Positions 1 to 64,000 of a stretch of DNA of 64,000 bases are shown one piece after another. The translations under genes and the position numbers were made by a program. The notes beneath the pieces were generated by a model. It searched no databases and was not told where the DNA came from. It saw only the letters and a list, made by a program, of their open reading frames with translations. Every line of letters begins with the position of its first letter. Positions within the stretch are counted from its first letter, which is position 1. The DNA comes from Phenylobacterium sp. (lineage in GTDB: Bacteria > Pseudomonadota > Alphaproteobacteria > Caulobacterales > Caulobacteraceae), in the NCBI RefSeq assembly GCF_004799515.1, contig NZ_SSMX01000036.1, positions 87,909-151,908 on the forward strand. Reading direction: 5' to 3'.

Positions 1-132
1 GCCGATGACCAGCGCAAGCCCCGCCGCCGGCAGGCTGTCGGGCCAAGTGACGGTGTAGATCACGGCGTGGGCACGGTCCTCGTCGAGCTCGAAATCGCGG
101 GGCCCCTCGATCGTCACGGTTTCCTGGCGCAT
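1..132 (-). CDS. Partial hypothetical protein (N-terminus only)
   Basis: Only the first 44 codons are in the window; the gene continues past the left edge. Reading the minus strand from the ATG at 132 gives a start MRQETVTIEGPRDFELDEDR with no signal peptide, then an acidic stretch and an Ala/Leu-rich segment. Codon composition is typical of the genome. I do not recognise the family. It points away from the dioxygenase-like gene at 211, leaving a 78-base divergent intergenic region. No clear Shine-Dalgarno sequence precedes the ATG. Confidence 0.5.
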   Translation of the reverse strand, partial: MRQETVTIEGPRDFELDEDRAHAVIYTVTWPDSLPAAGLALVIG

Positions 133-155
133 GCGCCGAAGCTGGTCGATTCACC

Positions 156-170
156 TTAGGCCCTGGTTAA
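156..170. promoter_or_regulatory. CtrA-like box (TTAG-N7-TTAA)
   Basis: The sequence TTAGGCCCTGGTTAA matches the Caulobacter CtrA consensus TTAA-N7-TTAA except for one base. It lies in the divergent space between the partial gene and the dioxygenase gene, next to a GATTC (CcrM-type GANTC) at about 148-152. The match is seen directly; regulation by CtrA is inference, and single-mismatch matches also occur by chance in this window. Confidence 0.3.
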
Positions 171-210
171 CCACGTTTGCCCAAACTGCGCGGCGCACGT
201 GGAGGGGCGC

Positions 211-444
211 ATGACTGGCAAGACGTGGCTGAGGATCGTCGACGCTTCCGGATTGGACGGGAAAACCCTGCGCGCCCTGGTCCGCGCCGAACTGGCGGAG
301 ACCTACGTCCTGCGGCTGCGCAATGCCGCGCCCAGCGGCGAGGCCCTGGCGTTCTGGCGCGACGTCGGCGAGGCGGTCGGCGTCTCCGCGGATGTTGCGG
401 AGGATAGCGTGACGGGCGAGCTGAAACCCGCGCCGGGCGCCTGA
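211..444 (+). CDS. TauD/TfdA-type dioxygenase, N-terminal fragment (frame break)
   Basis: This is a 77-codon frame starting at ATG 211, chosen because GGAGGGG ends two bases upstream. It ends in a TGA whose last base is the first base of the ATG of the next frame. The sequence fits the N-terminal part of Fe(II)/2-oxoglutarate dioxygenases of the TauD family, including a segment ending in VTGELKPAPGA that precedes the iron-binding region in relatives. Together with the next frame it adds up to about 264 residues, a normal length for the family. It is therefore most likely one gene broken by a frameshift, biological or from sequencing, rather than a separate protein. Confidence 0.5.
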   Translation: MTGKTWLRIVDASGLDGKTLRALVRAELAETYVLRLRNAAPSGEALAFWRDVGEAVGVSADVAEDSVTGELKPAPGA

Positions 445-1004
445 TGGATGTGCGCTTCGAGCCGGACCGGCCCGACACCTACCGCCACCACAAGGTCGGC
501 CAGCCCCTGCACTCCGACGGCGCCTATGTGGCGCGCGCCCACTTCTGCGAGATCGCCCTGTTCTATCTCGAGCGCCAAGCGCGGACGGGCGGTGAAAGCC
601 TGTTCGTCGACGTTCCGGCCGTGGGCGCGCGGGCGCGCAGGTTGGCCCCGGCGCTCTATGAGGCCCTGACCACCTTGCCGGTGCGCTTCGGCAAGGCCGC
701 CGGCTCGGGCCACACCAGCACCATCCTGTTCGAGCAGGATGGCCGGCTGAAGATCAACTGGAACTACTTCCGCGTGCTGCCGGGCCAGGGCGCCGCGGTC
801 GACGCCCTGCGCGAAGACTTCCGGCAGTTCCTGGAGCGGATGATCGAGGACCGGGCGGTGGAGAGCTTCCGATTGGACGAGGGCGACGCCGTCTTCTTCC
901 GCGACGACCAGGTGCTGCACGGCCGGCGCGACTTCGCCGCCGAGCAGAGCGGCGACCGGCTGCTGTGGAAGACCTATTTCTCGCCGACCGCCCGGGCGGC
1001 CTAG
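444..1004 (+). CDS. TauD/TfdA family Fe(II)/2-oxoglutarate dioxygenase, catalytic part
   Basis: This 186-residue frame carries the catalytic core of a TauD/TfdA-like dioxygenase. The iron-binding H-x-D is visible in PLHSDGAYV (residue about 23), the distal His in QVLHGRRDF, and a 2-oxoglutarate-binding Arg plausibly in DRLLWKTYF. It lacks the usual N-terminal 70 or so residues, which sit in the preceding frame with a one-base overlap. The ATG at 444 has no Shine-Dalgarno of its own, so independent translation would need coupling. It is followed after one base by an aldo/keto-reductase-like gene, suggesting a small oxidative pathway; the substrate is unknown. Confidence 0.65.
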   Translation: MDVRFEPDRPDTYRHHKVGQPLHSDGAYVARAHFCEIALFYLERQARTGGESLFVDVPAVGARARRLAPALYEALTTLPVRFGKAAGSGHTSTILFEQDGRLKINWNYFRVLPGQGAAVDALREDFRQFLERMIEDRAVESFRLDEGDAVFFRDDQVLHGRRDFAAEQSGDRLLWKTYFSPTARAA

Positions 1005-1005
1005 G

Positions 1006-1836
1006 TTGCGCGTTCCGCGCCGGGCGTTCGGCGGCTGCGGCGTCGAGCTGAGCGCGCTGGCGCTGGGGACCATGCGGCTCATGCCGCCGAAATTCGACGC
1101 CGACAGCGCGATGGCCTTGCTCACGCACCTGTCCGACCACGGCGTGACCAGCTTCCATGTCTCGGCGGAGTACGACAGCCATCCGTTCGTCAGCGACGCC
1201 CTGGCGGCGCTGCGCCGTGCGCGGCCGTCAGCGCCGATCGAGATCATCGCCAAGCTCGCCGCGCCGCACTTCGACGAGGACGGCTTCTCCGCGCAACGCC
1301 TGCGCGAGCGCGTCGAGGCGTTGCTGCAAGGCCTGCCGGCCGAACGCGTCGACGTGGTGCAATGGATGGCGCGCCACACACCCAACGAGGACGCACCGCG
1401 CCTGGCGGTGCTGGAGCGGGACCGGGACCTGATCGGCGAGGCGGCTGGACGGCTGAAGGCGGAGGGCAGGATCGGCGCTTTCGCGGTCTTCCCTTACAGC
1501 GAGCCCTTCCGCCGCGCGGTCCTGGCCGAGCCGTTCGTCGACGGCCTTGTCGACTACCTGAACGCCGGCGAGCTGGAGGCGGCGGACTGGCTGGACCGGT
1601 TGCGGGCGCGCGGGCAGGGGTTCGTCGCCATGCGCCCGCTGTTCGCGGGACAGTTGGCCCGCGATCCAGGCGGCGTCGATGCGGCCCTCAGCTTTCCCCT
1701 GCTGCATCCGGCGACCGCCGCCATGGTGGTCGGCCTGTCCGACATCCGCCAGGCCGACCAGGCGATCGCCGCGGCGTCGGAGACCGGGGCCGATCCGAAC
1801 GCCTTCCGCGAGGCAGTCTCTAATATTATCGTTTGA
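1006..1836 (+). CDS. Aldo/keto-reductase-like protein
   Basis: The 276-residue product has the aldo/keto reductase barrel pattern: an N-terminal LALGTMRL strand, a GVTSFHVSAEY segment where the family has its Asp and Tyr, AKLAAP with the Lys, and a C-terminal MVVGLSDIRQADQAI that matches the usual cofactor-binding end. The family Asp appears replaced by His, and the family His after the fourth strand appears replaced in VVQWMARH, so activity may be altered. The start is TTG at 1006, one base after the dioxygenase stop, so the two are probably co-translated. The stop codon overlaps a TTGACA of the next promoter. The substrate cannot be inferred. Confidence 0.75.
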   Translation: MRVPRRAFGGCGVELSALALGTMRLMPPKFDADSAMALLTHLSDHGVTSFHVSAEYDSHPFVSDALAALRRARPSAPIEIIAKLAAPHFDEDGFSAQRLRERVEALLQGLPAERVDVVQWMARHTPNEDAPRLAVLERDRDLIGEAAGRLKAEGRIGAFAVFPYSEPFRRAVLAEPFVDGLVDYLNAGELEAADWLDRLRARGQGFVAMRPLFAGQLARDPGGVDAALSFPLLHPATAAMVVGLSDIRQADQAIAAASETGADPNAFREAVSNIIV

Positions 1837-1862
1837 CAGAAAGTATTTGATGCAAGACGTTA
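1833..1862 (+). promoter_or_regulatory. Candidate promoter for the DUF2975/XRE pair
   Basis: A perfect TTGACA lies at 1833-1838 in an unusually A/T-rich pocket (about 1820-1855). A weak -10 candidate such as ACGTTA follows at 1857-1862. A direct repeat TTTGA-N9-TTTGA spans the -35 and spacer and could be an operator for the downstream XRE protein. The -10 is poor, so this is tentative. Confidence 0.35.
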
Positions 1863-1886
1863 GGGCCATCCCTCAGGGAGACCGCC

Positions 1887-2480
1887 ATGGCGTCCATCGT
1901 CGACATCAGCCCGCCGCAGTCCGTCGCGCCTCCCAGCGTGCGCAAGATCCGCATCGCCAGTCGCGGTCTGGAATGGCTGTTCACGGGCCTACTCGCCGCC
2001 TTCATAACGCTGACCGCGGTCGGCTTCGGGGTGCTGTTCTTCTACCACGGCACGATGATCGCGTTCGGGCCGAAGGGTGGCGTCATCAGCACGGGACCGG
2101 TTCCCACCGGCTACCTCGCGCTGCGCGACTGGCGGTTCGACCAACGGCTCGCCTATGCACCCGTTTGGATCGCCAGGTCCTTCCCGACGATCGGGCTGTT
2201 CAGCTGCCTGCGGGGGCTTTTCCGGCTCTATGGCGACGCCGAGGTGTTCACGGAACGCACGGCGCGTCTGATCAGGTGGATGGGTATCTGGCTCGTCGCC
2301 GACGCGGTCGCGCCGCTGTTGTGCCACCTCGCGCTCAGCGCCACCGGCTACGAGATCGACAAGGCCTGGGCCCACATGACGAGCGTGCAGGAGGCGGTCC
2401 TGGGCGCCGTGGTCTTCGTCATCGCGCTCGTCATGCAGGCCGGCCACGAGATCGAGCAGGACCGCGAGGGATTCATCTGA
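1887..2480 (+). CDS. DUF2975 family integral membrane protein
   Basis: This 197-residue protein has about four hydrophobic segments, around residues 27-50, 90-105, 128-150 and 165-185. The layout fits the DUF2975 membrane family, which is typically encoded beside a very small XRE-type regulator. Here that partner follows with a one-base TGATG overlap. The function of the family is unknown; the constant pairing suggests the membrane protein modulates or is controlled by the regulator. The start is the ATG at 1887, preceded by a CAGGGAGA Shine-Dalgarno. Confidence 0.75.
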   Translation: MASIVDISPPQSVAPPSVRKIRIASRGLEWLFTGLLAAFITLTAVGFGVLFFYHGTMIAFGPKGGVISTGPVPTGYLALRDWRFDQRLAYAPVWIARSFPTIGLFSCLRGLFRLYGDAEVFTERTARLIRWMGIWLVADAVAPLLCHLALSATGYEIDKAWAHMTSVQEAVLGAVVFVIALVMQAGHEIEQDREGFI

Positions 2481-2716
2481 TGGCCATCGTGATCCGCCTC
2501 GATGTGATGATGGCCAGGCGCAAGGTGCGCTCCAACGTGCTGGCCCGCGCCATCGGCATCACCGAGGCCAACCTGTCGCTGCTGAAGTCCGGCAAGGTGA
2601 AGGGGCTGCGCTTCTCGACGCTCGAAGCGATCTGCCGGGCGCTGGACTGCCAGCCGGGCGACATCCTGGAATTCGTGCCGGACGAGGGCGTCGAGGCCTT
2701 CCGCCAGGCGAGCTGA
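2480..2716 (+). CDS. Small XRE/Cro-CI family transcriptional regulator (YozG-like)
   Basis: This 78-residue protein is little more than a helix-turn-helix domain: RRKVRSNVLARAIGITEAN, then LSLLKSGKVKGLRFSTLEAICRALDCQPGDILEF. That is the compact XRE_Cro fold of the YozG type. The ATG at 2480 overlaps the stop of the DUF2975 gene, so the two are translationally coupled. It probably autoregulates the pair, perhaps through the A/T-rich sequence near 1820-1862. The ORF track shows it only as the tail of a longer shadow frame starting at 1679. Confidence 0.85.
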   Translation: MAIVIRLDVMMARRKVRSNVLARAIGITEANLSLLKSGKVKGLRFSTLEAICRALDCQPGDILEFVPDEGVEAFRQAS

Positions 2717-2750
2717 TCCCACCCAAGGCTGACCAGATGGAGGAGGACCG

Positions 2751-3617
2751 ATGATCGGGCGAACGATGGCGCTTGCCTGCGGCTTGGCGCTGGCCCTGGC
2801 CGGCGCGGCGCGGGCGGAGATGGTCGATGTGGACGGCGGCCAGATCTACTACGAGACCTGCGGGCCCCAAGCTTCGGAGAAGGGCCCGCAGGCCATTGTC
2901 CTGATCCACGACGGGGTGATCAACTCCGCCAGCTTCGACGACATGTGGCCGATCCTCTGCAAGGACTTCCGCGTGGTCCGCTATGACCGGCGCGGCTACG
3001 GCAAGTCGCCGGCGGCCAAAGCGCCGTACGCGCCGCAGGAGGACCTGGCCGCGGTGATACGCGCGGCGAAGTTCGACCATGCGAGCCTGGTGGGCTTCTC
3101 CTTCGGCGGCGGTTTGGCGGTGAGCTATGCGATCCGGCATCCCGAACAGATCGACCGGCTCGTGATCTCCGGCGCTGCGCTCAACGGGTTCGAGCAGACC
3201 AAGCACTTCCGCGATCACATCACCCGCATCATGGCGCCGATGATCATCGGGAACTTCGACGCCGTGGTCGACAACGCCGCCAGGTCCGGCTGGGTCATGG
3301 CGCCAGGCCACGACGCAGCGAAGGCGGAGGCGTTGGCCATCCTGAAGGCCAGCCCGAAGGACCTGAGTCACCAGATGCGCGATCCCATCAAGGCCTGGCC
3401 GTCCGACCTGCCCCGCATGGGGGAGATCAAGGCGCCGACCCTGATCCTGATCGCCGACCACGACATCGCCGACAACCAGGCGGAATCCGGCGCGGCCCAG
3501 GCCCTGATCCCCGGCTCCCGGCGTATCGTCGTCGATGACGCCGGCCACCTGATGCAGCTGGAGCACCCCAAGGAGGTCGCTAAGCTGATCGCCGACTTCG
3601 TCCGCAAGGGTCGGTAG
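2751..3617 (+). CDS. Secreted alpha/beta hydrolase
   Basis: The 288-residue protein begins with a signal peptide (cleavage likely after ALAGAARA, around residue 23) and then a single alpha/beta-hydrolase domain. Visible landmarks are the oxyanion region IVLIHDGVINSA, the nucleophile elbow GFSFGGG with the catalytic Ser, an acidic residue in LILIADHDIADN, and the catalytic His in DDAGHLMQLEHP. GGAGGA lies just upstream of the ATG. The export signal suggests action in the periplasm. The substrate is unknown; esterase, lipase and haloperoxidase-type roles are all possible. Confidence 0.85.
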   Translation: MIGRTMALACGLALALAGAARAEMVDVDGGQIYYETCGPQASEKGPQAIVLIHDGVINSASFDDMWPILCKDFRVVRYDRRGYGKSPAAKAPYAPQEDLAAVIRAAKFDHASLVGFSFGGGLAVSYAIRHPEQIDRLVISGAALNGFEQTKHFRDHITRIMAPMIIGNFDAVVDNAARSGWVMAPGHDAAKAEALAILKASPKDLSHQMRDPIKAWPSDLPRMGEIKAPTLILIADHDIADNQAESGAAQALIPGSRRIVVDDAGHLMQLEHPKEVAKLIADFVRKGR

Positions 3618-3707
3618 TCAGCAGCGCTTGCCGAACGGCGGCGAGACGGCTTTCATGCCGGCGGCGAGATGTGCAACAGCGCGCCGCCGGGCAGGGAGGC
3701 CCATGCC

Positions 3708-6017
3708 GTGTCCGCCTATCGGGGCGTCCGCATCGCCGACTTCAGCCAGGGAACCGCCGGCCCGATGGCGGCGATGTTCCTGGGCGACTTCGAGGCCGAA
3801 GTGATCAAGGTCGAGCCAACCGGCGGTGAGCGGGGCCGCGATCATCCCGGCTATCACGCCTTCAACCGCAACAAGCGGGTCCTGACCCTGGACCTTGGGA
3901 CGCCCGCCGGCCTGGCCGCCGCCCGTGAGCTGATCGCCGGCGCCGACGTCGCCCTGTTCAGCGAGCCGCCGGGCCGCCTCGAAGCGTTGGGCCTCGATGC
4001 GACGAGCTTGCGGGCCGACCAGCCGGGCCTGATCCACGCCTGGATGCCGCCCTACGGCGTCACCGGCGCCTGGAGCCAGCTGCCGCCGCACCACAGCCTG
4101 CTGAGCGCGCTCTCCGGCGTCGCCTTCCGGCAGGGCGCCTACGGCGACCAGCCGATCCATCTGGTCCTGCCGCTGATCTGGTACGGGCAGGGCGTGCTGG
4201 GCGCCTCGGCCATCGGCGCGGCCCTCTTGGAGCGCCAACGCAGCGGCCAGGGCCAGGCGGTGGTGGTGAGCGGCCTCAACGCGCTTTCGGAGGTGTCCGG
4301 CCCGGTGCGGGTGCTGGCCGCGCCGCCCCTGCCGCGGGGCCAGCCGCTGGGCGCATCGCCCAGCTACCGGCTCTACCAGTGCGGCGACGGCCAGTGGTTC
4401 TTCCTGGGCTGTCTGTTCGCCAACTTCTATCTGAAGTGCTTCGAAGCGGTGGGCATCGCCGACCGCTGGGACGAGCTGGCGCTGGACCCCTTGCTTGCTC
4501 GCGACACCCTGATGAGCCTCTTCCGCGCGCGCCCGCGCACCGAGTGGCTGCAGGTGCTGCAGGACCACGGCGTGCCGTGCGCGCCGGTGGGGCCGCGCGA
4601 GGCCTGGTTCGCCGGCGAGGCGGTGGCCAATGGCGATTTGCGCACGACGCTCATTCATCCGAGGCTGGGTGATGTCGCCGTCCCCGCGCCGCCCGCGCGG
4701 CTCAGCGGGACCCCGGCCTCGATCCGCCATCTCGCCCAGCCCATCGCCGCGCCGCCCGCCTGGGCGTCGCGCCCCCCGCCGGCCGCGAGCGGGGAGGCTG
4801 AGGCCGCCGCGCCCCTGGACGGAATCCGCGTCCTCGACCTGGGCACGGTGATCGCCGGAGCCCATGCGGGCGGGGTGCTGGCCAATCTCGGCGCCGATGT
4901 CGTCAAGATCGAACCGGTGGAGGGCGATCCGTTCCGCTCCGACGGCGGCGGCTTCCTGGCCTACAACCGCGGCAAGCGGGGCCTGGGTCTCGACCTGAAG
5001 CAGCCGGCGGGCCGGGAGCTGTTCTACGATGTCGTGCGCCAGGCCGATGTGGTGCTGGACAACTACCGGTTCGGGGTGCGGGCGCGGCTGGGCATCGATT
5101 ATGCGACGCTGAAGGCCATCAATCCGCGCATCGTCTCCTGCTCGATCAACGCCTATGGCGACAAGGGCCCGCGCGCGGCCCTGCCGGGGTTCGATCCGCT
5201 GCTGCAGGCGGAGGGCGGCATGCAGCAGGGGCAGGGCGGAGACGACGAGCCGATCCTGCACACCATCCCGGTGAACGACGTGGCGACGGCGGCCGTGGTC
5301 TCCATGGCCGTGGTGGCGGCGTTGAACGCCCGGATGCGCACCGGCGAGGGCCAGGAGATCGTCACCAGCCTGATGGCCCAGAGCCTGACCTTCCAGTTGG
5401 CCGAGGTGGTCGACTACGCCGGACGGCCGCCCAACGATCTCGGCGGCCGCGACTGCCTGGGACCGCGGGCGCTGCACCGCTTCTACCAGTGCGCCGACGG
5501 TTGGCTGGCCCTGGTCTGCGATACGCCTGAAGCCGCCCGGGGCCTGGCCGGGGTGCTGGGTCTGGAGGTCGGCGACGCTCCGCTGGCCGCGCCTCGCGAT
5601 GGGCCGCTGGCCGGCGCGATCGCCCGCGCCCTGATCGTCCGCCCGCGCGACGCGGCGGTGCAGGCCTTGCTGGCCGCCGGCGTCGCCGCCGCGCCGGCCC
5701 TCCGCGCCGCCGAGGCCATGGAGAGCGACTGGCTGTGGGAGAACCGGGCGCTGGAGATCTGGCGCCACCCGCGGCTGGGCGACGTCTGTGGCGTGCGCAG
5801 CTACGCCGACTTTTCCCGCACGCCCGCCGGCTTCCGGCGGCCGACGCCGGACCTGGGCGAGCAGTCTTCGGCCATCCTGCGCGAGCTGGGCGTGGCCGAG
5901 GACCGCATCGCAGGCCTCCTGGCGACCGGGGCGATCTTCGAGCCGGTTCACATCGATCCCGCCCGCGCCAAGTCGGCCCGCGCCGGCAACGACAACGCTG
6001 CGCTTTCGGTGCAATAG
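3708..6017 (+). CDS. Tandem class III (CaiB/BaiF) CoA-transferase
   Basis: At about 769 residues this is roughly twice the length of a single CaiB/BaiF CoA-transferase, and it consists of two homologous halves. The N-half begins YRGVRIADFSQGTAGPMAA and the C-half begins LDGIRVLDLGTVIAGAHAGG (near residue 370). The C-half keeps the active-site Asp in LPGFDPLLQAEGGM; at the aligned site the N-half reads LPPHHSLLSALSGV, with His instead. Such enzymes move CoA between carboxylic acids in the cytoplasm. I place the start at GTG 3708 because AGGGAGG lies eight bases upstream; the track's ATG at 3669 would add 13 residues. The substrate is unknown. Confidence 0.85.
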   Translation: MSAYRGVRIADFSQGTAGPMAAMFLGDFEAEVIKVEPTGGERGRDHPGYHAFNRNKRVLTLDLGTPAGLAAARELIAGADVALFSEPPGRLEALGLDATSLRADQPGLIHAWMPPYGVTGAWSQLPPHHSLLSALSGVAFRQGAYGDQPIHLVLPLIWYGQGVLGASAIGAALLERQRSGQGQAVVVSGLNALSEVSGPVRVLAAPPLPRGQPLGASPSYRLYQCGDGQWFFLGCLFANFYLKCFEAVGIADRWDELALDPLLARDTLMSLFRARPRTEWLQVLQDHGVPCAPVGPREAWFAGEAVANGDLRTTLIHPRLGDVAVPAPPARLSGTPASIRHLAQPIAAPPAWASRPPPAASGEAEAAAPLDGIRVLDLGTVIAGAHAGGVLANLGADVVKIEPVEGDPFRSDGGGFLAYNRGKRGLGLDLKQPAGRELFYDVVRQADVVLDNYRFGVRARLGIDYATLKAINPRIVSCSINAYGDKGPRAALPGFDPLLQAEGGMQQGQGGDDEPILHTIPVNDVATAAVVSMAVVAALNARMRTGEGQEIVTSLMAQSLTFQLAEVVDYAGRPPNDLGGRDCLGPRALHRFYQCADGWLALVCDTPEAARGLAGVLGLEVGDAPLAAPRDGPLAGAIARALIVRPRDAAVQALLAAGVAAAPALRAAEAMESDWLWENRALEIWRHPRLGDVCGVRSYADFSRTPAGFRRPTPDLGEQSSAILRELGVAEDRIAGLLATGAIFEPVHIDPARAKSARAGNDNAALSVQ

Positions 6018-6053
6018 GAACGGTAACGCTGACCAGCGCCGGGGTCCTGAACC

Positions 6054-6836
6054 GTGGACTTGATCGATCTTGTCGCGCGCGAAGCGCCGCTGCCCCTGGT
6101 GGGGGGCGGTGGCCTGATCGCCCTGGTTCTCGCCTGCGAGCTGGGTGCGGCGGCGCGCCGTAGGGGTCCGGCCGCGCCGGGTGAACATGGCGTCGCGGAC
6201 GATGGGAATATCCTGGCCGCCGTCCTGGGGCTTCTCGGGCTGCTCTTGGCGTTCACCTTCAACCTCGCCCTGGACCGGCACGAAACCCGGCGCGCGCTGG
6301 TGGTCGCCGAAGCCAATGACCTGGGCACCGCCTATCTCCGCACAGCTTTGCTGGATGATCCGGCGGCGTTGCGTCAGGACCTTCGGGCTTACGCACAGGC
6401 GCGGCTGAGCTACGGTCTGGCCGCGGCCGGGCCAGCGCAAGACGCCGCCGCCGCGCGGGCGGACGCCTTGCAAGCCACGGTCTGGCGCGACGCGACGGCG
6501 GCTCTGGCGTCGTTGCGCACCACGCCCGTATCGGGCCTGGTCCTGGCGCCGATCAACGAGGCCTTCGACACCGCCTCCAAGCGCAAATCCGCCTTGGCCG
6601 CGCGTCTGCCGACCGCCGTGGTGGGGACCCTGGCGCTCTATTCGCTGATCGCGGCGGGCATGCTGGGCTACACTGCGGCCGGCGCCGGCCGGCGCTCACG
6701 CGTCACCTCGACCCTGCTGTTCATGCTGCTGACCCTGGCGATCTGCCTGATCCTCGACCTGGACCGGGCGCGCAGCGGGATGATCCAGGTGCCGCAGACG
6801 CCGATGGCTGACGTCATTGCGGCCATGCGACCGTAA
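6054..6836 (+). CDS. DUF4239-like integral membrane protein
   Basis: This 260-residue protein has paired hydrophobic segments at the N-terminus (about residues 14-32 and 52-72) and at the C-terminus (about 185-208 and 215-235), with a soluble helical stretch between. The region around ALDRHETRRALVVAEANDLGTAYLR resembles the DUF4239 bestrophin-like family. The start is GTG 6054; no strong Shine-Dalgarno is seen. It follows the CoA-transferase by 36 bases on the same strand. No function is established for the family. Confidence 0.7.
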   Translation: MDLIDLVAREAPLPLVGGGGLIALVLACELGAAARRRGPAAPGEHGVADDGNILAAVLGLLGLLLAFTFNLALDRHETRRALVVAEANDLGTAYLRTALLDDPAALRQDLRAYAQARLSYGLAAAGPAQDAAAARADALQATVWRDATAALASLRTTPVSGLVLAPINEAFDTASKRKSALAARLPTAVVGTLALYSLIAAGMLGYTAAGAGRRSRVTSTLLFMLLTLAICLILDLDRARSGMIQVPQTPMADVIAAMRP

Positions 6837-6878
6837 GCCGGTCTCGCGCCGGCTGGCCGGTGCGGCTATACCGCCTGC

Positions 6879-7301
6879 ATGATCGGCAAATTGAACCATG
6901 TGGGCGTCGCCACGCCCTCCATCGAAGCCTCGGTGAAGATGTACCGTGAGGTGCTGGGCGTCAGCGACATCGGCGAGCGCTTCGCCCTGCCCGAGCAGGG
7001 TGTCTGGGTCTGCTTCGTCAACCTGCCCAACAGCCAGATCGAACTGATCGAGCCTTACGGGGATGCGTCCCCGATCGCGGCCTTCCTGGAGAAGAATCCC
7101 AAAGGCGGCCAGCACCACGTCTGCTTCGAGGTGCCGGACATCCTGGAGGCCCGCGACGCCATGCGGGCCAAGGGCGCGACGGTGCTGGGAACCGGCGAGC
7201 CGCGCATCGGCGCCCACGGCGTGCCGGTGATCTTCGTCCACCCGAAGGACATGGGCGGGGTGCTCGTCGAACTGATGGCCGAACCGAAGGGCGCGCACTG
7301 A
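6879..7301 (+). CDS. mce: Methylmalonyl-CoA epimerase
   Basis: The 140-residue protein is a vicinal-oxygen-chelate enzyme starting IGKLNHVGVATPSIEASVKMY. Metal ligands of the family are visible as the first His in NHVGVA, Gln/Glu residues mid-chain, and HHVCFEV and GVLVELM in the second half. It interconverts (R)- and (S)-methylmalonyl-CoA in propionyl-CoA catabolism. Length and motifs match the family. Its stop overlaps the start of the DUF1467 gene by one base, an arrangement common in alphaproteobacteria. Confidence 0.92.
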   Translation: MIGKLNHVGVATPSIEASVKMYREVLGVSDIGERFALPEQGVWVCFVNLPNSQIELIEPYGDASPIAAFLEKNPKGGQHHVCFEVPDILEARDAMRAKGATVLGTGEPRIGAHGVPVIFVHPKDMGGVLVELMAEPKGAH

Positions 7302-7558
7302 TGGGCGGCCCGATCACCCTCATCGCCATCTACCTGACCATCTGGTGGACGGTGCTGTTCGTCGTCCTGCCGCTGGGCGTGGTGAGCCGCGCCGACGCCG
7401 GCCTGCCCAACGACGGCTCCGACCCCGGCGCGCCGGTAGACCCCAAGCTGAAGAAGAAATTCATCACCACCACCTGGGTCTCGGCCATCGTCTTCGCCAT
7501 CCTGTGGCTGGTGATCCACTTCAGGCTCATCGACCTGTCGCGCCTGCCGCACGGCTGA
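7301..7558 (+). CDS. DUF1467 family small membrane protein
   Basis: The 85-residue protein has two membrane spans (about residues 5-28 and 58-76) joined by a loop carrying SRADAGLPNDGSDPGAP, a typical DUF1467 signature. It overlaps mce by one base (TGATG), so it is coupled to it. The family is nearly confined to alphaproteobacteria and often sits between mce and proS, as here. The function is not known. Confidence 0.88.
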   Translation: MGGPITLIAIYLTIWWTVLFVVLPLGVVSRADAGLPNDGSDPGAPVDPKLKKKFITTTWVSAIVFAILWLVIHFRLIDLSRLPHG

Positions 7559-7629
7559 CGCGTTGCCAAGGCTAGCGGGCGAAGGCTATCAGGGCCGTCC
7601 GCTCACGGTTCTGTCGAAAGCCTAAGATC

Positions 7630-8949
7630 ATGCGCCTGTCGCGCTACTTCATGCCCACCCTGCGCGAGGCGCCCGCCGACGCCCAGATCGTCTCCCACCA
7701 GCTGATGCTGCGCGCCGGCCTGATCCGGCAGGAAGCGGCCGGCATCTACGCCTGGCTGCCGCTGGGCCTGAAGGTGCTGAAGAAGATCGAGCAGATCGTC
7801 CGCGAGGAAATGGACCGGGCCGGCGCCATCGAGGTCCTGCTGCCCACCCTGCAGCTCGCCGACCTGTGGCGCGAGAGCGGCCGCTACGACGACTACGGCG
7901 ATGAGATGCTGCGCATCAAGGACCGCCACGACCGCGACCTGCTCTACGGCCCCACGGCGGAAGAGGTGATCACCGAGATCTTCCGGGCGTTTGTGAAGTC
8001 CTACAAGGACTTGCCGAAGAACCTTTACAACATCCAGTGGAAGTTCCGCGACGAGCGCCGGCCCCGCTTCGGGGTGATGCGCGGCCGCGAGTTCCTGATG
8101 AAGGACGCCTACAGCTTCGATATCGACGAGGCGGCGGCGCGCAAGTCCTACAACCGCATGTTCCTGGCCTATCTGAACATCTATGCGCGGCTGGGATTGA
8201 AGGCGATCCCGGTGAAGGCCGACCCCGGCCCGATCGGCGGCGACCTCTCCCACGAGTTCATCATCCTGGCCGACACCGGCGAGAGCGAGGTCTTCGCCCA
8301 CGGCGACCTCGTCGAAATGGGCGCGCCAGGCCCCGACATCGACTGGGACGGCGACCTGGAGCCCTTGGTGACCCAGCGCTCGCGCCTCTACGCCGCCTCC
8401 GACGAGATGCATGACGCCGCCCGCTTCGAGGCCGAGGTTCCCGAGGCCAAGCGGATGACCGCGCGCGGCATCGAGGTCGGCCACATTTTCTACTTCGGTG
8501 AGAAGTACTCCAAGCCCATGAAGGCGCTGGTCACGGGCCCGGACGGCAAGGACGCCCCGATCCATGGCGGGTCCTATGGCGTCGGTGTCTCGCGCCTGGT
8601 GGGGGGGATCATCGAGGCCAGTCACGATGACGCCGGCATCATCTGGCCGGACGCCGTCGCGCCCTTCGGTGTGGCGGTCGTCAACCTGCGGGTCGGCGAC
8701 GCGGCTTGCGACGAAGTCTCCGAGCGGGCCTACAAGGCCCTGGGCGAGTTCGGCAAGGAGCCGCTCTACGACGACCGCGACGACCGGCCCGGCGCGAAGT
8801 TCGCCAGCCTCGACCTGGTCGGTATCCCCTGGCAGCTGATCGTTGGCCCCAAGGGCGTCGCGGAAGGCGTCGTCGAGATCAAGCGCCGCGCCACCGGCGA
8901 ACGCCAGACCCTGCCGCTCGAAGCCGCGCTGAAGGTGATCGCCGAGTGA
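7630..8949 (+). CDS. proS: Prolyl-tRNA synthetase (short alphaproteobacterial form)
   Basis: The 439-residue class II synthetase charges tRNA-Pro in the cytoplasm. It starts [19 protein letters not shown]. Class II motif 2 is seen in [20 protein letters not shown] (about residues 138-157), and motif 3 in [14 protein letters not shown] (about 314). It is much shorter than the 570-residue E. coli form because it lacks the YbaK-like editing insertion, as is usual for alphaproteobacteria. It lies just upstream of the Lol exporter genes. Confidence 0.97.
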
Positions 8950-8971
8950 GCGATCAGACGAGCACGCCGGC

Positions 8972-10253
8972 ATGAGCGACCTCGCCTCGACGCGCGCCGC
9001 GCCGTTCGGCCTCTGGGAGCGGATGCTGGCTGGCCGCTACCTGCGCGCCAAGCGCAGCGAGGGCGGGGTGGCGCTGATCTCGATCATCTCCTTCACCGGC
9101 ATCACCCTGGCCGTGGCCGTGCTGATCATCGTCATGTCGGTGATGAACGGGTTCCGCTCCGAGCTGCTGGGCAAGATCCTGGGTTTCAACGGCCACGCCT
9201 TCGTCACCGGCGGCCTCTTGGACAACGCCGCGATGCGGGAGACCGCGGTCCAGCAGATCGCCAAGGTCCCCGGCGTCACCCAGGCCTTCCCGGTCGTCGA
9301 CGCCCAGGCCATCGCCATGGGGCCGAACCAGGTCACCGGCGCCATGGTCCGCGGCCTGACGCCTAAGGATCTCAACGCCACGCGCATCGTCGCGGGCAAC
9401 ATCACCAAGGGCAGCCTGCGCGGCTTCGGCGAGGGCGACTTCGGTGGCAACACCGTGGTGGTGGGCGAGCGGCTCGCCGAGCAGCTAGGGGTCAAGGTGG
9501 GCGACGACGTCACCCTGATCTCGCCCTCCGGCGGCGCCACGGCCTTCGGCGGCACGCCGCTGCAGAAGTCCTACGTCGTAGGCGCGCTCTTCAGCGCCGG
9601 CATGAGCCAGTACGACCAGGCCTACATCTTCATGCCGCTGGAGCAGGCCCAGCTGTTCTTCGGGCGCGAGGGCACGGTGGACGCCATCGAGATCCGCGTG
9701 TCCGACCCGGACAAGGCCCCGCAGCTCAAGCCCGCCATCCAGCGCGCCGCCGGCCCCACGGCCCTGGTCGCCGACTGGACCCAGCGCGACGCCTCCTATT
9801 GGGGCGCGCTGAAGGTCGAGCGCAACGTCATGCGGCTGATCCTGATGCTGCTGGTGGTGATCGCGGCGCTGAACATCATCTCCAGCCTGGTCATGCTCGT
9901 TAAGAACAAGGGCCGCGACATCGCCATCCTGCGCACCATGGGCGCGGGGCAGGGCTCGATCCTGCGGATCTTCGTCATGGCCGGGGGCGCGATCGGGGCG
10001 CTGGGCACGGCGGCGGGGCTGGCGCTGGGGGCGCTGGTCTCGATCTACATCGACCCGATCCAACGGGTCGTCGAGGCGGTGACCGGCCAGGCGGTGTTCT
10101 CGTCCGACGTCTATTTCCTGAGCCGCTTGCCGGCCAAGGTCGACTGGCTGGAGGTGACCATCATCGTCAGCTTCTCGCTGGCCGCCTCGCTGCTCTGCAC
10201 CCTGCCGCCGGCCTGGCGGGCCTCGCGCCTCGATCCGGTGGAGGCGCTTCGCT

Positions 10254-10261
<8 letters not shown>
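8972..10261 (+). CDS. Lipoprotein-releasing ABC transporter permease (LolC/E, LolF type)
   Basis: The 429-residue protein has the FtsX-like topology of LolC/LolE: one N-terminal span (about residues 30-52, ALISIISFTGITLAVAVLII), a large periplasmic domain, then three C-terminal spans from about residue 290, ending in LPPAWRASRLDPVEALRYE. It releases outer-membrane lipoproteins from the inner membrane to LolA. Only one permease gene is present beside lolD, so the complex is probably a homodimer (LolF type) as in other alphaproteobacteria. It overlaps lolD by eight bases. Confidence 0.95.
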
Positions 10262-10952
<691 letters not shown>

Positions 10953-11073
10953 GGCCAAAAAAGAAGCGAACCTGTTGTAAGGAGAGCTCTTTCCGCGCCC
11001 TCCGGTAGAGCCTATCCTAGGCTTGGGACGCTAACCGTTGGCCGTAAGGCCTCGGCCTCTGTTGGAGGTCTTG

Positions 11074-11583
11074 TTGAAGACGATTGTCGCGGCGCTTGCG
11101 GGCGCTTCTCTTTTGACCGCCGCCCTCCCGGCGGCCGCGGAGTCATCGCATCACGGCGGCTTCGGCGGCCGGAGCAGCGCGGCGGGCGCGCCCGGTTTCG
11201 GCGGCGGCCGTGGCGGCTTTGGCCACTATGGCTACGGGTTCCGGGGCGGCGGCCGTTTCTGCTGCTACGGCGGGCCGTTCTTCGGCTTTGGCCTCGGGCT
11301 GGGGTTGGGCTTTGCCGCCTACGACCCCTGGTGGTTCGATAGCCCCTACTATGGCTACTACGGCTATGGCGCTTACGGGCCCTATCCGCCCTACGGGGCC
11401 TATCCGCCTCCGCCGCCCGGCGGCTACTACCCGCCGCCCTATGGCGCGGCTCCGCCTCAGGGCGCGCCGCCGGTGGCGGGCCCGCAGAACGCGCCCAGCG
11501 CCTCGGCGCCGGCGGCCTGCGGCTCCTGGTCCTGGGACGCCGGCAAACAGGCTTACAACTGGGTGCCCTGCGGCGGGGCCTAG
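11074..11583 (+). CDS. Secreted Gly/Tyr/Pro-rich protein
   Basis: From TTG 11074 the product is 169 residues: a signal peptide (KTIVAALAGASLLTAALPAAAES), a Gly-rich segment, a hydrophobic Gly/Phe patch, then YYGYYGYGAYGPYPPYGAY and a Pro-rich tail, ending with a conserved-looking CGSWSWDAGKQAYNWVPC. I chose TTG 11074 because GGAGG lies five bases upstream; the track's start at 11038 lacks one. The final WxW/C pair suggests a disulfide-bonded terminal motif. It is probably an envelope protein of unknown function. It converges on the LTxxQ protein gene. Confidence 0.7.
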   Translation: MKTIVAALAGASLLTAALPAAAESSHHGGFGGRSSAAGAPGFGGGRGGFGHYGYGFRGGGRFCCYGGPFFGFGLGLGLGFAAYDPWWFDSPYYGYYGYGAYGPYPPYGAYPPPPPGGYYPPPYGAAPPQGAPPVAGPQNAPSASAPAACGSWSWDAGKQAYNWVPCGGA

Positions 11584-11610
11584 GGCCGCCGCCAAGCCGA
11601 TGGGATAAGG

Positions 11611-11630
11611 CCCGCGGCTAGCGCCGCGGG
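11611..11630. terminator. Hairpin between convergent genes
   Basis: A perfect 8-bp stem, CCCGCGGC / GCCGCGGG, with loop TAGC, lies between the convergent genes ending at 11583 and 11618 and overlaps the last codons of the minus-strand gene. It could end transcription from both sides. There is no T-run, so its use as an intrinsic terminator is inferred. Confidence 0.5.
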
Positions 11631-12007
11631 TCGTCGCCCTCCGAGGGCAGGGTCTCGCGATCGAACACCTTCTGCTGTTCCGGGGTGAGCAGGGCGTAGA
11701 AGGCCTTCACGGCCTCGCCCTGTTTGCGGAACGCCAGGTCGTCCTGCGCCATGGTCGCCTCGATCAGCGCGATGCGGCGCGGGGTCGGCACCATGGGCAG
11801 CAATTCCTCGGTCGCCCTGTGGCGCGCCTCGGTCTGCGGATCGGGAGCGATGGCGTTGGTGTAGTCGCGCCAGGCCGGCTCCTGGGTCTCGGTCAGATGC
11901 AGCTCATCGTGCAGCCGGATCAGATCGGCGTTCACCGCCTGTGCGGCCCGCGCCGCGCTGGCCGACATCGCCATGACTAGACAAAATCCAAGCATAATCC
12001 GACGCAT
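11618..12007 (-). CDS. Spy/CpxP-like periplasmic protein (LTxxQ motif)
   Basis: The 129-residue protein starts with a signal peptide (cleavage around MSASAARA) and contains LHLTETQEPAW and LLTPEQQKVFD, the two LTxxQ-like motifs of Spy/CpxP proteins. These are all-helical periplasmic chaperone-like or stress-sensing proteins. It is transcribed away from the hybrid histidine kinase at 12192, across a 184-base divergent region, so a shared envelope-stress link is possible but unproven. Confidence 0.75.
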   Translation of the reverse strand: MRRIMLGFCLVMAMSASAARAAQAVNADLIRLHDELHLTETQEPAWRDYTNAIAPDPQTEARHRATEELLPMVPTPRRIALIEATMAQDDLAFRKQGEAVKAFYALLTPEQQKVFDRETLPSEGDDPRR

Positions 12008-12191
12008 CTCGTAAAACCTTCACGTAAATCCCCCAAGCCGCACAATATTACATGGGGCCGCGCATCTGGGAATGCATCGCCGCCTCCACGCTCCGGGACC
12101 TGACGCCGCGGCCACGGAACCCAAGGTCCATTTCAGGCATTGCGTCTCAACGGCTTTCTGCGTGGCCGGCGGGCTGGATTGGGGGGATTCC

Positions 12192-14648
12192 TTGAGGGCG
12201 GGCGACGCATCTGGTCCGGACATCCCGCCAGGATTCCTGCGGAGCGGCGGCGAGATGGGCGCGCGCATCGCGGCCTATGACTGGTCCGGCTCCCTGGGCG
12301 CGATCGAGACCTGGCCCGGCAGCCTGAGGACCACCGTCGGCCTCCTGCTGCATTCGAGCGTCCCGATCGTTCTCCTGTGGGGCGAAGACGGGGTCATGAT
12401 CTACAACGACGCCTACTCGGTGTTCGCCGGCGGCCGGCACCCGGAACTCCTGGGCAGCAAGGTGCGCGAGGGCTGGCCGGAAGTAGCTGCGTTCAACGAC
12501 AACGTCATGCGGGTCGGCCTGGCCGGCGGGACCCTGGCCTACAAGGACCAGGTGCTGGTCCTCAACCGCACCGGCAAGGCCGAGCAGGCCTGGATGAACT
12601 TGGACTACTCGCCGGTCATCGACGAGACCGGCGCGCCAGGCGGAGTGATCGCCATCGTCGTCGAGACGACGGAGCGGGTGCCGGCCGAGCGCCGCCAGCT
12701 CGAGGCCACCGAGCGGCAGCGCCAACAGTTCGAACAGGCGCCCGGCTTCATCATCGTGATGGAGGGCCCCGAGCATGTGGTCGCCTTCGTCAACAACGCC
12801 CACCGCCGGGTGTTCGCCAGCGACGGCTGGGAGGGCATGACCATCCGGGAAGCCTTCCCCAGCATCGCGGACCAGGGCTTCTACGAGATCCTCGACCAGG
12901 TCTATGCGACGGGGGAAGCCGTCGAGTTCGAGGCGGCGGAGGTCCGCTACCGCCGCGTCCGCGATGGGCCGGAAGAGACGCGTCACCTGACCTTCGTCTA
13001 TGCCCCGATCCTCGACGTGACCGGCGTGGTCTCTGGCGTGTTCTGCGAGGGCTTCGACGTCACCGAGGCGCACAAGGCCAACGTGGCCTTGCGGGAGCTG
13101 AACACCGACCTTGAACGCAAGGTCGTCGAGAGGACCCAGGCCCGCGCCCTGACCTGGCAGGTGAGCCCCGACCTGATGGGCGCGCTGAACTCGCAAGGCT
13201 ATTTCGAGACCTCCAACCCCGCCTGGCAGACCATCCTCGGATGGAGCGAGGCTGAGGTGGCCAGCACGTCGATCTTCGAACTGCTGCACCCCGACGACCT
13301 GGAGCGCACCCGCGAGGGGTTCGCGCTGACCCAGATCGGCCAGCCGGCGATCCGCTTCCCGAACCGCTACCGCTGCAAGGACGGAAGCTACCGCTGGATC
13401 TCCTGGGTGGGCGTGCCGGAAGAGGGGATGGTCTACTGCACCGGCCGCGACATCACCGAGGAGAAGGCGGCGGAGGTTGAACTGGCCGCCGCCCAGGAAG
13501 CGTTGCGCCAGGCGCAGAAGATGGAGGCGGTGGGCCAGCTCACCGGCGGCCTGGCGCACGACTTCAACAACCTCCTGGCCGGCATCAGCGGCAGCCTGGA
13601 GATGCTGGAGAAGCGCATCGGCGAGGGGCGGCTGAGCGGCGCCGAACGCTACATCACCGCCGCGCAGTCGGGCGCGCGCCGGGCCGCGGCCCTGACCCAG
13701 CGCCTGCTGGCCTTCGCGCGCCGCCAGACGCTCGATCCCAAGCCCACCGACATCAACCGGCTGATCGGCGGCATGGAGGACCTGATCCGCCGCACCGTCG
13801 GCCCCACGGTGGAGCTGGAGGTGGTGGGCGCGGGCGGCCTCTGGATGACCCGGGTCGACGCCTCGCAGCTGGAAAGCTCGCTCTTGAACCTCTGCCTGAA
13901 CGGCCGCGACGCCATGGCCCCGGACGGCGGCCGGCTGACCATCGAGACCGCCAACAAGTGGCTGGACGAGCGCGCCGCCCGCGAGCGCGAATTGCCGCCC
14001 GGCCAGTACGTGTCGCTCTGCGTCACCGACACCGGCACGGGCATGGACGCCGAGACCATGGCGCGGGCCTTCGATCCCTTCTTCACCACCAAGCCGCTGG
14101 GGCAGGGCACGGGGCTTGGCCTCTCCATGACCTACGGCTTCGTGCGCCAGTCGGGCGGCCAGGTGCGGATCTATTCGGAGATCGGCAAGGGCACGACCAT
14201 GTGCCTCTACCTGCCGCGCTATGCCGGCGCGATGGACGAGGCTGACGAGAGCGAGCCCGCGGCCGCCGTGGATCGGGGCGACGGCGAGACCGTGCTGGTG
14301 ATCGACGACGAGCCCACGGTGCGGATGCTGATCGTCGAGGTGCTGGAAGAGAACGGCTATTCGGCCATCGAGGCGGCGGACGGGCCCTCGGGCCTGCGCG
14401 TCCTGCAGTCCGATGCGCGTATCGACCTCCTGATCAGCGATGTCGGCCTGCCCGGCGGCCTCAACGGCCGCCAGATCGCCGACGCGGCCCGCCAGACCCG
14501 GCCGAACCTCAAGGTGCTGTTCATCACCGGCTATGCGGAGAACGCCGCGGTCGGCAACGGCCACCTCGACGCCGGCATGGAGATCGTCACCAAGCCCTTC
14601 GCCATCGCCACCCTGGGCGCGAAGATCCGTGAACTGATCGACCGGTGA
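12192..14648 (+). CDS. PAS-domain hybrid histidine kinase with C-terminal receiver
   Basis: The protein is about 818 residues from TTG 12192, chosen because GGGGGG lies just upstream; the track's ATG at 12072 has no ribosome binding site. No membrane span is visible, so it is cytoplasmic. There are three PAS-like regions (about 40-155, 175-300, 330-430). A HisKA helix follows with the phospho-acceptor in LAHDFNNLLAG, then an ATPase domain with NLCLNGRDAM (N box), DTGTGMD and GQGTGLGLSM (G boxes), and a receiver with VLVIDDEP, the acceptor Asp in LLISDVGLPGG and the Lys in IVTKPFA. No response regulator gene adjoins it. The signal is unknown. Confidence 0.88.
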   Translation: MRAGDASGPDIPPGFLRSGGEMGARIAAYDWSGSLGAIETWPGSLRTTVGLLLHSSVPIVLLWGEDGVMIYNDAYSVFAGGRHPELLGSKVREGWPEVAAFNDNVMRVGLAGGTLAYKDQVLVLNRTGKAEQAWMNLDYSPVIDETGAPGGVIAIVVETTERVPAERRQLEATERQRQQFEQAPGFIIVMEGPEHVVAFVNNAHRRVFASDGWEGMTIREAFPSIADQGFYEILDQVYATGEAVEFEAAEVRYRRVRDGPEETRHLTFVYAPILDVTGVVSGVFCEGFDVTEAHKANVALRELNTDLERKVVERTQARALTWQVSPDLMGALNSQGYFETSNPAWQTILGWSEAEVASTSIFELLHPDDLERTREGFALTQIGQPAIRFPNRYRCKDGSYRWISWVGVPEEGMVYCTGRDITEEKAAEVELAAAQEALRQAQKMEAVGQLTGGLAHDFNNLLAGISGSLEMLEKRIGEGRLSGAERYITAAQSGARRAAALTQRLLAFARRQTLDPKPTDINRLIGGMEDLIRRTVGPTVELEVVGAGGLWMTRVDASQLESSLLNLCLNGRDAMAPDGGRLTIETANKWLDERAARERELPPGQYVSLCVTDTGTGMDAETMARAFDPFFTTKPLGQGTGLGLSMTYGFVRQSGGQVRIYSEIGKGTTMCLYLPRYAGAMDEADESEPAAAVDRGDGETVLVIDDEPTVRMLIVEVLEENGYSAIEAADGPSGLRVLQSDARIDLLISDVGLPGGLNGRQIADAARQTRPNLKVLFITGYAENAAVGNGHLDAGMEIVTKPFAIATLGAKIRELIDR

Positions 14649-14677
14649 GGGACGGCGGCCTCGCGCGCGACGCGGGC

Positions 14678-14706
14678 TTGACGACCAGAACAAAAGGAGA
14701 ATAAGA
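14678..14706 (+). promoter_or_regulatory. Candidate promoter of sidA (-35 and -10)
   Basis: TTGACG at 14678-14683 is followed after 17 bases by ATAAGA at 14701-14706. The spacing is ideal, and the LexA box starts inside the -10, so LexA binding would block RNA polymerase. Transcription would start near 14713, about 50 bases before the sidA start codon. Confidence 0.6.
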
Positions 14707-14719
14707 ACGAACCCGGAAC
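14705..14719 (+). promoter_or_regulatory. LexA (SOS) box upstream of sidA-dnaE
   Basis: The sequence GAACGAACCCGGAAC is an exact GAAC-N7-GAAC, the reverse complement of the alphaproteobacterial SOS box GTTC-N7-GTTC. It overlaps the -10 of the candidate promoter and lies 44 bases upstream of the 29-codon sidA frame. A second exact box of the same type sits before lexA in this window, which shows the consensus applies in this genome. Confidence 0.8.
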
Positions 14720-14763
14720 GTGATCGCGGCTGTCCACAGCCGGCCCACAGGAGGATGCGACCG

Positions 14764-14853
14764 ATGGTTCGTCTGGCCCGAGAATCACTGGCCTTTGTGT
14801 CGGTGGCGAGTTTTGTCTGGATGATGTGCTCGGTGGCGGCGCACATGGGCTGA
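14764..14853 (+). CDS. sidA: SidA-like SOS-induced cell division inhibitor (29 aa)
   Basis: This complete 29-codon frame is too short for the ORF track. It begins MVRLARES, continues with one hydrophobic span (about residues 9-26, ending [14 protein letters not shown]) and stops at TGA 14851-14853. AGGAGG lies nine bases before the ATG, and an exact LexA box with a matching promoter lies further upstream. In Caulobacter crescentus, SidA is a 29-residue single-span inner membrane protein made in the SOS response that stops division by acting on FtsW and FtsN. Length, topology, SOS control and position by a core replication gene all fit. I lack the reference sequence for a residue-by-residue comparison. 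Confidence 0.85.
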
Positions 14854-14882
14854 CCGCCATGCGGATGGGAGAGGCGGCAGGC

Positions 14883-18356
<3,474 letters not shown>

Positions 18357-18366
18357 CCCTCCGCCG

Positions 18367-18487
18367 CTCATCCCGGCGAAGGCCGGGATTCAGGTCTAGA
18401 ATCTCAGCGAGCAATTGGACGGACTCTGGGTTCATGGAGCCCACATCTGAGCCATTCCATCTGGGTCCCGGCCTTCGCCGGGACGAG
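18367..18487. repeat. Inverted-repeat element (REP/MITE-like), copy with CCCGGCGAAGGCCGGG arms
   Basis: Two 27-base arms at 18367-18393 and 18461-18487 are inverted copies with four mismatches, flanking 67 bases. Each arm contains CCCGGCGAAGGCCGGG, itself a 6-bp hairpin. Elements of this type are scattered between genes in many alphaproteobacteria. This one follows dnaE by 11 bases and may also work as its transcription terminator. The rest of the 336-base gap before rpsB (18488-18692) holds the rpsB promoter and leader. Confidence 0.75.
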
Positions 18488-18526
18488 CGGGAGTGAGAAC
18501 CTCGCCCGGCCGCCGCGCGCAAGCGG

Positions 18527-18555
18527 TTGATTTTTCCGGCTCATGCGCCTATTTG
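18527..18555 (+). promoter_or_regulatory. Candidate rpsB promoter
   Basis: TTGATT at 18527-18532 and TATTTG at 18550-18555 are separated by exactly 17 bases. They lie about 135 bases before the rpsB ATG and beyond the repeat element. The position gives a long 5' leader. Confidence 0.5.
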
Positions 18556-18626
18556 CGCACCTCCAAATCCACACGCAGGTGTTTGGCGACGCGGCGGGGA
18601 GACATCCCGCCCGCTTCCATTCCGGT

Positions 18627-18652
18627 CCCTCCAACGGCTTTTCCGCGGAGGG
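18627..18652 (+). promoter_or_regulatory. Hairpin in the rpsB leader
   Basis: CCCTCC (18627-18632) and GGAGGG (18647-18652) can pair across a 14-base loop, 40 bases before the rpsB start. In other bacteria S2 represses its own mRNA through leader structures; a similar role here is inference. Confidence 0.3.
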
Positions 18653-18692
18653 CTTGCCTGCGGCGGTCAACCGGAAGAAGGACTAGATACCT

Positions 18693-19673
18693 ATGGCGTT
18701 GCCCGAATTCTCCATGCGTCAGCTCCTGGAAGCCGGCGCCCACTTCGGCCACCAGACCCACCGCTGGAACCCGAAGATGGAGCGCTACATCTTTGGCAGC
18801 CGCTCCAACATCCATATCATCGACCTGTCGCAGACCATGCCGCTGCTGCACCAGGCCCTGGTGAAGGTGCGCGAGGTTGCCGCGGGCGGCGGCCGCATCC
18901 TGTTCGTCGGCACCAAGCGCCAGGCGTCCGAGCCGATCGCCACCGCCGCGCGCCGCTGCGCCCAGTACTATGTGAACCACCGCTGGCTGGGCGGCACGCT
19001 CACCAACTGGCGCACCGTCTCGGGCTCCATCGCGCGCCTGCGCGAACTGGAAGGCGTGCTGGAAGGCGAGAGCGGCCGCACCAAGAAGGAACTGCTGCAA
19101 CTCACCCGCGAGCGCGACAAGCTGGAACTGTCCCTGGGCGGCATCAAGGACATGGGCGGCATCCCCGACCTGATGTTCGTGATCGACACCAACAAGGAAG
19201 CGATCGCGATCCAGGAAGCCCGCAAGCTGAACATCCCGGTGATCGCCATCCTGGACACCAACTGCAACCCGGACGGCATCACCTTCCCGATCCCCGGCAA
19301 CGACGACGCCGCGCGCGCCATCCAGCTCTATTGCGACCTGATGGCCGATTCGATCCTGGACGGCCTGGCCGCCGGCCAATCGGCCGCGGGCGTCGACCTG
19401 GGCGCCTCGGAGCAGCCGATGGAGCCGGCGCTGGCCCGCGCCGACGCCGCGCCGCGCAAGCCGAAGGCCGAAGCCGCCCCGGTGGCCGAGGCTCCGGCCG
19501 TCGAAGCCGCTCCGGCGGCTGAGGCGCCTGCCGCCGAAGCGCCCGCCGCTGCTGAGGCTCCGGCCGAAGCCGCCGCCGACGCCGCGCCGGAAACGGCCGC
19601 CGAGGCTCCCGCTGCGGCGGAAGGCGAGGCCGAGGCCACGGCCGAGGTCACGAGCGAAGAACAGGCCGGCTAA
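18693..19673 (+). CDS. rpsB: 30S ribosomal protein S2 with Ala/Glu/Pro-rich tail
   Basis: The 326-residue protein is S2 ([56 protein letters not shown]) followed from about residue 235 by a low-complexity tail rich in Ala, Glu and Pro. S2 normally ends near residue 240-250, so about 85 residues are an extension. The start ATG 18693 is preceded by GGAAGAAGGA. It heads the usual rpsB-tsf-pyrH-frr cluster. Confidence 0.97.
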
Positions 19674-19775
19674 GGGACGCGAACAAAGCGTCTCATTGGC
19701 CGACTAAAACCCGTACTGGGGGCGCAGTCCGCAAGGGCTGCGTCCGACATCCATAGTTACAAGAAGGAGCTGACC

Positions 19776-20717
19776 ATGGCGGAGATCACCGCTGCGCTGG
19801 TCAAGGACCTGCGCGAACGAACCGGCGCCGGCATGATGGATTGCAAGGCGGCGCTGACCGAGAACGGCGGCGACGTGGACGCCTCCATCGACTGGCTGCG
19901 CGCCAAGGGCCTGTCCAAGGCCGCCAAGAAGGCCGACCGCGCCGCGGCCGAAGGCCTGGTGGCCGGCCGCATCAGCGACGACGGCAAGACCGGCGTGCTG
20001 GTCGAGCTGAACGCCGAGACCGACTTCGTCGCCAAGAACGACACCTTCCAGGCCGCCGCGCGTGACATCGCCGGCGTGGCCCTGGGTGTGGACGGCGGCG
20101 TGGACGCCATCTCCGCGGCCAAGACCGCCAAGGGCGAGACCGTGGCCGACGTGGTCACCAACATGATCGCCACCATCGGCGAGAACATGCGTCTGCGCCG
20201 ATCGGCCAAGCTGACGGTGAGCCAAGGCGCTGTCTCCCTCTACCTGCACAACGCGCAGGGCGAGGGCGTCGGCAAGCTGGGCGTGCTCGTGGCGCTGGAA
20301 GGCACCGGCGACCAGGCCGTGCTGAAGGAGGTCGGCCGGAAGATCGCCCTGCATGTGGCCGGCACGCCGACCCCGCCGCTGGCGCTGACCGAGGCCGACC
20401 TGGATCCCGCGGCGGTCGAGAAGGAAAAGAAGTTCCTGACCGACCAGGCCATGGAATCCGGCAAGCCGCGCGAGATCGCCGAGAAGATGATCGTGGGCCG
20501 CATCCGCAAGTGGCAGGAGGAGGTCGTCCTCCTGAAGCAGCCCTTCGTCATGAACCCGGACCAGACCATCGAGCAGCTGGTCGAGGACACCGCCAAGCAG
20601 GTGGGCTCGCCCGTCGTGCTGAAGGGCTTCGTCCGCTTCCAGCTGGGCGAGGGCGTGGAGAAGACCGAAGGCCCGGACTTCGCCGCCGAAGTGGCCTCCA
20701 TGACCGGCGGACGCTAA
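19776..20717 (+). CDS. tsf: Elongation factor Ts
   Basis: The 313-residue protein is the guanine nucleotide exchange factor for EF-Tu. It shows the N-terminal UBA-like [20 protein letters not shown] and the core [15 protein letters not shown]. The start ATG has AAGGAG upstream. It follows rpsB by 102 bases. Confidence 0.97.
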
Positions 20718-20742
20718 ACTTCCACGCGACTCTAGCTTTTGG

Positions 20743-20773
20743 GGGCGCGGTGCGTTCGACGCGCGCCGCGCCC
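20743..20773 (+). terminator. Hairpin between tsf and pyrH
   Basis: GGGCGCGG (20743-20750) pairs with CCGCGCCC (20766-20773), and the loop can form a further GCG/CGC pairing around TTCGA. There is no T-run. It could be an attenuator or partial terminator in the 100-base tsf-pyrH gap. Confidence 0.4.
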
Positions 20774-20817
20774 TCAGTGTAAGTTGCATCGGCGACTTCA
20801 ATTTCCAGGGATTCCCC

Positions 20818-21537
20818 ATGCCGGATGGCCAGCCGCGCTACAAACGCATCCTTCTGAAGCTTTCGGGAGAAGCGGGTGTCGGCGGCGACGGGTTCGGCAT
20901 CGATCCCAAGACCATCCAGGCGGTCTGCGAGGACATCGCCCAGGTGGTGCACGCCGGCGTCCAGGTCTGCCTGGTGGTGGGTGGCGGCAACATCTTCCGC
21001 GGGGCCGCTTTGGCCGAGAGCGGCATGGAGCGGGCCAGCGCCGACTATGTGGGCATGCTGGCGACCGTCATGAACGCGCTCGCCCTGCAGGCCAGCCTTG
21101 AGAAGATCGGCGTCTACACCCGCGTCCAGTCGGCCATCCCGATGGACTCGGTCTGCGAGCCCTACATTCGCCGCCGCGCCCTGCGGCACCTGGAGAAGGG
21201 GCGGGTGGTGATCTTCGCCGCCGGCCTGGGCGCGCCCTACTTCACCACCGATACGCCCGCGGCCCTGCGCGCCACCGAGATGGGCTGCGACGCCCTCCTG
21301 AAGGGCACCAGCGTCGACGGCGTCTACACCGCCGACCCCAAGAAGGACTCGACCGCCCAGCGCTATGAGACCCTCTCCTACCAGGACGTGCTGGCCAAGG
21401 ACCTGCGGGTCATGGACGCCTCAGCGGTGAGTCTGATGCGCGACAATCACATCCCGATCGTGGTGTTTTCGATCCGCGAGCGGGGCAATCTGCTGCGGGT
21501 GGTGAAGGGCGAGGGTGTCTTCACAACGATCGCCTAG
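20818..21537 (+). CDS. pyrH: Uridylate kinase
   Basis: The 239-residue UMP kinase phosphorylates UMP to UDP, feeding pyrimidine nucleotide and envelope sugar synthesis. Visible motifs are [16 protein letters not shown] at the N-terminus, [10 protein letters not shown], and [16 protein letters not shown]. It is a hexameric amino-acid-kinase-fold enzyme. It lies 31 bases before frr in the standard order. Confidence 0.97.
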
Positions 21538-21568
21538 CGCCCGCCGGCCGCGACGAGGAGGAAACGAC

Positions 21569-22135
21569 ATGGCGACTGTGGAAAAGCCGGTGCTGGCCAA
21601 GTACCGCGACCGAATGGACAAGGCGGTCGCCGCCTTGAAGGAGGAATTCGGCAGCCTGCGCACGGGCCGCGCCTCGGCCAGCCTGCTCGACCAGGTGTCG
21701 GTGGACGCCTATGGCTCCACCATGCCGATCACCCAGGTGGGCGCGATCTCGGTGCCCGAGCCCCGGATGATCACCGTCAACGTCTGGGACAAGGCCCTGG
21801 TGATCGCCGTGGAGAAGGCGATCCGCTCGGCCGGCCTGGGCCTCAATCCGGTGACCGACGGCCAGAACCTGCGCATCCCGATCCCGCCGCTCACCGAAGA
21901 GCGCCGCAAGGACCTGGTGAAGATCGCCGGCAAGTACGCCGAGCAGCAGCGCATCGCCGTGCGCAACATCCGCCGTGACGCCAACGAAGACCTGCGCGCC
22001 GCCGAGAAGGCCAACGTCATCAGCCAGGACGAGGAGAAGCGCATGGAGACCGAGGTCCAGAAGCTGACCGATGAGGCAATCAAGCGCGTGGACGAAGCCT
22101 TGAAAATCAAAGAACAAGAGATCATGCACGTTTAG
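21569..22135 (+). CDS. frr: Ribosome recycling factor
   Basis: The 188-residue protein splits post-termination ribosomes together with EF-G. It shows [31 protein letters not shown] and [16 protein letters not shown], the family's three-helix bundle core. I start at ATG 21569, which has GAGGAGG upstream; the track's 21515 start overlaps pyrH and adds 18 unrelated residues. Confidence 0.96.
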
Positions 22136-22190
22136 CCCGGGGGTCGGGTTGAACGGGCGCCTGGACGCCGCAAGGACGCATATCCCTTTC

Positions 22191-22964
22191 ATGGCCGCTG
22201 CAGAGACCACGTCAGCGACGTCGGCGCCTGATCCGGACGGACAGGCCGGACTGCACGTGGCCATCGTCATGGACGGCAACGGCCGCTGGGCCAAGCGCCG
22301 GGGCCTGCCGCGCACCGTGGGCCACCAGGCCGGCGCCGAGGCGCTGAAGCGGATCGTGCAGGCCGCGCCGGACCTCGGCATCCGTTGGCTGACGGTGTTC
22401 GGCTTCTCGACCGAGAACTGGAGCCGGCCGGTGGCCGAAGTGGCCGAGCTGATGGCCCTGCCGCAGCGTTATTTCCGCAGCGACCTGCCGAGGCTGGAGC
22501 GCGAAGGCGTCCGCGTGCGGGTGATCGGCCGCGAGGGTGGGCTGTCGCGCGACCTCCTGGCCATGTGCCGCGAAGCCGAGGCGCGCACGGCGCACAACAA
22601 GTCCCTGTTCCTGACCATCGCCTTCAACTACGGCGGACAGGCCGATATCGCCGACGCCGCGCGCCGCTTCGCCGAAGAGGTCGCCGCCGGCCGCGCCAAG
22701 CCGTCGGACCTTGACGAGGCGGCCTTCGCCGGGCGGCTCTCCACCGCCGGTCTGCCGCCGCCGGACCTGATCGTGCGGCCCTCCGGCGAGCAGCGGCTGT
22801 CGAATTTCGTGCTCTGGGAGGCGGCTTACGCCGAGTTCGTCTTCCAGGACGTGCTGTGGCCGGACTATGCGCCGGAACACCTGAAGGCCGCCATCGCCGA
22901 GTATCACACGCGGGATCGCCGGTATGGCGCTGTCATCGCCGATGATGTCCTTGCCGCAGGCTAG
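22191..22964 (+). CDS. uppS: Undecaprenyl diphosphate synthase
   Basis: The 257-residue cis-prenyltransferase makes C55-PP, the lipid carrier for peptidoglycan. The catalytic HVAIVMDGNGRWAKRRGLPR is near residue 23, and the C-terminal VRPSGEQRLSNFVLWEAAYA is the second signature. I prefer ATG 22191 to the track's TTG 22149 because the extra residues are not family-like. It overlaps cdsA. Confidence 0.95.
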   Translation: MAAAETTSATSAPDPDGQAGLHVAIVMDGNGRWAKRRGLPRTVGHQAGAEALKRIVQAAPDLGIRWLTVFGFSTENWSRPVAEVAELMALPQRYFRSDLPRLEREGVRVRVIGREGGLSRDLLAMCREAEARTAHNKSLFLTIAFNYGGQADIADAARRFAEEVAAGRAKPSDLDEAAFAGRLSTAGLPPPDLIVRPSGEQRLSNFVLWEAAYAEFVFQDVLWPDYAPEHLKAAIAEYHTRDRRYGAVIADDVLAAG

Positions 22965-23808
22965 GCGCTTCGACTGGTCGAACCTGGGCCTGCGCGTCGC
23001 CTCTGGCTTCGTCCTGGTCCCGACGGCGCTCTACGCCACCCTGGGCCAGCACCAGCATTGGGCGCCGGCCCTGCAGGGCCGCCAGGAGGCCTTGCCCTAT
23101 CTGCTGCTGATCTCGGTGGGCGTGGCGCTCCTGGCCATCGAATGGGGCGGGATGAGCGCGCCCTACGCGCCGATCCGGGTCTCGGCCGCGGTCACCGCCG
23201 CGGTCCTGGCCGCCGTCTTCCTCGGCTACCGGGACCACTTCCTGCTGGCCTGGCTGGCGATCCCGGTGGGCGCGCTGGCCGCGGCCCTGGTGGCGCGCGG
23301 CGTGGCGGAGCGGCCGGCCGATGCGGCCTTCGGGGTGTTCTATGTGGCGCCGGCGGCGCTCTGCCTGGTGTGGCTGAGAGCCACCAACCAGGGCGTCTGG
23401 TGGACGCTGATGCTGTTTGCCTGCACCTGGGGCGCCGACATCGGAGCCTTCGCGGTGGGCAGCGCGCTGAAGGGACCGAAGCTGTGGCCGCGTTTTTCGC
23501 CCAACAAGACCTGGTCGGGGTTCATCGGCGGCCTTATCACCGCCATGGGCGCGGGCGCCCTGATGGCCTCCTTGCCCTATTTCCAGCTCAGCCTGTGGGC
23601 CGCGGCCTTCATCGGCCTGGCGGTGGGCCTGGCGACCATGGCGGGCGACCTTTGGGAATCGGCGCTGAAACGCCGGTTCGGGGTTAAGGATTCGGGGGAT
23701 ATCATACCGGGCCACGGCGGCCTTCTGGACCGGGTCGACGGACTGATGTTCGCCGTCGTGGCCATGGCCGCCGCGCGTCTCGCCAACCATCTGGGGTGGG
23801 GACATTGA
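22924..23808 (+). CDS. cdsA: Phosphatidate cytidylyltransferase
   Basis: The 294-residue polytopic inner membrane enzyme makes CDP-diacylglycerol, the precursor of all phospholipids. About seven spans are visible. The C-terminal signature [20 protein letters not shown] followed by GLLDRVDG is intact. The start may be ATG 22924 or one of two ATGs at 22942 and 22945; each overlaps the end of uppS. Confidence 0.95.
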
Positions 23809-25001
23809 GTTTGCCGCGTAAGGTCAGCGTCCTGGGCTCGACCGGCTCGATCGGGGTCTCGACCCTCGACGTGCTGCATCAGGCCAAGGCCGATATCGAA
23901 GTCGTGGCGCTCGCCGCCGGGCGCAACGTCGCGCGGCTGGCCGAGCAGGCCCTGCGCTGGCGGCCGCAGCTCACCGTCATCCAGGACGAGACCTTGCTGC
24001 CGGAGCTGCGGGAGCGGCTCGCGGGATCCGGCCTGGCGACGGCCGCCGGGGTCCAGGCGGTGACCGACGCCGCCGCCCTCGACGCCCAGTGGGTGATGTC
24101 GGCCATCGTCGGTTTCGCAGGCCTGGCTCCGACCCTGGCCGCGGCGCGGGCCGGGACCATCGTCGCCTTGGCCAACAAGGAAAGCCTGATCTGCGCCGGA
24201 CCGCAGCTCCTGCGCACCGCCAAGCTGGCGGGCGGGACGGTGATCCCGGTGGACTCCGAGCATTCGGCGATCTTCCAGGTGCTGGAGCCCGCCAACGCCG
24301 GCCGGGTGGCCCGGCTGATCCTCACCGCCTCCGGCGGGCCGTTCCGCGGCTGGACCCGCGAGCAGATGGCCCGCGCCACCCGCGAACAGGCGCTCAACCA
24401 CCCCAACTGGAGCATGGGGGCCAAGATCACCATCGATTCGGCCACCATGATGAACAAGGGCCTGGAGGTCATCGAGGCGGCCTACCTGTTCGCCATGCCG
24501 CCCGAGAAGGTCGACGTGGTGATCCACCCGCAGTCCATCGTCCACTCCCTGGTGGAGTACACGGATGGCTCGACGCTCGCCCAGCTCGGCCCGCCGGACA
24601 TGCGCGCGCCCATCGCCTGCGCCTTCGCCTGGCCTGAGCGGCTGTCGTGGCCGGCCCAGAAGCTGGACCTGGCCCGCGTCAGCCCGCTGACCTTCGAGGA
24701 CCCCGATCCGGAGCGCTTCCCGGCCCTGCGAATCGCCAAGCAGGCCCTGACCGCCGGCGGGGCCGCGCCGGCGGCCATGAACGGGGCCGACGAGGTGGCC
24801 GTGGCCGCCTTCCTGGCCGGGCGCATCGGGTTCCTTGATGTTGCCGCAACTGTCGAGGAAACCCTGGCGCGGATGGATCGCCAGAACCTGCTTCGGCCGC
24901 CCGAGAACGACCCGGTCGAGGCCGCGCGCATCACCGATGCGACCGCGCGCCGCGTGGCGGACGAGGTGGTAAGCGGCCTTATGGCTCCGGCCCACGCATG
25001 A
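23796..25001 (+). CDS. dxr: 1-deoxy-D-xylulose 5-phosphate reductoisomerase
   Basis: The enzyme of about 400 residues performs the second, committed step of the MEP isoprenoid pathway using NADPH. It shows the Rossmann start [18 protein letters not shown], the flexible-loop region [18 protein letters not shown] with metal-binding residues, and SEHSAIFQ. The start is GTG 23796 or TTG 23805; both overlap the end of cdsA. Its product line feeds UppS, two genes upstream. Confidence 0.96.
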
Positions 25002-25038
25002 CGCGCTCGGGGGAATCGCTGGGAGGGATGGACGGCCG

Positions 25039-26256
25039 ATGATCGGTTTGCTGCCGAACCTGCTGTTCTACATCGTGCCCTTCCTGGTCGTGGTGGGCGT
25101 GGTGGTCACGGTGCATGAGTTCGGCCACTTCCTGGCCGGCAAGGCGACCGGGACCAAGATCGACCAGTTCTCCATCGGCTTCGGCAAGGCCATCGCTCAC
25201 TGGACCGACAAGTCGGGAGTGGAATGGCGCCTTGGCTGGCTGCCGATCGGCGGCTTCGTCCGCTTCGCCGGCGACGACAACGCCGCCAGCGTCCCCGACA
25301 CCGACGACCTGGACTCCTTGCGCCGCGAGGTGCTGGCCCGCGAGGGGCCGGAGGCGCTGTCGCGGTACTATCACTTCAAGCCGATCTGGCAGCGGGCGGT
25401 GATCAGCGCGGCGGGGCCGGTGGCGAACTTCGTGCTGTCCATCGCCATCTTCGCCGGCCTCGCGATGCTCCTGGGCGAGCCGATCACGGCGGCGCGGGTC
25501 GCCAGGGTGCTGCCCAACACGCCGGCGGCGCGCGGCGGCTTCGAGCCCAACGACGTGATCGTGCAGGCCGACGGCAAGCCGGTGAAGTCGTTCGAGGCCG
25601 TCAAGCAGCTGGTGATCCTGCGCTCCGGGGTGCCGATCACCTTCGTGGTCGACCGCGGGGCGGGGCAGGCGGTGCTGACGGTGACGCCGGTGCGCGGCGA
25701 CGTCACCGATGCGGTGGGCCATGTGCATCGCCTGGGCACCATCGGCGTCGCCTTCGCCGATCTGCCGCAGGACCGCAAAACTGTCCGCTACAGCCCCGTG
25801 CAGGCCCTGGGGGTTGGCGTCGGCAAGACCTTCGATGTGGTCCAGACCACGGTCTATTACATCGGCCGGATGGTCTCGGGACACGAGACCGCCGACCAGC
25901 TCTCCGGCCCGCTGGGTATGGCCCAGATATCCGGCGACCTCGCCAAACAGACCGCCGACGTCTCCAAGGACGCGGCCAGCTTCGCGGTGAACGCCGCGCT
26001 GACCGCGCTCCTGCTGGTGGCCAACATCTCCGTCGGCATCGGATTCCTCAACCTGATGCCTATCCCGGTGTTGGATGGAGGCCATCTATTGTTCTATGCC
26101 TACGAAGCCGTTGCGCGGCGCCCACTTGCTGCCAAGGTTCAGGCGGCAGGGTATCGCGTGGGCCTTGCGCTAGTTCTCGGATTGATGTTGTTCGCGACCT
26201 GGAACGATCTGCAGCGCCTGCGTGTGTTCAATTTCATCGGCGGTCTATTCTCCTGA
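25039..26256 (+). CDS. rseP: RIP metalloprotease RseP (MmpA)
   Basis: The 405-residue site-2 protease cleaves membrane-embedded substrates. The zinc motif HEFGH is at about residues 26-30, a PDZ domain follows from about 150 (NDVIVQADGKPVKSFEAVKQ), and the second metal site is in NLMPIPVLDGGH. In Caulobacter the orthologue MmpA takes part in polar organelle protein turnover and stress signalling. GGGAGGG lies upstream of the ATG. It is followed closely by bamA. Confidence 0.95.
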   Translation: MIGLLPNLLFYIVPFLVVVGVVVTVHEFGHFLAGKATGTKIDQFSIGFGKAIAHWTDKSGVEWRLGWLPIGGFVRFAGDDNAASVPDTDDLDSLRREVLAREGPEALSRYYHFKPIWQRAVISAAGPVANFVLSIAIFAGLAMLLGEPITAARVARVLPNTPAARGGFEPNDVIVQADGKPVKSFEAVKQLVILRSGVPITFVVDRGAGQAVLTVTPVRGDVTDAVGHVHRLGTIGVAFADLPQDRKTVRYSPVQALGVGVGKTFDVVQTTVYYIGRMVSGHETADQLSGPLGMAQISGDLAKQTADVSKDAASFAVNAALTALLLVANISVGIGFLNLMPIPVLDGGHLLFYAYEAVARRPLAAKVQAAGYRVGLALVLGLMLFATWNDLQRLRVFNFIGGLFS

Positions 26257-26285
26257 CCCCCGACTTTTCCTCAACGGCTGATTCG

Positions 26286-28793
26286 ATGCACAGACACCGC
26301 GCCCGTAGCGCTGCGCTAGTTTCCGGTCTTGCCGGTCTTATGGCGACGACCGCACTGGCCACGCCAGGCCTGGCGTTTGCGCAAGCTCCGCCAGCGCCTG
26401 CGTCCGGCGCCCCTGCGCCCGCCGCACCGGCTCCTGGAGCGCCCGCGCCTGGGGCCGCGGCGCCCGCGCCGGCCCCCGGGCCGCGGCTGACGGCCAACAC
26501 CCAGACCGGCGTGGTCCAGCGCTTCGTGGTGCGCGGCAACGAGCGCATCGAGCCGACCACGGTGATCTCCTACCTGCCGATGACGGTGGGCGAGACCATC
26601 GACCCGGCCAAGATCGACGCGGCGGAAAAGGCGCTGTTCCGCACGGACCTGTTCTCCGACGTGTCGATCGCCCTCGACACCAGCGGCGACCTGGTCGTCA
26701 CCGTGGCGGAAAACCCGATCATCAACCGGGTGCTGTTCGAGGGGAACAGCTCGATCAAGGAAGACAAGCTGAAGGACGAGGTGCTGGTCCGTCCGCGCGG
26801 CATCTTCACCCGCGCCAAGGCCCAGGCCGACGTGGGCCGCATCGTCGAACTCTACCGCCGCGCCGGCCGCATCTCGGCCAATGTGACGCCGCAGATCGTC
26901 GAGCTTCCGCAAAAGCGCGTGGACCTGATCTTCAAGATCGATGAAGGTCCGAAGAGCGGCGTGCTGCGGGTCAACTTCCTGGGCAACCACGCCTTCACGG
27001 ACGACGACCTGCGCAGCGTGGTCGTGACCGAGCAGAGCCACTGGTACAAGTTCTTCTCGTCGAACAGCAACTACGACCCGGATCGGTTGGAGTACGACAA
27101 GGAGCAACTGCGCAAATACTACCGAAACCGCGGCTTCTATGACTTCCGCGTGATCTCGGCGGTGGCGGAGCTGTCACCCGACAAGAACGGTTTCGTCCTC
27201 ACCTATACGGTGGAGGAGGGGCCCGAGTACAAATTCGGCAAGATCAGCGTCGAAACGGACCTGAAGAAACTCGACAAGAACGTCCTCGAAGCCCTGGTGC
27301 CCGTGCACCGCGGCGACATCTATCAGGACGAGAAGATCGAGCAGGCCACCGACGCGCTGACCTTCGCGGCCGGCGCGGCCGGCTTCGCCTTCGTGGACGT
27401 GCGGCCGCGCTACACCGCCAACCGCGCCAAGGGCACGGTGGACGTCACCTTCGACGTGAAGGAAGGCCCGCGGGTCTACGTGGACCGCATCGACATCGTC
27501 GGCAACACGCGGACCCTGGACTACGTGATCCGCCGCGAGATGAACGTCTCAGAAGGCGACGCCTACAACCGCGTGCTGGTCGACCGTTCGAAGAACCAGA
27601 TCCGGGCGCTGGGTTACTTCAAGGACGTCGACATCACCGAGATCCCCGGCTCGGCCCCGGACCGCACCGGCCTGCAGGTGAAGGTCACCGAGCAGCCCAC
27701 CGGCGAGCTGTCGTTCAGCGCGGGCTATTCCTCCGTCGACCAACTGGTCGTCGACCTGGGCGTCACCGAGCGCAACTTCCGCGGCCGCGGCGAAGACCTG
27801 CGCGCGCGCATCTCCATCGGCTCGATCCGCCAGTCGATCGACCTCGGCTTCACCGAACCCCACTGGCTGGGCCGCAATCTCTCGGCCGGCGTCGATCTCT
27901 ATCTCTACAAGTACGACCTGACGCAGTTCTCCGCCTACAAGCAGGCGACGATCGGCATGGGTTACCACATCAACTTCCCGCTCAGCCTGAACTCGATCGG
28001 CACCCTGCGCTACACCCTGAAGAACGACGACGTGCAGATCGACCCGTCGTTCTGCGACCCGTCGGTGCAGGTCATCTCGGTGGCGCTCTGCGACCAGCGC
28101 GGCTCGTTCCTGACGTCGTCGGTGGGCTACGGCTACCGCCTCGATCACCGCAACGATCCGCAGAACCCGACGCGCGGCTATTACGTCCAGCTCAACCAGG
28201 ACATCGCCGGCCTGGGCGGCGACGTGCGCTACGTGAAGTCCGAAGGCGAGTTCGGCTGGTATCACGGCTTCAACAAGACCTACATCCTCAGCATCACCGG
28301 GTCGGCCGGCGACGTGGAAGGCTGGGGCGGCGACCACGTGCGGATCAACGACCGCTTCTACAAGGGCGGCAACAGCTTCCCGGGCTTCCAGGTCGCCGGC
28401 ATCGGCCCGCGCGACCTGACCCTCGAGGCGGAGAACGGCGGCGTCGCGCAGAACAACGCCCTGGGCGGCAAGGCCTACGCCATCGCCTCGGCGGAACTGA
28501 CCGTTCCGACCTTCCTGCCCGAACAGTACGGCATCAAGGCCGCGCTCTTCACCTACGTCGGCACCGCCGGCCTGCTCGACAACTTCGACAAGTCGACCAC
28601 GGACCCCACGACGGGCCTGCCGGTCAAGAACCCGGAGATCCAGGACGGCCTCGGCCTGCGCGCATCCGCCGGCTTGAGCGTCCGCTGGAAGTCGCCCATG
28701 GGTCCGATCCAGTTCGACTTCAGCCAGATCCTGAAAAAAGAACCCTACGACCAAACCGAACTCTTCCGGTTCTCAACCGCAACACGTTTCTAG
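26286..28793 (+). CDS. bamA: Outer membrane protein assembly factor BamA
   Basis: The 835-residue Omp85 protein inserts beta-barrels in the outer membrane. A signal peptide (to about residue 33, LAFAQA) is followed by a Pro/Ala-rich linker of about 40 residues, five POTRA domains starting at VVQRFVVRGNERIEP, and a C-terminal barrel ending in Phe (FRFSTATRF). The track frame starts far upstream at 25224 in a shadow of rseP; ATG 26286 is the start with the signal peptide. It is co-directional with rseP and skp. Confidence 0.97.
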   Translation: MHRHRARSAALVSGLAGLMATTALATPGLAFAQAPPAPASGAPAPAAPAPGAPAPGAAAPAPAPGPRLTANTQTGVVQRFVVRGNERIEPTTVISYLPMTVGETIDPAKIDAAEKALFRTDLFSDVSIALDTSGDLVVTVAENPIINRVLFEGNSSIKEDKLKDEVLVRPRGIFTRAKAQADVGRIVELYRRAGRISANVTPQIVELPQKRVDLIFKIDEGPKSGVLRVNFLGNHAFTDDDLRSVVVTEQSHWYKFFSSNSNYDPDRLEYDKEQLRKYYRNRGFYDFRVISAVAELSPDKNGFVLTYTVEEGPEYKFGKISVETDLKKLDKNVLEALVPVHRGDIYQDEKIEQATDALTFAAGAAGFAFVDVRPRYTANRAKGTVDVTFDVKEGPRVYVDRIDIVGNTRTLDYVIRREMNVSEGDAYNRVLVDRSKNQIRALGYFKDVDITEIPGSAPDRTGLQVKVTEQPTGELSFSAGYSSVDQLVVDLGVTERNFRGRGEDLRARISIGSIRQSIDLGFTEPHWLGRNLSAGVDLYLYKYDLTQFSAYKQATIGMGYHINFPLSLNSIGTLRYTLKNDDVQIDPSFCDPSVQVISVALCDQRGSFLTSSVGYGYRLDHRNDPQNPTRGYYVQLNQDIAGLGGDVRYVKSEGEFGWYHGFNKTYILSITGSAGDVEGWGGDHVRINDRFYKGGNSFPGFQVAGIGPRDLTLEAENGGVAQNNALGGKAYAIASAELTVPTFLPEQYGIKAALFTYVGTAGLLDNFDKSTTDPTTGLPVKNPEIQDGLGLRASAGLSVRWKSPMGPIQFDFSQILKKEPYDQTELFRFSTATRF

Positions 28794-28800
28794 GACGAAC

Positions 28801-29487
28801 ATGACCGCCAAGACTTTCGCCGCCGGCCTCTGCGCCGCCGCCGTCGCCGTTTCGGGCTCCAGCGCCTTCGCCCAAGCCCCCGCGGCCGCGCCGGCCGCCC
28901 AGCCCGTGACCCACGGACCGCCGCTCACGGGCGTCTGCATCTTCTCCTTCGAGAACGCCATCGCCATGTCGAAGGTCGGTCAGTACGTCGACGGGCGCAT
29001 GAAGCAGATCGTCAGCCAGACCAACGCCGAGCTGACGGGCGAGAAGACCACCATCGACACCGACGCCAAGGCGCTCGACGCGCGCCGGGCCACCCTCGAC
29101 CAGGGCACGCTGGAACAGCAGGCCGCCCAGCTGCAGGTCCGCGCCAACGCCCTGCAGCGCAAGGCCCAGCTGCGCGACCGTGAGATCCAGGCTACCGAAC
29201 AGAAGGCCGTCTCGCGCATCAGCCAGGAGATGGAGCCCTACATCCGCGCCGCCTATCAGCAGAAGACGTGCAGCATCCTCCTGCAGCGCAATTCGGTGAT
29301 CATCGGCAACCCGGCCATGGACATCACCCAGGCGGTCGTCACCGGCATCGACGGCAAGATGACCCAGTTCGCCTTCGACCGCGAACGCCTCGACCAGCCG
29401 GGCGCCACGGCCCCGGGCGGCGCGCCGGCCATCGTCCAGACGCCCGGCGGCGCGACGCCGCGCCCGGCCGCCCCGACCAAGAAGTAA
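28801..29487 (+). CDS. OmpH/Skp family periplasmic chaperone
   Basis: The 228-residue protein has a signal peptide (cleavage after SSAFAQA) and an OmpH/Skp-type core: GVCIFSFENAIAMSKVGQYV, then a long coiled coil rich in Ala, Gln and Arg (about residues 60-160). A Pro/Ala-rich C-terminal tail follows. It is expected to hold unfolded outer membrane proteins for the BamA complex encoded seven bases upstream. Confidence 0.9.
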   Translation: MTAKTFAAGLCAAAVAVSGSSAFAQAPAAAPAAQPVTHGPPLTGVCIFSFENAIAMSKVGQYVDGRMKQIVSQTNAELTGEKTTIDTDAKALDARRATLDQGTLEQQAAQLQVRANALQRKAQLRDREIQATEQKAVSRISQEMEPYIRAAYQQKTCSILLQRNSVIIGNPAMDITQAVVTGIDGKMTQFAFDRERLDQPGATAPGGAPAIVQTPGGATPRPAAPTKK

Positions 29488-29523
29488 GGCCTAAGGGAAG
29501 ACGCGGGTCGCCGCACCTCAACC

Positions 29524-30567
29524 ATGCCCGATCCGCGCTTCTTCGAAGACCTCGGCCCCGTCACGCTTTCCGAACTCACGGCCCTGACGGGCGCCGAATT
29601 GGCCGATCCGACCACGGGCGCACGCCAGGTGCGGGCTGTCTCGATCCTCGACGGCGCCGGGCCTGAGACGATCACCTTCCTGAGCGACCGCAAGCGCCTG
29701 GACGACGCGCGGGTGACCGCCGCGGGCGCCTGCTTCGTCATTCCCGGCCATGTGGCCGCGCTGCCCGCGAATTGCGCGGCGCTGGTCGTGGCCGCGCCGC
29801 ACTTCGCCTACTCCACCGCCGCCCATCGCCTGCACCGGCCCCGGGTGCTGGGCTCGGGCGACAAGCCGATCTCGCCCCTGGCGCAGATCGAGCCGGACGT
29901 GCGGCTGAGCCCCGGGGTGGTGGTGGGCGCCGGCGCGCAGATCGGGCGCGGCAGCTATATTGGGCCCAACAGCGTCATCGGCCCCGGCGTCGCCATCGGC
30001 CGCGATTGCCAGATCGAGGCCAGCGTCAGCATCGGCTTCGCCCTGCTGGGCGACCGGGTGCAGATCCTGTCGGGCGCCAGGATCGGCGACGCCGGTTTCG
30101 GCGCGACGCCTGGACCGCAGGGGCTGATCAGCGTCCCTCAGCTCGGGCGGGTCATCCTGCAGGACGGCGTTTGCGTCGGCGCCAACAGCTGTATCGACCG
30201 CGGCGCCTTCGACGACACCTCCATCGGCGAGAACACCAAGATCGATAACCTGGTGCAGATTGGACACAATTGCCGCATTGGGCGTAACTGCGTCATGGCC
30301 GCCATGACGGGGATCTCCGGCAGCGTCACCATCGGTGACGGCGCCCAACTCGGGGGCGCGGTGGGGATCGCGGACCACCTGACGATCGGCGCGGGGGCGC
30401 GGATCGGCGCCCGCGGGGGCGTGATTTCGGATATACCGGCCGGCGAGACCTGGGGGGGCTTCCCGGCTCGGCCGATCCGCCAGTGGCTGCGGCGGGAAGC
30501 CTGGGTGGCGCGCCAGTCCGGTGACCCGCGGGGGGCTGCGTCCGGCGGCGCGAAAGAGGAGGGGTGA
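29524..30567 (+). CDS. lpxD: UDP-3-O-(3-hydroxyacyl)glucosamine N-acyltransferase
   Basis: The 347-residue enzyme adds the second acyl chain in lipid A synthesis. It has an N-terminal uridine-binding domain (VRAVSILDGAGPETITFLSD) and a left-handed beta-helix of hexapeptide repeats with the catalytic His in VQIGHNCRIGRN. The C-terminus overlaps fabZ by one base (TGATG), marking a translationally coupled lpx operon. Confidence 0.96.
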   Translation: MPDPRFFEDLGPVTLSELTALTGAELADPTTGARQVRAVSILDGAGPETITFLSDRKRLDDARVTAAGACFVIPGHVAALPANCAALVVAAPHFAYSTAAHRLHRPRVLGSGDKPISPLAQIEPDVRLSPGVVVGAGAQIGRGSYIGPNSVIGPGVAIGRDCQIEASVSIGFALLGDRVQILSGARIGDAGFGATPGPQGLISVPQLGRVILQDGVCVGANSCIDRGAFDDTSIGENTKIDNLVQIGHNCRIGRNCVMAAMTGISGSVTIGDGAQLGGAVGIADHLTIGAGARIGARGGVISDIPAGETWGGFPARPIRQWLRREAWVARQSGDPRGAASGGAKEEG

Positions 30568-31043
30568 TGGCTCAGAAAGCGCCAGTGAATGTCGATCCCA
30601 GCGTGATCGACATCAGTGAGATCATGGCGCGGATCCCGCACCGGATTCCCTTCCTGCTGGTGGACCGCTGCGAAGACTACGTCGCCAGCCAGTCGATCGT
30701 CGGGATCAAGTGCGTCACGGTCAACGAGCCGTTCTTCGCCGGGCACTTCCCAGACTATCCGGTGATGCCCGGCGTGCTGATCGTCGAAGCCATGGCCCAG
30801 ACCAGCGCGGTCCTGATGTCGAAGTCCCTGGAGGTCGACCCGAAGGGCAAGGCGATCTTCTTCATGTCCCTCGATAACTGCCGGTTCCGGGCGCCGGTGC
30901 GTCCAGGCATGGTCCTGCGCCTCGCCGTCGAGGTCACCCAGTCGCGCCGGGACATCTTCAAGTTCAAGGGCCGCGCCCTGGTGGACGACAAGGTCGCCGC
31001 CGAGGCGGAGTGGGCGGCCATGGTTGTGGACACCACCCGGTGA
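30567..31043 (+). CDS. fabZ: 3-hydroxyacyl-ACP dehydratase FabZ
   Basis: The 158-residue hot-dog-fold enzyme dehydrates beta-hydroxyacyl-ACP in fatty acid synthesis, competing with LpxA/LpxD for substrate. Catalytic residues are seen in [12 protein letters not shown] (His) and [20 protein letters not shown] (Glu). I use ATG 30567 rather than the GTG one codon earlier. It overlaps lpxD and lpxA on either side. Confidence 0.96.
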
Positions 31044-31837
31044 GCGTCGAGATCCATCCCACCGCCATCATCGCGCCGGGCGCCGAACTCGGCGACGAGG
31101 TGCGCATCGGCCCGTACTGCATCGTGGGCGAGCACGTCCGCATCGGCGCCCGCACCACGCTGGCGAGCCATGTGGTTGTCGAGGGGCATACCCGGATCGG
31201 CGAGGACTGCACGGTGCGCAACTTCGCCAATCTCGGCGGCCCGCCGCACCACACCGGCTACAACGGCGAACCCACCGAGCTGGTGATCGGCGACCGCAAC
31301 AAGCTCTGGGAACACGTGACCATGCACATCGGCACGCCCCAGGCCGGCGGCGTGACCCGGGTCGGCGACGACGGCATGTACATGGCCACCAGCCACGTGG
31401 GTCACGACTGCCAGGTGGGCGACAACGTCATCCTGGCCCACTCGGCCACCCTGGGCGGCCATGTGCACATCGGCGACTTCGTGATGGTGAGCGGCCTGGC
31501 CGCCGTCCACCAGTATTGCCGTGTGGGCCGCTATTCCTTCATCGGCGGCCTGGCGGCGGTGACCAAGGACGTGATCCCCTACGGCTTGGTCTGGGGCAAC
31601 CACGCCCACCTGGAAGGCCTGAACCTGGTGGGGCTGAAACGGCGCGACTTCAGCCGCGAGACCATCGGCGAGCTGCGCTCGGCATACCGTCTGCTGTTCG
31701 CCGAGGAAGGCACCTTCCAGGAACGGATCGACGACACCGCCGAGACCTTCGGCTCGTCCCCTCCGGTGATGGAGATCATCGACTTCATCCGCGCCGACGC
31801 CGGCCGGCCGCTGTGCCTGCCCGAACGCGAGGTGTGA
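31040..31837 (+). CDS. lpxA: UDP-N-acetylglucosamine acyltransferase
   Basis: The 265-residue enzyme performs the first lipid A step. It is a trimeric left-handed beta-helix with hexapeptide repeats, starting [20 protein letters not shown], with the catalytic His in the region [21 protein letters not shown]. The start is GTG 31040 overlapping the fabZ stop by four bases; the track's 31010 start lies inside fabZ. It overlaps lpxI by one base. Confidence 0.96.
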
Positions 31838-32676
31838 TGCACAAACTCGGGCTGATCGCGGGCGGCGGAAGCCTGCCGGTCGAGATCGCCGAGCACTGCG
31901 AACGCTCCGGCCGGCCGCTGTTCGTGGTCCGCCTGAAGGGGTTCGCCGGCGCGGGGCTGGAACCCTTCGCCGGCGCCGACGTGGGCCTGGCGGAGCTGGG
32001 TAAGTGCATCAAGGCCCTGAAGCGCGCCGGCTGCCGCTCGGTCTGCCTGGCCGGCCAGGTGGCCCGGCCCGACTTCGCCACCCTGATGCCGGACCTGCGC
32101 GGCCTCGCCATCCTGCCGGCGGCCATCGCCGCGGCGCGGAAGGGCGACGACGCCCTTCTGCGCATGCTGGTGGGCGAGTTCGAGAAGGAGGGCTTCCTGG
32201 TCGAGGGCGCGCACGAGGTGATGGACGACCTCAGCCTGGGCGAAGGCGCCTTGGGCCGGATCGAGCCCGGGCCCGAGGCCCAGACCGACATCGCCCAGGC
32301 GCTGGCGGCCGCCCGCGCCGTCGGGCGCCTGGACGCCGGCCAGGCCGCCGTGGTCTGCCGCGGCCTGGTGCTGGCGCTGGAGGCGGCCGAAGGCACCGAC
32401 GCGCTGTTGGCCAGGGTGGCCGACCTGCCGCAGGCCCTGCGCGGCCAGCCCGGCGAACCCGCCGGCGTGCTGGCCAAGGCGCCCAAGCCGATCCAGGAGA
32501 CCCGCGTCGACCTGCCGACCATCGGCCCGGCCACCGTCGAAGCGGTGGCGCGCGCCGGCCTGGCCGGGATCGTCGGCGAGGCCGGCCGCCTCCTGGTTCT
32601 GGAGCGCGAGCGGGTGATCGAACTCGCGAACGAGCTCGGCGTCTTCATCCTGGGCGTCGAGCCGCCGTCGCCGTGA
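31837..32676 (+). CDS. lpxI: UDP-2,3-diacylglucosamine pyrophosphatase LpxI
   Basis: The 279-residue protein starts [20 protein letters not shown] and contains the family's GKCIKALKRAGCRSVCLAGQVARPDF. LpxI replaces LpxH in alphaproteobacteria and was first described in Caulobacter; it hydrolyses UDP-2,3-diacylglucosamine to lipid X. The start is ATG 31837, overlapping the lpxA stop by one base; the longer track frame is a shadow. Confidence 0.95.
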   Translation: MHKLGLIAGGGSLPVEIAEHCERSGRPLFVVRLKGFAGAGLEPFAGADVGLAELGKCIKALKRAGCRSVCLAGQVARPDFATLMPDLRGLAILPAAIAAARKGDDALLRMLVGEFEKEGFLVEGAHEVMDDLSLGEGALGRIEPGPEAQTDIAQALAAARAVGRLDAGQAAVVCRGLVLALEAAEGTDALLARVADLPQALRGQPGEPAGVLAKAPKPIQETRVDLPTIGPATVEAVARAGLAGIVGEAGRLLVLERERVIELANELGVFILGVEPPSP

Positions 32677-33842
32677 CCCGGCCGCTCACCGTCATGCTGG
32701 TGGCCGCCGAAGCCTCAGGCGACGACCGCGGGGCAGGGCTGGCGCGGGCGCTGAAGGCCCGGCTGGGCGAGGGCGTCCGCTTCGTGGGCGTTGGCGGCGA
32801 GCGCATGGCGGCCGAAGGCGTGCAAAGCCCCTTCGACATCGCCGAAATCTCCATCCTGGGCCTGTGGGAAGGCCTGATGGCCTATCCGCGCATCGTCCGC
32901 CGCGCCGACGAGACCGCCGCCATCGCCGCGCGCGAGAAGCCGGACGTGGCGGTCCTGATCGACTCCTGGGGCTTCACCCTGCGCGTGGCGCAGCGCCTGC
33001 GGCGGCTGGACCCCAAGCTGCCGCTGATCAAATACGTCGGCCCGCAGGTCTGGGCGAGCCGGCCGGGGCGGGCCAAGACCCTGGCCGGCGCGGTCGACCA
33101 CCTGCTCTCCATCCACGCTTTCGACGCGCCCTGGTTCGAGGCGGAGGGCCTGCCGGTGACGTTCGTCGGCAATTCGGCGCTCACACTCGACTTCTCCGGT
33201 GCAAGCCCGGAGCGGTTGCGGGCGGAGATCGGGGCCGCGCCCGGCGATCCGATCCTGCTGGTGCTGCCCGGCAGCCGTCGCGGCGAGATCGAGCACGTCC
33301 TGCCGGCCTTCGAGGACGCCGTGCGCCGGCTGAAGGCCGACCGGTCGGAGCTCCAGGTGGTGATCGTCGCCGCGCCGACGGTGGCCGAGACCCTCAAGGC
33401 CCGCGTCGCCGGCTGGTCGCACCGGGCGCACCTGGTCGAGGGTGAGGCGGGCAAGCTCGACGCCATGAAGGCGGCCACGGTGGCGCTCGCCTGTTCGGGC
33501 ACGGTGACGACAGAGCTGGCGCTGGCCGGCGCGCCTATGGTGGTGGGCTACCGTCTGGCCCCCATCGGCGCCTTCGTCCTGCGCCGGTTGCTCCGTACAC
33601 GGTACATCACCCTGTTCAACATCGCCGCCCAGGATTTCGTCGCCCCGGAACTCATCCAGGAGGCCTGCACGGGGGAGAACCTCGCGCGGGAGGCGGCGCT
33701 GCGGCTCGACGATCCGGAATTGCGCGCACGCCAGGTCGCCGCCCAGTACGCCGCCCTCGACAAGATGGGCCGCGGCGGTCCGGATCCGTCCGAAGCCGCC
33801 GCCGACGCCGTGCTGAAGATCGTGAGCGCGGGGCGGGCCTAG
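32673..33842 (+). CDS. lpxB: Lipid A disaccharide synthase
   Basis: The 389-residue GT19 glycosyltransferase joins lipid X and UDP-diacylglucosamine. It starts VMLVAAEASGDDRGAGLARAL, with VGPQVWASRPGRAKTLAGAV and the donor-binding ACSGTVTTELALAGAPMVVGY. The start GTG 32673 overlaps the lpxI stop by four bases. It closes the lpxD-fabZ-lpxA-lpxI-lpxB operon. Confidence 0.96.
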   Translation: MTRPLTVMLVAAEASGDDRGAGLARALKARLGEGVRFVGVGGERMAAEGVQSPFDIAEISILGLWEGLMAYPRIVRRADETAAIAAREKPDVAVLIDSWGFTLRVAQRLRRLDPKLPLIKYVGPQVWASRPGRAKTLAGAVDHLLSIHAFDAPWFEAEGLPVTFVGNSALTLDFSGASPERLRAEIGAAPGDPILLVLPGSRRGEIEHVLPAFEDAVRRLKADRSELQVVIVAAPTVAETLKARVAGWSHRAHLVEGEAGKLDAMKAATVALACSGTVTTELALAGAPMVVGYRLAPIGAFVLRRLLRTRYITLFNIAAQDFVAPELIQEACTGENLAREAALRLDDPELRARQVAAQYAALDKMGRGGPDPSEAAADAVLKIVSAGRA

Positions 33843-33843
33843 C

Positions 33844-35409
33844 TCAGGGCGCTTTGGTCTCGCCGAAGGGCGCGCCGCGCAGGGCCGTGTAGGTCGCATC
33901 GAACACGGTCAGGGTCTTAAGCTCCGGCGGCGGTCCGGCGGCGATCGGATCGCCGAGGCGCAGCACCGGTCCCGCCACGCCTTGCAACCTCGGCCAGGCC
34001 GGCAGGCCCGAGCCGTTGGGGTCGCCGGCGCGGGCGAAATTCACCCAGTAGCTCGTCATGGCGTCGGCGAGACGGCGGTCGGCGGGCGTCCAGGCCCAGG
34101 TCTCCTGGTCCAGGTGGTCGAAGACGTACCAGAGCTCGGCATAGTGCGAGGCGCCCCAGCCGGCGCGCACCGATCCGGCCGGGAAGGGCGGCTTCTGCTC
34201 GAAGCGGTAGGCGTAGGCGGGCTGCCCCGCCTTGGCCGCCAGCCGCGCCCAGGCCCAGTTGTCCCAGGCGAAGCGCAGGTCGCGCTCGAAATCGACGCGG
34301 GCCTGGCGGGCCTGGGCGTCGTCGGCGTGCGGATAGGCCTCGATCAGCGGCGGCGGCAGCGGTCCGAAGGCGCTCGTGATGTCGGCGGCGAAGGTGGCCG
34401 CCTTCACCGTGCTGAGATCGGTGAGCGACCGCGGCTCCTCCGCGTTCCAGCCGGTCAGCACCGGGACGTGCGCCTGGCGGCCGGCGGCGAAGGCGTCGTA
34501 GGGCGACAACGGCAGGGCGTAGCTCTGGATCACCGGATGCGACACGCGGGTCGCCCCATGCCCCAACAGCGCCTCGGCCGGCAACTTGCGCAGGTCAGCC
34601 AGCGACGTCGCGCCGCGCGATTTCGCGAAGGCGACGCCGTCGGTCTCCGCCGTCGCCAGCTGATAGCTGGGCGCGAGTTGCACGGGCTCGAACAGGCCGC
34701 CGCTTTCGCCGATGGCCCGCTGGAACAGGCCTTGGGACAGCGGCGAAGCCATCAGCATGCTCACCGACATGGCCCCCGCCGACTGGCCGAAGATCGTCAC
34801 CTTGCGCGGATCGCCGCCGAAGGCCGCGATGTTCCGCCGCACCCAACTGAGGGCCCCGATCTGGTCGAGCAGGCCGTAGTCGCCGGAGACCTTGTGCGGG
34901 CTCTCGGCGGTGAGTTCGGGATGGGCCAGGAAACCCAGCACGCCCAGGCGATAGGCCAGCGTCACCACCACCACGCCCCGCCGCGCCAGCCGGTCGCCCC
35001 AGTAGAGCGGCAAGGAGGTCGCGCCGTTCTCGTAGCCGCCGCCGGGGATGAACACCATGACCGGGAGCCGGCCGGGCCCGGCGTGGGCCTTCGGGGTCCA
35101 GACGTTCAGGTAGAGGCAGTCCTCTTCCGTCCGGGGCGGCGGCTCGCCGGGCATGGAGACGCCGTGTTGTGGGCAGGCGGGCGCGAAGGCCGTCGCGGGC
35201 CGAACGCCGCGCCAGGCCGTCACGGGCTGGGGCTCGCGCCAGCGCAGCGGCCCGACCGGCGGGGCGGCGTAGGGCACGCCCTCGTAGGCGGTCACGCCGC
35301 CGCCGGCGTCCAGGCCGCGCAAGGTCCCGGTGTCGACCCGCGCGGTCGCCGCCGAGGCCAAAGCCGGCAGGGCGGTCAGCACCGCCGCCAGCAGGAACGC
35401 GGATGTCAT
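33844..35409 (-). CDS. Secreted type B carboxylesterase
   Basis: The 521-residue product has a signal peptide (MTSAFLLAAVLTALPALASA) and a full type B carboxylesterase domain: TRVDTGTLRG-like N-terminus, EDCLYLNVWTPK, FIPGGGYENGAT at the oxyanion hole, the nucleophile in FGQSAGAMS, and a His in GWGASHYAELWYVF. I start at ATG 35409; ATG 35433 would add eight residues that weaken the signal peptide. It ends one base from lpxB on the opposite strand and diverges from the LytTR gene. Substrates of such enzymes are aryl or alkyl esters; none can be specified. Confidence 0.88.
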   Translation of the reverse strand: MTSAFLLAAVLTALPALASAATARVDTGTLRGLDAGGGVTAYEGVPYAAPPVGPLRWREPQPVTAWRGVRPATAFAPACPQHGVSMPGEPPPRTEEDCLYLNVWTPKAHAGPGRLPVMVFIPGGGYENGATSLPLYWGDRLARRGVVVVTLAYRLGVLGFLAHPELTAESPHKVSGDYGLLDQIGALSWVRRNIAAFGGDPRKVTIFGQSAGAMSVSMLMASPLSQGLFQRAIGESGGLFEPVQLAPSYQLATAETDGVAFAKSRGATSLADLRKLPAEALLGHGATRVSHPVIQSYALPLSPYDAFAAGRQAHVPVLTGWNAEEPRSLTDLSTVKAATFAADITSAFGPLPPPLIEAYPHADDAQARQARVDFERDLRFAWDNWAWARLAAKAGQPAYAYRFEQKPPFPAGSVRAGWGASHYAELWYVFDHLDQETWAWTPADRRLADAMTSYWVNFARAGDPNGSGLPAWPRLQGVAGPVLRLGDPIAAGPPPELKTLTVFDATYTALRGAPFGETKAP

Positions 35410-35523
35410 TGTCGGTCTTGTCTTCCGTTGCATCGCACCAAGTTGGCGATCCGTGGACCGCGCCGGAAGCCGTGGACCTGCCGGTTCGTCCCCGGGCGGG
35501 AACGGGCCGTCACAAATCGGCCG

Positions 35524-36356
35524 ATGGACGGTTCGGAGCCGCTCCCGCACACTGGCGCCATGCGCCAGACCGCCGTCTTCGATCTTCGCCAGCTCACCCG
35601 GGACCTGTCCTTCGGCTTTCTCTATTGGCTCGGGCTTGTCCTCATCCTGGAGCCCGGCAACCTGATGCGTTGGGTCCCGCCGGACGGCGCGGCCTGGAGC
35701 CATGAGATCCTGCGGTTGCTGGGCGCGGGCCTCTTGGGCGCGGCCGCCACGCCGGCGATCCTGGCGCTGACCCGCCGCCTGCCCATCGAGGGCCCGTCCG
35801 TGGCGCGGCGCGGGCTTGTCCATCTGGGATTCGGTGCGGCCACGACCCTGGCCTTGATCGTGGCGTCCTGCCTTTTGGGACGGCTGCTGCCGCACGCCGG
35901 TCATCGTCCGATGGGCCGGGAAATCGTCGAGGAGCTGACCGCCAACGGCCCCCTGGTGGCCGCCTGGATCGGCGGGCTGACGGCGCTGGCTCATGCCGCC
36001 CGCCATCGGCGCCGGGAGGCGGCGGCGACCGACCTGGCCGTCCGACAGCGCGGGCGGTTCACGCGGCTCGACCTGTCCCAGGTGGCCTGGATCGAGACCC
36101 AGGGGAACTATCTGGCCCTGCACGCCGCGACGGGCGTCAGCTTGCTGCGCCGGACCGCCAAGAGCCTGGAGCCCGAGCTCGACCCGAGCCGGTTCGTCCG
36201 CGTCCACCGCCGCGCCATCGTCGCCCTGGAGGCGGTGCAGTCGGTGACGCCGCTCGCCGCCGGCGACGCCGTCCTATGCTTGAAGACGGGCGAAACCCTG
36301 CGCGTCAGCCGAAGCTGCCGCGCGCGGTTGCACCAGGCCTTGGGACTCGGCGGCGT

Positions 36357-36360
<4 letters not shown>
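35524..36360 (+). CDS. Membrane-bound LytTR-domain transcriptional regulator
   Basis: The protein of about 278 residues has four hydrophobic segments in its N-terminal half (from [18 protein letters not shown]) and a LytTR DNA-binding domain at the C-terminus ([36 protein letters not shown]). It lacks a receiver, so it belongs to the membrane-anchored LytTR group. ATG 35560 is an alternative start. It diverges from the carboxylesterase gene and may control it. Its last four bases overlap the end of gltA. Confidence 0.85.
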
Positions 36361-37640
<1,280 letters not shown>

Positions 37641-37694
37641 GCCGCCCCTCCAAGATGTGGGAATGAAACGCCTGTTTCGACGGCTTATAGCGCG

Positions 37695-39104
37695 TTAGCC
37701 GCCAAGCGAAAGCGCCTCGTCAAGCCGCGCCAGGCTTTCGTCTTTCCCGAGTGAAACAAGGGCGCCGGCGAGGTCCGGCGCGGGCGCTCCGCCCGAGAGC
37801 GCGGCGCGCAATCCGGGGCCGATCTTCCCCAGTCCCACACCCTCGCGTTCGGCGAACGCGCGGTTGACGCCCTCCAGGGTCGGGACGTTCCAGGCGGGCG
37901 CCGCGGCCAGGTCTTCACGCAGGCGCCGGAGGCGGTCCAGGAACTCGGGATTCGACGCCAGCTCGCGCGCCTTGTCCGTGAACGGCAGCGGCCGGCGGTG
38001 CAGGGCGAAGACCGTGGCGTCGGCCAGTTCCAGCGTTGTCTTGGCCCCGTCGCGCACGAAGGGGATCACCTGGGTCAGGACCGCCAGGTGGTCATCGTGC
38101 AGAGGAAAATCGCGGCTCCTGTGGATCGCCGTCACGAGGCCGGCCAGCCGCGCCGGATCGGCCTCGCGGATATAGTGGTTGTTGAGGTGGTTCAGCTTCG
38201 CCCAGTCCAGGCGGGCGGGCGCCCCCACCACATCCTTGATGTCGAACCAGCCCACCGCCTGCTCGTCGGAGAAGATCTCGTCGTCGCCGTGGCCCCAACC
38301 CAGCTTGGCCAGGTAGTTGCGCATGGCCTCGGGCAGGTAGCCCATGTCGGCGAACTCGCTGACGGCCTGGGCGCCGTGGCGCTTGGAGAGCTTGGTCCCG
38401 TCCGGCCCGTGGATCAGCGGCAGGTGCGCCCAGATCGGCGGCGTCCAGCCCAGGCCTTCATAGATCAGGGTCTGACGCGCGGCGTTGTTCAGATGGTCGT
38501 CGCCGCGGATGACGTGGGTCACGCCCATCTCGTGATCGTCTGCGACCACGGCCAGGTTGTAGGTCGGGGTGCCGTCGGTGCGCAGCAGGATCAGGTCGTC
38601 GAGGTCCTTGTTGTGGAAGACCACGCGGCCCTTCACCTGGTCGTCGATCACCGTCTCACCCAGGACGGGCGCCTTCAGGCGCACCACGAAGGGGCGGTCC
38701 GGGGCGTCGTTGGGCGAGGCGTTGCGCCAGGGCGAGCGGACCACCCGGCCCTCCGCGCGGGCGGCGGTGCGTTCGGCCTCCAGCTCGTCGGGGGTCATGT
38801 AGTCGCGATAGGCTGAGCCGCGCGACAGCATCTCCTCGACCGCCCGGGCGTGGCGGTCGGCGCGCGCGGCCTGGAACACCGGCGTCTCGTCGGCTTCCAG
38901 CCCCAGCCAGGCCAGGCCGTCGAAAATCACCTGCACCGCCTCGGCCGTGGAGCGCTCACGGTCGGTGTCTTCGATGCGCAGCAGGAACTTGCCGCCGGTG
39001 TGGCGTGCGTAAAGCCAGTTGAACAGCGCCGTGCGCGCCGTACCAATGTGCATGGCGCCGGTCGGCGAGGGGGCGATCCGGGTGACGACGGGTTTGTCGG
39101 ACAT
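37695..39104 (-). CDS. gltX: Glutamyl-tRNA synthetase
   Basis: The 469-residue class I synthetase has RIAPSPTGAMHIGTARTALF with the HIGH-type motif and KLSKRHGA as the KMSKS-type motif. The start is ATG 39104 (MSDKPVVTRIAP), since the track's longer frame runs into comEC. Its 5' end overlaps the start of comEC on the other strand by about 11 bases, so the two promoters must be very close or inside the coding ends. Confidence 0.96.
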   Translation of the reverse strand: MSDKPVVTRIAPSPTGAMHIGTARTALFNWLYARHTGGKFLLRIEDTDRERSTAEAVQVIFDGLAWLGLEADETPVFQAARADRHARAVEEMLSRGSAYRDYMTPDELEAERTAARAEGRVVRSPWRNASPNDAPDRPFVVRLKAPVLGETVIDDQVKGRVVFHNKDLDDLILLRTDGTPTYNLAVVADDHEMGVTHVIRGDDHLNNAARQTLIYEGLGWTPPIWAHLPLIHGPDGTKLSKRHGAQAVSEFADMGYLPEAMRNYLAKLGWGHGDDEIFSDEQAVGWFDIKDVVGAPARLDWAKLNHLNNHYIREADPARLAGLVTAIHRSRDFPLHDDHLAVLTQVIPFVRDGAKTTLELADATVFALHRRPLPFTDKARELASNPEFLDRLRRLREDLAAAPAWNVPTLEGVNRAFAEREGVGLGKIGPGLRAALSGGAPAPDLAGALVSLGKDESLARLDEALSLGG

Positions 39105-41298
39105 CGAAGTTGAAGAACCTGGGGAAGCTGCGGCGTCGGACGCCTGGGCGGCGCCTCTTAGCACGCGTGCTAAGAAGCGGCCTAGCCTCGCGCGCCTCTG
39201 GCCCTGGCTGCGCGAGGAGCTGGAACGTCAGACCGACCGCTGGATGCTGTGGACGCCGGTGGCCTTCGGCGGCGGCGCGGGGATCTACTTCTCCCTCGAC
39301 CGGGAGCCGCAGACCTGGGTGGGGATCGCGGGCGTGGCGCTCGCCGCCCTGGTGCTGCTGAGCGTGAGCCGCTGTAGCCGCAGCCGGGTGGTCACCGCAG
39401 CCTTGGTGCTGATCGCCTGCCTGGCCGCCGGCTTCTCCATGGCCAAGCTCCGCACCGAGGGCGCCAAGGCGCCGGTGGCCAGCGTCGACACCAAGCCGCA
39501 GCGGCTGCAGGGCTGGGTGATCGATATCGTCAGCCCGGGGCAGGGCGGGCCGCGCCTTCTGATCGCGCCATACCGCATCGGGAACTGGACGCCGCAGGCC
39601 ACGCCGATCCGGGTGCGCGTCACCCTGCGCGGCGGCTACCTGCCCGCGCCGGGCGAGCCGATCAGCGTGCTGGCGGTGATCAACACCCCGCCGCAGCCGG
39701 CCAGCCCCGGGTCCTACGACTTCGCCCGCGACGCCTATTTCCAGAGCGTCGGCGGCGTGGGCTTCGCGCTGGGGCCCGTGCAGTCTTGGTATCCGCCGGT
39801 AGAGGCGCCCTGGCGGCTGCGCGTCACCATGAAGATCAACACCCTGCGCTGGGCGCTGACCCGACGGATCGTCGACACCCTGGGCGTCGGCAGTGGCGGG
39901 TTGGCGGCGGCCATGACCACGGGCCACGACGCCTTCATCCCCAAGGACGAGGTCAACGACCTGCGCGCCGCCGGCCTGGCGCACATCATCTCGATCAGCG
40001 GCCTGCACATGGCCATCGTGGGCGGCTTCGTCTTCGCCTGCCTGCGGTTCGCCATCGCCGCCTGGCCCTGGCTGGCGCTCAGGGTTCCCGGCAAGAAGCT
40101 GGCGGCGGGCTTGGCGCTCGCCTCGGTGCTGGCCTACCTGATCCTCTCCGGCAATCCGCCGCCAGCCGAGCGGTCGGCCGTGACGGCGGCCGTGGCGTTC
40201 GGAGCCATTCTGGTGGACCGGCAGGCGATAAGCCTGCACGCGCTGGCGCTGGCGGCCATGGTCGTCCTCCTGCTGCAGCCGGAGGCGGTGACCCAGCCCG
40301 GATTCCAGATGTCCTTCGCCGCCACCGCCGCCCTGGTGGCCCTGGCCGAGGTGTGGCGCGCGCCGGTGCGCGAGATCGACGTCCCCTGGCCGATCCGCAT
40401 CGTGCAGGGTTTCTGGACCTGGCTTGTCGCCGGGGCCATGGCGAGCTTCGTGGCGGGCACGGCGACGGCGCCCTTCAGCATGCAGGACTTCAACCGGGTC
40501 TCGACCTGGGGCCTGCTGTCGAACCTCGCCACCGAGCCGATCTCGGGCTTCCTGATGATGCCGGGCCTGGCGGTCGGCGCGGTGCTGGCGCCCTTCGGCC
40601 TCGGCGAATGGCCGCTGAAGCTGGCGGGCTTCGCCATCGACCTGATGAACCGCATCGCCCACGTGGCGGCTATCGCGCCGTTCTCGCAGATCAATGTGGC
40701 GAGCGGCCCGGACTGGTCGCTGGCGGCGGCCTTTCTGGGCCTCTTATGGCTGTGCCTGTGGCGCGGCAAGCTGCGCTGGCTGGGCCTGCCCTTGGCGTTG
40801 GCGGTGAACATCGCGCCCAAGCCGCCGGTCCCGGACGTCTGGGCGGACGGCGCGGGCTCGGCGGTGGCCATTCACCACGGCCGTGACGCCATCCTGTTCC
40901 GGCCGGATGTGAAGCTGTTCGGCGCCGAGCTCTGGGCGCGGCGGCGCGGCCTCGTCCCGCAGGAGACCGAGGCGTCGCGGGACGCCCTCTACGACTGCGA
41001 CCACTGGAGCTGTTCGCCGAAGCCGGACGCGCCGCTGAAGATCGCCTCGGCCTGGAACGGCAAGCGCCCCCTCAAGCCCGAGCGGTTCGCCCAGCTTTGC
41101 GCCGGCGCCGAACTGGTTATCCTGCGCAACGAGGCGCCGCAGGACGCCTGTCCCGCGCCCCTGGTGCTGACCGGCGCGGACTTCGCCCGGGGCGGCTCTG
41201 CGGAGCTGTTCCGCGACGGGCCCGGCAAGTGGCGGATCGTCTGGGCGCAGACCGTGCGCGGCCGTCGGCCGTGGACCTGGGGGCCCGATCTCCGATGA
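39094..41298 (+). CDS. comEC: ComEC/Rec2 family DNA uptake channel protein
   Basis: The protein of about 734 residues is a polytopic membrane protein. An N-terminal DUF4131 region (from about residue 50) precedes the competence domain with IISISGLHMAIVGGFVFACL and many spans up to about residue 560. A short C-terminal soluble part is a partial metallo-beta-lactamase-like region. ComEC moves single-stranded DNA across the inner membrane during natural transformation. The start is uncertain; TTG 39094 avoids most of the overlap with gltX. Confidence 0.9.
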   Translation: MSDIEVEEPGEAAASDAWAAPLSTRAKKRPSLARLWPWLREELERQTDRWMLWTPVAFGGGAGIYFSLDREPQTWVGIAGVALAALVLLSVSRCSRSRVVTAALVLIACLAAGFSMAKLRTEGAKAPVASVDTKPQRLQGWVIDIVSPGQGGPRLLIAPYRIGNWTPQATPIRVRVTLRGGYLPAPGEPISVLAVINTPPQPASPGSYDFARDAYFQSVGGVGFALGPVQSWYPPVEAPWRLRVTMKINTLRWALTRRIVDTLGVGSGGLAAAMTTGHDAFIPKDEVNDLRAAGLAHIISISGLHMAIVGGFVFACLRFAIAAWPWLALRVPGKKLAAGLALASVLAYLILSGNPPPAERSAVTAAVAFGAILVDRQAISLHALALAAMVVLLLQPEAVTQPGFQMSFAATAALVALAEVWRAPVREIDVPWPIRIVQGFWTWLVAGAMASFVAGTATAPFSMQDFNRVSTWGLLSNLATEPISGFLMMPGLAVGAVLAPFGLGEWPLKLAGFAIDLMNRIAHVAAIAPFSQINVASGPDWSLAAAFLGLLWLCLWRGKLRWLGLPLALAVNIAPKPPVPDVWADGAGSAVAIHHGRDAILFRPDVKLFGAELWARRRGLVPQETEASRDALYDCDHWSCSPKPDAPLKIASAWNGKRPLKPERFAQLCAGAELVILRNEAPQDACPAPLVLTGADFARGGSAELFRDGPGKWRIVWAQTVRGRRPWTWGPDLR

Positions 41299-41576
41299 TG
41301 TTCGCCCAGCGCCTGCGCGAGCCGGTCCGCAGCGGCGAGGTCACCTGCAGCGTGCGCATCTGGCAGAAGCCGCGCGTGAAGGCCGGCGGGCGCTATCCGC
41401 TGGCGCCGGGCGAGATCGAGGTCACGGCCTTGCGGGAAATCGCCTTGGAGGACATCACCCCGGCGCTGGCGCGGCGTTCGGGGTTCCTGGGCGTGGTGGA
41501 TCTTCTGAAGGTCGCCAAGCACGGCCCCGGCGACCGGGTCTTCCTGGTGGAGTTCGTCTACCACGCGCCCGACTAG
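41295..41576 (+). CDS. ASCH-domain-like small protein
   Basis: The 93-residue protein begins MMFAQRLREPVRSGEVTCSV and contains WQKPRVKAGGRYPLAPGEIE, ARRSGFLGVVDLLKVAKHG and VFLVEFVY. This order resembles ASCH domains, beta-barrel folds related to PUA that are thought to bind RNA or modified nucleotides. The ATG 41295 overlaps the comEC stop by four bases. The track shows it as a longer shadow from 41097. Confidence 0.7.
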   Translation: MMFAQRLREPVRSGEVTCSVRIWQKPRVKAGGRYPLAPGEIEVTALREIALEDITPALARRSGFLGVVDLLKVAKHGPGDRVFLVEFVYHAPD

Positions 41577-41586
41577 GCGCGGTGAC

Positions 41587-41611
41587 GGAGCCCCGGCGAG
41601 GCCAGGGCTCC
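41587..41611. terminator. Hairpin between convergent genes
   Basis: GGAGCCC (41587-41593) pairs with GGGCTCC (41605-41611), with further G/C pairing possible in the loop. It lies between convergent genes ending at 41576 and 41624 and could stop transcription both ways. There is no T-run. Confidence 0.5.
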
Positions 41612-41623
41612 GATGTTCCCGGC

Positions 41624-41938
41624 CTACTTCTTGGCGGCCGCCGCGTCCTTTGAGGCGGCGTCGGCCGCGCCCTTGGCTTCGGCGCCGGCCTTCTGGGCGG
41701 AGTCGCCCGCCGACTTGGCGGCGGCGGCGGCGTCCGCGGCGGGGGCTGCGGCGTCGGCGGGGGTCGGCGCGGCCGCGGCGGCGGAGGCGTCGGTCTTGGC
41801 GGTATCGGCGGCCGAGGCCGCCGCGGCGGCGTCGGCCTTGGCCGCGCCCGCATCGACCGCGGCCTTGTCGGCCGGCTTGTTGCAGGCGCAGAGCGCCAAG
41901 CTCACGGCGGCGAGCGCCGCCAGGTTGGTGACACGCAT
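41624..41938 (-). CDS. Ala-rich putative lipoprotein
   Basis: The 104-residue product has a lipoprotein signal (MRVTNLAALAAVSLALCACN, lipobox LCAC) and a mature part made almost only of Ala, Asp and Lys with some Ser, Thr and Pro. Mature segments like this are typically helical spacers reaching across the periplasm. The start is ATG 41938; the track start adds seven residues before the signal. It follows lexA on the same strand by about 70 bases. The function is unknown. Confidence 0.65.
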   Translation of the reverse strand: MRVTNLAALAAVSLALCACNKPADKAAVDAGAAKADAAAAASAADTAKTDASAAAAAPTPADAAAPAADAAAAAKSAGDSAQKAGAEAKGAADAASKDAAAAKK

Positions 41939-42005
41939 TGGATAGTCTCTCCCTATCAACGCCGGTCTGGACGGCGTCGGGCGGGAATTTGCACCCGTTC
42001 GAGGC

Positions 42006-42695
42006 CTAGTGGTAGCGGCGGATCAGCCCCACCAGCTTGCCCTGCACATCGACCTGGTCGGGCCCGAAGATGCGGGTCTCATAGGCCGGGTTGGCGGCTT
42101 CCAGCGCGATGGAGGCGCCCTTCTTGCGCAGGCGCTTCAGGGTGGCTTCCTCGCCCATCACCAGGGCGACCACGATGTCGCCGGAGGTCGCGGTGTCGCC
42201 GCGCTTGATGACCACGAAGTCCCCGTCGAGGATGCCGGCGTTGATCATGGAGTCGCCCTGGATCTCCAGGACGAAGTGCTCGCCTGCGCCCAGCATGCTC
42301 TCCGGCACCGGGATGCGGTCGCGCTCCTGCTGGATGGCCTCGATCGGCGTGCCGGCGGCGATGCGGCCCAGGATCGGCAGGTCGCGGGTGTCATTGGCCG
42401 CGGGCGGCATCGCCGGGCCGCCGTCCACCAGCTGGGGCTTGAAGGGCGCCCGGCCCTTGGGCGGAGCGGCCATGGTCGCCTGCTGCGGCAGCTTCACCAC
42501 CTCCAGCGCCCGCGCCCGGTGCGGCAGGCGGCGCAGGAAGCCGCGTTCTTCCAGGGCGGTGATCAGCCGGTGGATGCCGGACTTCGAGGCCAGGTCCAGG
42601 GCCTCCTTCATTTCGTCGAAGGAGGGCGACACGCCGGTCTCCTTGATCCGTTCATGGATGAACATGAGCAGTTCATGTTGCTTGCGCGTGAGCAT
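42006..42695 (-). CDS. lexA: LexA repressor
   Basis: The 229-residue SOS repressor has an N-terminal winged helix ([20 protein letters not shown]) and a C-terminal peptidase domain. The self-cleavage site is Ala-Gly at 114-115 in [10 protein letters not shown], the catalytic Ser is at 149 in [10 protein letters not shown], and the Lys is at about 187 in EATLKRLR. It is about 27 residues longer than E. coli LexA because of a linker, as usual in alphaproteobacteria. An exact LexA box in its promoter shows autoregulation. Confidence 0.97.
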
Positions 42696-42748
42696 CGGAA
42701 CGACCTCGACTTTGGGCGTCTGGAGAACAAACCGCCAACTTGCAGAAT

Positions 42749-42777
42749 GTTCTCTAGGTGTTCCGCATTAATGTCAA
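42749..42777 (-). promoter_or_regulatory. lexA promoter -35 and LexA autoregulatory box
   Basis: On the minus strand a perfect TTGACA (42777-42772) is followed after eight bases by GAACACCTAGAGAAC (42763-42749), an exact GAAC-N7-GAAC SOS box. The box lies between the -35 and the transcription start, so LexA would block its own promoter. It is 54 bases upstream of the lexA ATG. A TTAA-N7-TTAC sequence (42768-42782) overlaps the -35 and resembles a CtrA site with one mismatch. Confidence 0.85.
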
Positions 42778-42841
42778 GTTACGTCCAGCGTCACTGTAAT
42801 TTCATAGGAATCGCCGGCGTGGGCCTGTCGCCCGAGGGGAA

Positions 42842-43633
42842 TCAGCCGCCCAGCAGAGCGCGGGTCGCCGCCTCGACATCCGTCTGCCGCATCAGGCTTT
42901 CGCCGACCAGCATGGCCTGCGCGCCGGACTGTTCCAGCCGCGCGGCGTCGCCTGGCCCGAAGATGCCGCTCTCGGTGACCAGAAGGGCGCCCGGCGGCGC
43001 GGCGGCGGCCAGGCGTTCGGTGATCGAAAGATCGACCTCGAAGGTGTGCAGGTCGCGGTTGTTGACCCCGATCAGGTCGGCGCCGAGGCGCGCCGCGCGG
43101 ACCATCTCGGCTTCGTCGTGGGTCTCCACCAGCACGTCCATCCCGTGGGCGCGCGCGGTCTCCATCAGATCGGAGGCGAGGGTGTCGTCGACCATCGCCA
43201 GGATCACCAGCACCGCGTCGGCGCCCAGGGCGCGGCTCTCCGCCACCTGCCAGGGATCGACGAGGAACTCCTTGCGGATGCAGGGCAGGGCGCTCGCCTC
43301 GCGGGCGGCGACCAGGTACTCGTCCGCGCCCTGGAAGCTGGGGGTGTCGGTGAGCACCGACAGGCAGGCCGCCCCGCCGGCCTCATAGGCGCGGGCGAGC
43401 GCGGGCGGGTCGAAGTCGGCGCGGATCAGGCCCCTCGACGGCGAGGCCTTCTTGATCTCGGCGATCAGCGCCAGGCGGCCCGGCGCATGCGCCCGCTCCA
43501 GGGCGGCGCGGAAGCCGCGCGGCTGGGAAACCGCCCGCGCCGCGGCCTCGATCTCGGCCCGGTCGCGGAAGGCCTTGCGCTCGGCCACCTCCTCGCGCTT
43601 GTAGGCCGCGATCCGCTCGAGGATGTCGCTCAT
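42842..43633 (-). CDS. trpC: Indole-3-glycerol phosphate synthase
   Basis: The 263-residue TIM-barrel enzyme closes the indole ring in tryptophan synthesis. It starts [20 protein letters not shown] and shows [38 protein letters not shown] and [17 protein letters not shown]. The ATG at 43633 overlaps trpD by four bases; the long track frame to 44719 is a shadow. It is the TrpC domain only, not fused to TrpF. Confidence 0.97.
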
Positions 43634-44643
43634 GCGCCGGCCAGGCTCGCCAGCTTTTCGAGCGTGGCTCGGGCGCGGCCGTCGTCGATCACCTGGCCCG
43701 CCAGTTCGACGCCCTCGCGCAGGGTCTCGACCTTCTCGCCCACCAGGAAGGCGGCGGCGGCGTTCAGCAGCACGATGTCGCGGTAAGGGCCCTTTTCGCC
43801 GTCCAGCAGGCCGCGCAAGGCCACGGCGTTCTGAGCGGGCGAGCCGCCGGTGAGGTCGGCCAGCGCCACGCGCCTCAGGCCCACCGCTTCCGGCGTCACC
43901 ACGAACAGCCGCACCTGGCCGTCGCGCAGCTCCGCCACGGCGGTCTCGCCGGTGGTGGTCATCTCGTCCAGGCCGCCGCCGTGGACCACCCAGGCGCGCT
44001 GCGAGCCCAGGGCCTTCAGCGCCTCGGCCACCGGCGCCACCCAGCGCTCGGCGAAGACGCCGACCACCTGGCGCTGGGCCCCTGCCGGATTGGTCAACGG
44101 CCCCAGCAGGTTGAAGATGGTGCGGAAGCCCAGCTCGGCGCGGATCGGCGAGACGTGGCGCATGGCGCCGTGATGGGCCGGGGCGAACATGAAGCAGATG
44201 CCGGCGGTTTCCAGCGCCTCGATCTGGCGGTCGGCGGGCATAGCGATGTCGACGCCCAGCTCGGAGAGCACGTCGGCGGTGCCGGACTTCGACGACAGCG
44301 CCCGGTTGCCGTGCTTGGCCACCTTCAGCCCGCCGCCCGCCGCCACGAAGCCGACGGCGGTGGAGACGTTGAGGCTGTGCTGGCCGTCGCCGCCGGTGCC
44401 GCAGACGTCGATGGTCGGGAACGGCGGCTCGATATGGACGGCGGCCTTCCGCATGGCCCGGGCGCAGGCGACGATCTCGCCCAGGGTCTCGCCGCGCATG
44501 CGCATGGCGGTCAGCGCCGCGCCCACCTGGCTGGGCGAGGGCTCGCCGCGCAGGCAGGCGTCGAAGAAGTCGCCGGCGTTGTCCTCGGACAGCGTGCCGC
44601 CGTCGGCGAGCAGGCTGAGAAGCGGCTTGAAGGCGTCGGACAT
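43630..44643 (-). CDS. trpD: Anthranilate phosphoribosyltransferase
   Basis: The 337-residue enzyme transfers phosphoribose from PRPP to anthranilate. The PRPP site is seen in [20 protein letters not shown], with [20 protein letters not shown] following. It is nine bases after trpG and overlaps trpC by four, so the three are co-transcribed. Confidence 0.97.
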
Positions 44644-44652
44644 CGGGTCGGA

Positions 44653-45243
44653 TCAGGCCTGCGCCAGGCGCTTCACGCCGGCCAGATCGAGGAAGTTGGC
44701 CAGGAGGTCGTGGCCGCATTCTGTGGCGATCGATTCCGGGTGGAACTGAACGCCGTGGATCGGCCGCGTGCGGTGCTGGACGCCCATGATCTCGCCGTCC
44801 TCGGTCCAGGCTGTGACCTCCAGCTCGGGCGGCAGCTGGTCCTTCTCCACCGACAGGCTGTGGTAGCGGGTGGCGTTGAAGGGGCTCTTCAGGCCGGCGA
44901 ACACGCCCTTGCCGTCGTGGTGGATGGCGCTGACCTTGCCGTGCATCAGGGCCTTGGCGTGCACCACCTCGCCGCCGAAGGCCTGGCCGATGGCCTGGTG
45001 GCCCAGGCAGACGCCGAAGATCGGCAGGTCGTCCGGCGCGGCGGCCAGGAGCGCCAGGCAGACGCCGGCCTCGTTGGGGGTCCTCGGCCCCGGCGAGAGC
45101 AGGACGCCCTGCGGCTTCATCCCCAGGGCCTCGGCGGCCGAGACGGCGTCGTTGCGCACGACATGGGTCTGCGCCCCCAGCTCGTTCAGGTAATGGACGA
45201 GGTTGTAGGTGAAGCTGTCGTAGTTATCGATCACCAGGATCAT
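44653..45243 (-). CDS. trpG: Anthranilate synthase component II (glutamine amidotransferase)
   Basis: The 196-residue class I amidotransferase supplies ammonia to TrpE. It starts [20 protein letters not shown], with the catalytic Cys in [15 protein letters not shown] and the His/Glu in [14 protein letters not shown]. It may also serve as PabA for folate synthesis, as in many bacteria; that is inference. It lies 285 bases downstream of trpE, with a small gene on the opposite strand between. Confidence 0.96.
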
Positions 45244-45259
45244 GGCGCCTATCTAGGCC

Positions 45260-45526
45260 GTGGCTGACGCTGCGCCAAGCACGCCGATTGGCGAGCGGGC
45301 CGACTCCGCCGATCTTGTCTTCATGGCGAAGCTCCCGTCCGCCCTCGACCCCGACGCCCTGGCCACGGCCCGGGGCCTTCTGATGCGCCGTGAGCGGCCA
45401 CAGAAGCTATGGCCGGTGCTGGGCGCGGCCGGCATGCTGGCGGTGTCGGCCCTGCTGTTCGCCGCGGCCATGGTGACGGCGCCGCCGCTCACCAGCGAAC
45501 ACGTGATCGCGCGGAGCATGGAGTAG
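45260..45526 (+). CDS. Small single-span membrane protein
   Basis: The 88-codon frame from GTG 45260 (or ATG 45323, 67 codons) has genome-like codon use and one clear membrane span (LWPVLGAAGMLAVSALLFAAAMV). A charged N-terminal segment with LMRRERPQK precedes the span. It sits on the plus strand in the gap between trpE and trpG, both minus. I do not recognise the family. No strong Shine-Dalgarno is seen for either start. Confidence 0.6.
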   Translation: MADAAPSTPIGERADSADLVFMAKLPSALDPDALATARGLLMRRERPQKLWPVLGAAGMLAVSALLFAAAMVTAPPLTSEHVIARSME

Positions 45527-45528
45527 GC

Positions 45529-47061
45529 CTAGACGAACCGCCAGCTCTCCTCGGCGGCGCGGCGCAGGGCGCGGGCCTTGTGCAGGGTCTCGTCGTACTC
45601 GGCGTCGGGGTCTGAATCGGCCACCACGCCGCCGCCGGCCTGGACGTACATGGTCCCGTCCTTGAAGAGGGCGGTGCGCAGGACGATGCAGGTGTCCACC
45701 GAGCCGTCGCAGCCGAAATAGCCCGCCGCGCCCGCATAGCCCACGCCGCGCTTCTCGATCTCGAGCTCGTCGATGATCTCCATGGCGCGGACCTTGGGCG
45801 CGCCGGACAGCGTGCCGGCGGGCAGGGCGGCCATCACCACGTCGACGGGATCCAGGCCCTCCGGCGCGTCGCCCTCGACGTTGGAGACCAGGTGCATGAC
45901 GTGGCTGTAGCGCTCGACGAAGAAGCTGTCGGTGACCCGCACGCGGGGCGCCTGGGGGCTTTGCGGCGCCTCGTTCGCGCCGGCGTCCTTCAGCATGGCC
46001 ACCCGGCCCACGTCGTTGCGGCCGAGGTCGAGCAGCATCAGGTGCTCGGCGCGCTCCTTGGGGTCGGCGACCAGCTCGGCCTCGAGCGCGGCGTCCTCGG
46101 CCGGGGTCGCGCCGCGCGGGCGGGTGCCGGCGATCGGGCGGATGGTGATCTTGCCGTCGCGCAGCCGCACCAGGATCTCCGGCGAGGAGCCGGCCAGCTG
46201 GAAGTCGCCGAAGTTCAGATAGAACAGGAAGGGTGACGGATTGGTGCGCCTGAGCGAGCGGTAGAGGGCGAACGGATCGCGCGTGAACGGCGCGCGGAAG
46301 CGGTGGCTGGGCACCACCTGGAAGATGTCGCCGGCGTGGATATAGGCCTTCGCGGCGGCCACGATCTCCCGGTAGCGCTCGCGGCTGACCGGGGTGGTGA
46401 AGGCGTCCGGCTCCGGGACGCCGTCGCCCTTCAGCGGCGGGGCCGGGCGCTTCAGGTCGGCCATCACCGCGGCGATGCGGGCCTCGGCGGCGGCGTAGGC
46501 CGCCTCGGCCGAGGCGGTGTCCGGACGCACAGGCGTCACCAGGATGATCTCCTGGGCGATGGCGTCGAAGATCGCCACGATGGAGGGCCGGGTCATCACC
46601 CCGTCGGGCAGGTCCAGCGGGTCGGGATTGGCGTTCGGCAGGCGCTCGGCCAGCCGCACCATGTCGTAGCCCATGGCCCCGAACAGGCCGGCGGACGGCG
46701 GCGGCAGGCCGGCGGGCCGCTCGATCCGCGAGGCGGCCACCAGGTCGCGCAGGCTGTCCAGCGCTCCGCCGGGCTGGGCGGTGAAGCGGCCGGCGGCGAT
46801 GTCGTCGCCCTCGGCCACCTCGGCCGCGTCGCCCCGGCAGCGCCAGACGAGGTCGGGATTGAGCGTGATGATCGAATAGCGCGCGCGGAAAGCGCCGCCC
46901 TCGACACTTTCGAACAGGAAGGCGTAGGGCCGCCCGTGGCCGATCTTCAGATAGGCCGAGACCGGCGTCTCCAGGTCGTCGATCAGCCGCGTCCAGACGA
47001 GCTGCGGATTGCCTTGCCCGTACGTCTGCTCGAAGGCCGTAAACGCCGGCTCGATCTTCAT
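45529..47061 (-). CDS. trpE: Anthranilate synthase component I
   Basis: The 510-residue chorismate-binding enzyme makes anthranilate with TrpG. It shows the C-terminal signatures PFLFYLNFGDFQLAGSSPEI, IRPIAGTRPRGAT, DLGRNDVGRV and MAALPAGTLSGAPKVRAMEI. It begins inside the last codons of ppiD (four-base overlap), so a folding factor gene leads the tryptophan genes. No leader peptide with repeated Trp codons is visible before it. Confidence 0.97.
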   Translation of the reverse strand: MKIEPAFTAFEQTYGQGNPQLVWTRLIDDLETPVSAYLKIGHGRPYAFLFESVEGGAFRARYSIITLNPDLVWRCRGDAAEVAEGDDIAAGRFTAQPGGALDSLRDLVAASRIERPAGLPPPSAGLFGAMGYDMVRLAERLPNANPDPLDLPDGVMTRPSIVAIFDAIAQEIILVTPVRPDTASAEAAYAAAEARIAAVMADLKRPAPPLKGDGVPEPDAFTTPVSRERYREIVAAAKAYIHAGDIFQVVPSHRFRAPFTRDPFALYRSLRRTNPSPFLFYLNFGDFQLAGSSPEILVRLRDGKITIRPIAGTRPRGATPAEDAALEAELVADPKERAEHLMLLDLGRNDVGRVAMLKDAGANEAPQSPQAPRVRVTDSFFVERYSHVMHLVSNVEGDAPEGLDPVDVVMAALPAGTLSGAPKVRAMEIIDELEIEKRGVGYAGAAGYFGCDGSVDTCIVLRTALFKDGTMYVQAGGGVVADSDPDAEYDETLHKARALRRAAEESWRFV

Positions 47062-49013
47062 TTCGCCAGCGGCGCCTTGCCGGCCGGCGCGCCGCCCTTG
47101 CCGGCGGGCGCCCCCTTGCCGTCGAGGGGCTCCAGGCCGATGGCTTCGCGGGCGCGGTTCGCGTCCATGGTCACCTTGACCGTCTGACGGGCGTAGACGT
47201 GGGCGGACTCGCCGATCTCGCGGACGAAGCCCTGGGTCATCTGCGGGCGCAGCTGCTCTTCGTTCTGGGCGAGGGTCGTGGGATCGCCCACGTGGACCGC
47301 CTCCAGCTTGCCGACGAAGAAGCCCGGATGGTTGTCCTGGGCCGTGAAGACGTCGCCGGGACGCGAGCCGAACGCCTTGCCGAGCAGGTCCTGCGACAGG
47401 GCCTGGTTCTGGCCGGCGCTGCGGCGGTCGAGGGCGGCGACCTGGCTGACGGTGACGCCGGCGGACTTGGCCACCGCATCCAGGCTCTCGCCTTTGGTGA
47501 CCCGCGCCGCCAGGGCCTCGGCCTTGGCCTGCATGGCCTTCATCAGCTCGCGCTGGGTCCAGAAGCGGGCGAGCTGCGGCTTGATCTCCTCCAGGGGCGG
47601 CAGGGCCGGCGGGGTGATCTTCTCGACGCGGACGGCGAAGTACTCGCCGTTGCCGGCGTCCTCGACCTCGCTCTCGCCGCCGGCCGGCAGCGACCAGGCG
47701 GTCTCCATCAGCTTCTGCGAGAGGCCCTGCACCGGCTGGCCGGTGGAATCGCGGCCGCCCTGGGTGAGCGGGCCGAGGGTCTCGGTGGCCACGCCGGCCT
47801 TGGCGGCGGAGGCGGCGAGGTTCGCGCCGCCCTGGTGGGCGTCGTCATAGGCCTGGGTGAGGGCGTAGACCTTCTCGGCGGCCTGGTCCTTGCGGATCTC
47901 GGCTTCCAGGGCCGGCCGGACCTCGTCCAGGGTCACCGCGCGCCCGGGCGTCACCGACATCACCTTGACCACGGCCATCCCGAGATCGCCCTTCACGGTG
48001 GCCACCTGGCCGGCAGGGGTGGTGAAAGCGGCCGTGGCCACCTTGCCGTCGGGAATCGCGGTCTTCGGCTTGTTGGCGTAGGTGATCGCCTCCACGCCGG
48101 CCTGCTTGGCGACCAGCGCCGGGTCGGCCCCCTTGGCCAGGCCCTGGGTGATCTGAGCCGCGGCTGCGGCGTCCTTGGCCGGGATCTGGATGACCGTGCG
48201 GGTCTCCGGCGAGGAGAGCGTGTCCTTGCGGAAGTTGAAGCGCTTCTGCAGCTCCGCCGGATCGATGGGCGCGGTGGCCGCCACCTGGCTGGGCGAGAAC
48301 TTCACCACCGTCAGCGTGCGGAACTCCGGCCGGGTCAGCTGGGCCTTGTTCTCGTTCATCAGCTCGACGAGCTGGGCGTCGGTGGGCGCGGGCGGCTGCG
48401 GCACGCTGGCGGGCTCGATCGCGAAGTAGCCGAAGTCGCGGCTTTCCATGGTGTAGATCGCGGCCAGCGCGGCGTAGGCGCGCGGCACGGTGAGGCCCGC
48501 GATCAGGCCGGAGGCGGCTTCCTGCTCGGTTATCTGGTCGCGCAACTGGCCCTCGAAATTGGCCGCGGTCAGGTTGTTGTCGGCCAGGCGGCGCAGATAG
48601 GACTGCTGGTCGAAGCGTCCGGTGACCTGATCGAAAAAGGCCGGGATCTTGCGCAGCTCGGCGGCGACCAGCTTGTCGGACGGATGCAGACCGATGCGGT
48701 TCAGCTTCTCGGCGAAGGCCTCGCTGGTGGCCAGCCCCTGCAGCACCTGACGGTCCAGGCCGTTCTGAGCGGCGAGCTCGGGGCTGATCTGCTGGCCGTA
48801 CTGCTGCTCCAGCTTGCCCTTGAAGCCGTCGAAGGCGCGCTTGAATTCCGCGGGGCCAATGCTGCGCGATCCAGCGGTGATCACCGAATTGCTGATCCTG
48901 GGCGAGAAGTTGTTGCGGTTGCCGATCCCGAAGACGACGAAGCTGACGATCAGAAGGCCGAAGAGCAGGGTGGCGACCCAGGATTTCGCGAAGACGCGAA
49001 TGGCGGAGAGCAT
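47058..49013 (-). CDS. ppiD: PpiD-type membrane-anchored periplasmic folding factor
   Basis: The 651-residue protein has one N-terminal span (SWVATLLFGLLIVSFVVFGI, about residues 11-30), a SurA-N-like domain (to about 240) and parvulin-like regions after it. It assists folding of proteins leaving the Sec translocon. The start is ATG 49013 (MLSAIRVFAKSW) with AAAGGG upstream; the track frame to 50573 is a shadow. It overlaps trpE by four bases. Confidence 0.9.
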   Translation of the reverse strand: MLSAIRVFAKSWVATLLFGLLIVSFVVFGIGNRNNFSPRISNSVITAGSRSIGPAEFKRAFDGFKGKLEQQYGQQISPELAAQNGLDRQVLQGLATSEAFAEKLNRIGLHPSDKLVAAELRKIPAFFDQVTGRFDQQSYLRRLADNNLTAANFEGQLRDQITEQEAASGLIAGLTVPRAYAALAAIYTMESRDFGYFAIEPASVPQPPAPTDAQLVELMNENKAQLTRPEFRTLTVVKFSPSQVAATAPIDPAELQKRFNFRKDTLSSPETRTVIQIPAKDAAAAAQITQGLAKGADPALVAKQAGVEAITYANKPKTAIPDGKVATAAFTTPAGQVATVKGDLGMAVVKVMSVTPGRAVTLDEVRPALEAEIRKDQAAEKVYALTQAYDDAHQGGANLAASAAKAGVATETLGPLTQGGRDSTGQPVQGLSQKLMETAWSLPAGGESEVEDAGNGEYFAVRVEKITPPALPPLEEIKPQLARFWTQRELMKAMQAKAEALAARVTKGESLDAVAKSAGVTVSQVAALDRRSAGQNQALSQDLLGKAFGSRPGDVFTAQDNHPGFFVGKLEAVHVGDPTTLAQNEEQLRPQMTQGFVREIGESAHVYARQTVKVTMDANRAREAIGLEPLDGKGAPAGKGGAPAGKAPLAK

Positions 49014-49071
49014 TGAAACCCTTTCAGGGGCCAGGCGGATGGAACCCGCCGGGCGCAGGACATGGGCGCCG

Positions 49072-49100
49072 GTATAGTGGAGGCCCCTTGCGCCCCGCAA
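49072..49100 (-). promoter_or_regulatory. Candidate ppiD-trp promoter
   Basis: On the minus strand TTGCGG (49100-49095) is followed after exactly 17 bases by CTATAC (49077-49072). Transcription would start about 55 bases upstream of ppiD. The 159-base ppiD-tpiA gap must also hold the divergent tpiA promoter, which I could not place. Confidence 0.5.
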
Positions 49101-49172
49101 GCGCGTGACATGCGCCGCCGCTTGCCTTAACCGCGCCAAGGCGGCGTCGCGCCGCGCATCTCGCGAGGCTGA

Positions 49173-49916
49173 ATGACCGTTCCGACCCCTCTGATCGCCG
49201 GCAATTGGAAGATGCACGGCACAGCGGCCACGATAGACGAGGCGCGCAAGGTGGCCGCCCAGGTGAAGGGGACGAGCCCGCGTGTGGCGATCTGTCCGCC
49301 CGCCACCCTGATCCATCAGCTCAGTGAGGCGCTGAAGGGCTCGGCGGTTCTGGTCGGGGCGCAGGACTGCCATTGCGAGTCGGCCGGGGCCTATACCGGC
49401 GACGTCTCCGCCGAGATGCTGGCCGACGCCGGCGCGAAGCTGGTGATCCTCGGTCACTCCGAACGCCGGGCCGGCTACGGCGAAACCGACGCCCTGGTCG
49501 CGAAGAAGACCGCCGGCGCCCTGCGTGCCGGCCTGGAGCCCATCGTCTGCGTCGGCGAGACCATCGACCAGCGCAAAGCCGGCGAGGCGCTGGCCGTGGT
49601 GACCGGGCAGGTGAGGGGCTCCCTGCCGCCCGAGGTGGCCGGACAGGCTTTTTCCGTCGCCTACGAGCCGGTGTGGGCGATCGGCTCGGGCCTGACGCCC
49701 GCCGTGGCCGAGATCGAAGAGGTCCACGCCGCCATCCGCGCCATCCTGCGCGAGCTGTTCGGCGCGGCCAGCGACTCCGCGCCGATCCTCTACGGCGGCT
49801 CGGTGAAGCCCTCCAACGCCGCGGAGATCCTGCATGCGGCAGAGGTCGGCGGCGCGCTGGTCGGCGGCGCGTCGCTGAAGGCTGACGACTTCCTTGGGAT
49901 CATCAACGCGCTCTAG
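49173..49916 (+). CDS. tpiA: Triosephosphate isomerase
   Basis: The 247-residue TIM barrel interconverts DHAP and glyceraldehyde-3-phosphate. Catalytic Lys is in LIAGNWKMHG, His in VILGHSERR, and Glu in VAYEPVWAIGSG. It diverges from ppiD and ends against the VOC gene with a four-base overlap. Confidence 0.97.
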   Translation: MTVPTPLIAGNWKMHGTAATIDEARKVAAQVKGTSPRVAICPPATLIHQLSEALKGSAVLVGAQDCHCESAGAYTGDVSAEMLADAGAKLVILGHSERRAGYGETDALVAKKTAGALRAGLEPIVCVGETIDQRKAGEALAVVTGQVRGSLPPEVAGQAFSVAYEPVWAIGSGLTPAVAEIEEVHAAIRAILRELFGAASDSAPILYGGSVKPSNAAEILHAAEVGGALVGGASLKADDFLGIINAL

Positions 49917-50326
49917 GCGGACGGCCCCTTCAGCTCGACGGTGTTCCCCTCCGGGTCGCGGATGTAAAGAGAGAAGCCGTCGCCGTCGGCGCCATAGCGG
50001 GGGCCCTCTTCGACCACCGCGACCCCGCGCGCCTCCAGGTGGGCGCGGATCGCCGCCTCGTCGAAAGGCCGCACCTGCAGGGCGAAGTGGTCGAGGTTGC
50101 GCCCCTTCGCGCCGGGGCCGGCGCCGCCCGCTTTGCCGAGCGGACCGTCGAGGGTCACTAGGTCGATCATCTGCCGGCCGGCGCGGATGTGGGTCAGGCC
50201 GAGCTCGGGCCTGTCGCGGTCGACCGAAAGCCCAAGCACTTCGCCGTAGAAGGCCAGCATGGCGGCCTTGTCGCGCACCCGCAGCACGATGTGATCGAAG
50301 CCGTCCACGCGGATCGGATGGGCCAT
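49913..50326 (-). CDS. VOC family (glyoxalase/bleomycin resistance-like) protein
   Basis: The 137-residue protein starts PIRVDGFDHIVLRVRDKAAM and ends SLYIRDPEGNTVELKGP, the two halves of a VOC metal site, with LDHFALQVRPFDE in the middle. VOC enzymes include glyoxalases, dioxygenases and antibiotic-binding proteins; which applies is unclear. A CAGGGAG lies upstream of the ATG. It converges on tpiA. Confidence 0.85.
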   Translation of the reverse strand: MAHPIRVDGFDHIVLRVRDKAAMLAFYGEVLGLSVDRDRPELGLTHIRAGRQMIDLVTLDGPLGKAGGAGPGAKGRNLDHFALQVRPFDEAAIRAHLEARGVAVVEEGPRYGADGDGFSLYIRDPEGNTVELKGPSA

Positions 50327-50370
50327 CGCTCGTCTCCCTGGCGTCTTCGGCGGAGATGGGAAGCCGGCGC

Positions 50371-50910
50371 CTATAGCAAAAGCCCGTAGAGCCGGCAGTC
50401 GCGTCGCTCGCCGTCGCGCAGGACGTGGCCGCGCAGCATGCCTTCCTCCGCGAAGCCCAGCTTCTCCAGCAGGGCCTCCGAACGGCGGTTGCCCAGGTGG
50501 GTGCGGGCCAGCAGGCGGCGCACGCCGCTGGACGCCGCGTAGGACAGCACCGCCTGCATGGCCTCCTGCGCATAGCCCTGGCCCCAGGCCTCGCGGCCCA
50601 GCATGAAGCCCACCTCGGCGCGGTGATGCCGCCGGTCGATCTCGGAGAGGTCGCAGGTCCCCAGGAACCGGCCGTCCGAGAGCGTCCGCAGCGACCAGTA
50701 GAAGGCCCGCCCGGAGGCCATCTCGTCCACCTGGCCCGCGACGATGCCGTCGATCACGTCGGGGTCGTCGATCTCGCCCACGTCCCAGAAGGCCATGACC
50801 TCGGCGTCGGCCATCAAGGGGAAGATCTGCCGCGCGTCCTCGTTCGCCAGGGGCGCCAGCCTTATCCTCTCCGTCTCGAGGATCGGCGGATGGCTGGGAT
50901 CGGGGCTCAT
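50371..50910 (-). CDS. GNAT family acetyltransferase (RimJ/RimL-like)
   Basis: The 179-residue protein starts with ILETERIRLAPLANEDARQI, typical of RimJ/RimL-type N-acetyltransferases. The acetyl-CoA binding stretch is seen in VGFMLGREAWGQGYAQEAM, followed by RTHLGNRRSEALLEKLGFAE. It probably acetylates protein N-termini or small molecules; the substrate is unknown. Confidence 0.88.
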   Translation of the reverse strand: MSPDPSHPPILETERIRLAPLANEDARQIFPLMADAEVMAFWDVGEIDDPDVIDGIVAGQVDEMASGRAFYWSLRTLSDGRFLGTCDLSEIDRRHHRAEVGFMLGREAWGQGYAQEAMQAVLSYAASSGVRRLLARTHLGNRRSEALLEKLGFAEEGMLRGHVLRDGERRDCRLYGLLL

Positions 50911-51072
50911 GCTACGCGGAACGTCCGGAGGCCAATCTTGTGTCGGGGCTGCGACGCCCTAGCTATGGCCTTGGCGCGTGCTCGGTGATAGAGCCCGCGC
51001 TTCATTTCGGCGGACCCGTCCTCGTTTGCGCGGGGGTGTGACCGCCCGAACGCACCGGATGAAAACAAGACC

Positions 51073-53221
<2,149 letters not shown>

Positions 53222-53263
53222 CCTGGCGGCATCCGTTTTGGGGCGAGCCCATAGCGTGGCGAC

Positions 53264-53422
53264 CCTCCTCCCCTTGTGGGAGGTGGCGGCGGCCGGATGG
53301 CCGACGGAGGTGGGGTCGCGCTCACCTCTCCGCGCGAACTGAGCTTCGAATAGAGCCGCGAGGTCGAGAAACCCCACGTCCGACCCGCTCCGCGGGCCAC
53401 CTCCTCCCACAAGGGGAGGAGG
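53264..53422. repeat. Inverted-repeat element (MITE-like), CCTCCTCCCCTTGTGGGAGG arms
   Basis: A left arm at 53264-53287 and a right arm at 53396-53422 are inverted copies that differ by one extra AGG triplet, flanking about 108 bases that can also pair in part. The 159-base element fills most of the gap between pyrG and the LprI-like gene. Repeats of this kind occur between genes in many alphaproteobacterial chromosomes. It has no coding capacity. Confidence 0.75.
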
Positions 53423-53494
53423 AGACCGGAGGCGCCGGTGAATGTCGATACGACCTATGCTGACAAGTCGGACCATCCGGCGCACCTTCCGCAG

Positions 53495-53875
53495 ATGCGC
53501 AGTCCTCTCGCCCTCACGATCTTGGTCGGGCTCGCAATCGCGGCGCCCGCCGCAGCGCAGACCCAGATCGAACTCAACCAATTGGCCGCTGCGAACTTCC
53601 GGAAGGCCGACGCCCAACTCAACGCGCTCTACCGGAGGGTCACCAATCACCTGCCGGCCGGGGCGAAGGCGAAGCTGGTCGCGTCCCAGCGCCTCTGGAT
53701 CTCCTTCCGCGACGCCGAGTGCAGGTTCCGGGCCGAGAGCGTGGCCGGCGGCTCCGCCCAGCCCATGGTGTTCGCAGGCTGTCAGGCGACGCTCACCCGC
53801 GAGCGCATCAAGAGCCTTTCGGCCGTGACCGTCGGTTGCCAGGAGGGCGACGTCAGCTGTTTAAGGACGCCTTAG
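53495..53875 (+). CDS. LprI-like (DUF1311) secreted protein
   Basis: From ATG 53495 the protein is 126 residues: a signal peptide (RSPLALTILVGLAIAAPAAA) and a DUF1311/LprI-type domain with LNQLAAANFRKADAQLNALY, ASQRLWISFRDAECRFRAES and CQATLTRERIKSL, keeping the paired Cys residues. Members of this family include a lysozyme inhibitor. The track's start at 53438 runs into the repeat and adds no signal. Confidence 0.8.
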   Translation: MRSPLALTILVGLAIAAPAAAQTQIELNQLAAANFRKADAQLNALYRRVTNHLPAGAKAKLVASQRLWISFRDAECRFRAESVAGGSAQPMVFAGCQATLTRERIKSLSAVTVGCQEGDVSCLRTP

Positions 53876-53899
53876 AACTCCGGGCGCGCAGGCGAAGGC

Positions 53900-55000
53900 C
53901 TAGCGGCCGACCGCGAACAGCTTGACCATCGGCCGGACGCCGGCGTCCGTGTCCTTGGCGTGGCCGAGGTAGCCGTCCACGCCGAACGCGTCCTCCAGGG
54001 TCCGCAGCAGCGAATAGTGGCTGTAGGGCGTTTCGTCCTTCACGCCGCGCGGGCCGTGGTTGGTGATCACCACGGTGGGGATATGGCCGCCGCCGTAGTT
54101 CGCGACCGAGCCCGGAACGATCCCGCAACAGCCGCCGACGCTGCCGCCGGAGCCTTCGTCGAAGGTGATGATGATCGCCATGTTCTGCTTGCTGGCCCAG
54201 GCGGGCGTGGCCTGCAGCCGGCGGACCAGCTCGCCGGTGTAGGCGTCGCCGCGGCGGATCAGCGACTTGTCCTGGTCGGTGTTCCCGTCGCAGTCGGCCG
54301 GCACGCCGTCGCCGTGCAGGCCATGCATCTCGTTGCACTGGTTGGGCACGATGAGGGCGAAGTTGGGCAGCTGGCCGCTGGCCAGGTCGCGGTCGAGCTG
54401 GTCGAAGCCCACGATCCGTTCGGCGCGATGCGGGTCGTCCTGCACGCTGGCGAAATTCATGAAGCCCGAGTGCTTGGAGGCGTAAAGCGACGCCGTGCGC
54501 ATCCCGTTGGCCGCCTTCGGGTCGCCGGCGATCACCGCGCCGGAGCCGGGCTCCGGCAGGTTCTCGTAATAGCCTTTCCAGGTCAGGCCGATCGCCAGAA
54601 GCTGGTCGCCCAGGTGCGGAACCTGCACCCGGTGAGTCGCATAGCCCGGCGCCTTGGCGCCGCCGCAGAACGGGCGCGTCGAGCCGGGATCGCAGTAATA
54701 GGCGTCGTCGTCGTGGATACCGAAGGTGTCGCCGCCCAGGAGGGCCACATAGTTGGCCTCGCTGGGATGCACCTCGGCGAAGAACTGGGCCGCGTCGCCG
54801 TACTTCACCGCCAGGCCCGCGATGTTGGGGGCCGACGCGGGGCTCATGATCTGGCCGTAGTCCTTGTTCTCCTCAAGGATCACGAAGACATGGTCATAGT
54901 GCGGGACGCCCTCGCGGCCGGCCGTCGGCGCGGCCGGAGCGGCGAGGGGAGACAGGACCAGTCCTGCGGCAACCGCCGCAACCGTAAAGAAACGCCGCAT
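53900..55000 (-). CDS. Secreted phosphoesterase (phospholipase C/acid phosphatase family)
   Basis: The 366-residue protein has a signal peptide (RRFFTVAAVAAGLVLSPLAA) and a PF04185-type phosphoesterase domain: DHVFVILEENKDYGQIM, HPSEANYVALLGGDTFGIHD, FALIVPNQCNEMHG, IITFDEGSG and VVITNHGPRG. These carry the metal and nucleophile sites of the phospholipase C/AcpA group. I start at ATG 55000 with GGGAGGG upstream. A PHO-box-like repeat lies 69 bases upstream, suggesting induction on phosphate starvation. Confidence 0.88.
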   Translation of the reverse strand: MRRFFTVAAVAAGLVLSPLAAPAAPTAGREGVPHYDHVFVILEENKDYGQIMSPASAPNIAGLAVKYGDAAQFFAEVHPSEANYVALLGGDTFGIHDDDAYYCDPGSTRPFCGGAKAPGYATHRVQVPHLGDQLLAIGLTWKGYYENLPEPGSGAVIAGDPKAANGMRTASLYASKHSGFMNFASVQDDPHRAERIVGFDQLDRDLASGQLPNFALIVPNQCNEMHGLHGDGVPADCDGNTDQDKSLIRRGDAYTGELVRRLQATPAWASKQNMAIIITFDEGSGGSVGGCCGIVPGSVANYGGGHIPTVVITNHGPRGVKDETPYSHYSLLRTLEDAFGVDGYLGHAKDTDAGVRPMVKLFAVGR

Positions 55001-55068
55001 CAGACTCTCGCCCTCCCGCTTTGGGGTCCACCTAGCAGACCGCATTCCGGGGCGTCTCGCGCCGTTTT

Positions 55069-55086
55069 ACGACAGCTCGGCGACAG
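55069..55086 (-). promoter_or_regulatory. PHO-box-like direct repeat (PhoB site)
   Basis: On the minus strand CTGTCGC-CGAG-CTGTCGT followed by AAAA matches the PhoB consensus of two CTGTCAT repeats with 11-base spacing, at 6 of 7 and 5 of 7 bases. It sits upstream of a phosphoesterase gene, a fitting target. No strong -10 is visible at the expected distance. Confidence 0.6.
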
Positions 55087-55214
55087 TCCTCACCCTACGG
55101 ACGGTTGACGGACGCCAGCGCCGGGCGCCTGCTGCTCCGAGGGGAGCCCGCCGATACTCGACCTGGCCCTGGCGCGACGCTGAGAGGTGGGCAGGCAGCC
55201 GCGGTGAAACGGCC

Positions 55215-55606
55215 ATGATCAAGATCGTCTTTTGCCTTCGCCGGCTTCCGGAGCTCTCGCGAGAGGCATTCGCCCGCTATTGGCTGAGGAACACGGTCCC
55301 CTCGTCCGGAGATTGGCGGGCGACCTCATGATCCAGCGTTATGTCCAAAGTCATCTTCTGCAGGACGATCGCCTGACCCCTCTGATCCACGCGCGAAGCG
55401 CCGAGCCTGAGCCCTACGACGGCGTCGCCGAACTTTGGTGGCGTTCGTTGGGCGACATCTTCTCGGCCGCTCAGACGGAAAAGGGGCTCGCCGCCAGCCA
55501 GGCGCTCCTGGCCGACGAGCGCACCTTCATCGACTTGCCCCGCTCTCCGCTCTTCTTCGCCAACGAGCACGAGATTCTTTCAGACAAGGCTCGACCCGCC
55601 ATCTGA
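55215..55606 (+). pseudogene. EthD-domain protein, disrupted by a frameshift
   Basis: ATG 55215 opens a frame starting MIKIVFCLRRLPELSREAFA, typical of EthD-domain proteins. Near 55280-55290 the reading frame is lost; the family sequence continues in another frame (EEHGPLVRRLAGDLMIQRYV) to the stop at 55606. A one-base change restores about 130 residues. The track lists only the second part, from 55232. It is either a pseudogene or a sequencing error. EthD proteins are small dimeric alpha-beta barrels. Confidence 0.75.
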
Positions 55607-55633
55607 TGGCGCGTCGGTTCAGGAGGCCCATCC

Positions 55634-56080
55634 ATGCTCGATCTGGCCCAGGCGATCGCCCACCACATCCTGGTGTTCAGCCTGTTCGGCGTGCTGTTCG
55701 CCGAGCTGATGCTCGTGCAGCCGGGCGTCGGCTTGGCGACCATCGCCCGAGTGGGCCGCATCGACCTGATGTACGGCGCCCTGGCCGGCCTGATCATCGT
55801 CGTCGGCTTCTCGCGGGCGGTCTTCGCGGCGAAGGGCTGGCTCTACTATTCGCACAACCTCTTCTTCTGGCTGAAGGTGGGGACCTTCCTGGTCATCGGC
55901 CTGCTGTCTGTCCCGCCGACCATCGCCTACATCCGCTGGCGGCGGAGCGGGGCCGCACCCGCCGACGCGCAGGTGGCCGGCGTGCGCCGCTGGCTGTGGG
56001 CCGAGACCCTGCTCTTCGCCCTGTTGCCGGCCTTCGCCGCGGCCATGGCCCGCGGCTACGGCGAATTCCCGGTCCGCTGA
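55634..56080 (+). CDS. DUF2214 family membrane protein
   Basis: The 148-residue protein has four membrane spans (about residues 8-30, 45-65, 78-98, 118-138). It carries HHILVFSLFGVLFAELMLVQ at the N-terminus and fits the DUF2214 family, whose role is unknown. GGAGG lies upstream of the ATG. It shares its direction with the genes on both sides. Confidence 0.78.
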   Translation: MLDLAQAIAHHILVFSLFGVLFAELMLVQPGVGLATIARVGRIDLMYGALAGLIIVVGFSRAVFAAKGWLYYSHNLFFWLKVGTFLVIGLLSVPPTIAYIRWRRSGAAPADAQVAGVRRWLWAETLLFALLPAFAAAMARGYGEFPVR

Positions 56081-56098
56081 GGCGCGGCGGGGCCATCG

Positions 56099-56464
56099 AT
56101 GCAGACCGCGGACGACCTTCGCCGGATCGCGCTCTCCCTGCCGCGGGCCTACGAGGACCTGCACCGCCGCCGGCCGGCGTTCCGGGTGCAGAAACGGATC
56201 TTCGCCATGCTGGGCGTCGCCGGCAACGCCAGCCTGTTCCCGGAGCTGGCGGCGGACCAGGTCGCCGTCGTCAAGCTGGACCGCGACGACCAGCTCAACC
56301 TGGCGGCGGCCCATCCCGGCGCGGTGCGGCCCACCGAGACCTACGGCCATCACGGCTGGACCTATTTGCGCCTGCCGGACCTCACCGAGGACACCCTGAC
56401 CCTGCTGACCCGGCTGGCCTGGACGCATGTGGCGCCAAAGCAACTGTCGCGGACGTTGTCGTGA
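56099..56464 (+). CDS. MmcQ/YjbR family protein
   Basis: The 121-residue protein has the YjbR fold pattern: RIALSLPRAYEDLHRRRPAF, then KRIFAMLG, VVKLDRDDQLNLAAAHPG and GWTYLRLPDLTEDTLTLLTR. YjbR proteins resemble DNA-binding cyclophilin-like folds, but no function is firmly known. It starts 19 bases after the DUF2214 gene. Confidence 0.8.
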   Translation: MQTADDLRRIALSLPRAYEDLHRRRPAFRVQKRIFAMLGVAGNASLFPELAADQVAVVKLDRDDQLNLAAAHPGAVRPTETYGHHGWTYLRLPDLTEDTLTLLTRLAWTHVAPKQLSRTLS

Positions 56465-56538
56465 TGCGCTCAAGAGTCGACTACCCGACTCGCAACGATC
56501 GGCCGGGAACAACGTTCTTCGGCTGACCGGAGGCCCAC

Positions 56539-56823
56539 ATGGCCCGCACGCCCGATAAACTCACCGACATCGTCATCGCCAACGACAAGCTGCTCAAGGC
56601 GATGATCGCCTTGCTGGCGTTGAAGGACCGCTATCTGCTGGACGAGCTGCGCGTGGTCTTCGACCACGTCCATGACCGCGACCCGGGTAACGAGGTTGGC
56701 CTGGCGAACCGCGCCGTCTGGGCGCATATCCGCGAAGAGCTCAACGTCATCGCCGACATGGTCGGGGACGAGGCGTCGCCGGACACAAACCTCGGCGAGG
56801 CTGGCGCGCACTACGGCGGCTGA
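56539..56823 (+). CDS. Hypothetical protein (94 aa)
   Basis: I do not recognise this protein. It is mainly helical by composition, starts [20 protein letters not shown], has no signal peptide or membrane span, and ends [18 protein letters not shown] lies eight bases before the ATG, and codon use is genome-like, so it is likely real. It precedes rpmF. Confidence 0.65.
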
Positions 56824-56843
56824 ACGGCCGAGCGAGGCTCGCC

Positions 56844-56872
56844 TTGAATCGCGGCGGGGTTTCAGGCATAAG
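56844..56872 (+). promoter_or_regulatory. Candidate rpmF promoter
   Basis: TTGAAT (56844-56849) is followed after 17 bases by CATAAG (56867-56872), about 65 bases before the rpmF ATG. The spacing supports a housekeeping promoter. Confidence 0.5.
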
Positions 56873-56935
56873 CCCGCGCTCACGTCGGCGGACTTAGGTC
56901 CGCAGGCCTCCTTTTTACGCCCGCGAGATATTCCG

Positions 56936-57118
56936 ATGGCCGTTCCTAAACGCAAAACCTCGCCCTCGCGGCGGAACATGCGCCGCTCCCACCACGCGCT
57001 CGGCGCCAATTCCTTCGTCGAGGACAAGGAAACCGGCGAACTGAAGCGCCCGCACCACGTCGACCTGAAGACCGGCATGTACAAGGGCCGCCAGGTCCTG
57101 ACGCCGAAGGAAGACTAG
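56936..57118 (+). CDS. rpmF: 50S ribosomal protein L32
   Basis: The 60-residue protein starts [20 protein letters not shown] and is a typical alphaproteobacterial L32. It lacks the Cys zinc ligands found in some bacteria. The ORF track hides it in a longer shadow from 56672. A strong hairpin follows its stop. Confidence 0.96.
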
Positions 57119-57140
57119 CGCTTCCAAGCCAAAGAGATTT

Positions 57141-57174
57141 CGAACGCCGGCTGCGGATCGTGGCCGGCGTTTTC
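57141..57174 (+). terminator. rpmF terminator hairpin
   Basis: CGAACGCCGGC and GCCGGCGTTTTCG pair over a 9-11 base stem around TGCGGATCGTG, with TTTT on the 3' side. It lies 23 bases after the rpmF stop and is the best intrinsic-terminator-like structure in the window. Confidence 0.7.
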
Positions 57175-57204
57175 GATTCCAGGGTTCGGCCCTAGGCTGA
57201 CGCC

Positions 57205-57711
57205 ATGTCCGTTCGACGCATCAGCCTCGCCGCCGCCTTTGCGATCGTCGCCTCGGCGGCAAGCGCTGCGCCGCCGCTCACCGCTCAGGGCTGGGGGAAG
57301 CTGCGCATCGGGATGCGGGAGCGCGAGGCGGTGCGGCTGTTCCACCTGCGCGTGCCCAAGGGACTCGGCCCGGACAGCTTCGAATGCCGTCAGGACCAGC
57401 TTCCCAGCCAGCCGGGGCTGAATGTCATGGCCGAGCGGGGCGTGGTGACACGCATCACCATGGACGGCGACAGCCAACTCCAAACAGATCGCGGCCTTGG
57501 CCTTGGCGCGAGGGAGGCCGACATCCGCCGCGCCTATGGCCCGACGCTGAAGATCGCCATGACGCCCTATGAGGAGGAACCGGCCCACCAGCTGATCTTC
57601 TGGACCGCCCATGGAAAGCGAGGCGTCCGCTACGACACCAATGTCGCAGGCTCCGTCGAGGCGATCTACGTCGGCAGCCGGTCGATCACCTACATCGAGG
57701 GCTGTTCCTGA
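57205..57711 (+). CDS. Secreted hypothetical protein (168 aa)
   Basis: The protein has a signal peptide (SVRRISLAAAFAIVASAASA) and a mature domain with GWGKLRIGMREREAVRLF near its start and two Cys residues (ECRQ and the C-terminal IEGCS). The GMxxxEV-like opening recalls small periplasmic proteins with a repeated beta-alpha fold, but I cannot assign a family. It converges on the crotonase gene. Confidence 0.7.
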   Translation: MSVRRISLAAAFAIVASAASAAPPLTAQGWGKLRIGMREREAVRLFHLRVPKGLGPDSFECRQDQLPSQPGLNVMAERGVVTRITMDGDSQLQTDRGLGLGAREADIRRAYGPTLKIAMTPYEEEPAHQLIFWTAHGKRGVRYDTNVAGSVEAIYVGSRSITYIEGCS

Positions 57712-57713
57712 AC

Positions 57714-59905
<2,192 letters not shown>

Positions 59906-59922
59906 ACCGCCCGGTAGGCCGC

Positions 59923-61113
59923 GTGGGACCCCTCACCAACGAGACCCTGCCGGCCGCCTTCCGGCAGGCCGTAGGGCTGCAGACGGCGGGGGACTTTCCG
60001 GCGGCGGCGGCGATCTGGCGGCGGGTCGTGGCGGCCGCGCCCGGCAGCGCCGAGGCCTGGCGCAACTTCGCCGACGTGCTGACCGCGCTGGGCGATTTCG
60101 AGGCGGCGGAAGCGGCCTATCGGCGGGCCCACGCCGCGCGGCCGAAGGCGGCCTGGGCGCTCTGGGGCCTGGCGGGCTTCCTGCACAAGACCGGGCGATG
60201 GCGCGAGGCCGATCCCCTCTACGCGCAGGCGCTGGCGGCCACGCCGGACGACCCGCACCTGCGCCTGGCCTACGGGCACCTGAAGCTCGGCCTCGGCGAC
60301 TTCGCGGGCGGTTGGCCACTCTACGAGAGCCGCAAGGGTCTGGCCGGGCAGGGCGCCGATCCGCCGCCCCTGCGCAACGAATGGCAGGGCGAGCCGGTGG
60401 AGGGCCGCCGCCTGCTGATCTGGCCCGAGCAGGGGTTCGGCGACCAGATCCAGGTCGTCCGCTACGCCTTGGAGCTGCAGGCGCGGGGCGCCGCGGTGAC
60501 CCTGGTCTGCCCGCCGGAGCTCGCGGCGCTGTTCGCCGAGCTGCCGCTCAAGGTGGCGACGCGGGAGCAGACCATGCGGCTGGACGAGCCGGACTACTGG
60601 GCCCTGGCGCTGTCTGCGCCCGGCCGGCTCGGTGTCGCCCTCGGCGACCTCAAGGGCGCGCCCTACCTGCGGGTCCCGGCGGACCGGCAAAGCAAGTGGG
60701 CGGGGTATGTCCCGGCCGGCTCGGTCGGGGTCGCCTGGCGCGGGCGGTCGACCCATCCGAACGACGCCCACCGTTCGCTGCCGTCTGTGGACGCCCTGCA
60801 ACCGCTGCGCGAGGCCGGCGCGCGCCTCGTGGACCTCACCGAACCGTTGGGCGACTTCGCCGACCTCGCCGCCATCGTCGAACATCTGGACCTCGTGGTG
60901 ACCGTCGACACCGCCGTCGGCCACCTGGCGGGCGCGCTGGGCAAGCCCTGCTGGCTCCTGCTGCCCTGGTTCCGGCAGGACTGGCGCTGGCTCGAGGGCC
61001 GCGACGACAGCCCCTGGTACGCCGGCCACCGCCTGTTCCGCCAGGCGCCCGGCGAGGGTTGGGCGCCGGTCGTGGGCCGCGTCGCAGAGGCCTGGCGGCG
61101 CGCCCACGCCTAG
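59923..61113 (+). CDS. TPR-repeat glycosyltransferase-like protein
   Basis: The 396-residue protein has three TPR-like units at the N-terminus (about residues 10-125) and a C-terminal glycosyltransferase-like domain with GRRLLIWPEQGFGDQIQVVR, RSLPSVDALQPLREAGARLV, VVTVDTAVGHLAGALGKPCW and DWRWLEGRDDSPWY. This layout is known from TPR-GT proteins thought to glycosylate proteins or polysaccharides. The start is GTG 59923, 17 bases after eno. Confidence 0.82.
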   Translation: MGPLTNETLPAAFRQAVGLQTAGDFPAAAAIWRRVVAAAPGSAEAWRNFADVLTALGDFEAAEAAYRRAHAARPKAAWALWGLAGFLHKTGRWREADPLYAQALAATPDDPHLRLAYGHLKLGLGDFAGGWPLYESRKGLAGQGADPPPLRNEWQGEPVEGRRLLIWPEQGFGDQIQVVRYALELQARGAAVTLVCPPELAALFAELPLKVATREQTMRLDEPDYWALALSAPGRLGVALGDLKGAPYLRVPADRQSKWAGYVPAGSVGVAWRGRSTHPNDAHRSLPSVDALQPLREAGARLVDLTEPLGDFADLAAIVEHLDLVVTVDTAVGHLAGALGKPCWLLLPWFRQDWRWLEGRDDSPWYAGHRLFRQAPGEGWAPVVGRVAEAWRRAHA

Positions 61114-61178
61114 CCGCCGGGATTGCCGCAAGACCGCCGAGCCGCCACTCTTGCCCCGAATCCGCCGGGGAGGGCGCG

Positions 61179-62399
61179 ATGACCTCAGCTTCGAGCCCGC
61201 CCGACGCGCGGCCGGCCGCCGGCCCGCTGATCCTGGGCCTCTGCTTCGCCGCCGCGCTGTGCGAGGGCTTCGACGTCCAGGCCGCGGGCGTCACGGGCGC
61301 CGGCGTCGCGCACGCGTTCGGCGTCCAGCCCAGCGGGCTCGGCGGCTTCTTCACGGCGGGCAACGTCGGCCTGCTGTTCGGCGCGGCGCTCGGCGGGCGG
61401 CTGTCGGACCGGGTCGGGCGAAGGATCGTGCTGATCGTGTCCCTGGCGGTGTTCGGCGTCTTCTCCCTGGCGGCGGCCCAGGCGCAGAGCCTGACGATGC
61501 TGACCGCGTTCCGCGTGCTGACCGGCCTGGGCCTCGGCGGGGCCATGCCCAACGCCATCGCCATCGCCGCCGACTTCGGCGGGCTGTCGCCGCGCAGCGG
61601 GCACGTCGCGGTGAGCTACTTCGGCATGCCGCTGGGCGGCGCGGCGGCCAGCGCCCTGGCGGCCGTTCTGCCGATGAACCAGTGGCGCGAGGTCTTCGTC
61701 ATGGGCGGCGCGACCCCGTTGATCGCCGCCGCGGCGATCCTGCTCCTGATGCCCGAGACCGTGGGGCGGGCGGCGGCTGTTAGGCCGGGCGGCGCGCCCG
61801 CCAGCATCGCCCACGCCCTGTTTGGCGAAGGACGGGCCTACCGCACCCTGGCGCTGTGGGCCGGGATATTCCTGATGGCCCTGGCGCTGCACCTGATGCT
61901 GAACTGGCTGCCCCTGCTGCTGCAGGCCCAGGGCCTGTCGAAGGGCCAGGCGGCGCTCGCCCAGGTGGGCTTCAACCTGGCTGGTGCCGCGGGAGCCTTG
62001 GCCGTGGGCGTGGCGATGGACGGCGGCGCGCGCCGGCCGGCCGTGATCGCCGCCGTCGTGGGGCTGCCGGCCGTGCTCCTGCTCATGGCCGTGCTGCATG
62101 GACCGGGCATGATCGGCCTGGCCGCGGGCCTGGGCGCGGCGGTCCTGGCCGTGCAGGTGATCCTCTACGCCGTGGCCGGCGGCCTCTATCCGCCGTCGGT
62201 GCGCGGGACGGGTCTCGGCGCCTCGGTGGCCTTCAGCCGGGTGGGCTCGATCGCCGGCCCGGCCTTCGCCGCGGTGTTGCTGGCCTCTGGGGGCAGCGCC
62301 GGCCAGGTGCTGGCGGGCCTGCTGCCGATCACCCTCGCCGGCGGGGCCTGCGTCCTGGCTCTGAGCTGGCGCGCGAACCCCCTCGAAAGGCTTGGTTAG
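61179..62399 (+). CDS. MFS transporter (AAHS aromatic acid:H+ symporter-like)
   Basis: The 406-residue protein has 12 membrane spans and the family motifs LCEGFDVQAAGVTGAGVAHA with an acidic residue in the first span, and GGRLSDRVGRRIVLIVSLAV between spans 2 and 3. The DxQ-like pattern in span 1 is typical of aromatic acid:proton symporters. The start is ATG 61179 with GGGGAGGG upstream; the track frame from 60198 is a shadow. The substrate is unknown. Confidence 0.87.
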   Translation: MTSASSPPDARPAAGPLILGLCFAAALCEGFDVQAAGVTGAGVAHAFGVQPSGLGGFFTAGNVGLLFGAALGGRLSDRVGRRIVLIVSLAVFGVFSLAAAQAQSLTMLTAFRVLTGLGLGGAMPNAIAIAADFGGLSPRSGHVAVSYFGMPLGGAAASALAAVLPMNQWREVFVMGGATPLIAAAAILLLMPETVGRAAAVRPGGAPASIAHALFGEGRAYRTLALWAGIFLMALALHLMLNWLPLLLQAQGLSKGQAALAQVGFNLAGAAGALAVGVAMDGGARRPAVIAAVVGLPAVLLLMAVLHGPGMIGLAAGLGAAVLAVQVILYAVAGGLYPPSVRGTGLGASVAFSRVGSIAGPAFAAVLLASGGSAGQVLAGLLPITLAGGACVLALSWRANPLERLG

Positions 62400-62410
62400 C
62401 GCGCCGTTAA
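62396..62410 (+). promoter_or_regulatory. CtrA-like box before the FtsB-like gene
   Basis: TTAGCGCGCCGTTAA fits the CtrA consensus TTAA-N7-TTAA with one mismatch and lies 29 bases before the start of the septum protein gene. The TTAG includes the MFS stop codon, so the match may be partly fortuitous. Confidence 0.35.
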
Positions 62411-62438
62411 GCATCCTGGCGGCATTGAGTCCTCTCTG

Positions 62439-62750
62439 GTGCAGGGATTCGCCGTGCTCGCTCGCCTTCGTCCGTTTTTGCCGACCGCGCTGCTGATCCT
62501 GCTGATCGTCTACTTCGCCATGAACGCCTTCACCGGCGACCGCGGCCTGCTCTCCGCCGACCAGCGCGACGAGACCCTGATCGCCAAGACCCGCGAGCTC
62601 GCCCAGGTGCAGCGCCAGCGCCAGGATCTCGAGACCCGCGCGCGCCTGCTGCGCGACACCAGCCTTTCCGCCGACCTGCTGGAGGAAAGAGCGCGCTCCC
62701 TGCTAGGCTTCGCCGATCCGAGAGACTATGTGATCCGCATGAAGCCTTGA
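62439..62750 (+). CDS. FtsB/DivIC-like septum formation initiator
   Basis: The 103-residue protein has a short cytoplasmic start, one span (LPTALLILLIVYFAMNAF) and a coiled coil (LIAKTRELAQVQRQRQDLET), then LLEERARSLLGFADPRDYVI. This is the bitopic FtsB/DivIC layout; FtsB joins FtsL and FtsQ in the divisome and regulates FtsWI. The start is GTG 62439 or GTG 62454. It precedes pdhA, a common alphaproteobacterial arrangement. Confidence 0.88.
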   Translation: MQGFAVLARLRPFLPTALLILLIVYFAMNAFTGDRGLLSADQRDETLIAKTRELAQVQRQRQDLETRARLLRDTSLSADLLEERARSLLGFADPRDYVIRMKP

Positions 62751-62800
62751 GGCCCGTCGCGGGTTCTAGAAGGCCTCGAGGACGGATCCAGGAGATACGC

Positions 62801-63871
62801 ATGGCGCGTGAGCAGACCGGCGCGGCCGGTCGGCGGAAAGCCAACGGCGCCGAAGCCAAGGAGCCCGCGGACGGGTCCGGCGGTGGCAAGGACGAACTGC
62901 TGAAGTTCTATCGGGACATGCTGCTGATCCGCCGCTTCGAGGAGCGCGCGGGCCAGCTCTACGGCATGGGCCTGATCGGCGGCTTCTGCCACCTCTACAT
63001 CGGCCAGGAGGCGATCGCGGTCGGCGTCCAGTCGGTGAAGACCAAGGGCGACCAGATCATCACCGGCTACCGCGAGCATGGCCACATGCTGGCGGCGGGC
63101 ATGGACCCCAAGGAGGTGATGGCCGAGCTGACCGGCCGCGCCTCCGGGGTATCGAGGGGCAAGGGCGGCTCGATGCACATGTTCTCGACCGCCGAGGACT
63201 TCTATGGCGGTCACGGCATCGTGGGCGCGCAGGTCAGCCTGGGCACCGGCTTGGCCATGGCCAACCGCTACCGCGACGACGGCCACGTCTCTTTCACCTA
63301 CTTCGGCGACGGCGCGGCCAACCAGGGCCAGGTCTACGAGAGCTTCAACATGGCCGAGCTCTGGAGCCTGCCGGTCGTCTACATCATCGAGAACAACCAG
63401 TACGCCATGGGCACGGCCATCGGCCGCTCGTCGTCCGAGACCCATCTCTACAAGCGCGGCGCCTCGTTCCGCATCCCGGGCGAGGAGGTCGACGGCATGG
63501 ACGTGCTGGCCGTCCGCGCCGCCGCGGGCAAGGCCGCCGAGCACGCCCGCTCCGGCAAGGGCCCCTACATCCTGGAGATGAAGACCTACCGCTACCGCGG
63601 CCACTCCATGAGCGACCCGGCCAAGTACCGCACCCGCGAGGAGGTCGACGAGGTCCGCAAGACCCGCGACCCCATCGACCACGTGGAAGAGCTGCTTGAG
63701 AAGAACAAGTGGGCTGACGAGGCGGCGCTGAAGGCCATCGACGCGGAGGTGAAGCGCATCGTCGCCGACGCCGCGGAGTTCGCCCGCACCAGCCCCGAGC
63801 CCGACCCGAAAGAACTCTACACCGACGTCTACACCGACATCACCCAGGAAGCCTCCGAGGTGGCGGCATGA
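62801..63871 (+). CDS. pdhA: Pyruvate dehydrogenase E1 component subunit alpha
   Basis: The 356-residue protein forms the E1 heterotetramer with PdhB and binds thiamine diphosphate. It shows [30 protein letters not shown], the ThDP motif [20 protein letters not shown] and [18 protein letters not shown]. An N-terminal Gly/Ala-rich segment of about 35 residues is typical of alphaproteobacteria. The start is ATG 62801 with AGGAG upstream. It overlaps pdhB by four bases. Confidence 0.97.
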
Positions 63872-64000
63872 CCGACGTCCTGATGCCGGCCCTGTCTCCG
63901 ACCATGGAGGAGGGCACGCTCGCCAAATGGCATGTGAAGAAGGGCGACACGGTCAAGTCCGGCGACGTCATCGCCGAGATCGAGACCGACAAGGCCACCA
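63868..64000 (+). CDS. pdhB: Pyruvate dehydrogenase E1 beta subunit with lipoyl domain (partial)
   Basis: Only the first 44 codons are in the window. They encode [20 protein letters not shown] and then [10 protein letters not shown], a lipoyl domain with its attachment Lys. Position directly after pdhA, with a four-base overlap, indicates the alphaproteobacterial E1 beta subunit, which carries an N-terminal lipoyl domain. An E2 subunit (PdhC) would look alike at this end, so the call rests on position. Confidence 0.85.

Follow-up and report, generated by a model that had tools for sequence, protein, structure and literature searches.

A predicted SidA division inhibitor encoded before dnaE in Phenylobacterium sp., and the tandem LexA-type sites of its promoter

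The sidA locus

The window analysed here, a stretch of 64,000 nucleotides from the 4.7-Mb genome of a Phenylobacterium sp. (assembly GCF_004799515.1, contig NZ_SSMX01000036.1), carries a frame of 29 codons just ahead of dnaE, the gene for the alpha subunit of DNA polymerase III. The frame is preceded by a promoter, two LexA-type sites and a Shine-Dalgarno sequence (Table 1). An earlier note on this DNA had picked out the single-span frame, its AGGAGG ribosome site, a promoter composed of TTGACG and ATAAGA with a spacer of 17, and an exact LexA box, and all of these are present as it described them. Its account of the regulatory region was right as to the downstream box but began too late, since the region starts with the -35 element; one operator had been seen and the second LexA-type site, farther upstream, had been overlooked.

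Table 1. Features of the sidA-dnaE region (window coordinates)
Feature	Position	Strand	Remarks
-35 element TTGACG	14678-14683	+	CTTGAC shared by the Phenylobacterium promoters aligned in the correct orientation
Upstream LexA-type site GAACAAAAGGAGAAT	14688-14702	+	Differs once from the consensus, with T instead of C in the final position, a base shared with the -10
-10 element ATAAGA (or AATAAG)	14701-14706 (or 14700-14705)	+	GAATAAG conserved in Phenylobacterium
Downstream LexA-type site GAACGAACCCGGAAC	14705-14719	+	Exact
Shine-Dalgarno AGGAGG	14749-14754	+	Nine bases 5' of the ATG at 14764; purine-rich stretch similarly placed in relatives
sidA	14764-14853	+	29 codons and stop TGA (14851-14853); one hydrophobic span
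dnaE, DNA polymerase III alpha subunit	14859-18356	+	Identified in the earlier note and by sequence

When the translation was run through hmmscan against NCBIfam, the sole match was NF033228, the curated NCBI equivalog model for the cell division inhibitor SidA, with 63.8 bits over residues 1-26 against a cut-off of 35 bits; a Pfam search with the same translation matched no model. As a control, NF033228 also finds matches in the genome of Caulobacter vibrioides. The Kyte-Doolittle hydropathy of the protein reaches its maximum, 1.87, over residues 8-26, which predicts a short N-terminal R-x-x-R-E head followed by a single membrane helix. Judged by its sequence, the frame is SidA, the identity that had been proposed for it. 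The family is already catalogued, and the Phenylobacterium gene adds one member to a curated family. Another in-frame ATG, at 14755, would give a protein of 32 residues; this start was dropped because it abuts the AGGAGG and because conservation among relatives begins only from the second ATG. On the minus strand, an open frame of 2074 codons (12147-18371) runs antisense to a kinase gene, sidA and dnaE, and is most likely a side effect of codon usage at high G+C.

SidA among the Caulobacteraceae

The SidA of C. crescentus, 29 residues long, is an SOS-induced division inhibitor located in the inner membrane; it binds FtsW and, to some extent, FtsN, and does not dismantle the divisome (PMC4211646). 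The Phenylobacterium protein, known here from sequence alone, resembles it in its 29 residues, in the conserved R-E-S-L-A and FVWM motifs and in the LexA-type box upstream of the gene. It is about 76% identical to Caulobacter orthologues and 88% identical, over residues 1-25, to the record of C. vibrioides T5M6, which together with NF033228 represents SidA of the C. crescentus type strain in these comparisons. DidA, another small inner-membrane inhibitor of the late divisome in C. crescentus, is described as SOS-independent and as binding FtsN (PMC4211646). SulA of E. coli, YneA of Bacillus and SosA of Staphylococcus are, like SidA, division inhibitors induced by the SOS response. To our knowledge, none of the three is related to SidA in sequence, and the target of SulA is FtsZ. 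YneA is reported to act on FtsW (PMC13396833), which makes its target a parallel to that of SidA.

Of 199 Caulobacteraceae genomes, 157, spread over 20 of the 22 genera, gave matches in a search with a single sequence, the weakest of which, reaching E = 1, are putative relatives. With a profile of 35 diverse SidA sequences, searched across the whole order, the protein was present in all Caulobacteraceae genomes among the matches listed, and the rest of the order yielded only partial, weak matches, the best of which (E 7e-4) falls inside a 260-aa frame. NF033228 at its own cut-off recovers 34 of 299 genomes, and 49 at E 0.001. The cut-off of 35 bits thus misses many divergent but syntenic orthologues, in the genus designated g3 and in others, so that annotation may be overlooking sidA in some branches of the family. 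The warning that the present frame would be lost in a routine annotation was nevertheless too strong, since NCBI holds a curated model for SidA and the frame passes it easily: the Phenylobacterium gene is recognisable to standard annotation, and it is the divergent members, many of them under the cut-off, that may be missed. A Caulobacter genome carries a second SidA-like peptide, MTRLIRETLAFAAAATFVWAVCVGALVVGDLFRSLPA, of 37 residues (L050, G022:C3:315111-315185, reverse strand), which scores 29.7 bits with NF033228, below the cut-off, and whose start overlaps the stop of the upstream frame; no adjoining dnaE was detected there, and the 250 bases upstream hold no exact LexA box.

With an aligned start, SidA has exactly 29 residues in 127 of 131 non-redundant loci and 30 or 31 in the other four, a few of the 29-residue readings beginning one codon past the real ATG and hence standing for 30, while the apparent GTT or GTC starts are alignment offsets. 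Over the same 131 loci, majority identity averages 0.82 at first, 0.90 at second and 0.66 at third codon positions. The variation among orthologues is mostly synonymous, dN is below dS in all comparisons listed, and synonymous codons are free at most conserved residues. In a set of 95 different 29-residue peptides, V18 never varies, and S13, F17, W19, M20, R6 and V14 hardly do. Substitutions of this kind indicate that selection acts on the amino-acid sequence of the predicted membrane helix of SidA. Similarity to SidA and conservation among relatives, on which the earlier reading had staked itself, are both found, and the arrangement it had proposed, the frame lying between a LexA-type box and dnaE, recurs at 131 of 131 loci.

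LexA-type sites of the sidA promoter

The pattern GAACN7GAAC is matched three times in the window against 1.16 expected, an excess of about 2.6-fold. In the whole genome it has 98 exact matches, compared with 54 for the reversed control pattern; nearly half of the genome-wide matches may be due to chance. Given the window count, a box is by itself weak evidence, and it is the position that counts. Indeed, with the orientation set by the sidA match at each locus, 98 of the 131 sidA loci have an exact box no farther than 110 bases upstream and on the strand of the gene, versus 1 of 1096 control windows; the other 33 loci have a one-mismatch box upstream, and no box in the opposite orientation was found upstream of sidA at any of the 131. 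Elsewhere in this genome, such boxes precede recA, uvrA and imuA-like genes. A scan with a generic sigma-70 consensus did not score the sidA promoter; conservation across relatives supports its assignment, as read from an alignment of upstream regions in which only correctly oriented rows were used (L005, L006, L008, L010, L012, L020 and L029, in the wrong orientation, were left aside, as were the column statistics).

Two further groups of genes in this genome lie behind exact boxes. Four paralogues, each roughly 190 residues long (L172, L199, L201 and L203, at G000:C12:109166, C31:41731, C34:179476 and C36:47301), for which Pfam and NCBIfam gave no significant match, start at an ATG placed immediately after an exact GTTCN7GTTC LexA-type box that is itself preceded by TTGAC, and possibly form a leaderless SOS-controlled family. 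The string GTTCN7GTTCATG occurs five times in this genome and not once as the reversed control, T-rich versions of it recur in other Caulobacteraceae, and the early SOS genes ccna_01391 and ccna_02355 of C. crescentus carry a similar box, GTTCttgttatGTTC. The second group comprises two ImuA-like proteins (L182 and L193, G000:C17 and C21), one of which has a weak NCBIfam ImuA match over its N-terminal 70 residues and the other none; this suggests two SOS mutagenesis cassettes.

At the window locus, the two LexA-type sites are offset by 17 bp. Pairs of sites 16-18 bp apart, each with at most one mismatch, are found in 120 of the 131 sidA promoters, a count to be read in the light of the ancestry that related loci share, which makes them non-independent. 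Dinucleotide shuffles of the same stretches gave a mean of 0.07 pairs and a maximum of 1, and none of 720 control windows in dnaE held two sites. The pair is kept across genera despite differing spacers, and some Caulobacter sidA promoters have three LexA-type sites, at -64, -48 and -30. Of 53 other exact boxes in the genome, only the recA box is accompanied by another site 14-20 bp away; the recA promoter (L189, G000:C19:322822) has an exact GAACATCTTGCGAAC and then, 18 bp away, a one-mismatch GAACAAACTGGGTAC. Two adjacent LexA boxes are known in E. coli, at the colicin genes and at lexA. The sidA promoter would resemble these in combining two adjacent operators with tight repression; it differs in that its operators are the alphaproteobacterial direct repeat GAACN7GAAC, whereas those of E. 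coli are palindromes. What appears to be new here is the presence of tandem LexA-type sites in a layout conserved over nearly the whole of the Caulobacteraceae.

One possible model, to which we give roughly even odds, assumes that two LexA dimers, or three in some Caulobacter, sit side by side on the tandem direct repeats, and that this is a conserved device of the Caulobacteraceae for tightly repressing a toxic division inhibitor, the upstream operator yielding its final position to the -10 and dnaE lying on the same SOS-responsive transcript. That LexA would occupy both operators is something we infer, without direct precedent. The upstream site usually ends in T or A, a base shared with the -10 motif GAATAAG, which is suggestive of a trade-off between the needs of operator and promoter. 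The same overlap can be turned the other way. The upstream site might be merely the spacer and the -10 of a conserved promoter, with LexA acting on a single site: its last four bases, GAAT, fall within GAATAAG, and in C. crescentus about 97% of SOS promoters are single-box according to PMC12700426, which also gives the sidA promoter as early and strong. This explanation does not account for the outer GAAC, 11 bases farther upstream, which is intact in 120 of 120 pairs, or for the A-richness of the first spacer bases, a feature also of the recA, imuA and dnaG boxes. Moreover, the pair survives with one mismatch in each of its sites at 29 loci, and the upstream site is the only exact one at 16 (both are exact at 5). 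We therefore consider a single-site promoter rather unlikely.

Linkage to dnaE and proposed function

The likely ATG of dnaE lies 5 bases past the sidA stop, as it does in most of the closest relatives, and the two genes are therefore probably one operon; their co-transcription, too, would be without direct precedent. On the same strand and downstream of sidA, dnaE is found at 131 of 131 loci, with a gap that very seldom exceeds about 100 bases. The DnaE codon that matches residue 25 of the window protein follows the sidA stop at a median distance of 57 bases, and at 128 of the 131 loci this distance does not exceed 150; a tally of first dnaE ATGs includes upstream in-frame ATGs and is not a start map. 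So constant a neighbour, with an ATG so close to the sidA stop and, in most of the closest relatives, no clear ribosome site of its own, might suggest that the small frame is mainly a leader coupling the translation of dnaE to SOS signals, its peptide being secondary. We think this very improbable: it is the amino-acid sequence of the helix that appears to be under selection, the distance to dnaE is not constant among genera, and the C. crescentus SidA has been shown to inhibit division (PMC4211646). Translational coupling could coexist with the function of SidA, not replace it. Within sidA, no promoter is evident for dnaE, presumably an essential gene, and synonymous conservation is not unusual. 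The possibility that frame and box both arose by chance, which the modest excess of boxes in window and genome might favour, is ruled out by conservation, given the family-wide orthologues, their synonymous variation, the fixed site before dnaE and the match to a curated model.

The reading that we prefer, with a probability of about 0.93, is that of a Phenylobacterium SidA orthologue under the control of LexA on two operators, a division inhibitor made upon damage, whose transcript probably includes dnaE as well. By occupying two adjacent operators, which span the -10 region and the stretch immediately after it, LexA would keep the sidA promoter off. Upon DNA damage, active RecA would bring about the self-cleavage of LexA and hence the expression of sidA, and the 29-residue peptide would then restrain the FtsW/FtsI/FtsN septal synthesis complex from the inner membrane until repair is complete. 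LexA repression, damage induction, membrane insertion and the FtsW and FtsN targets are all proposed by analogy with C. crescentus, in which FtsW(A31K) blocks SidA binding and escapes SidA (PMC4211646). The Phenylobacterium genome has an FtsW that is 70% identical to a Caulobacter FtsW; orthology and the presence of FtsW make the same mechanism of SidA most likely here. Residue 31 of FtsW is alanine in the Caulobacter protein compared and valine in that of Phenylobacterium, and F145 is kept. The difference at residue 31 counts against the preferred reading, as does the one-base departure of the upstream LexA-type site, part of whose conservation could stem from the -10.

SidA, a protein studied in C. 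crescentus, is thus near-universal among the Caulobacteraceae genomes sampled and fixed beside the gene of the replicative polymerase. The conserved double operator would offer a testable reason for the silence of a lethal peptide placed under a strong promoter, and other SOS promoters that have been scored as single-box by exact consensus may conceal a second, near-consensus box.

Follow-up and report, generated by a model that had tools for sequence, protein, structure and literature searches.

The PHO box of the alphaproteobacteria, known from Sinorhizobium, Caulobacter and Rhizobium, consists of two heptamers in direct repeat (CTGTCAT-N4-CTGTCAT). A strict spacing has been reported for PhoB promoters (PMC10294691), and in S. 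meliloti about half of the PhoB boxes whose transcription starts have been mapped do not overlap the -35 element (PMC3616915). The PhoB regulon of Caulobacter crescentus includes TonB receptors and a phospholipase C (PMC11208175). The enzyme family PF04185 encompasses PlcN/PlcH, RePLC, the plant NPC enzymes and AcpA. The candidate site described here shares with the alphaproteobacterial boxes the 7-4-7 repeat, the strand and the distance to the gene, and it likewise precedes the gene for a predicted phosphate-scavenging enzyme in a genome that encodes PhoBR. It differs in having G in place of A at the sixth position of each half-site, in a spacer that lacks the terminal A or T, and in a poor match at the canonical -10 position.

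The window, meaning the whole stretch of DNA that was analyzed, covers 64,000 nucleotides of a Phenylobacterium sp. contig. The features of the locus, all on the minus strand, are as follows.

53900 to 55000, minus strand: PF04185 phosphoesterase gene (366 aa; predicted phospholipase C / acid phosphatase fold)
55011 to 55017, minus strand: GGGAGGG, Shine-Dalgarno-like, 10 nt ahead of the start codon
55053 to 55058, minus strand: GAGACG, found at the canonical +10 distance from the downstream heptamer
55064 to 55069, minus strand: TAAAAC, a -10-like hexamer overlapping the downstream heptamer
55068 to 55065, minus strand: AAAA tract after the downstream heptamer
55069 to 55075, minus strand: CTGTCGT, candidate downstream PHO heptamer
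55076 to 55079, minus strand: CGAG, 4-nt spacer
55080 to 55086, minus strand: CTGTCGC, candidate upstream PHO heptamer

Read 5' to 3' on the minus strand, positions 55086-55065 give CTGTCGC-CGAG-CTGTCGT-AAAA, with the two 7-nt direct repeats and 4-nt gap of a PHO box. The first-pass annotation had picked out the 11-base spacing, and the heptamers are indeed an exact direct repeat with an 11-bp period, the last base apart (CTGTCGC versus CTGTCGT). It had also placed the site 69 bases upstream of the gene; the upstream placement holds, and the gap from the site (55069-55086) to the ATG (55000-54998) is corrected to 68 nt. The candidate agrees with CTGTCAY-N4-CTGTCAY at 12 of 14 consensus bases, with two mismatches, and both half-sites have G at position 6, where A is usual. 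In pst boxes, G is seldom or never found at this position of the first half-site or at spacer position 4. The tenth base of the site is A, as in all 38 training sites, and the eleventh is G, found in none of the 38; the last spacer base is A or T in pst promoters and G in the candidate, and CGAG is not A/T-rich, a property that is a tendency rather than an absolute. Both CTGTCGC and CTGTCGT are ordinary half-sites in related genomes, chiefly at the proximal position, and CTGTCGT is also the proximal heptamer of the genome's own pstS promoter. Consensus scans for sigma-70 promoters and terminators between 53400 and 55700 gave no matches. At 55003-55007, 2 bp before the start codon, stands GACTC, a GANTC site of the kind that CcrM methylates in Caulobacter relatives.

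The gene product matches the PF04185 profile with an E-value of 6.6e-29 and 101.6 bits against a gathering score of 23. We place its start at the ATG at 55000, rather than at the 55045 ATG of the list of open reading frames, because GGGAGGG lies 10 nt upstream. The N-terminus, MRRFFTVAAVAAGLVLSPLAAPAAP, resembles a Sec signal peptide when judged by eye. Two more specific models fall far short of their curated cut-offs: TIGR03397 (acid_phos_Burk) scores 38.4 against 362.75, and TIGR03396 (PC_PLC) 13.4 against 580.25. A sequence search of the PDB with the phosphoesterase gave no match. The AlphaFold2 model (pLDDT 84) has as its top Foldseek matches in the PDB 8k3g, 9gy2, 9gye, 8haw and 2d1g, which are phospholipases C and AcpA, so that the predicted fold is that of the alkaline phosphatase superfamily as found in these enzymes. 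The likeness to the known members thus resides in a Pfam match far above cut-off and in the fold, whereas identity between the 366-aa enzyme and the solved structures is only 12-16%. In an alignment of 32 relatives E44-N45 and D281-E282 are invariant, and these residues agree with what we take to be the metal-binding positions of the family. The earlier assignment to the phospholipase C/acid phosphatase family is therefore borne out by profile and fold neighbors alike, and its label of a secreted phosphoesterase stands, with an export signal read by eye.

The genome encodes PhoB (362 bits against a curated cut-off of 296), PhoR, PhoU and Pst, with PHO boxes ahead of pstS, phoU and phoR. The pstS box reads GTGTCAC-caaa-CTGTCGT, and those of the phoB-phoU-phoR cluster GCGTCGT-caaa-GCGTCAT and CTGTCAC-cgat-CTGACAC. 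Elsewhere in the genome, ahead of a TonB-dependent receptor gene on contig C34 (L129, G000:C34:139000-147000, about 4440-4570, minus strand), six PHO-like heptamers follow one another in 11-bp steps (ATGTCAC CTGTCGG CAGTCAA CTGACGC GCATCAC CCGTCAC), followed by N10 and CATAGC.

A simple reading of the repeat is that drift in GC-rich intergenic DNA produced its heptamers, that PhoB does not act there, and that the gene is constitutive or otherwise controlled. The zero-mismatch string CTGTCR-N5-CTGTCR occurs only here, both in the window and in the 4,699,331-base genome, yet a model of independent bases at 70% GC predicts about 2.2 such strings per genome and about 0.03 per window. The match of the string proves little, because composition alone predicts about two per genome. 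Sites within three mismatches of CTGTCAY-N4-CTGTCAY number 10 in the window against 9.3 in shuffles. With near-matches at the shuffle level and the string barely beyond chance, a matrix built from real sites was therefore needed.

Such models were built from 26-27 pst promoters of related genomes, with the PHO boxes read ahead of the pst genes at the pstC loci of 36 related genomes. On a matrix for the repeat pair, the candidate scores 14.2, which lies under all training sites (17.3-29.7) and exceeds only the lowest leave-one-out score (12.6). Sites as strong occur about 15 times per Mb in the genome's own DNA, and another in the window falls inside a gene; when the sequence upstream of the gene is shuffled, 1 of 2000 rounds reaches the score. 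Alone, the pair-matrix evidence is weak. Unconstrained expectation maximization on the pst promoters ended on an array of three heptamers, lost the -10 signal and was rejected; an anchored promoter model (repeat pair, N10 and -10 hexamer; 26 pst promoters) was therefore made. On this promoter matrix the candidate scores 16.6, within the pst leave-one-out range of 10.7-29.2 and among the genome's own values of 22.7 for phoU, 14.1 for the C34 TonB receptor and 13.4 for phoR. When about 324 kb of the genome was scanned on both strands, only four positions reached at least 12 (16.6, 16.0, 13.2 and 12.3), and the candidate is the best. A PhoB weight-matrix scan, proposed in the first-pass annotation as a check, thus gives the candidate a score like those of real sites and ranks it first against this background. 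The second-best match, 16.0, is the promoter of the genome's second PF04185 copy on contig C19; nobody had selected this promoter for a site, so that it serves as an independent check. Of 5000 shuffled versions of the sequence upstream of the gene, only 3 score as high as the candidate on the promoter matrix. The candidate is therefore unusual at its spot, yet across the genome the string by itself lacks significance.

Two further loci can be described separately. The second enzyme copy (L134, G000:C19:85000-104999, 352-5401) stands with a TonB receptor gene (+), to which the PF04185 gene (-) lies tail to tail, and a divergent beta-propeller gene (+); its promoter reads GCGTCAT-ctat-TTGTAGA. 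In the window, a PHO-like ATCTCGT-AAAA-CCTTCAC at 12006-12039 (+), with a score of 12.3, lies shortly before a gene at 12072-14648 for an 858-aa PAS/histidine kinase/receiver protein.

Genome contigs yielded 52 related loci, and there were nine copies of the gene in the genus, the window copy included. For each transcription unit, the window excluded, the promoter of the leading gene was compared with other promoters of the same loci. Scores of at least 10 on the promoter matrix occur in 8 of 36 orthologue promoters against 4 of 127 controls (Fisher P=0.0007; rank test P 0.0004), P values that are optimistic as the orthologues are related and so not independent samples; control gene starts came from a crude GC-frame caller whose errors blur targets and controls alike. 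Over 200 rounds, shuffled orthologue regions give a mean of 0.48 and a maximum of 3 at this threshold, and the antisense strand gives 1. With the pair matrix, 10 of 37 orthologue promoters score at least 8 against 7 of 136 controls (9 of 36 against 7 of 127 after removal of a duplicate), and the enrichment does not hold at every cut-off (at least 10: 4/36 against 6/127, P 0.15). Simple consensus counting in the orthologue promoters gave no signal.

Among these promoters the exact repeat is conserved neither in sequence nor in position. A blastn search with the 225-bp promoter region yielded no homologous promoter that could be aligned, apart from a 14-mer, ACTGTCGCCGAGCT, that the region shares with L151 and L006. 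The comparison of orthologous promoters, also proposed earlier, thus finds enriched boxes without conservation of this particular repeat. Within the clade of the window gene (support 99/94), the two closest relatives differ: L003/L153 carries a modest box (9.0), and L121/L150 lacks one (-3.8). At several loci the enzyme gene follows a TonB-dependent receptor gene, alone or with a beta-propeller gene, and the boxes lie ahead of the receptor. In the 71%-identical L151 orthologue, CTGTCGC-CGAG-C is part of an array with 11-bp steps that precedes a TonB-receptor/phosphoesterase operon (CTGTCGC-cgag-CTTTGAA-caaa-CCGTCAC-gcaa-CCTGCAC), and at L148 the array ahead of the receptor reads GTGTCGC-gcag-CGGTGAG-aaaa-CCGTCAC-gcag-ATGGCAC. 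The genome's own C34 TonB receptor was considered as an orthologue of the operon's receptor, which it is not. The family as a whole thus tends to be preceded by PHO boxes, and single boxes come and go.

For an origin by chance speak the roughly two perfect strings expected per genome against the one seen, the weak half-sites, the G in the spacer, the missing canonical -10 and the closest relatives, which lack the exact repeat. It does not account well for the candidate's place at the head of the promoter-matrix ranking, with an unselected paralogue promoter second, nor for the rarity of the score in shuffles and the enrichment of boxes in orthologue promoters. We consider it unlikely, though of appreciable weight.

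A second alternative turns on the position of the -10 element. When pst promoters are aligned on the proximal heptamer, [TC]A stands exactly 10 bp past it in 22 of 27 cases and at 9 or 11 bp in none, against a background frequency of 6%. This sharp rule extends from genus to order across the pst promoters of 27 related genomes (L088-L117), and it can be used in regulon prediction. The candidate breaks it: the downstream heptamer is followed at this distance by GAGACG, without [TC]A. The sole -10-like hexamer at +10 distance is TAAAAC, counted from the upstream heptamer. PhoB may thus act in another register, in which CTGTCGC and TAAAAC form the promoter and the second repeat overlaps the -10, or else from a distance or at a repressor site. 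CTGTCGC-N10-TAAAAC obeys the +10 rule, the -10 of the genome's own phoU promoter (CATAGG) overlaps a third heptamer just as TAAAAC overlaps the candidate's downstream heptamer, and the S. meliloti boxes lacking -35 overlap offer a precedent for other modes. Against the shifted register, its promoter-matrix score is only 0.5 and the partner upstream, TAGGGTG, is no half-site, and we regard this alternative as quite unlikely. Its probability partly overlaps with that of the preferred reading, because it is still PhoB regulation, a variant rather than an exclusive rival.

A role of the site at the divergent EthD-domain gene (start near 55216) instead of the phosphoesterase gene is highly improbable, for although the two genes have the intergenic region in common, the direct repeat is oriented toward the phosphoesterase, the opposite strand scores at background (0.4) and the assembly has an interrupted EthD frame. 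The EthD gene at 55216-55606 (+) is apparently frameshifted: MIKIVFCLRRLPELSREAF... is read in one frame and, from about 55290, the EthD body in a second, which appears to be an assembly error or a pseudogene; a search of its neighborhood gave nothing useful.

We conclude that 55069-55086 is probably a weak PHO box and that the phosphoesterase gene is probably under PhoB control. The first-pass reading as a PhoB site gains from the matrix score and the orthologue enrichment, and loses in that the repeat is unconserved and the -10 is misplaced for a canonical PhoB promoter. The sequence evidence thus carries the reading as far as probable. In the proposed mechanism, low external phosphate would lead PhoR to phosphorylate PhoB, and PhoB~P would bind the two tandem 7-bp half-sites. 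The bound protein would recruit RNA polymerase with the housekeeping sigma factor and the phosphoesterase gene would be transcribed. The enzyme, if secreted as its N-terminus suggests, may then free phosphate from phospholipids or other phosphate esters.

Such a box is expected biology, because the regulon of Caulobacter crescentus has both TonB receptors and a phospholipase C, and the candidate resembles the usual members of a known regulon. An unlikely extension is that the enzyme is the survivor of a PhoB-controlled TonB-receptor/phosphoesterase(/beta-propeller) module that would scavenge a specific phosphorylated compound, the window copy standing without a receptor gene and retaining a PHO array of shared ancestry (CTGTCGC-CGAG-C, compare L151). 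Taken singly, the site represents textbook regulation, and through it the Pho regulon of a genus that has received little study gains a probable member. More broadly, the loci indicate a recurrent module of receptor and phosphoesterase with PHO boxes, and this module may be involved in the uptake of a particular organic phosphorus source.
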